This document shows, piece after piece, positions 1-26,053 of a stretch of DNA of 26,053 nucleotides; the stretch's first letter is position 1, and every line of letters starts with the position of its first letter. The notes under the pieces are model-generated. The model was not told the origin of the DNA, searched no databases, and was given only the letters and a program-made list of their open reading frames with translations. Both the position numbers and the translations under genes were made by a program. The stretch spans positions 1 through 26,053 of the IMG/VR virus record IMGVR_UViG_3300011114_000384, one strand, 5' to 3'. The DNA is from a virus.

Positions 1-247
1 TCCAGTTAGAATCTACGCTGTACAGCTCAGATCCGCTAGCTACATAAGTAAAGTACCCAAACGACCACAAGCCCCGTATGGGGCCAGTACCTACCGTAGC
101 TAGAAGGCTAAGTCCTGGCGCTCTGTTAAGATACGCCGCTTCTTTACCGCCCTCAGTAACTACCTCTGGAAACAGATTGACCATGCGGTTATCCGCAGCG
201 TTAATGCTGCGGGCTACATAGCTTTGGCCTAGTATCGGCGTTTTCAA
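1..247 (-). CDS. P22 gp10-like tail factor (packaged-DNA stabilisation), 5' part, TTG start
   Basis: This is a partial gene whose 3' part lies beyond base 1. Reading the minus strand, an open frame starts at TTG (245-247) directly after the TAA of the upstream gene and stays open to the edge (82 codons). The product begins (M)KTPILGQSYVARSINAA, followed by DNRMVNLFPEVV, GGKEAAYLNRAPGL and GLWSFGYFTYVASG. This opening is typical of phage tail proteins related to P22 gp10, which joins gp4 below the portal and helps seal packaged DNA. An internal ATG (182-184) would remove the conserved SYVARSINAADNR block, so the TTG start is preferred; a weak GGGAA lies upstream and the start is coupled to the preceding stop. 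Position after a gp4-like gene fits the P22 order. Family assignment is from memory of the motif. Confidence 0.75.
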   Translation of the reverse strand, partial: MKTPILGQSYVARSINAADNRMVNLFPEVVTEGGKEAAYLNRAPGLSLLATVGTGPIRGLWSFGYFTYVASGSELYSVDSNW

Positions 248-958
248 TTAGTAGTTCCCAGCAAAGACATTGAACCGTTGACGTGTACCTACTATTGAAT
301 AAGGTAAGCTCATTATGTCGTCAGGGTTATTTATACGTTTAAGCGTACGTTTAGCTGACATGGCTATGCGGGAAACAGTCGGAGACGGCTCTACGCCGAA
401 CTCGGCTGCTATTTCGCAGGCTAGGCAATACTTAAACGCCCTCATGTACCCTGGCGGGAATGAAAGCACAGTGTCAAGCGTAGCAGGCTGATCTAGCACT
501 TCTACAGAAACAAAGTGCCACTCTAAATCCCTTGTAGGTTTTGGATAGACATACATCTCAATATTAGGATAGCTCATGTTAATCCAGATAACCTGCGGGT
601 AAGTGCTGGTTACAGTCTTAACAGCGATACCGTTATATTGTTGTTGATTGATTATTTTAATACCAAAAGACACGCCTGTAGACGCATCTCTGAAGTATGT
701 AGAGTCATCTAGTAGTATAGGTCTGTTGCCTACGAAGTCACCGGTAGGCCCTAGAGTTCTAGATAGCGTACTAGCAGGCCATGTAAATACTTGGTCTTGA
801 GTTGAGAATACAGCTAACCGTTCGGTACTCCATGAGTCAAGCATCTGATTCATAGCGTTTAATGCGTCTTGCGCTGTAGCTACTGACGGCTGTTCGCCTT
901 CTGCTATCTGCCCAATTAGGCGTAGCGCTCCGTTGATTTGATCCCCCGCTGTTGTCAT
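248..958 (-). CDS. P22 gp4-like tail accessory factor / head-to-tail adaptor
   Basis: This 236-aa protein opens with GDQINGALRLIGQIAEGE, then DALNAMNQMLDSWSTERL, the hallmark of the P22 gp4-like family. Those proteins bind the portal ring after DNA packaging and form the first ring of the tail. The central part is beta-rich (WINMSYPNIEMYVYPKPT). The C-terminal part is helical (FPPGYMRAFKYCLACEIAAEFG) and ends with conserved-looking RQRFNVFAGNY. It is longer than P22 gp4 (166 aa), as is common in environmental relatives. The ATG is preceded by GGAG at about 6 nt, inside the end of the 52-aa gene. The gp10-like gene follows without a gap, matching the gp4-gp10 order of P22-like tails. Confidence 0.85.
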   Translation of the reverse strand: MTTAGDQINGALRLIGQIAEGEQPSVATAQDALNAMNQMLDSWSTERLAVFSTQDQVFTWPASTLSRTLGPTGDFVGNRPILLDDSTYFRDASTGVSFGIKIINQQQYNGIAVKTVTSTYPQVIWINMSYPNIEMYVYPKPTRDLEWHFVSVEVLDQPATLDTVLSFPPGYMRAFKYCLACEIAAEFGVEPSPTVSRIAMSAKRTLKRINNPDDIMSLPYSIVGTRQRFNVFAGNY

Positions 959-959
959 C

Positions 960-1118
960 TTAGCTCCGTTTGCGTTTAACTACTTCCTCTACAGGAGCCG
1001 CGACTTTAGGCGTACCTGGAGTATACACCGTCCAACCGTTTTTTGCATCCTCTTGTGCTTCCGCGTCACTGATTGCTACCTTAGTGCCGTGTACCGCGTG
1101 CTTTAGATAAATTACCAC
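960..1118 (-). CDS. small conserved phage protein, 52 aa, GTG start
   Basis: A 52-codon frame starts at GTG (1116-1118) inside the last codons of the glycosyltransferase gene and stops with TAA one base before the gp4-like ATG. The product begins MVIYLKHAVHGTKVAISDAE, continues EDAKNGWTVYTP and ends with a basic KRKRS tail. The pattern (hydrophobic-LKHxVHGTKVA, then NGW) matches a small protein I remember from the structural modules of many proteobacterial phages; its function is unknown. A G-rich Shine-Dalgarno (AGGGGGG) lies about 6 nt upstream of the GTG, which supports the non-ATG start. It fills an otherwise empty 153-bp gap in a tightly packed operon. Confidence 0.75.
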   Translation of the reverse strand: MVIYLKHAVHGTKVAISDAEAQEDAKNGWTVYTPGTPKVAAPVEEVVKRKRS

Positions 1119-1786
1119 AGATCACCCCCCTCTTGCTTGCGTAAAAAGTTATGAAAATTGCCCTTATACTCTTTGTCTTTACTATGATGGTGCAGATTGA
1201 CGTTGGGTGTAACCCATATTTCACCACCTGCATCTACCCAATTCCTAGAGAACGCATAGTCCTCGCCCCACCAAGCGCCGTTGTGTGCGCCGTGGTTGAA
1301 TAAGTCAATCGACCTCGAATACGGTGGGCCATAGTTTAGCGCAGGGTAGTCGTTCATAAACTTGCCAATAGCTTCCTTAGTAACCTTTAGAAACCCTGCC
1401 GGTACTCTCGTAGCCTTAATACACCCATCCTCACGGGTTATAGGCCGTGTATCCGCGTCGTCGCAGATCACCCCCATGTACTTTTCTTCGTCATCCTTAA
1501 ACCTATACAGCCCCGCCACTACTTCGCCAGGAGTCTCGATAAGGGCCAATAAGTCCTGCGGATCCCAAGACAAGTCGTAGTCAAGATATACTATAACGTC
1601 TGCCTTTGCGTCTAGCGCCTTCCTAGTCATTGTAGCCCTAGCTGCGCTGATGTAGGGGCATCCTACTTCCTGAACCATTCCTTCTTCCCACCCAGCCGCT
1701 TTAATAAGTGGAATAGAAGCCTTGAGCGCCTCGATGAACGGTGCGGTAGGCCCAGCAAGTGATGGCGTACAAAAGACTACTTTCAT
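1112..1786 (-). CDS. GT-A-type glycosyltransferase-like protein
   Basis: This 224-aa protein starts MKVVFCTPSLAGPTAPFIEA, followed by an alternating strand/helix region. DVIVYLDYDLSWDPQDLLAL (about residues 63-82) contains a DxD-type motif (DYD) after a hydrophobic strand, as in GT-A glycosyltransferases that bind a nucleotide sugar through a metal. Next come EVVAGLYRFK, RVPAGFLKVTKEAI, and GAHNGAWWGEDYAFSRNWVD, where a glycosyltransferase acceptor or catalytic acidic motif (GED) would be expected. Near the C-terminus is VNLHHHSKDKEY, a possible metal-binding His cluster. It overlaps the upstream methyltransferase by ATGA, implying coordinated expression. The target may be capsid or fibre proteins or a host surface glycan; the sequence does not say which. 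Confidence 0.7.
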   Translation of the reverse strand: MKVVFCTPSLAGPTAPFIEALKASIPLIKAAGWEEGMVQEVGCPYISAARATMTRKALDAKADVIVYLDYDLSWDPQDLLALIETPGEVVAGLYRFKDDEEKYMGVICDDADTRPITREDGCIKATRVPAGFLKVTKEAIGKFMNDYPALNYGPPYSRSIDLFNHGAHNGAWWGEDYAFSRNWVDAGGEIWVTPNVNLHHHSKDKEYKGNFHNFLRKQEGGDLW

Positions 1787-2289
1787 TTAATTGCTATCGC
1801 CATTAGGTTATAAGGTTTAAATCTTTTCGTCTGTACTACGCTAAAACCTTCTTTCTCGAAGGCTTGCTTTAATGTATTGCTTACAAAGCCTGTCTTATGG
1901 GACATGTATAGATTACCTTCAGCTAGTGCTTTTTGGTATCCGTATATCATATCGAACCCAGTTATAGGCCCGCTAGGTGAGTCTAGTAAAACTTCATCTG
2001 TTGCTTGTACCCCCTCTAGATCGGGTACAAACACCATAGCGTATCCACCTACTTTTAGGCAGCGCTTAAATTCGTTGATTGCCACACTTACTTCAAAAGG
2101 GTATAAATGTTCAATCGCATGACTACAAAAAATACAATCATATTCGCCTATCTCACCCATATCAAGCATGGACGCGACTATATCTGGCGCTGTATCTTTA
2201 TTTATATCTAACCGTGTTTCTTTAAAGCCTTGCATCCAAACGGGAAGTTGCTCACTACCACACCCGACGTGTAGTAGTGAGCCTCTCAT
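1783..2289 (-). CDS. class I SAM-dependent methyltransferase
   Basis: This 168-aa protein starts MRGSLLHVGCGSEQLP; LHVGCG is motif I of Rossmann-fold methyltransferases. An acidic residue follows at the end of strand 2 (TRLDINKD). Motif II/III-like segments are EYDCIFCSHAIEHLYPF and FKRCLKVGGYAMVFVPDL, typical of the Methyltransf_11 type. It is short, so it is close to a minimal catalytic domain with little room for a substrate-recognition domain. The ATG overlaps the stop of the 84-aa gene upstream by 1 nt, and its own stop overlaps the glycosyltransferase start. The pairing suggests a glycan synthesis or decoration step, for example an O-methylated sugar, but the substrate is unknown. Confidence 0.8.
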   Translation of the reverse strand: MRGSLLHVGCGSEQLPVWMQGFKETRLDINKDTAPDIVASMLDMGEIGEYDCIFCSHAIEHLYPFEVSVAINEFKRCLKVGGYAMVFVPDLEGVQATDEVLLDSPSGPITGFDMIYGYQKALAEGNLYMSHKTGFVSNTLKQAFEKEGFSVVQTKRFKPYNLMAIAIK

Positions 2290-2543
2290 TACGCTGCCCA
2301 GAGTCCCAAGCCAGCCAATGTGTTCATCACTTCTTGCATCTGGGCCACTTGCAGTGTGCCGTATGATGCTGAAGTAACAACCGCAGTGGTTGTATGGGTT
2401 GCGGCAGTTGCCCTTTGAACTACGGGTGTTGCTCCGTAAAATCCAACGGTTGCAGTTGCTGCTCCTCCAACTTGAACAGGTACGCCTGAACGACCTACGT
2501 TCGTGGTTTCACCTGAATTACCATCACCTATTTGATACGCCAT
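2289..2543 (-). CDS. small virion protein candidate, head fibre/decoration-like
   Basis: An 84-aa protein, MAYQIGDGNSGETTNVGRSG, rich in Ala, Thr, Gly and Val with few charges. It contains VGFYGATPVVQRATAATHTT and ends in a helix with VAQMQEVMNTLAGLGLWAA. The segment GFYGxTPVxQ, followed by a C-terminal helix ending in a short Leu/Gly tail, resembles small phage proteins annotated as head fibre or capsid decoration proteins, which often sit next to the coat gene. Strong Shine-Dalgarno AAGGAG upstream suggests high expression. Nothing in it points to catalysis. The role as a capsid surface or trimer-forming fibre protein is inferred from composition and position. Confidence 0.6.
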   Translation of the reverse strand: MAYQIGDGNSGETTNVGRSGVPVQVGGAATATVGFYGATPVVQRATAATHTTTAVVTSASYGTLQVAQMQEVMNTLAGLGLWAA

Positions 2544-2554
2544 ACTATTTCTCC

Positions 2555-2869
2555 TTAAATGTTACCGTCGGTAATAACGCTATCGGGTCTACTAACCACT
2601 ACCTTGTACACTTGCGCGGCAGTTGGTGTGATAGAACTTCCTGTGTTATTACTAAAAGTTATCCCTAGTGTATTTGCTGCTGAAACCCTGCATCCAACAA
2701 TACCCAAACCAGCTTGCGCTGTGGGTTTGTTAACAGACACCACATCACCGGCCAGAAGGCCGTTGACAGTGAATGTTTGCTCTGCTGTGGTATTAAGCAC
2801 AATCAGAGCAGGTGACAGCGTTACCGAGATAACAGACTGTTTAACTAAATTACCTAGAACGTAGCTCAT
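2555..2869 (-). CDS. capsid-associated small beta-rich protein
   Basis: A 104-aa protein immediately downstream of the major coat gene. The segments LSPALIVLNTTAEQTFTV, LLAGDVVSVNKPTAQAGLGI, VGCRVSAANTLGITFSN and VYKVVVSRPDSV look like the strands of a small beta-sandwich. The arrangement AEQTFTVxGLxxGDxVxVNKPxxxxGLGI is recognisable from hypothetical proteins in many phage structural clusters. Decoration or coat-stabilising function is likely from placement but unproven. The start is chosen because the next gene upstream (coat) ends 3 nt before it and its last codons supply a G-rich ribosome site (GGGGG). Confidence 0.55.
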   Translation of the reverse strand: MSYVLGNLVKQSVISVTLSPALIVLNTTAEQTFTVNGLLAGDVVSVNKPTAQAGLGIVGCRVSAANTLGITFSNNTGSSITPTAAQVYKVVVSRPDSVITDGNI

Positions 2870-2872
2870 AGA

Positions 2873-4087
2873 CTACCCCCACATACGAACAGCCATTTGC
2901 GGACGGATCACAGAATATCCGTACAATACGTCGATACGGCAAGGCATACGGTCATTGTTAATGTCGTATTGACGAACAATACGCATCGAAATGCCATTAT
3001 GAACTTGACGTGAGGCCATATCTACTCCTTGTGGAAGCAGCAAGTCGGCAGTTGCAAAGGTAATCGCATCCTTCTGATACAGCAAGTTTTGCGGGTACGC
3101 AGTCGAAGCAGAACCAGTGAAGGTAATAGCAGCGTTATCTGCTGGGAACGCATCGATAGTTGCTAAAGCATTACCTGCGGTGTACATTGCAGGTGATACA
3201 GAAACAGTAGCCCATGCGCCAGAAGCAGCGGTGCTAGTAGCAGTACAAACGAACTGTTGCAAACTGCCGGTAGTTTGGCGAGTCTGTGGGTTCACTGCAA
3301 ATACATTAGCAATCGTAAACACATCACCTTGTACAATAGTAGCAGTAGTAGTACCACCATCAAGAGCGAGGGTAGTAGAACCTTGTGTACTAATTGCACC
3401 GTTAACCAGAATAGTATCTGTGGTTGAACGTGTACCAGTGGTGTGACTTACGATAGACTGCGACATATTGACTTCATCATAGCCCAATACGCCTTCGCCC
3501 ATCATACCGTTCTTAAACTGACGGGAGATAGTGCCGGACGGATTGAAAAAGCCTTTCATGCCTTCAACCAAGTTAGCGTTAGCTGCTGGGTTTACAGTTG
3601 CGTACCTGTTGTTCATAGGCGATGCAAACTCATTCATTTTTTGGTTACCTTGCAGCAATACCAAAGAAGTTGAAGGAGTAGTGCCAGGAGTACCAACAGA
3701 GGAGTAGATGCTCTTGTAAGCAGAAGCTACATCATTGTCGATGCTAGAGGCCAGTTGAGAAATACGCGGTTTAAGTACACGTTCCGCGAAGTCGTCTAAT
3801 TGCATTGTCAGCTCGGCGCTTGTGAAGTTAATGCCGATATGCTTTTGCGAAGAAACGGTTAGAGTTGTGTACTGCTCATTGTCGTCCTGTACTTGCAGGG
3901 CGGCTCCATCAGTTACTAGAGCGCGATCTGGTAGACGGATACGCAGAGTAGAGCCAATTTTTGCACCTTCAACGGCAAAAGAGTCGTCGTAGGCACGGTT
4001 ACAGTTACGTGTGATCACCAAGTTGTTCTCTAGAATTTCTAGAGACTTTCTTGTGATCATGTCGATGGTTAATAGAGAGTTACTCAT
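2873..4087 (-). CDS. P22-type major coat protein
   Basis: This 404-aa protein is the shell subunit. It starts MSNSLLTIDMITRKSLEILE and continues NNLVITRNCNRAYDDSFA, KIGSTLRIRLPDRALVTDGA, and the region where TTLTVSSQKHIGINFTSAEL leads into LDDFAERVLKPRISQLAS. This N-terminal series is diagnostic of P22 gp5-like HK97-fold coats. The middle (about residues 220-330) is Thr/Ala/Val-rich and probably the inserted beta domain. The end (MRIVRQYDINNDRMPCRIDV, then YGYSVIRPQMAVRMWG) also fits the family. It is slightly shorter than P22 gp5 (430 aa). Good Shine-Dalgarno AAAGGA precedes the ATG. Scaffold lies upstream, the usual order. Confidence 0.92.
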   Translation of the reverse strand: MSNSLLTIDMITRKSLEILENNLVITRNCNRAYDDSFAVEGAKIGSTLRIRLPDRALVTDGAALQVQDDNEQYTTLTVSSQKHIGINFTSAELTMQLDDFAERVLKPRISQLASSIDNDVASAYKSIYSSVGTPGTTPSTSLVLLQGNQKMNEFASPMNNRYATVNPAANANLVEGMKGFFNPSGTISRQFKNGMMGEGVLGYDEVNMSQSIVSHTTGTRSTTDTILVNGAISTQGSTTLALDGGTTTATIVQGDVFTIANVFAVNPQTRQTTGSLQQFVCTATSTAASGAWATVSVSPAMYTAGNALATIDAFPADNAAITFTGSASTAYPQNLLYQKDAITFATADLLLPQGVDMASRQVHNGISMRIVRQYDINNDRMPCRIDVLYGYSVIRPQMAVRMWG

Positions 4088-4105
4088 TTTTTCCTTTCAA
4101 TTTTA

Positions 4106-4825
4106 TCAATATGTCTTAGACTCCTGCTTCTTTACCTGTCTTGCTCTTTCGGCGTTGATCCATTCTGTCGTCGTCATAGTTTTCATAGAACGAGGGTCAG
4201 TTGTATCATACGCCGCTGAGCCACTGCCTTTGGCAGTAACTGGTGAAATCGGTGCAGGCGCACTAGACGTTCTTTTTACTGGTGGATCAGAAACCAACTT
4301 GGCTTCCAATTTTCCTATCTCTTTAGCCTGCGAGATTGGTGACAAACGTGAGATACGCTCCGCTTCCTTCGGATTAGCGCCAAGATAATATGCTACATCT
4401 GGCCCTGCCTCGGAGGACTGAATCGCCTCTGCCATCATGGGAGTAATTCGTATGCTTGGGTTGTACGCGACTTGTTCAAAGTCATCGTACTTAGTCCTTG
4501 CATCTTCCTCTTTCTCGTGATAAGCCTCAAGAATGTCCGACTGTTGCTTCTTGTTGTCCCGTTCTATAAGTAGCTTTTCTGCTTTCTGCAAAGCCAGTGC
4601 ATCGGCATAAGCATCAACAGTTTCAAACTGCTCTATAGGCGGTACAACAACAGGCGTTTGTGGACGATCTCGTTCCCACTTTCGCTGCTCTCTTGCAAGC
4701 CTCTTACCAATAGCTGCATCAAGTTCCTCCTGAGAGAATGACTTGGCTTCCGACGGTGCTTCTACAGGTTCCGGTGTTGTCGTGACTACCGGTTCCGACG
4801 CGGGTACTTCCGCTATTTCTTCCAT
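4106..4825 (-). CDS. capsid scaffolding protein
   Basis: This 239-aa, highly charged protein precedes the coat gene. An acidic, Pro-rich disordered N-terminus (EVPASEPVVTTTPEPVEAP) leads to FSQEELDAAIGKRLAREQRK, a helical segment often seen in phage scaffolds. A long, probably coiled-coil region rich in Glu, Lys and Gln runs to about residue 180. A basic C-terminal helix (TTEWINAERARQVKKQES) matches the idea of a coat-binding C-terminus, as in P22 gp8. It has no enzyme motifs. AGGAG lies close upstream of the ATG, with a short hairpin before it. P22 gp8 is 303 aa, so this is a compact version. Confidence 0.8.
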   Translation of the reverse strand: MEEIAEVPASEPVVTTTPEPVEAPSEAKSFSQEELDAAIGKRLAREQRKWERDRPQTPVVVPPIEQFETVDAYADALALQKAEKLLIERDNKKQQSDILEAYHEKEEDARTKYDDFEQVAYNPSIRITPMMAEAIQSSEAGPDVAYYLGANPKEAERISRLSPISQAKEIGKLEAKLVSDPPVKRTSSAPAPISPVTAKGSGSAAYDTTDPRSMKTMTTTEWINAERARQVKKQESKTY

Positions 4826-4843
4826 TTTGACTCCTAAGAATCC

Positions 4844-4860
4844 CTAGCTAACTGAGCTAG
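4844..4860 (-). promoter_or_regulatory. short hairpin in the leader of the scaffold gene
   Basis: On the minus strand CTAGCT and AGCTAG can pair around a 5-nt loop (CAGTT) in the 41-nt gap between the tail-collar gene and the scaffold gene. It sits just upstream of the AGGAG ribosome site. There is no U-tract, so it is not a convincing terminator; a processing or mRNA-stability element is possible. The pairing is seen, the role is a guess. Confidence 0.35.
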
Positions 4861-4866
4861 TGCAGT

Positions 4867-5640
4867 TTAAACTTTGATTATATAACACAAAGCATAGTAT
4901 GGGGGCAAATTAGCATTGGTTGGGCTTACGCCTGTTGAATCTATCGTAATACCTGTAGCCTTAGTTCCTGTATTAGCTGTTGTAGCCCCAGAAGAATATT
5001 GAGTATTTGCACCTCCTGCATAAGTAAATGCTGATGCAGCGTATGTATGGAAGTGACCAGGATCCGTTATTGTGTGAATATGGCTTGGTACAACCAAATC
5101 TGCACTACCGCCAGCACCTGCGGGTGCATAAAGATTACCTGCACCTATTACAAATCTATCTGCTAAATTTGGTGTGCCGTACGCTCCATTACATAGCAAG
5201 TATCCAGCAGGTATAGTTGCTACCGATCCACTCCACAGCACTATACATCCTACTGGTATAGATGACGTAGCGCTTAGCTGTACAAAAGCTGTAGTGGCTA
5301 TCTGATTAGTGTTAGTACCACCTGTCGCAGTAGGGGCGGTAGGCACACCGGTAAAGGCTGGGCTAATGTTAAGCCCGCCCAGGTTATCGGAAGTCCATAT
5401 AGTTACATCATTAGAGTCTTTAAGCACAAACTTGTACGAAGCAGGAGATAGCCAAATAGCTGCCTCACCTCTAGTATCAAGTATTACTGGGTTAGTATTA
5501 GCTGTAGCTCCGGTATTGTCGGTATAGCTAGCCAGAGGAGTTGTAGTTCCCGCTGCGTAAGTGTATACCTTTCCACCGATTAGCGGTGCGCCAGCAGTTG
5601 TTGTAAACTGCATGAAGGGACTAGCTGTTAAAGTTATCAT
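4867..5640 (-). CDS. short tail fibre with Phage Tail Collar domain
   Basis: A 257-aa protein. Residues about 1-95 (MITLTASPFMQFTTTAGAPL, then GGKVYTYAAGTTTPLASYTD, DTRGEAAIWL, YKFVLKDSNDVTIWT) form a virion-anchoring module seen at the N-terminus of many fibres and tailspikes. A linker with PTAPTATGGTNTNQIATTAF follows, the common short fibre repeat. The C-terminal half is a Tail Collar domain: IPVGCIVLWSGSVATIPAGY, LLCNGAYGTPNLADRFVIGA, then HIH and HFH clusters and the typical end NLPPYYALCYIIKV. The His pairs may bind metal, as in trimeric phage fibre tips. Likely a receptor-binding or secondary fibre. It shares ATGA with the gene upstream. Confidence 0.82.
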   Translation of the reverse strand: MITLTASPFMQFTTTAGAPLIGGKVYTYAAGTTTPLASYTDNTGATANTNPVILDTRGEAAIWLSPASYKFVLKDSNDVTIWTSDNLGGLNISPAFTGVPTAPTATGGTNTNQIATTAFVQLSATSSIPVGCIVLWSGSVATIPAGYLLCNGAYGTPNLADRFVIGAGNLYAPAGAGGSADLVVPSHIHTITDPGHFHTYAASAFTYAGGANTQYSSGATTANTGTKATGITIDSTGVSPTNANLPPYYALCYIIKV

Positions 5641-6149
5641 CCGTTAAATGTCCTAAATGGTGTCCATCTGCATACAAACTGGCCGGAGGGTTTCCAGCCA
5701 ATACTTGCCTCAAAGCACTTGCCGTTACCGCGATCCTTCACAAACTTATATTGAAAGTACCCGTCGTACTTAACTAGGTACTCACCTTCAATAGCAGGTG
5801 CTCTGTCGGATGGGTTGGTTCCTTCCTCGGATAGTACCGCTAACGGTAACTTAGCACCTAGTATTGAGTAAGCGAACCCGTACGCATTATTGCGATATAG
5901 CCACATGACACGTAGTACATATGTACAGATTGCGTTTTTAGCGACATCACCATCTCTGAGCCATGAGGTTGATTCTATAAACCTCGGTTCTTGTCCATCT
6001 AGGGTAGAGTCGTAGGTCTGAAACCAACGTAGCCAAGCGGGTAGATTCCCTTTGCTATCTGCGAAGATAGGCAATATGGGGTTAATTGTAAAGCCTACAA
6101 GATTAATTGTAAGGTCTAGTACGAAGTAGATTAGGAATCTAAGGTACAT
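5637..6149 (-). CDS. DUF7338-like phage protein with N-terminal hydrophobic segment
   Basis: A 170-aa protein that starts MYLRFLIYFVLDLTINLVGF, a hydrophobic membrane-like segment, then NPILPIFADSKGNLPAWLRW followed by FQTYDSTLDGQE. The signature P-x-F-A-D-x-x-G-x-L-P-x-W-L-x-W-F-x-T-x-D-x-x-L-D-G is familiar from proteins annotated DUF7338 in many phages; their function is unknown. The C-terminal part (GEYLVKYDGYFQYKFVKDRG, IGWKPSGQFVCRWTPFR) is aromatic-rich and probably beta. Its place among fibre genes might suggest a virion or adsorption-related role, but relatives occur in other contexts. It overlaps both neighbours (11 nt upstream, ATGA downstream). The family name is from memory. Confidence 0.6.
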   Translation of the reverse strand: MYLRFLIYFVLDLTINLVGFTINPILPIFADSKGNLPAWLRWFQTYDSTLDGQEPRFIESTSWLRDGDVAKNAICTYVLRVMWLYRNNAYGFAYSILGAKLPLAVLSEEGTNPSDRAPAIEGEYLVKYDGYFQYKFVKDRGNGKCFEASIGWKPSGQFVCRWTPFRTFNG

Positions 6150-6471
6150 AAGCTATCCAGTTTAGTGTTGCTTCGTCCCAACCATAAAAACCTTCTGGTT
6201 TTGGGGTAGGGGCTTCCCATATGAAGTCTGTGCTTAATGTCCAGCTAGTGTATGGTTGTGGTGAATAGAACGCGTCTTTAACTGAATCATAGACAGAGCC
6301 AATTCCAGCATAGTTACCCCTTAATGGAGTGCCGCCATCTTTATGTTTGTTGCTAATTGTGTTATAGCTAGTCTGAACCCATCCAGTTCCAAACATTCCT
6401 GAATCAATAACATCTTGTTCAGCGACTATTATGTTTACTACTTGACCATCTACTACTTGTGCGAAGTGCAT
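6139..6471 (-). CDS. fibre-cluster accessory protein
   Basis: A 110-aa protein opening with MHFAQVVDGQVVNIIVAEQD, then a central GGTPLRGNYAGIGSVYDSVK, and DAFYSPQPYTSWTLSTDFIW, EAPTPKPEGFYGWDEATLNW. The pattern YDxxxDAFYxPQPYxSWxL followed by W-x-A/E-P-x-P-x-P and WDExxxxW recurs in phages of aquatic bacteria, usually beside tail fibre genes. The repeated aromatic and proline pairs suggest a small beta protein, possibly a fibre subunit or base. No enzyme motif was seen. A usable ribosome site (AAGGAAT) precedes the ATG. Confidence 0.55.
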   Translation of the reverse strand: MHFAQVVDGQVVNIIVAEQDVIDSGMFGTGWVQTSYNTISNKHKDGGTPLRGNYAGIGSVYDSVKDAFYSPQPYTSWTLSTDFIWEAPTPKPEGFYGWDEATLNWIAYVP

Positions 6472-6480
6472 ATTAATTCC

Positions 6481-7419
6481 TTAGAATGTAATTGAACCAG
6501 ACGCTGTCCATGTGTAGACACGGTATCCACCTGCTACAGTTATGGTTGGTGAACCTGTGGTTGATGTGGCTGCTGCAAAGGTATCTGCGTATCTGATAAT
6601 AACGATACCAGAACCGCCTACGCCACCTGTGCTAACTCCGTTTCCAGAGCCACCAGCACCGCCGCCAGTATTTGCTGTGCCGTTTGCACCAGTACCACTG
6701 CTACTTCTACCAGCGCCACCACCACCAGCTCCACCAGAACCACCTGAACCGCCATTGGATGAGCCACCGCCACCGCCAGCATAAGTTACTGATGAACCCG
6801 AGATGGATGATGCTGTTCCAGCACCCCCAGCGCCGCCACTACTGCCTCCAGCATTGCCGCCAGTAGCACTCGCTCCACCGCCACCGCCAGCGGAATAATA
6901 TGCGGGATTCAAAGCGCCAGAGCCACCTGCATTTCCCTGTCCCAATGTACCAGAACCGCCAGCACCAGGCGATCCACCGCCACCCCCGCCACCGCCTGAT
7001 CCTCCTGAGTTTCCAGTACCGTCAGCAGAAGAACCACCACCGCCACCAGCAGAACTGATTGAACCAAAATCGGAGTTGCTTCCAGTACTTCCCTTATTGG
7101 ATTGAGTGCCGCCTGCACCTCCAGCGCCTACCGTGGCAGTAATTGGCGAGCCTGCGGTGACAGCAAGTCCTGTAGCCGTTCTAAAACCGCCAGCTCCACC
7201 ACCGCCGCCGCCTGTTACGCCATCACTGGACGACCCACCGCCGCCACCGCCACCACCAACAACTAAATACTCTACTGTAGGTGTGGGTAAACCAGACCAA
7301 GTGCCAGCAGATATATTCTGTATAGCCTCTTGCAGAGTCCAACGACCAGTTCCACCAACGGCAGTAGCAACGCTTCCTCCAGCAGCAGATTTTATACCAC
7401 CTTTATATCTTAGACTCAT
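6481..7419 (-). CDS. glycine-rich receptor-binding/adhesin protein
   Basis: A 312-aa low-complexity protein. After a short start (MSLRYKGGIKSAAGGSVATA) and WTLQEAIQNISAGTW, the segment VEYLVVGGGGGGGG begins a region of about 210 residues, nearly all Gly, Ser, Ala and Thr, with runs of four to eight Gly. It ends with GGSGIVIIRYADTFAAATST, SPTITVAGGYRVYTWTASGS. This frame is typical of phage glycine-rich tail proteins; by analogy with the T-even gp38 adhesins, the Gly-rich part may fold into packed polyglycine II helices with receptor-contacting loops. The protein is likely at a fibre tip. The reverse frames here are proline-rich by-products of the GGN codons, not genes. Confidence 0.75.
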   Translation of the reverse strand: MSLRYKGGIKSAAGGSVATAVGGTGRWTLQEAIQNISAGTWSGLPTPTVEYLVVGGGGGGGGSSSDGVTGGGGGGAGGFRTATGLAVTAGSPITATVGAGGAGGTQSNKGSTGSNSDFGSISSAGGGGGSSADGTGNSGGSGGGGGGGGSPGAGGSGTLGQGNAGGSGALNPAYYSAGGGGGASATGGNAGGSSGGAGGAGTASSISGSSVTYAGGGGGSSNGGSGGSGGAGGGGAGRSSSGTGANGTANTGGGAGGSGNGVSTGGVGGSGIVIIRYADTFAAATSTTGSPTITVAGGYRVYTWTASGSITF

Positions 7420-7420
7420 A

Positions 7421-7813
7421 TTAAGCCATCAGTTCATACGAAACGGTATAGGTAATTGCGCTTGCTGTTCCAGAGGTGATGGAAATAGACACACCTTCCT
7501 CTAGGTAGAACGCAGTTGTCTTATCGCTTACTATCAATGCAGCGTTAGCTGGTACTGAGATTGTTCCTGCTATTGGGTATGCTGTACCACCGCTAGGTGC
7601 AGAGCCTTGAGCCACAGCACCATTAGTGTAAATACTGACAGTAGTATTAGCAGCAGAGCCAGTAGTGTTGGTAGCAGTTATCTCGTTAATCTTCATAACG
7701 GTACTAGATGAAGCAGCATTAGGCAGCAACACCACCGCAGCTGTGCCTGACGGAGTGTAGTATGTAGTCTTACCGTAGATTGATGTTGCATTGATTATAT
7801 TAACTGCTGCCAT
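7421..7813 (-). CDS. fibre-cluster structural protein, beta-rich
   Basis: A 130-aa protein poor in charged residues, with alternating Thr/Ser/Ala/Val segments (TAAVVLLPNAASSSTVMKIN, ATNTTGSAANTTVSIYTNG, GTISVPANAALIVSDKTTAF, ITYTVSYELMA). The final beta-hairpin followed by a stop resembles small fibre or decoration proteins that lie between long fibre genes in phages of aquatic bacteria. I do not recognise a named family. It is separated by 1 nt from the glycine-rich gene downstream and by 10 nt from the long fibre upstream, and has AAGGAG upstream of the ATG. A fibre-tip or joint role is inferred from context only. Confidence 0.55.
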   Translation of the reverse strand: MAAVNIINATSIYGKTTYYTPSGTAAVVLLPNAASSSTVMKINEITATNTTGSAANTTVSIYTNGAVAQGSAPSGGTAYPIAGTISVPANAALIVSDKTTAFYLEEGVSISITSGTASAITYTVSYELMA

Positions 7814-7823
7814 TTAATTCTCC

Positions 7824-10055
7824 TTAAAGTCCAAAAACCATCGCCATAGCGATAGCCTTACCTGTTGTTGTAAATGTGCTTGCGTTACCATTTAGTTTTT
7901 GAATAGCTTGTAAAATACTATCCGTAGCAGCAACTGTTCCAGCCCCAGATGTGTAGCCAGTTAGAACTTTAGCAATAACTGGTGCATTAGTCAGCGTGGT
8001 AGCGTTTCCTACACTGGTAACATCCCCAGTCAAATTAGCATTTGTGACTACAGTTGCAGCATTACCGACAGAAGTGACTCCACCTGTCAGATTAGCATTT
8101 GTGGTTACAGTACCAGCAGTCAGTCCAGCAGCAGTCCCCGTACAGTTAGTTAATACACCACTTGCAGGAGTACCCAAAGCTGGCGCGACTAAAGTTTTAT
8201 TAGTTAGCGTATCAGTGGTTGCTTTTCCAACCAAAGTGTCGGTAGCATCTGGAAAGGTTAAAGTCCTAGCAACAGTCTGAATTCCAGCTAGGGTTAATAC
8301 CGTAGCGGTAGTAGCTCCGCTAGGGTCTATAGCGATTCTTTTTGTGCCATCAGTACCGTCTTGCACAACTACACGGCTTGTTCCCTTACCGGATAGGTGT
8401 AGTGCGACGTTAGTATCTGTACCTGTCGCGTATACGTGAGGGGGTAAGCCAGTAGCTGAGTTTTCAATAGTTACTTGGTTAACCGCACTTGCTATTGACG
8501 AAAACTTAACCTCGGCGTTACCGCTAGCATCATTAATCTGTGCTATAACTGGCGTAGTGATTGTGGGGCTAGTGCTAGCTACGTACGTAGCGCCAGTGCC
8601 TGTCGTGGTTAGGCTTAGCGTAATAGCTGGGGTGGTACTGGGTGTAGCAACTGTACCTGATACGCCGTTAGCTGTGACTACAGATACAGAAGTAACAGTA
8701 CCAGATCCAGAAGCTGCGGTATTACCGTTTAGCTTTTGAATAGCTTGTAGAAGCGTATCTGTAGCAGCTACCACACCAGCACCAGATGTGAAGCCAGTAA
8801 TGACTTTGCCAATAACAGCAGAGTTGGTCAGAGTAGTAGCGTTACCAACAGAGGTAGCTTCGCCAGTTAAGTTGGCATTTGTGACTACAGTCGCGGCATT
8901 GCCAACACTTGTCACCCCGCCTGTCAGATTAGCATTTGTGGTTACAGTCGCAGCATTACCAGTGGTATTTTGGTTTAGTGTCGGGAAATCGGCAGCTATG
9001 GCGATGGAAGGTACACCTGTTGTGGTGGTGTTCTTCAGAATACCAGTTGCCAATGTAGCGAATGATGTGCCGTTAACCTTACCAACCGTAGTTGAATTTC
9101 CAGTGGAAGTTACGTCCCCAGTTAGGTTAGCATTTGTGACTACAGTCGCAGCATTTCCGACTGAAGTAACTCCACCTGTCAGATTAGCATTAGTCGTTAC
9201 ATTACTAGCTGTAAAAGCGGTTGCAGTTCCTGTTATATTTGTACCTACAAGAGCTGTAGGAGTACCTAAGTTAGGCGTAACCAATATTGGGCTTGTATCT
9301 ACTACAAACTTAGTTCCAGTGCCTGTTTGAGAGGCTATAGATGTAGCATTTCCAACTGAAGTTATAGGGCCTGTCAGATTAGCATTAGTAGAATTATTTC
9401 CATCTAACTTCTGTATAGCCTGTAGAATATTGTCAGTGGCGGCAACTGTTCCTGCTCCAGAAACGTACCCCGTAATGACTTTGCCAATAACGGCGGAGTT
9501 AGTCAGAGTAACAGCGTTACCTGTCGATGTAGCTTCACCAGTCAAATTAGCGTTTGTTACGACTGTTGCAGCATTACCAACACTGGTGACACTACCTGTT
9601 AGATTAGCATTTGTGACTACAGTTGCAGCATTTCCGACTGAAGTAACTCCGCCTGTCAGATTAGCGTTAGTCGTTACCGTTCCAGCAGTCAGCCCTGCGG
9701 CTGTGCCTGTAATATTTGTACCTACAAGAGCAGAAGGCGTACCTAAAGCTGGTGTTACTAGAACAGGGCTTGTTGCTAATACTACCGCACCACTTCCTGT
9801 AACTCCGTTAGTTAACTGAGAAGCAGGTATGGCGATACTTGTCGTAGCTGCTGCGGTTAGTCTGCCCTGATTGTTAACGGTAAACGTGCCTACCGCAGTA
9901 GCTGATCCATACGCCCCTGCGGTTACAGCAGTCGCCGGTATTGAGTTACTAATAGCAACCTGGCTAGTGATACCCCCTTGTACTATAGGGAATACCTCCG
10001 TCCCCGTTAGGGGCGTAGTGGCTGCTGGTAACTGGGTAATCTTTTTATTAGCCAT
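7824..10055 (-). CDS. long repetitive tail fibre protein
   Basis: A 743-aa fibre. The N-terminus MANKKITQLPAATTPLTGTE, VFPIVQGG is a common virion-attachment start in environmental phage fibres. The body consists of repeated units: TNANLTG occurs 10 times, mostly followed by a variant of GVTSVGNAATVV; a longer block (SGAGTVAATDxILQAIQKLN) occurs three times; and LGTPxALVGTNITGTA, or a close variant, three times. About residues 440-640 are different (TLSLTTTGTGATYVASTSP, HLSGKGTSRVVVQDGTDGTK, TLTFPDATDTLVGKATTDTL) and contain the classic TFPDATDTLVG fibre motif. There is no visible intramolecular chaperone or enzymatic spike domain, and the C-terminus (TTGKAIAMAMVFGL) is short. Probably a trimeric shaft with adhesion supplied by the small proteins downstream. 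Confidence 0.82.
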   Translation of the reverse strand: MANKKITQLPAATTPLTGTEVFPIVQGGITSQVAISNSIPATAVTAGAYGSATAVGTFTVNNQGRLTAAATTSIAIPASQLTNGVTGSGAVVLATSPVLVTPALGTPSALVGTNITGTAAGLTAGTVTTNANLTGGVTSVGNAATVVTNANLTGSVTSVGNAATVVTNANLTGEATSTGNAVTLTNSAVIGKVITGYVSGAGTVAATDNILQAIQKLDGNNSTNANLTGPITSVGNATSIASQTGTGTKFVVDTSPILVTPNLGTPTALVGTNITGTATAFTASNVTTNANLTGGVTSVGNAATVVTNANLTGDVTSTGNSTTVGKVNGTSFATLATGILKNTTTTGVPSIAIAADFPTLNQNTTGNAATVTTNANLTGGVTSVGNAATVVTNANLTGEATSVGNATTLTNSAVIGKVITGFTSGAGVVAATDTLLQAIQKLNGNTAASGSGTVTSVSVVTANGVSGTVATPSTTPAITLSLTTTGTGATYVASTSPTITTPVIAQINDASGNAEVKFSSIASAVNQVTIENSATGLPPHVYATGTDTNVALHLSGKGTSRVVVQDGTDGTKRIAIDPSGATTATVLTLAGIQTVARTLTFPDATDTLVGKATTDTLTNKTLVAPALGTPASGVLTNCTGTAAGLTAGTVTTNANLTGGVTSVGNAATVVTNANLTGDVTSVGNATTLTNAPVIAKVLTGYTSGAGTVAATDSILQAIQKLNGNASTFTTTGKAIAMAMVFGL
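8030..9671 (-). repeat. coding repeats in the tail fibre gene (TNANLTG units)
   Basis: The gene carries ten TNANLTG units and three copies of a longer IQKLNGN block. At DNA level the copies are similar but differ at many third codon positions, so they are old or maintained by selection rather than fresh duplications. On the plus strand they appear as recurring cagattagca and gactacagt words. Confidence 0.8.
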
Positions 10056-10058
10056 AGT

Positions 10059-10331
10059 TTACTCGTATATAAATGTAGCTGCTACCGTTCCGCTGATTAC
10101 TACATATAGCCCATTGGAGAAGAAAATACCACCTTCAGACGGCATCAAAGGATACATAGTAGCCGCAGTAGGTGTAAATACACTGATAATTGTTTTAGTT
10201 GTGGTAGCGGCAGGTGAATCGTAAATTGTGATGGTAGGCGTAGAACTAGCTGCGCTTACAAAGATACCCTTCAGCTTACCAGCTGAAGTCTTTAGGTTAG
10301 TAGTTGCTGATATGTTCTGATAGTCTGACAT
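10059..10331 (-). CDS. small beta-rich virion protein
   Basis: A 90-aa protein with segments NISATTNLKTSAGKLKGIFV, SSTPTITIYDSPAATTTKTI and GIFFSNGLYVVISGTVAATF ending in IYE. This looks like a single small beta-sandwich: SAGKLKGIFVxxASxTPTITIYD and a final strand pair with GLYVVISGTVAATF. Very similar patterns occur in small proteins next to fibre genes in freshwater and marine phages; they may be fibre-attachment or capsid decoration proteins. No catalytic residues were seen. The gene lies 3 nt upstream of the long fibre gene and is probably translated with it. Confidence 0.55.
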   Translation of the reverse strand: MSDYQNISATTNLKTSAGKLKGIFVSAASSTPTITIYDSPAATTTKTIISVFTPTAATMYPLMPSEGGIFFSNGLYVVISGTVAATFIYE

Positions 10332-10340
10332 TTTATTCCT

Positions 10341-10703
10341 TTATGCTAAGAAGCGAAGTTTATATATTGTTGAAAGATACAATCCTACAATTTCATCAAT
10401 TATGTTCTGTATAGATGTATCGCTTTTATCGACTACATCATACCTAACGCTCTCGATTTCAGCAAGTTGCCCCTGCAAAAACTCAGTGATGTTAGAGCTT
10501 TTCTTAACGCATGGTAGCTTTACTTGGCCTATTAGTGTATGCCTACCTTGATAGGCTTCCGCAAAGGTGTCTGCTAACGGCACTATCTCGTCGTAGAAGG
10601 TGTTTAAGGCCATGTGCTTTGCAAAGCTACGAGTATTGAGATGTGCTGAGTGAGCCACATCTCTACCTAAGAACAGTATTCCTACGAAATCTGATGCTTT
10701 CAT
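10341..10703 (-). CDS. DUF5856-like, ferritin-like helical phage protein
   Basis: A 120-aa, mostly helical protein. The start (MKASDFVGILFLGRDVAHSA, then HLNTRSFAKHMALNTFYDEI and VPLADTFAEAYQGRHTLIG) has the pattern R-D-x-A-H-x-A-H...T-x-S-x-x-x-H-x-A-L-x-x-F-Y-D. This matches phage proteins annotated DUF5856, which look like four-helix, Dps/ferritin-like bundles with His and Glu/Asp at possible metal sites. Function is unknown. It overlaps the portal stop by ATGA, so it is made with the portal and before the fibre genes. The identification is from remembered family pattern, not a search. Confidence 0.65.
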   Translation of the reverse strand: MKASDFVGILFLGRDVAHSAHLNTRSFAKHMALNTFYDEIVPLADTFAEAYQGRHTLIGQVKLPCVKKSSNITEFLQGQLAEIESVRYDVVDKSDTSIQNIIDEIVGLYLSTIYKLRFLA

Positions 10704-12922
10704 TGTATCCCTTGTGGCATTTGTTGCTCCGGACTAACATTAGGCATCTGTGGTGGGGCCATTTGTTGCTCCTGACCCTCATTGGGCATTTCAGCTCCGA
10801 TGTCCTCGTCTCTACCTGGCATTTCGCTTATCAAGTCTCCGCTGCTAATCATACCATGTATAGAACCCATTACTATATCTTGTACGTCTGCTTCGCTCAA
10901 ATTACCTTGCAGAGCAGTGATACGTTTAGTCTCTGCGTCGTACGCTTTTACGGACGCTTCAAACTCTTTGACCTTCAGAGTCTGATCTTCTATGGACTTA
11001 TGGACATTCTGCAACATACCGTGCATTTGCTCCATTTCCTTGCCCATCATCTCTATTTGTTGCTTAGCTGCTTGCATCTCCGGCGATTCGTCGCTATCTG
11101 CTAGCAACTTCGGATCTATGGTCTTGGCAAAGCGCTTAGACATTTCCTCTGCCCCTGGCCAATCCATGTTCTTAATGAACAGATCGCCAGCTACTTGCCA
11201 GAGTTGCGGATTACCTTGCAGCAGTTGACCCATAGCCTCTAGCGACTCTTGACGCTTGGTCATGTAGCTTGGGCCTGTAGTCACACATACATCATACTTA
11301 CCCACACTTGGGTTGAATATTTTTTCAATAACAATACCATCTTGGTCAACTATCTTCTTGACAGGCTCTTGTTGGTTAGGATCAATCTTGGCTGAGTTCG
11401 TTGTACCGTCTACTCCTATGATGCGTGCTATACGCTGTGTGTCATAGATTTTAGGTATCATATCAACAAGCTGACGAGTTCCGTACCGAATAGCCCTTGC
11501 TAGATTATCTACATAGTGATATGTGCCGGTGTCAGACTGCTTCTCACGGGCCATAATAGCCTTACCAGAGCGCTCGTTAGACGTAGCACCAAGACTTGTG
11601 TCATACTGCCCAGTTGTACTCTTAATGTCGTCGCTAGCCCCTGCTTTAGCCTGCAAAAGCCCACTTGAAGCCATAGGTGGCTGTGAGCGTTGTGGCAGTG
11701 GCAGAGTAGCGCCTTGACCGTCTGTTACATCTGGGTTTACTTCTAAATATGGCCAGTTAGTCGTGTTGGCTGTTTTCCATTGATTTTCATATCCCTCAAA
11801 CTGACCGCCATAACCTATAAATGGAGCTTTGGGTGCTAGAGCCAGCATTTCGGCTTCTTGGCTAACCCAATAGTTGTACATACGTTGTGCATCTTTTGCA
11901 TTACGTACCAAACCTGATACGTACAACCTTCCGTCCACTTCAAATTCGTTTCCAACTACACGTATTACAGGTATGTACTTGCCCGCCCAATCTTGTGTCT
12001 CTAGTATCTCAAAACCGTTAGTTTTGCACCATTTGACCTTCTTTACGTCTACATTCCTAGTTTTTATGGGCTTCATACCCATTTCTTTCATCTGAACGTC
12101 CTCTCTTGAGCCTTCAGTAGCACTTACGTTGCCGTGGTACAGGTTTAGCTTCTCTTTAGAGTGTTCTATGTGGAAATACTCAGCAATTCGGACGGTATTC
12201 TCGTTTATCCACTGAGATAAAGACTGATCGCCTACTCCTTGTTGCATAATACTAGAAATTGGGGCTGCATCTGGAAACAGACGCTCGTATTCTACCTTAG
12301 TGATGTCCTCAGTGATGAAGCACCATTCAGCGTCCGAACCGCAAGGGTCTTGTATGGTCGGATCCATGTACACGCTGAACGAATTACGAATACGCCCGAT
12401 ACGAATGTCTTGGTCAAAGCTACCATCGTCGCAGTATTCTGTCAGCAGACGAAAATAGCCCTCGCCGTACGTTACTTGGTTCTCGCAGGCTGTGTCGTAG
12501 GCTACGTCAGCATCCGAGATGTACTCGATGTGCCTGACGATACCGTCAAATATCTCAGCTACCTCTACGTCGGCCTTATCGTCAGCAGGGATTACCTTGC
12601 CGCTTGGCCTGTTCTGTCTTTGGTCGTTGGTTACTTGCTTTACGTGCTGTGGAAGTTTGTTGATGGTTAAACATGGCCGTGCGTTGATCGTTTGCCCTTG
12701 TACAGAGCCTCGCGTTGCCAGTACATCCGCAGGCCATTGCCATTGGTTGTCTGGTGAGCCTGCATTAAACCTTAAATCGTCAAGTTCATCCTCACGGCTT
12801 TCAGATAGCGCAGATACCGCCATCGTAAAGCGTGAACGCATTAAAGATAGATACTCTGCTGGTTCCGAGTCACCGTCGGCTACTTTACCGACGATGTTCA
12901 TGCTTGTCTGATCGTATGCCAT
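10700..12922 (-). CDS. P22-like portal protein
   Basis: A 740-aa portal, the dodecameric ring through which DNA enters and leaves and on which the tail is built. Recognised by LMRSRFTMAVSALSESREDE, RPCLTINKLPQHVKQVTNDQ, RQNRPSGKVIP, VTYGEGYFRLLTEY, SVYMDPTIQDPCGSDAEWCF, and the later KSTTGQYDTSLGATSNERSG with YHYVDNLARAIRYGTRQLVD. The C-terminus has a long helical, Gln/Met-rich coiled-coil (about residues 610-690), comparable to the P22 portal barrel, and a Pro/Gln-rich tail. A TTG 15 nt upstream is in frame, but the ATG at 12920-12922 overlaps the terminase stop by one base (TAATG) and is the more likely start. P22 gp1 is 725 aa. Confidence 0.92.
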   Translation of the reverse strand: MAYDQTSMNIVGKVADGDSEPAEYLSLMRSRFTMAVSALSESREDELDDLRFNAGSPDNQWQWPADVLATRGSVQGQTINARPCLTINKLPQHVKQVTNDQRQNRPSGKVIPADDKADVEVAEIFDGIVRHIEYISDADVAYDTACENQVTYGEGYFRLLTEYCDDGSFDQDIRIGRIRNSFSVYMDPTIQDPCGSDAEWCFITEDITKVEYERLFPDAAPISSIMQQGVGDQSLSQWINENTVRIAEYFHIEHSKEKLNLYHGNVSATEGSREDVQMKEMGMKPIKTRNVDVKKVKWCKTNGFEILETQDWAGKYIPVIRVVGNEFEVDGRLYVSGLVRNAKDAQRMYNYWVSQEAEMLALAPKAPFIGYGGQFEGYENQWKTANTTNWPYLEVNPDVTDGQGATLPLPQRSQPPMASSGLLQAKAGASDDIKSTTGQYDTSLGATSNERSGKAIMAREKQSDTGTYHYVDNLARAIRYGTRQLVDMIPKIYDTQRIARIIGVDGTTNSAKIDPNQQEPVKKIVDQDGIVIEKIFNPSVGKYDVCVTTGPSYMTKRQESLEAMGQLLQGNPQLWQVAGDLFIKNMDWPGAEEMSKRFAKTIDPKLLADSDESPEMQAAKQQIEMMGKEMEQMHGMLQNVHKSIEDQTLKVKEFEASVKAYDAETKRITALQGNLSEADVQDIVMGSIHGMISSGDLISEMPGRDEDIGAEMPNEGQEQQMAPPQMPNVSPEQQMPQGIQ

Positions 12923-14442
12923 TAACTTCCCATCCAAGAATTCATCACGCCCTGCTGTGAATAACTACGCTTTACTGGCTCAGTATACTCTCTATGCGCT
13001 ACAGGGAAAGCAAAAGTCACCGCGAGTGCATCCGCAGCGTCAGGAGAAGCTAAGCCTCTTGCCCTCATCTCTTTCTTTCCCTCTAAAAATATAGTGCCAG
13101 ACGAGTTTGGCCGTTTCATTGGGCCTGTCAAGTCTGCTTTTAATTGTCTATCATCTGTTATACTAGCAGACTTTAGCCATTCTCGCATACTATTCCACAT
13201 TTCAGCACGTTTATTACCAAAAGCGATAGATTGTTTAGCTCTACTGCCGAAGTTAACGCCTCTTACCTTATACCTCTGTTCTACTAATCTGTCAAGTATA
13301 CCATAACCTAGCCCACCTTCGTCAATTACTGTGAGTACAGGCTTGTATTCTTCCATCGCGTCGATTACTCGTCCGACGATGGTCATAGTGTCCTCGCCTG
13401 AGTACCTTTTTATGGCTATCAAATCCCGTCCCTGGCGCACCACGATCACCGTGCTGTCCGCACCGCCCCGCGCTGGGTCGATTCCTATAACTACAGGCGC
13501 TGTCAGGTCTTTATACCTTTCTCTGCCCATCGCATCATCCACCAGCATCGGGCTGATGAACTGATCCTCGCCCGCGCTAGGGAATTCCCCGTACACTTCA
13601 ATCCGAGCTTGCGGGGAGTCCTCACCATTCTCTGCAATAATCTGGGCGTATACTTGCTTATCCGTATCCTCTACTGTTCGTGCATCAACTATTCTGGTTT
13701 TCCAGAAAGCTCGCTTGGCATGGAAACATTCAAAAAAATAACCCTCGTTTCTACGGGGGTTACTGAAAGCGAACCAGTACCTATCCAATATATTCTCGGT
13801 GAAGAACCCAGCACCAACGTCCCAGATAGGGTTGGGAATACCGCTTGACTCATCAAAGATTAACATCATTCCGTCGTGGTTGTGTACACCCGCGTAGCTG
13901 TCCGGATTCTCAGCAGACCAGAGCTTACCTTCTGCCGCCCAGTACCGAGTTCCTTTCTTCAGGTCGCGCTCCACCAGTTCGCATAGCCATTTAGCCGGTA
14001 CGAGTTTGGTCGCACTAATCTCCCACCAGTGTGAGTTGATAATCATGGCCTGCCACTTGGTCAATTCACCCCAAGTTACCGACTTTAGCTGACTTTCGCT
14101 GTTAGCCGACACCACCACCGAACTACCGATGCGAGTGGTCAGCATCCATAATATAAGCCACGCTACTAGCGCCGACTTACCGATTCCCCGTCCGCTACTG
14201 ACCGCAGCCCGTAGCGTGTCCATCTGAAGCTGACCTTTATTAGCGTCTATGTGCGCCTTAATTTCGCGCAGCACTTCTCGTTGCCATTGTCGCGGCCCTT
14301 TGAAGTTAGCGAGTGGAGTGTTCTTTTGCCCCCAAGGGAAGGCGAATAGTACGAAATCTTCGGGATTGTCTGCTAGTTTGGTAGACCAGAGCCGTTGCAT
14401 TAGCAACTGTTCCTCGTCAGACTTATATATAGGTAGTTGCAT
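12922..14442 (-). CDS. terminase large subunit (ATPase and nuclease)
   Basis: This 506-aa packaging motor has Walker A SSGRGIGKS (about 82-90) and Walker B MMLIFDES (192-199, with catalytic Glu 198). Its RNase H-like nuclease domain has acidic residues in VVIGIDPARGGADST (Asp 322), LTVIDEGGLGYG (Asp 374) and SPDAADALAV (Asp 468/471). SANSESQLKSVTWGELTKW is a coupling-type segment after the ATPase start. Length is near that of P22 gp2 (499 aa). It would hydrolyse ATP to pump DNA into the procapsid through the portal and cut the concatemer. The ATG overlaps the upstream stop (TAATG) and the end overlaps the portal start. Confidence 0.93.
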   Translation of the reverse strand: MQLPIYKSDEEQLLMQRLWSTKLADNPEDFVLFAFPWGQKNTPLANFKGPRQWQREVLREIKAHIDANKGQLQMDTLRAAVSSGRGIGKSALVAWLILWMLTTRIGSSVVVSANSESQLKSVTWGELTKWQAMIINSHWWEISATKLVPAKWLCELVERDLKKGTRYWAAEGKLWSAENPDSYAGVHNHDGMMLIFDESSGIPNPIWDVGAGFFTENILDRYWFAFSNPRRNEGYFFECFHAKRAFWKTRIVDARTVEDTDKQVYAQIIAENGEDSPQARIEVYGEFPSAGEDQFISPMLVDDAMGRERYKDLTAPVVIGIDPARGGADSTVIVVRQGRDLIAIKRYSGEDTMTIVGRVIDAMEEYKPVLTVIDEGGLGYGILDRLVEQRYKVRGVNFGSRAKQSIAFGNKRAEMWNSMREWLKSASITDDRQLKADLTGPMKRPNSSGTIFLEGKKEMRARGLASPDAADALAVTFAFPVAHREYTEPVKRSYSQQGVMNSWMGS

Positions 14443-14843
14443 TACGGGCCTAGCGTACCTAACCGCCTAACTTTACCTGCGTCCACATACTCTCGCGCCA
14501 TGCGGAATATATCTTCATCCGTCTTGGCCTTACCAGCTATCTCTAGCCCTAGCACGTTATTAAACGTATCCATGTCCTTTTCTTCTGGTGTCTGTCCTGG
14601 CGGCGCTCCGATTACAGGTAGCATACTTTCATGCAGTTTACCAACAGTTTCAGCATACTTGTTACCCTGCCGTTTAGCCAACATAGCTATACCTATTAAA
14701 TGCCGGTATGCGTCTCTATTCTGTAGCATTTCTGGCCCATATTCCGACTCAGCCCTTTTAATAGCATAAGTGTTGACAGAAAATGGGTCGGTTACAAAGC
14801 CAAACAGAGAGTTGCGGGTAGGAGGGGCGAGAGCATTAGCCAT
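14442..14843 (-). CDS. DUF6973-like protein between the terminase genes
   Basis: A 133-aa protein of unknown function lying between the small and large terminase genes. It contains QNRDAYRHLIGIAMLAKR (residues 41-58), HES (71-73) and DMDTFNNVLGLEIA (90-103). The spacing D-A-Y-R-H ... H-E ... D-x-x-N-N-x-x-G resembles the DUF6973 family as I remember it, which is widespread in bacteria and has an enzyme-like arrangement of Arg, His, Glu and Asn. The overlap of 8 nt with terS and 1 nt with terL and a good ribosome site (GGAAGGG) show that it belongs to the packaging operon. It might be a structural or packaging cofactor or an enzyme carried in the operon. Confidence 0.6.
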   Translation of the reverse strand: MANALAPPTRNSLFGFVTDPFSVNTYAIKRAESEYGPEMLQNRDAYRHLIGIAMLAKRQGNKYAETVGKLHESMLPVIGAPPGQTPEEKDMDTFNNVLGLEIAGKAKTDEDIFRMAREYVDAGKVRRLGTLGP

Positions 14844-15216
14844 CTATGACCCTTCCTTGTGCTTCGAGTAGTGCTTGAGTGATGCTGATTTTCTGGTATA
14901 CGTCAACAGATATTTCCTGCTTGGCCGTCCAACCGTATACGTGCTGTAGTATCGCTAGCGCTGCTTTCGCATCGCCTTCGCGGGCGGCTTCTCGGAGTTG
15001 CGTGGCGGCTTCTATCTCGCCATCTGCTCTACCCTTTAACGCCGCCATGTCTGCGAGTGGATCCATTTGGCATAGTTGTCTGTATTCGCTAGGTAACATA
15101 CCGGCGGCTAGCGCCAGGGAGTCACCTTTTAGCCCTATGTTAGCAGCGTCGTATATCTTCTGTAGCCTAGCTTCGGTGGCCTGTACTACTCTAGGACTGT
15201 AGGGTAATGATAGCAT
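14836..15216 (-). CDS. terminase small subunit
   Basis: A 126-aa, mainly helical protein. After the N-terminus, the stretch LKGDSLALAAGMLPSEYRQL (about 29-48) looks like a helix-turn-helix that would bind the packaging site. A helical oligomerisation region follows (GEIEAATQLREAAREGDAKA, ALAILQHVYGWTAKQEISVD). The segment ILQHVYGWTAKQEISVDV followed by a C-terminal helix ending EAQGRVIDG is common in small terminases of this kind. It is the first gene of the leftward virion operon. No clear ribosome site precedes the ATG, so initiation may be weak. Confidence 0.8.
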   Translation of the reverse strand: MLSLPYSPRVVQATEARLQKIYDAANIGLKGDSLALAAGMLPSEYRQLCQMDPLADMAALKGRADGEIEAATQLREAAREGDAKAALAILQHVYGWTAKQEISVDVYQKISITQALLEAQGRVIDG

Positions 15217-15250
15217 TGGCGGATAGTATCATATATTTAATGTAAAGGCT

Positions 15251-15278
15251 ACTATACTTTTTGCAACATCTTTTGCAA
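15251..15278 (-). promoter_or_regulatory. predicted sigma70-like promoter for the virion operon
   Basis: On the minus strand, -35 TTGCAA (15273-15278) and -10 TATAGT (15251-15256) are separated by 16 bp. Transcription would start near 15244, about 28 nt before the terS ATG. Two identical 11-bp boxes overlap the -35 and spacer, suggesting regulation. Confidence 0.5.
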
Positions 15279-15281
15279 CAT
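15259..15281. repeat. tandem 11-bp repeat TTTTGCAACAT overlapping the terS promoter
   Basis: Two perfect copies (15259-15269 and 15271-15281) with 12-bp period, each containing the palindrome TTGCAA. They cover the -35 box and spacer of the predicted late promoter, as expected for a repressor or activator binding site. Confidence 0.6.
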
Positions 15282-15658
15282 AATTTAGCCATAAAAAAAA
15301 ATTGTCTGCGGAACCAGCCGCGACCACACCACCAAGTCCAATGCCCTCCTTCCCCCCTCAATTTGAAAATTGCCATTTTCATAAAGCCCTATCGCAAACA
15401 GGGTCAATGATAACCATGCGAGCAACAAGGCCAAAGGTTGATCAATGATCCGCGGCCAAAATGGATATTGCTTTTCACCTTTTGCCTGGATAGTCATATA
15501 GTCAAATAGTCAGGGCATAGGTGTTAGCGCCAAGATTATAGTCATTGGATAGTCATCAATAGTCATTTGCATGACTATAGTTAAACTTATGATTACAAAC
15601 TAATAACAGGCATTTTTTAGCATTATAGTCAAATAGTCATCTGAAATGAAGTCTGCGG

Positions 15659-15674
15659 GCGCTACAGATAGCGC
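15659..15674. other. perfect hairpin GCGCTA-CAGA-TAGCGC beside the AT-rich tract
   Basis: A 6-bp perfect stem with a 4-nt loop, in a GC-rich patch directly before the AT-rich tract and inside the heptamer array. No U-tract follows. It could be a protein-binding or primer-start site of an origin; this is inference. Confidence 0.5.
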
Positions 15675-15697
15675 ACGCACACTACACCGCCGCCGTC

Positions 15698-15737
15698 TTA
15701 TATATATACATATATATTTATAAACTATAATAGAATA
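15698..15737. other. AT-rich tract, candidate DNA-unwinding element
   Basis: Forty bases with only three G or C, in a run of alternating TA steps, between a GC-rich hairpin and two heptamer boxes. TA-rich tracts of this kind melt easily and are the usual unwinding element of iteron origins. Immediately after it lies a 13-bp palindrome AATAGTGACTATT (15734-15746). Confidence 0.5.
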
Positions 15738-15851
15738 GTGACTATTTGACTATAATACCCGCCAGCCCAATGATACCAGCCTTTCCGCGATAGTCATTTC
15801 ACCCCCTTTCGATGACTATCCATGACCGAACAATGACTATTTGCACATTTG

Positions 15852-15891
15852 TTGACCTATGTCAAAGAATATCTTACAAAGTATGTATAAT
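15852..15891 (+). promoter_or_regulatory. predicted promoter of the small-gene operon with an inverted-repeat operator
   Basis: A consensus -10 TATAAT (15886-15891) lies about 33 bp before the first ATG. No good -35 is found at the normal distance. Instead an inverted repeat TTGAC-CTAT-GTCAA (15852-15865) ends 20 bp upstream of the -10, where an activator or repressor would act. A TGACTAT box lies just beyond. Confidence 0.5.
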
Positions 15892-15923
15892 GATACCCAG
15901 CAGCACAACTAAAGGGGAATAAA

Positions 15924-16244
15924 ATGATTGACAATCTACAAACAATACACACACAAGCTATTGAATCAGCACAACAAGCTGCTCAAGACTACATCGAAAA
16001 GCATGGCGAGTCTGATTACTGCGGGTCTGCATGGGTTAAGATACAGGTGAAGGGTAGCACAAAGATGGGTAAGGCATTGAAAACAATGGGCTTTAAGCTT
16101 GCATGGGACGGTGGTTTGGATTTACGGAATCCAGCCGGGCATGGTACACAGAGCATGGATGTGGAGGAAGCAGGGGCATATGCGTATGCTGAGGTAATGA
16201 GAGGACATGGTGTTGATTGCTACGCACATTCAAGAGCAGACTAA
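15924..16244 (+). CDS. conserved phage protein of unknown function
   Basis: A 106-aa protein, first gene of the rightward operon. After a helical N-terminus (IHTQAIESAQQAAQDYIEKH) comes GESDYCGSAWVKIQ, then STKMGKALKTMGFKLAWDGG, LDLRNPAGHGTQSMDVEEAG and AYAYAEVMRGHGVDCYAHSR. The series CGxAWV...KxGKALKxxGF...LxxNPxGxxxQSxDxxEAGAxAxAEVxRxxGxxCYAxSR is one I know from early regions of many proteobacterial phages, always without known function. The strong ribosome site (AAGGGG) and consensus -10 suggest abundant early expression. It could bind nucleic acid or modulate a host protein, but no motif shows this. Confidence 0.7.
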   Translation: MIDNLQTIHTQAIESAQQAAQDYIEKHGESDYCGSAWVKIQVKGSTKMGKALKTMGFKLAWDGGLDLRNPAGHGTQSMDVEEAGAYAYAEVMRGHGVDCYAHSRAD

Positions 16245-16306
16245 TCACAATGGTGGCCGCTTCTCTTGGCCTGTTCTTTATTTACACATTATAAGGAGAT
16301 ATAAAA

Positions 16307-16507
16307 ATGACAAACTTTTTGATGCACCCAGACACCGGTTCAGTAGACACCGCTTCACAATGGCTCGCTGAGATGCCAACTTGGGAAGTGTACACTTCAG
16401 AGGGTAATAATTTTTCCACACCAGACCTAGAGCAGGCTGAGAGGCGAAGGCAGTTCGATACCCTAGTTGAAGTGAAAAGAGTGGGCGGCCATTGGGTAGA
16501 GGTATAA
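16307..16507 (+). CDS. small protein of unknown function, 66 aa
   Basis: MTNFLMHPDTGSVDTASQWL opens a soluble, mildly acidic 66-aa protein with MPTWEVYTSEGNNFSTPDLE, then a basic helix (QAERRRQFDTLVEVKRVG). I do not recognise a family. A very good ribosome site, AAGGAG, lies upstream of the ATG, and the same AGGAGATATAAA(A)ATG leader recurs before the next gene. That shared leader is the main evidence that it is real. A hairpin follows its stop. Confidence 0.65.
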   Translation: MTNFLMHPDTGSVDTASQWLAEMPTWEVYTSEGNNFSTPDLEQAERRRQFDTLVEVKRVGGHWVEV

Positions 16508-16509
16508 CA

Positions 16510-16523
16510 GGGGCGAAAGCCCC
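16510..16523 (+). other. intergenic hairpin GGGGC-GAAA-GCCCC
   Basis: A 5-bp GC stem closed by a stable GAAA tetraloop between the 66-aa and 38-aa genes, followed by ATTTAT and then the AGGAG ribosome site of the next gene. The lack of a U-run makes it a likelier mRNA processing or stability element than a terminator. Confidence 0.5.
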
Positions 16524-16541
16524 ATTTATAGGAGATATAAA

Positions 16542-16658
16542 ATGGAAGAGAAAGTATTCAAGGTAGCACAAAGAATAGTAAATAGCCGCGCTTATCCATA
16601 CTTGTTGGGCGCGTTTATAGCCTTCGTTTTTGCTTATATCATTGTGAAAGGACTGTAA
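16542..16658 (+). CDS. 38-aa single-span membrane protein
   Basis: A short gene encoding a 38-residue peptide. Residues 1-18 are amphipathic and basic (EEKVFKVAQRIVNSRAYP), and residues 19-36 form one hydrophobic span (YLLGAFIAFVFAYIIVKG). AGGAG precedes the ATG in the same leader as the 66-aa gene, and the next gene's ribosome site is in its last codons. Small membrane peptides in early phage operons can affect host envelope, lysis timing or superinfection, but no specific function is recognised. The basic residues before the span suggest an N-in, C-out orientation. Confidence 0.65.
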   Translation: MEEKVFKVAQRIVNSRAYPYLLGAFIAFVFAYIIVKGL

Positions 16659-16660
16659 TT

Positions 16661-16912
16661 ATGGTTATCATTAAAACAAAAGCGCTATCCGCAACTAACT
16701 ATCGCGGCTGTCGCATACAGGCAAGCGCTAACGGCTTCAAAACAACTATCCCCTATCCTTACGCGCTAAGTTATGAAAAGTGCCACTTTGAAGCGGTCAA
16801 GGCACTTGTTGCGAAGCATAAATTAGATTGGGATATATCTAACATGGGCTATGGATCAGACAATGACGGATACTATTTCACTTTCAATCATTCAACAATG
16901 GGAGCGCTATAA
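16661..16912 (+). CDS. conserved small phage protein, 83 aa
   Basis: The product starts MVIIKTKALSATNYRGCRIQ, followed by ASANGFKTTIPYPYALSYEK, then AVKALVAKHKL and a C-terminal SDNDGYYFTFN. The pattern T-K-x-x-x-x-T-x-x-x-x-R-x-x-A-x-A-x-G-x-x-x-T-x-P-Y-x-x-A-L followed by A-x-x-A-L-x-x-K-x-x-L is reminiscent of small hypothetical phage proteins close to replication genes; none has a known role. Probable alpha/beta fold. AAGGA lies upstream of the ATG, inside the end of the 38-aa gene. One nucleotide separates it from the clamp-like gene. Confidence 0.6.
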   Translation: MVIIKTKALSATNYRGCRIQASANGFKTTIPYPYALSYEKCHFEAVKALVAKHKLDWDISNMGYGSDNDGYYFTFNHSTMGAL

Positions 16913-16913
16913 C

Positions 16914-17462
16914 ATGGATTCAAATATATTGCACGCAATGGCCACACTAGCAGCCAAAAAAGACATTCGCTATTATCTATGCGGGGTTCTGGTCGAATGG
17001 AACACAACAACTACGCGGATTGTGGCAACAGATGGCCATAAGCTTGGTATTTATAACCTGCCGGATCAGGATAATGAGACAAGCGGCAAGGTTATAATAC
17101 CACTTGAAGCGCTTGCTGGCCTAAAAGGTGATGTTATTATCGGGGCGACCACCTTAACCACGTCAGATAGTGTCAAAACATTTACGCCAATAGAGGGGCG
17201 CTTTCCAGATTATGCGAGAGTAACAGCAGCACGCGAGCCAAGCGGGATAGCAGGCCAATTTAACGTTGATTATATGGCACAATTTCAAAAAATAGCGCGT
17301 ATGCTGGGCAAAAAGACAGACGCGGCAGTATTTTACCATAATGGCGCGAATAATTCGGCTAGGGTATCGCTCACCAGCGACGACAAGTTTTATGGTGTGC
17401 TAATGCCTACCAAACTTGAATTGACCACTACTTGCGTAGATAATTTTATAGGAGCGATATAG
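16914..17462 (+). CDS. beta-sliding-clamp-like protein (DnaN homologue, shortened)
   Basis: A 182-aa protein with clear resemblance to bacterial DNA polymerase III beta. KDIRYYLCGVLVEW and IVATDGHKLGIYNLP correspond to DVRYYLNGMLFE and TVATDGHRLAV of the second domain of E. coli beta; VIIPLEALAGLKG and GRFPDYARV match the rest of that domain. QFNVDYMAQFQKIAR and a final FYGVLMPTKL correspond to the last half of the third domain (E. coli ends VVMPMRL). Normal clamps are about 366 aa with three domains, so this one lacks the first domain and apparently half of the third. The start is the ATG with GGAG at 9 nt; a longer in-frame start would run into the previous gene. It may make the phage or host polymerase processive, or interfere with the host clamp. 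Confidence 0.85.
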   Translation: MDSNILHAMATLAAKKDIRYYLCGVLVEWNTTTTRIVATDGHKLGIYNLPDQDNETSGKVIIPLEALAGLKGDVIIGATTLTTSDSVKTFTPIEGRFPDYARVTAAREPSGIAGQFNVDYMAQFQKIARMLGKKTDAAVFYHNGANNSARVSLTSDDKFYGVLMPTKLELTTTCVDNFIGAI

Positions 17463-17463
17463 C

Positions 17464-17646
17464 ATGAGATACGAGATACAAACGTTCGCCAATGGCGAAT
17501 GGGAAAATACAGACGGCGAGACATACGCCACCAAAGCAGACGCAGACGCAGAACTTATAGATTTTATAGATGACTGCAATCATGCCGTGCGCATGGGCTA
17601 TTTGCAAGATTTTAACGCGGCAGATTGGCGGGTAGCAGAATGTTAA
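17464..17646 (+). CDS. small acidic protein of unknown function, 60 aa
   Basis: The product starts MRYEIQTFANGEWENTDGE, continues TYATKADADAELIDFIDDCN and ends LQDFNAADWRVAEC. It is acidic with a short beta strand pair, then a helix, in the manner of many small phage early proteins; I recognise the general Y-x-I-Q-T-x-x-x-G-x-W-E-N style but not a function. A good ribosome site (AGGAG) lies at the end of the clamp gene. Its stop overlaps the next micro-ORF start by 7 nt. Confidence 0.65.
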   Translation: MRYEIQTFANGEWENTDGETYATKADADAELIDFIDDCNHAVRMGYLQDFNAADWRVAEC

Positions 17647-17747
17647 CAGTAACGGATAGACATGATGATCGATACCAGATATACCTTGCGTGCATTGAGG
17701 GTACAGGTCAGCCAGTTAAAACTTATGATGAGTGGCTGCAATCATGA
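17640..17747 (+). CDS. 35-aa conserved-type small phage protein
   Basis: A short frame starting ATG within the end of the 60-aa gene and overlapping the next by ATGA. The product (MLTVTDRHDDRYQIYLACIE, then GTGQPVKTYDEWLQS) has the feel of small phage proteins with Y-x-x-Y-L...P-V-x-x-Y-D-E-W-L. The ribosome site (GGGT) is weak, so expression is probably by translational coupling. Evidence is the tight overlap on both sides and the sensible soluble composition. Confidence 0.5.
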   Translation: MLTVTDRHDDRYQIYLACIEGTGQPVKTYDEWLQS

Positions 17748-17809
17748 TTATCTTTCTATTGCCAATAGGGTATGCAGTATTCTTTTTAATTATGTATTTT
17801 GGGGGCTGA
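17744..17809 (+). CDS. 21-aa hydrophobic micro-protein
   Basis: MIIFLLPIGYAVFFLIMYFG plus a final Gly: essentially a single membrane span with no charged residue. It starts with the ATGA shared with the 35-aa frame, and a GGGGG-containing end serves as the next gene's ribosome site. Such peptides are easily missed, but the coupled arrangement supports translation. Function unknown. Confidence 0.4.
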   Translation: MIIFLLPIGYAVFFLIMYFGG

Positions 17810-17810
17810 A

Positions 17811-17960
17811 ATGATTACACTAGAGAAAGTGGCCGCAATAGTGGCCGAACAAAGGCGTGACGCAGCATATCAAGTAGTATTGCAAGCGCAGCGTGAGTTA
17901 AAACGGTTCGAGCATGAATATGTCGCGGCATTGAAGGCGGTGGAAAAATGCTCTACCTGA
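17811..17960 (+). CDS. 49-aa helical charged protein
   Basis: A 49-residue protein starting MITLEKVAAIVAEQRRDAAY and continuing QVVLQAQRELKRFEHEYVAA, almost wholly alpha-helical with heptad-like spacing, so possibly a coiled-coil dimer. The GGGGGC ribosome site lies 5-9 nt before the ATG. I know no family. It overlaps the following 16-aa frame. The composition (high Ala, Glu, Arg) is coding-like, in contrast to the hydrophobic peptides around it. Confidence 0.55.
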   Translation: MITLEKVAAIVAEQRRDAAYQVVLQAQRELKRFEHEYVAALKAVEKCST

Positions 17961-17998
17961 TCGGTACGATTATACTGCTCGCAGTTTACTTATTATAG
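17948..17998 (+). CDS. 16-aa hydrophobic micro-ORF (doubtful)
   Basis: MLYLIGTIILLAVYLL is a bare hydrophobic helix, read from an ATG inside the 49-aa gene. Its last 29 bases are antisense to the 3' end of the primase-helicase gene. It is similar in style to the 21-aa and 38-aa hydrophobic peptides of this operon. The ribosome site (GGTGG) is weak. It may be chance. Confidence 0.3.
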   Translation: MLYLIGTIILLAVYLL

Positions 17999-20183
17999 GT
18001 TCACACAATCTACGCAATTCACTTTTTGAAGCGTCCACATTGGGCGCTTTAAAAACGTGCTTTTTAGTCGTATAATCCGCGGACGATAGTCGTCCACAAT
18101 CCACCCACCCTGCTTCCACTAACGCGTGCATTAATGCGCTTGGTGGTACTTTGCTATTGAGTCCAGTGGCCAGCCGGTCGCACAGCGCTTGAAATGGCGA
18201 TCCGATAACCCCACAGCTAAACTCACCCACACGCAAGCGCAGCATTTCCACAATGTGCGATTCTGACGCGCTCATGCCGTGTTCGACTAGCGATAGCTTG
18301 TATTCGGTCATTGGTGGGGGCGCGCCTGCTTTAAAGTGTGCCACATTGCGAGCGTGCAGCCAAGCGCCAATAGCTGAAAAGCCGCTAACGTTAAACCATT
18401 CCCACATTTTAGCGCCATCATCGGGCGTCATCTTGGGTGCGTGCGTCCATACGCACATCCAGCGCCTATCGGACGTGGGTAAGCTGATGGGTATGTAGTC
18501 GTTAGTAAATGCCAGGACTAGCAGCCGATTGCACATCATATAAGGGTGCAGGCCTTTACGGTTTATAGGTAGCATTTCAGGCGGGGCGGCAATGATGGGC
18601 TTTAACTTGTTGGCCAGTACGCGGCGCGTAGATGCGTCAGGTTCTTTTAACTCGTTGATAATCACTATTTCACTTTCTAACTGATAACCCCATTGGGACG
18701 TAGCTGAGTCGGAGTCCATAAGGCCGCGATTCTTTAGGCCATTGCCGCACACGGCGTGTATGAATGGGGCAAAAACTGTATCTTTTCCGCAGCCGTCCGT
18801 GCCACCCAACAAAATGGCGTGGTTAATCTTTATGCGTGGATTCTGAAGTTTGAAGGCCATAGCGTCAAATATGTGGTTACGGCTTACGTCGTCAGGGATC
18901 AGGTTTTCGCAATGAGTTAACCAGGGCGCTATGTTGCCTAGCGTGCATACAGGCCGTGCGTCGCGCCATCTATTGCCGTATACGTCCCCATCACGTGTTA
19001 CTAAAACAGAATCGCCGGCGGCGTACGTGATACCGACTAAGGCCTTCGCGCCCATGCTCTGCCTGTTCTCATCAAAGAACACGGACGCTTCAACACGCCT
19101 GCCGGTGTGTATGCTCTTACACTCCACATGGCGAAATAGGGCGTTGAAGGTGGCGCGTGATACTTCACGGCGATCCTGTAGATCGAAATAGGATTCATCA
19201 TCCTGTATATAGGCAAAGCGTTCGAACCACTTGGCGCGTTCGATACGGCCTAATTCTTTACGTTCGACTTCGGCTAGCGCGTCCACTTTGAACATATCGG
19301 ACGGGGTTAGCTTGGATAGGGCGGTTTCCATCACGGCGGCAAGCAACTCATCACGTAGGCCGTGGCCACACTTAATACCACTTTCCTGCTCTACCCATTG
19401 TAGGAATTTATGGCTGTCCCACTCGCTGCAATGCTCGTGCAGGCAGGTGTATGCGCGTGTAACCGGCATATAACGCCCTTCAGGATTGCCGTCTGAATGT
19501 TCGGCGTGGTTCGGACATAGTACGCCCCACCATCCTGCACTATTGCCACTCGCTAACAGATAACCGGCAGATTTTAGCCAAGCTAACACCTCATCCGTGC
19601 CGTCATCGGCAATGTCTATCCTATTGAGGGTGGAAGTGTCGGCTGCTTCAGGTACTACATTCAAGGCCGTGCAGATCTGGTCAAGAGTGAACTCACGCTC
19701 TGGGTGGAACTCTGTTAGCACACTCGCAAAGTTGTCGCGCCCAGGTTTTAGGTTTATAGATCCTGGAAGGCGAAAGTTGCGTACAGGGTTGATAGCCCCA
19801 CCATCCGTATAGCCTGCGTCTGCTATAGCCTTGATCGCTGCTGAGAAGTCTCCCTTGGTTGGTTGGCTGTCGAGCGCGAAGGTGTAGCCCCATTGATAGT
19901 TGTTGGGCGAGGTTTCCATTTTCCAAGTCGGCTCAAGCGGTGGGGTTGTGGATTTTGTGCCTACATCGTCCAACACCATGAAGCCCACGTGTTCGCAATT
20001 AGATGCGGATGCGGACGGTTTGCCGTCTATAAAGCGGTCAATGATAAACATGGCGGTGTTGCCGTACCATGCGCCTGCTGTCATTTTCTTACTAGGCAGA
20101 AAAGCAGGCCATGCTTTCGCTGCCTGCTTTACTATCAAGAATGTCTCGCCTTCTGGTGCAATATTGGTTAAATAGTTAATCAT
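17970..20183 (-). CDS. primase / superfamily 3 helicase fusion
   Basis: A 737-aa replication protein. The N-terminal part (about 1-165) resembles archaeo-eukaryotic-type phage primases: GFMVLDDVGTK (Asp 72/73), KMETSPNNYQWGYTFALD and FRLPGSINLK. A zinc-ribbon-like patch lies around Cys 223, His 226, Cys 247 and Cys 252. The helicase (about 450-620) has Walker A LLGGTDGCGKDT (458-469; Lys followed by Asp instead of Ser) and Walker B IVIINE (506-511). A C-terminal region (SALMHALVEAGWVDCGRLSS, then TTKKHVF) looks like a winged-helix DNA-binding domain. It would synthesise primers and unwind DNA, possibly recognising the origin. Its ATG overlaps the HNH gene stop (ATGA), with AGGAGA inside that gene. 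It ends convergently with the small-gene operon. Confidence 0.85.
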   Translation of the reverse strand: MINYLTNIAPEGETFLIVKQAAKAWPAFLPSKKMTAGAWYGNTAMFIIDRFIDGKPSASASNCEHVGFMVLDDVGTKSTTPPLEPTWKMETSPNNYQWGYTFALDSQPTKGDFSAAIKAIADAGYTDGGAINPVRNFRLPGSINLKPGRDNFASVLTEFHPEREFTLDQICTALNVVPEAADTSTLNRIDIADDGTDEVLAWLKSAGYLLASGNSAGWWGVLCPNHAEHSDGNPEGRYMPVTRAYTCLHEHCSEWDSHKFLQWVEQESGIKCGHGLRDELLAAVMETALSKLTPSDMFKVDALAEVERKELGRIERAKWFERFAYIQDDESYFDLQDRREVSRATFNALFRHVECKSIHTGRRVEASVFFDENRQSMGAKALVGITYAAGDSVLVTRDGDVYGNRWRDARPVCTLGNIAPWLTHCENLIPDDVSRNHIFDAMAFKLQNPRIKINHAILLGGTDGCGKDTVFAPFIHAVCGNGLKNRGLMDSDSATSQWGYQLESEIVIINELKEPDASTRRVLANKLKPIIAAPPEMLPINRKGLHPYMMCNRLLVLAFTNDYIPISLPTSDRRWMCVWTHAPKMTPDDGAKMWEWFNVSGFSAIGAWLHARNVAHFKAGAPPPMTEYKLSLVEHGMSASESHIVEMLRLRVGEFSCGVIGSPFQALCDRLATGLNSKVPPSALMHALVEAGWVDCGRLSSADYTTKKHVFKAPNVDASKSELRRLCEPIISKLRAV
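18023..18055. other. 14-bp inverted repeat at the convergent gene end
   Basis: TTTTTGAAGCGTCC and GGGCGCTTTAAAAA pair over 14 bp with two G-T wobbles around a 5-nt loop (ACATT). It lies within the last codons of the primase gene, just beyond the end of the opposing operon. The flanking tracts are T before and A after, so neither strand gives a classical U-tract terminator; it could still hinder readthrough or protect a 3' end. Confidence 0.45.
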
Positions 20184-20566
20184 TGTGTTCTCCTAAGTTT
20201 GTTGTGTTTAACCCTGTCTGCCCCGTTTTCGACAACAGTTCCGTATACTAAATTTGTCAAGGTGTTATTTGTCTTTCGCCCATCAAGATGCCTAATCTCG
20301 CCCTTTGATTGGGTAACCGGACGCGAGCCTACAAAAGCCCGCAACACCAGCTCATGCACATAGGTGTTACGAGTCGCGCCGCACAAAGATAAGTTGACGC
20401 ACGCATAGCCCTTTTTTGACTTGTATTGCTTCAGCACACGACCTTTGTATAGCGTATGCCCGTGCCTACCATAGGGTACTTGGCGCGTCATAGATCGAAC
20501 CACGCCTAAATTGCTCACTTCGTAAAAGCCCTCGTACTTGGGTACGAGGTTCCATTCTTCTGCCAT
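20180..20566 (-). CDS. HNH homing endonuclease with NUMOD4 domain
   Basis: A 128-aa protein starting MAEEWNLVPKYEGFYEVSNL and continuing GVVRSM, the NUMOD4 DNA-binding motif. The second half is HNH_3-like: VHELVLRAFVG and EIRHLDGRKTNNTLTNLVYG, with the His-Asn-Asn elements of the beta-beta-alpha-metal site. Such enzymes cut phage lacking the gene and spread it. The start is the ATG with SD AAGGG placed one base after the polymerase stop; an in-frame ATG 39 nt upstream would overlap the polymerase gene. The stop shares ATGA with the primase gene, so the element is fitted precisely between two replication genes. Confidence 0.85.
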   Translation of the reverse strand: MAEEWNLVPKYEGFYEVSNLGVVRSMTRQVPYGRHGHTLYKGRVLKQYKSKKGYACVNLSLCGATRNTYVHELVLRAFVGSRPVTQSKGEIRHLDGRKTNNTLTNLVYGTVVENGADRVKHNKLRRTQ

Positions 20567-20567
20567 A

Positions 20568-22469
20568 TCAGCCCTTTCCATAGCGATACATAACCGAGAC
20601 TTCAACAGATAGCGGAAGGCCAGTTGCCCACGCCGGAGGGGTACACATAATAAGCTCTAATTGTGCTGCTACTGCGGTTGCATTTTTTTCCGCACATTCA
20701 ACGACTATTTCATCATGGATATGTAGGATTGCGTCAATTTGGCGTAAAGAATGGCGTAGCAGATCGTTAGCGACTGCTTGTGTAATGTTCTCACAAGCAA
20801 GCCCTTTCCACAAGCGTGCGCGAGGCCATTCTTTAGCATCGGCGGTTGGTTTCCATGCTGCTTTCAGATATGTGATGCCGTCCGTCTCTAGCCTAGCGAA
20901 CGGATAGCACAGCACACGGCCAGAAGGCAGTATATACCAGAGGTGTATACCATCGAACATATAGGTAACGCGCCCTGCTGAGAACTCACGTCCTTTATGA
21001 CGCATAGCTTTCATGTAGGCGATCTCTAGCTGTTGCCAGTAGTTGACTGCCCATTGATTAGCACGTCTCCATGCGTCCACAGTACGCTTAGCCTCTGATT
21101 CTGTTAGAGATACACCATATGCTTTACTCATGGCGGCGAACGCTCCAACACCACCACCGTAGCCACAGGCAAGGATCGCTACTTTGCCCACTTGTCGCTG
21201 TTCAGGTGATACTTGTATTACACGGAAAATCCCTTGTGCTTCTCGGACATAAATGTCCGATCCGTCACGGAACACTTGCAGAACGTCCTCGGCATCACCT
21301 GATAGCCAAGGATTGCACCGTGCTTCAATACCTGCCCAATCTGCCACGATCAGCACGTTACCTGGGGCGGGTATAAGTGAGGGGCGAAGCATACCCTTCA
21401 ATACATCCGTTACCCTCACGCCAAACTTAGGCACTACGCTATGTCCACGTACCATTGCGTCTCGTGTAGCTTGTGGGTCTTTCACACACTTACGTGTAAA
21501 GTTGTGGACTTGCGCTCCGTAGGATGAAGCTCGCCCTGTGGCTGCTCCACCATTGAACACGAAAGCACCACGCACACGCTTGTCCTCTGTATCGGCTAGA
21601 TCAGCCAAGCGGTTGAACTTAGCGACTGAACTAGCCCATATATCATCCGCACATTGAATAACGTCTGCTACATCGTGCGGTACTTGGTCAGCGTCCAGAG
21701 TCAGAAGGTTAGCGCGTACGGTCTTGTCTATCGAATAACGCTCACCGTTATACATTAGCTTTAGGGCTTCTTCACCAACACGGGCTTGCACCCATAGTCT
21801 CATCTTGGGACTACGTACGCTTGTTACTTCACCCTTGGTTATGTCTGCAACTAGGGCTTGGATCTCGTCTGTCTCCACGCTTGCGTACTGCACGGCAGCC
21901 AGACATAGCGCAGTATCGACCAGTACGCCTCTGTCGTTTATGCGCTCGTTAACGTGGTAGTCCAGAAGCTCGGTAGCTGAGAGTTGCCGCATAGTTTGAG
22001 CAACGGAGCGCATAGCACGGACGTCCTGTTCGCAGTACGCAATCATCTCTTGCATGAGGGTGGGCGAGTTGTTGAAGGGCGGTACACACATCAAGCGTAT
22101 AAGCTGCTTGCCTCTGTGGTCTTTCTTCATTTTGCTGCTGAGCGCACGCCCTACATCTTCAAGGCTTCCAGGTAAGCAGTTAGCCCGTGCCTGTGCAGCC
22201 GTACAGTAGAACTGCTCTAGCTTGAAGTTTATATGTAGGACGTACCAAAAAATTAAACGCTCGAAGGCAGCATTATGAGCGCGGATCTCACCTGTATAGC
22301 TACGGATAGCTTCAGGAAAGGGCGCGTCAGGTGTCCATGTTTGCACTTCATCGTCATCGAACGCATAAGACAGGCACAACACTTCTGTTGTAGCGTCTTG
22401 AGCGTAATTGTATACGCCGTGCGTTGGTAAATCACATTCGCTGCGAGTCTCAAAATCTAGATATAGCAT
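20568..22469 (-). CDS. family A DNA polymerase with 3'-5' exonuclease
   Basis: A 633-aa polymerase, the replicase of the phage. Exonuclease: MLYLDFETRS (Asp 5, Glu 7), RAHNAAFE and AYCEQDV. Polymerase: motif A LIVADWAGIEARC (Asp 377), motif B RQVGKVAILACGYG (Arg 425, Lys 429, Tyr 437) and motif C HIHDEIVVE (Asp 586, Glu 587). The order and length resemble the phage T7-like and other short Pol A enzymes without a 5' nuclease domain. A GTG 27 nt upstream is in frame, but the ATG at 22467-22469 has GGGAGG at ideal distance and begins right at the conserved exonuclease motif. A hairpin lies upstream of the ribosome site. Confidence 0.93.
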   Translation of the reverse strand: MLYLDFETRSECDLPTHGVYNYAQDATTEVLCLSYAFDDDEVQTWTPDAPFPEAIRSYTGEIRAHNAAFERLIFWYVLHINFKLEQFYCTAAQARANCLPGSLEDVGRALSSKMKKDHRGKQLIRLMCVPPFNNSPTLMQEMIAYCEQDVRAMRSVAQTMRQLSATELLDYHVNERINDRGVLVDTALCLAAVQYASVETDEIQALVADITKGEVTSVRSPKMRLWVQARVGEEALKLMYNGERYSIDKTVRANLLTLDADQVPHDVADVIQCADDIWASSVAKFNRLADLADTEDKRVRGAFVFNGGAATGRASSYGAQVHNFTRKCVKDPQATRDAMVRGHSVVPKFGVRVTDVLKGMLRPSLIPAPGNVLIVADWAGIEARCNPWLSGDAEDVLQVFRDGSDIYVREAQGIFRVIQVSPEQRQVGKVAILACGYGGGVGAFAAMSKAYGVSLTESEAKRTVDAWRRANQWAVNYWQQLEIAYMKAMRHKGREFSAGRVTYMFDGIHLWYILPSGRVLCYPFARLETDGITYLKAAWKPTADAKEWPRARLWKGLACENITQAVANDLLRHSLRQIDAILHIHDEIVVECAEKNATAVAAQLELIMCTPPAWATGLPLSVEVSVMYRYGKG

Positions 22470-22482
22470 ATTTCCCTCCCGA

Positions 22483-22503
22483 CTGCCGTCTGTCACACGG
22501 CAG
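22483..22503 (-). promoter_or_regulatory. 7-bp hairpin in the polymerase mRNA leader
   Basis: On the minus strand CTGCCGT-GTGACAG-ACGGCAG forms a perfect 7-bp stem with a 7-nt loop, placed 3 nt before the GGGAGG ribosome site of the DNA polymerase gene. No U-tract follows, so a terminator is unlikely. The position would suit a translational operator; this is inference. Confidence 0.5.
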
Positions 22504-22514
22504 AAAGTAGTGAA

Positions 22515-23123
22515 CTAAGCGCGAACTCTACGGCGTGCGGGTTCTTCAGTCTTGCCGTCCATGCTAACCCAATCTAATACTTCAAAGATTGGCGTAAAGA
22601 TACGGCCATACGACTTGTGCTGATAGTGTTCCTTCTTCAGGCTAATCACCGGCACAGGCTTGGTATGATCCTTCTCTACTTGGTTAGCAATGGCAACAGC
22701 AAGCGCCTGCACAGAACGCTTACCACCGACTGACGTTGTAGAGAATGTAGCTTCCATTCCTGCATCATCACCAGTTAAGCACTTCATGCTCATGCCTACC
22801 TGAGTTTCCCACCCACGCTTAGCGCCTGCGGGGGATACGTCAAGCTCTGGCAATGGCTGACTGACGTTAACCATCTTCTCACCCAGCACTTCTCCATCAC
22901 CCCAAGCAATAAAGCCGTGAATGAATGAGAATGGGTTGACCACCCAAGTTGCTGCGTCATCCACTTCCGTTTGGTCTGCACCGTAAACCCAATGGCCTGT
23001 CTTATCCATCTTAATGATTACAGTACCCGCCGAACCCACCTCTACTTCAAGTGTGCGTAGAGCAGTTGACAATGTAGATACATCTGGAAGTCCTGCGTTT
23101 GAAAAAGCGATTACATTTGACAT
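22515..23123 (-). CDS. conserved phage replication-cluster protein, possible ssDNA-binding
   Basis: A 202-aa protein between the nuclease and polymerase genes. It has WVVNPFSFIHGFIAWGDGEV, LGEKMVNVSQPLPELDVSPA, GAKRGWETQVGMSMKCL, FSTTSVGGKRSVQALAVAIA and a C-terminal SLKKEHYQHKSYGRIFTPIF leading to a basic tail (ARRRVRA). I recognise the WGDGE...G.K.V...PLP series from phage replication clusters but not a characterised function. The placement and beta-rich core suggest a single-stranded-DNA-binding or recombination mediator protein. The basic C-terminus is opposite to the acidic tail of host SSB, so a partner-recruitment tail is not evident. Confidence 0.5.
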   Translation of the reverse strand: MSNVIAFSNAGLPDVSTLSTALRTLEVEVGSAGTVIIKMDKTGHWVYGADQTEVDDAATWVVNPFSFIHGFIAWGDGEVLGEKMVNVSQPLPELDVSPAGAKRGWETQVGMSMKCLTGDDAGMEATFSTTSVGGKRSVQALAVAIANQVEKDHTKPVPVISLKKEHYQHKSYGRIFTPIFEVLDWVSMDGKTEEPARRRVRA

Positions 23124-23136
23124 AATTTCCTTTACC

Positions 23137-24249
23137 TTACATTAATGATAGCTTAGCAAGATGCTGAGCTAGTTGAAGCACCTCTGGTCTAGGATCACTC
23201 CTAGCTGCGAGGGTGTTGCCAGATGATACTGCCACGATTAACTCGGAGGGCAATGCCACCTTTTTCTCTTTCAGCGCCTTCTCTGCTTGAGCAGGGCTGA
23301 GTATATCTTCGGTAAAGGGTACTACACCGTTACTATCAAGCCAATCCGCTGCTTTGCTCTCGTCCACCCATTTGCGGATAGCACGCTTGGCCACTAACTT
23401 GTAATCTGGTACTGCGCCGCCTGACTCTAATATCTTAAAGGCTAACGCACGAAGGTCAGTTATCCATCCCTCTAGTAGGTCTGCGTCCTTCAGTGCTGCG
23501 GAGATAGCAGGAGCGTCAAGGCTAGATACTTTTACCTTCAGCGCTCGCTCTACTGCACCGGTCATCTGTGGGCATACTGGTTTAGCAGAACACCAACGAC
23601 AATGATCGCCTGATTTAAGTGTAGCTTCGGGCGTGGCTGATTCTCTGACAGCGTTAGTTAACTCACGCTCGAAAGCCTTTACTCTGTCAGGTGTTGTAGT
23701 CCACCGTTTAATGCTAGGCGGTTGCACTATTATACACTCTATTTCAGTCACATCTTTAAATGCCCACAAAGTTGCTTCGGTTCTCATGGCCGCCGCTGCG
23801 TAGAACATAAGTTGCTCATTTTCTTCGGCTTCTACTATCAGGCCGTTACCAAACTTCCAATCAAGCACGATAGCCTTATTACCCATTCTGCCAATAAGGT
23901 CTGTAGATCCGAATACCTTGGGCATAAGCTGGCCGAAGTTAACGCTTGTTTCTACAGCAAACTGCATTGTATGGTTAGGGTCTATCTCCTCAAGCGCTGA
24001 TAGCGCAGGCAGTAGCTTCTCTGTCAATAATTCTTCGGTCAGCACTTGGTCAGCGTAGGTTGTGCCAATGTAGTCTAGCAGCGGTTTGTCTGAGGTTAGT
24101 ATCTCAGCGATTACATTATGTAGTAGCGTACCCTCGTCAGCGTACTTGCTTGAGCCTTTAGCAGGCATCGTAGCGCACAGGGCAACTGATCCTGGGCAGT
24201 TGATAACACGCTTGGCTGTTGAGCCTCCGACTATAGATGAATGTTTCAT
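23137..24249 (-). CDS. Cas4/AddB-like PD-(D/E)XK nuclease (DUF2800 type)
   Basis: A 370-aa nuclease, first gene of the leftward replication operon. The N-terminal NCPGSVALC region and EGTLLH (39-44) precede GSTDLIGR (Asp 117), IVLDWKFGNG (Asp 130, Lys 132) and QLMFYAAA (146-153), the order of PD-(D/E)XK exonucleases. A cysteine set CRWCSAKPVC (217-226) has exactly the C-x2-C-x5-C spacing of Cas4 and AddB iron-sulfur nucleases, and Cys 18 or 25 could be the fourth ligand. The DUF2800 family lies beside phage polymerases and is likely used in recombination or end processing. The ribosome site AAAGG is at 6-10 nt. Family name is from memory. Confidence 0.85.
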   Translation of the reverse strand: MKHSSIVGGSTAKRVINCPGSVALCATMPAKGSSKYADEGTLLHNVIAEILTSDKPLLDYIGTTYADQVLTEELLTEKLLPALSALEEIDPNHTMQFAVETSVNFGQLMPKVFGSTDLIGRMGNKAIVLDWKFGNGLIVEAEENEQLMFYAAAAMRTEATLWAFKDVTEIECIIVQPPSIKRWTTTPDRVKAFERELTNAVRESATPEATLKSGDHCRWCSAKPVCPQMTGAVERALKVKVSSLDAPAISAALKDADLLEGWITDLRALAFKILESGGAVPDYKLVAKRAIRKWVDESKAADWLDSNGVVPFTEDILSPAQAEKALKEKKVALPSELIVAVSSGNTLAARSDPRPEVLQLAQHLAKLSLM

Positions 24250-24277
24250 AGTTTACCTTTCGATTAATGGAGAACGA

Positions 24278-24306
24278 ATAATAAACTTAAAGAAAAGACT
24301 TGTCAA
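24278..24306 (-). promoter_or_regulatory. strong sigma70 promoter of the replication operon
   Basis: On the minus strand, -35 TTGACA (24301-24306, full consensus) and -10 TATTAT (24278-24283) are 17 bp apart. Start near 24271 gives a leader of about 22 nt including the AAAGG ribosome site of the nuclease gene. The -35 is shared, in opposite direction, with the rightward promoter. Confidence 0.75.
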
Positions 24307-24328
24307 TAACTTTTTTATGATATATAGT
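24300..24328 (+). promoter_or_regulatory. sigma70 promoter giving a leaderless transcript
   Basis: -35 TTGTCA (24300-24305) and -10 TATAGT (24323-24328) with 17-bp spacing on the plus strand. Normal initiation, 7 nt after the -10, falls on the A of the ATG at 24335. Five bases are common to this -35 and the opposite one, so RNA polymerase could occupy only one at a time. Confidence 0.7.
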
Positions 24329-24334
24329 CCGTCC

Positions 24335-24808
24335 ATGAATATATTTTATCTAGCTGACAATATGACCGACTGTGCCGAGATGCACGTCGATAAGCACTGT
24401 GTGAAAATGATACTGGAATACGCACAGCTCATGTCCACCGCACACCATGTATTAGACGGTGATAAAGCGCCTAGCACTTTATACAAGGCTACGCACGTTA
24501 ATCATCCATCTGCTGTATGGGTACGACAATCAAACCAGAATTACATATACCTATATTTCTTGTGGTTAGCGTTGATGGAGGAGTACACCTATCGCTATGG
24601 CAAGAACCATGCTTGCGAGCGTTTGATTGAGGTGCTAGATAATCTACCAGATAATATCGACGACAAGGACTTCTCATACCCACCATGCTGTATGCCTGAC
24701 GAATGTAAGACAGGCGATACCATAGAGTCATACCGTAACTACTACATGATGCACAAAAGCCACCTATTCGCTTGGAAGAATCGCCCTGTACCAGATTGGG
24801 TTAAATGA
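24335..24808 (+). CDS. conserved phage protein (NIFYLxD/DKH family), unknown function
   Basis: A 157-aa protein starting MNIFYLADNMTDCAEMHVDK and continuing HCVKMILEYAQLMSTAHHVL, THVNHPSAVWVRQS, EEYTYRYGK, PPCCMPDECK and IESYRNYYMMHKSHLFAWKN, then RPVPDW. This conserved arrangement (CAxxHxDKHxVKM..E.AQLxSTAH...THxNHPxxxW) occurs in many phages and large DNA viruses under hypothetical annotations. The invariant-looking His residues suggest a metal- or nucleic-acid-related enzyme. The start fits the family beginning MNIFYL; an ATG 18 nt upstream is in frame but lies inside the promoter. There is no ribosome site: the predicted transcript starts at the ATG itself. It shares ATGA with the nuclease gene downstream. 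Confidence 0.75.
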   Translation: MNIFYLADNMTDCAEMHVDKHCVKMILEYAQLMSTAHHVLDGDKAPSTLYKATHVNHPSAVWVRQSNQNYIYLYFLWLALMEEYTYRYGKNHACERLIEVLDNLPDNIDDKDFSYPPCCMPDECKTGDTIESYRNYYMMHKSHLFAWKNRPVPDWVK

Positions 24809-25080
24809 AAGAAAGCGAGATAGAGAAGTACCTAGTCTGGACAGTAGATAGAGCAGGTGGCAGAACGTACAAGTTTACCTCTCCTGGACGCAAGGGGGTA
24901 GCAGACAGAATCGTATGCTTGGACGGCCATACATGGTTTATAGAGTTAAAGACTAAAGGCGGTAGGTTGTCAGAACTACAAAAAATATTCGCAGCCGAGA
25001 TGAAGCGGCTTAACCAGAAGTATGCGTGCTTATGGACGAAAGAGGGAATAGACGAATGGAACTTAGACCGTACCAAGTAG
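24805..25080 (+). CDS. VRR-NUC domain nuclease
   Basis: A 91-aa protein that is a complete VRR-NUC nuclease: ESEIEKYLVWTVDRAGGR, YKFTSPGRKGVADRIVCLDG and HTWFIELKTKGGRLSELQKI. The catalytic PD-(D/E)XK core is Asp in GVADR and Glu-x-Lys in FIELK. Stand-alone VRR-NUC proteins of phages act on branched or flap DNA and are commonly encoded next to a SNF2-like helicase, as here. Its last 25 nt overlap the helicase gene, so the two are probably made together. Confidence 0.9.
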   Translation: MKESEIEKYLVWTVDRAGGRTYKFTSPGRKGVADRIVCLDGHTWFIELKTKGGRLSELQKIFAAEMKRLNQKYACLWTKEGIDEWNLDRTK

Positions 25081-26053
25081 AGGCCGCTGACTTTCTGCTA
25101 GCCCATGACCGTGCTATGGTACTGGCGGCAGTAGGGGCGGGCAAGACTGCGCTAACCCTACACGCTATGGAGAAGCGCGGTGGCCGGTATCTGGTCATAG
25201 CGCCTAAACGTGTGTGCGAGGAAGTCTGGCCGATAGAAGCGCCTAAGTGGTCTACGCTGAAGCTAGCCGTAGCAGTAGGCACACCCAGAATACGGCAGAC
25301 TGCGTTTGATTCTAATGCTGACGTAGTAGTAATGAACTACGATAGCCTGAAGTCTATACCCCATCTAAACTTTGACGGCATTGTGTTCGATGAGCTAACG
25401 AGACTGAAGAACCCATCTGGTAAACGCTTCAAGGCGCTGTTCAGCGAGATAGACCACATACAGATCCGTTGGGGATTGACAGGATCATTCACCAGTAACG
25501 GACTAGAGGATGTGTTTGGTCAGTGCAAGATAGTGGACAAGACGCTACTAGGACGGTCTAAAGGTGCGTTTCTACAGAAGCACTTTGTGCTTATCAATAA
25601 GGAGTTCGGCGAATGGGCTGCACGCAAGGGAGCGCTAGAGAATGTTATGGCTATCATCAAGCCCGCCACGTTTCTGCTAGAGTCCAAGCTGTACAAGGAT
25701 AAGCTACCGCCTCTGCACATTGTTGAGATGCGCTGCGACATGGATCTCAAGGACTACAACAGAATGAAGAAGGACTTTGTTGTGCAGTTTCCTACAGCTA
25801 CAGCCGTGGCAGCTAACGCCGGTGTAGTCACCGGCAAGCTACAGCAGATGGCCAGTGGGTTCATATACGACAACGACAGCGTAGCGTCACCAGTTCCAGG
25901 TAAGTACACCACTACACGAAGTACCATCTGGTTGTCAACACATAAATTTGATTTATTAGCTAACGTACTGGAAGAAAATCAACACGCCAATACGATTATA
26001 GCGTATACATATAAAGGCGAACTGGCTGAACTACAGCGCCGGTATCCCAAAGC
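25056..26053 (+). CDS. SNF2-like DNA helicase (5' part)
   Basis: The frame is open from the ATG (25056-25058) to the edge of the window (332 codons), so only the N-terminal two thirds or so are seen. It begins MELRPYQVEAADFLLAHDRA, the SNF2-type Q/N-terminal motif. It then has Walker A VGAGKT (about 26-31), motif Ia YLVIAPKRV, VVVMNYDSL, and motif II FDELTRLKNPSGKRF (DELT rather than DEAH), GLTGSFTSNG (motif III-like) and, after a linker, KFDLLANVLEENQHANTIIA, the start of the helicase C domain. Related phage proteins form an operon with VRR-NUC. It likely translocates on DNA during replication, recombination or repair. SD AGAGGG lies in the VRR-NUC gene. Confidence 0.88.
   Translation, partial: MELRPYQVEAADFLLAHDRAMVLAAVGAGKTALTLHAMEKRGGRYLVIAPKRVCEEVWPIEAPKWSTLKLAVAVGTPRIRQTAFDSNADVVVMNYDSLKSIPHLNFDGIVFDELTRLKNPSGKRFKALFSEIDHIQIRWGLTGSFTSNGLEDVFGQCKIVDKTLLGRSKGAFLQKHFVLINKEFGEWAARKGALENVMAIIKPATFLLESKLYKDKLPPLHIVEMRCDMDLKDYNRMKKDFVVQFPTATAVAANAGVVTGKLQQMASGFIYDNDSVASPVPGKYTTTRSTIWLSTHKFDLLANVLEENQHANTIIAYTYKGELAELQRRYPK

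Follow-up and report, generated by a model that had tools for sequence, protein, structure and literature searches.

Phage P4 alpha is a primase-helicase with a C-terminal origin-binding domain and iterons (ori/crr), which resembles the system proposed here, except that the P4 iterons are longer and occupy two separate sites, unlike the array described below. PICI origins contain two sets of short iterons that flank an AT-rich region (PMC6092414), and in the SaPI/PICI Rep-ori systems (SaPI5 PriRep1, SaPIbov1 Rep and Gram-negative PICIs) the initiator is a helicase, of the D5 type in SaPI5. According to excerpts of a published report (PMC7581432), iterons are recognized by the C-terminal domain of SaPI Rep and by that of SCCmec Cch2, a D5-type helicase whose C-terminal domain on its own binds short repeats that lie downstream of the gene. 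The Cch2 repeats are three 5-nt iterons (AAGTG) in a different kind of element, and these excerpts describe no specificity switching. Origin specificity does swap among related PLEs, where a change of iterons gives escape from the origin-directed nuclease Odn of ICP1 (PMC8263062); the PLE initiator RepA is a RepA_N protein rather than a helicase, and its iterons are about 30 bp long. Origin recognition by D5-type self-loading helicases, and the joint change in specificity of an initiator and its iterons, are poorly known.

Here, we describe a 351-bp array of ATAGTCA heptamers in a 26,053-nt virus record (IMG/VR IMGVR_UViG_3300011114_000384), the whole of which was analyzed and is referred to as the window. 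As in SaPI/PICI origins, two iteron sets lie about an AT-rich region, the proposed reader is a helicase that would recognize them through its C-terminal domain, and the SaPI5 structures (7ola/7pds) match the fold of the window's helicase. By analogy, the system appears to work like a SaPI/PICI rep-ori, a kind of origin that is already known. SaPIs and PICIs are satellites, however, whereas the arrays here are in full phage genomes, and the window encodes virion proteins of its own, among them TerL and the portal (phrog_156). The SaPI origin is directly downstream of rep; here, 2.1 kb separate the array, which sits between divergent operons, from the helicase gene. For these reasons we do not file the locus as a SaPI/PICI rep-ori member. 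It also differs in the residue-to-base code seen across about 100 genomes. No account of this phage-wide array, of a switch in its specificity or of a residue-to-base code in a D5-type helicase turned up in the open-licence literature searched.

Results

The gene content of the window is that of a podovirus-like phage, with a portal protein, TerL, DNA polymerase A, a DUF5906 helicase, a PD-(D/E)XK nuclease and a small clamp-like protein. In this freshwater virus of bacteria, the array is most likely the place where copying of the DNA starts. Relatives have been binned with freshwater MAGs, e.g., of Rhodoferax and other betaproteobacteria, which hints at the hosts, phage-contig binning being weak evidence. 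Near-identical DNA was not found among named phages; the sole match, to MW202483, covered 16% of the query with 66% identity. A 743-aa protein encoded at 7824-10055 (minus strand) contains repeated NANLTG..TSVGNAATVVT units and is probably a repeat-built tail fibre. The 180-aa clamp-like protein (16920-17459, plus strand) matches the central domain of the DNA polymerase III beta clamp (PF02767) and also a phage processivity-factor family; it is present in the close relatives L124 and L125 and missing from the near-twin L126.

The array occupies positions 15490-15840 and contains 14 exact ATAGTCA heptamers, nine on the plus strand and five on the minus strand. A recount over the whole record agreed with the preliminary description, which had counted the same copies and met no other in a manual, non-exhaustive scan of the rest: no exact copy occurs outside 15490-15840 in the 26,053 bases. 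Its view that the density exceeds chance was likewise upheld, in that dinucleotide shuffles gave a mean of 3.66 copies per window and a maximum of 9, never 14, and the chance expectation for a 351-bp stretch is ~0.05 copies. Exact 8-bp steps are present at three places (15490/15498/15506, 15625/15633 and, inverted, 15739/15747), the remaining close steps being 10-13 bp. A perfect 18-nt inverted repeat, with arms 99 bp apart at 15622-15639 (ATTATAGTCAAATAGTCA, plus strand) and 15739-15756 (TGACTATTTGACTATAAT, minus strand), flanks an AT-rich tract (15698-15738); each arm consists of two tandem heptamers that point inward at the tract. The GC content at 15700-15749 is 14%, and the tract is likely an unwinding element. 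GC skew, computed in 1-kb bins over this partial record as the preliminary description had suggested, neither proves nor decides the origin.

The array adjoins a small-terminase-like gene (TerS; 14836-15216, minus strand) and sits between the leftward TerS-TerL genes and the rightward early genes, i.e., between divergent operons. Promoter-like sites numbered eight, compared with 3.1 in shuffled sequence. A palindrome, TTGACctatGTCAA (15852-15865), precedes a TATAAT (15886-15891) and the rightward gene at 15924; as a feature seen in the sequence only, it is a possible, weak candidate for an operator.

Relatives of the helicase were taken from viral contigs, and the DNA downstream of their helicase genes, over a stretch of at most 6.5 kb, was searched for arrays with a k-mer-based method in which the heptamer was not preset. 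Dense two-orientation heptamer arrays were found in most relatives, ~1-5 kb downstream of the helicase gene. An array was called in 103 of 113 loci having at least 4.5 kb of downstream DNA, part of these calls being other repeats; such calls, GC-rich or one-direction tandem repeats (e.g., L186, L194, L270 and L287), were excluded from the covariation set. The calls at the position equivalent to the window's array comprised about 90 distinct arrays. The array recurs with a heptamer that differs between phages (GTAGGCA, GTAGTCA, GTGGACA, GTGGGTA, ATTGTCA, ATTGGCA, TTAGTCA, TGGGTCA, TTCGGCA and TTGGGCA; GTTTACA in MW202483). In a common register the heptamers follow T-[G/a]-T-[A/G]-G-[G/T/A]-C-A, the family pattern is NNNGNCA, and positions 1, 3 and 5 are the most variable. 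AT tracts recur as well: under a strict facing-pair test, tandem pairs converged on a tract of at least 80% AT in 42 of 91 distinct arrays and were divergent in one. The commonest same-strand step in relatives was 9 bp (221 cases), followed by 8 bp (42) and 11 bp (40), so that the 8-bp steps noted in the preliminary description are real in the window and not the commonest in relatives, and the lattice or filament that it had built on them is weakened.

For a clade of helicases with a GSFEHSSKRH wing (L381-L409), the interval searched yielded no heptamer array that was consistent, and the origin of this clade may be organized differently. Long one-direction tandem repeats were observed beside or near the array in L152 (from 14904), L164 (from 15223), L165 (from 10120), L187 (from 12439) and L194 (from 7056), with units CAGGGCAGA, CAGCACC, ACCAGCAACC and GGCTGACC. 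An HNH-type homing-endonuclease-like gene is inserted between array and TerS in L125 (10935-11423), and the phage with GTTTACA arrays, MW202483.1 (L204), has a gene annotated 'dnaa protein helix-turn-helix' at 7083-7379.

Three close relatives were compared with the window. L126 is identical to the window in TerS (126/126) and nearly so in TerL (501/506, 99%), Pol (97%), SSB (99%) and exonuclease (96%), and its helicase, at 87.5% identity, is the single shared replication protein that diverged. Its helicase-to-TerS interval contains no ATAGTCA and bears GTAGGCA, GTAGGTA and GTGGGTA copies instead, in an array that is weaker than the window's, with 7 sites that differ from GTAGGCA by at most one base. 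The ATAGTCA array is retained in L124 and L125, with 8 and 11 copies in the interval; their helicases are 96-97% identical to the window's, and their polymerases are less alike (95 and 89%). From these comparisons, the heptamer tracks the helicase and not TerS, TerL or Pol. Conserved flanks beside a non-conserved array, which the preliminary description had regarded as evidence against its reading, are literally what L126 presents, but the array is not absent; its heptamer has switched along with the helicase. The L126 comparison alone first pointed to the helicase core (residues 481-510) as the part that sets specificity, a guess dropped when the larger set indicated the wing loop.

The 737-aa primase-helicase (17970-20183, minus strand) is of the DUF5906 D5/SF3 type; residues 460-574 match PF19263 (E=8.7e-9; 36.5 bits against a cut-off of 27.6). 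The array is 2.1 kb from its gene, with small early genes in between. AlphaFold2 modelled the full-length protein with a mean pLDDT of 84, and Foldseek matched it to the NrS-1 CTR (6k9c, E=5.7e-18) and to the SaPI5 primase-helicase (7ola and, with dsDNA, 7pds; E about 1e-6). The NrS-1 primase-polymerase/helicase (6k9c, 6k9e and 6lrb) is the closest solved structure by sequence (E=2.2e-10) as well as by fold and shares a C-terminal winged helix (618-718), at 15-18% identity to the window's helicase. Winged-helix matches and the AlphaFold2 models place a predicted winged-helix domain at residues 627-726 (18006-18305, minus strand). The H1-S1-H2-H3-S2-wing-S3 topology is present in the model at a pLDDT of about 87-90 (helices 639-650, 664-675 and 681-690; strands 659-661, 694-699 and 708-712; loop 700-707), and the domain folded alone reached about 85-94 per ten-residue block over its core. 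Foldseek with the wing domain alone gave no match at E<=0.001, and VIA-align Z-scores for it were below 7, at which only a shared winged-helix arrangement is shown. The presumed recognition helix (681-690) is much less variable than the wing loop (700-707).

The covariation analysis covered 95 array-associated helicases (effective number 48 at 95% identity) and used mutual information with average-product correction between 536 variable helicase columns and each heptamer position. The wing loop had been spotted by eye ahead of the statistics; the column ranking was unsupervised. Column 705 ranked first, 700 second and 702 third, all within the wing loop segment SSADYT (residues 700-705; 18069-18086, minus strand). 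The strongest pairings were those of residue 700 with heptamer position 3 (z 6.7) and of residue 705 with position 5 (z 5.8); the best partner of 702 was position 1. Lysine at 700 accompanied G3 in 30 of 30 cases from nine helicase clusters, methionine A3 in 9/9 from five clusters, and aspartate C3 in 3/3. Arginine at 702 went with G1 in 66 of 71 cases, spread over thirteen clusters, and aspartate at 705 with A5 in 24/28 and with A8 in 28/28. For helicases sharing under 85% identity, a nearest neighbour chosen by the 14-residue loop predicted the exact heptamer in 30% of cases, compared with 2% when the remainder of the protein was used for the choice and 5% for a random one. When the C-terminal domain was left out of tree construction, 702 changed together with position 1 on 10 branches (p=1e-8 among 2,370 tests, with p-values that ignore branch lengths). 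Several of the top co-change tests fall at 643-705, some non-wing columns score too, and helicase windows near 672, 594 and 335 are also high in the neighbour test with 10-residue windows, so part of the signal may still be phylogenetic. In the clade with GTAGKCA arrays, residue 713 in L148 numbering (696 in the window), as K/V or M, tracks G5 or T5 imperfectly (eta2 0.39, p 0.0005, best of 90 columns; exceptions L152, L176 and L178).

Rules derived from these pairs were fixed before new viral loci were fetched and before genome-contig loci were inspected for arrays. The held-out sample comprised 43 clusters less than 95% identical to the training set, and its register was set with positions 1, 3, 5 and 8 uninformative. 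R702 predicted G1 in 13 of 13 clusters (G1 overall, 14/43), and residues other than R predicted its absence in 29 of 30. K700 gave G3 in 11/11, and D/E700 gave C3 in 4/4, where the written rule named D only and E was one cluster. D705 gave A5 in 10 of 11, the single miss (L482) having GTGGACA copies amid another repeat; K/R/N/G705 gave G5 in 4/4, and T/Q/P705 gave T5 in just 11 of 17. The helicase of L339 shares no more than 70% identity with any helicase used for training; it has a KSRRHD wing, and its array, TGTGGACAA, matched the prediction. The rules predicted the arrays of both L339 and L484, held-out phages whose identity to the training set is only 70-75%.

Discussion

A TerS homolog is found in 82 of 94 relatives, and the adjoining small-terminase-like gene might suggest that the array is a pac site to which the small terminase binds, an arrangement found in some headful-packaging phages. 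The heptamer's identity follows the helicase wing, however, and L126 combines an identical TerS and a 99% identical TerL with a GTAGGYA array, which rules out TerS as the reader and leaves a pac site very improbable. It is also unlikely that the array serves mainly as an operator or enhancer at which the helicase or an early regulator controls the divergent promoters on either side. The position between the two operons and the excess of promoter-like sites would accord with such a role, but the convergent layout about the AT tract suits an origin. An early-gene regulator was rejected as the common reader because the array-bearing phages have no early gene in common in the stretch from helicase to array (gp15924 in 0/94, clamp in 15/94). 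The phage regulator offered as an alternative in the preliminary description is less likely as the sole explanation. Additional autoregulation by the helicase is possible.

Linkage might also account for the association, if helicase gene and array were exchanged together while another linked protein read the heptamers. The two are 2 kb apart in mosaic phages, and some columns outside the wing score, yet the top signal consists of three residues of one loop and is repeated over many clusters (K700-G3 in 9, R702-G1 in 13), arrays were predicted in the distant held-out phages L339 and L484, and no other shared protein is encoded in the interval. We therefore give hitch-hiking very little credence. 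In contrast, the recurrence of the array, the change of heptamer with the helicase and the coupled residues in the predicted wing support the primase-helicase as the reader through its C-terminal winged-helix-like part, as the preliminary description had proposed. We consider it highly probable that the 351-bp array is the phage's replication origin, with iterons bound by the primase-helicase via this domain.

In such a bipartite iteron origin, copies of the primase-helicase would bind the ATAGTCA iterons through their winged-helix domains. The inner tandem pairs at 15622-15639 and 15739-15756 face each other over the AT-rich tract, and by analogy with the SaPI Rep, SCCmec Cch2 and PICI origins, two helicase assemblies may load face to face there and melt the tract. 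The wing loop (700-705) would read the variable positions: position 1 through residue 702, position 3 through 700, and both position 5 and the flanking position 8 through 705. Recognition of the conserved G4, C6 and A7 might fall to conserved regions of the domain, an assignment suggested by the low variability of the recognition helix relative to the wing.

The covariation supports the C-terminal domain of the helicase as the putative determinant of iteron specificity. There is probably a compact code in which residues 702, 700 and 705 specify heptamer positions 1, 3 and 5/8, so that the origin can be predicted from the helicase, with many specificity switches within one lineage. With roughly a hundred natural helicase-origin pairs, many independent switches and few candidate specificity residues, the question of how initiator and iterons change specificity together becomes directly testable. 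The switching also raises the question of its driver, e.g., competing phages, satellites, or origin-directed nucleases such as Odn (PMC8263062). For metagenomic phages, such a code would make origins annotatable from protein sequence.
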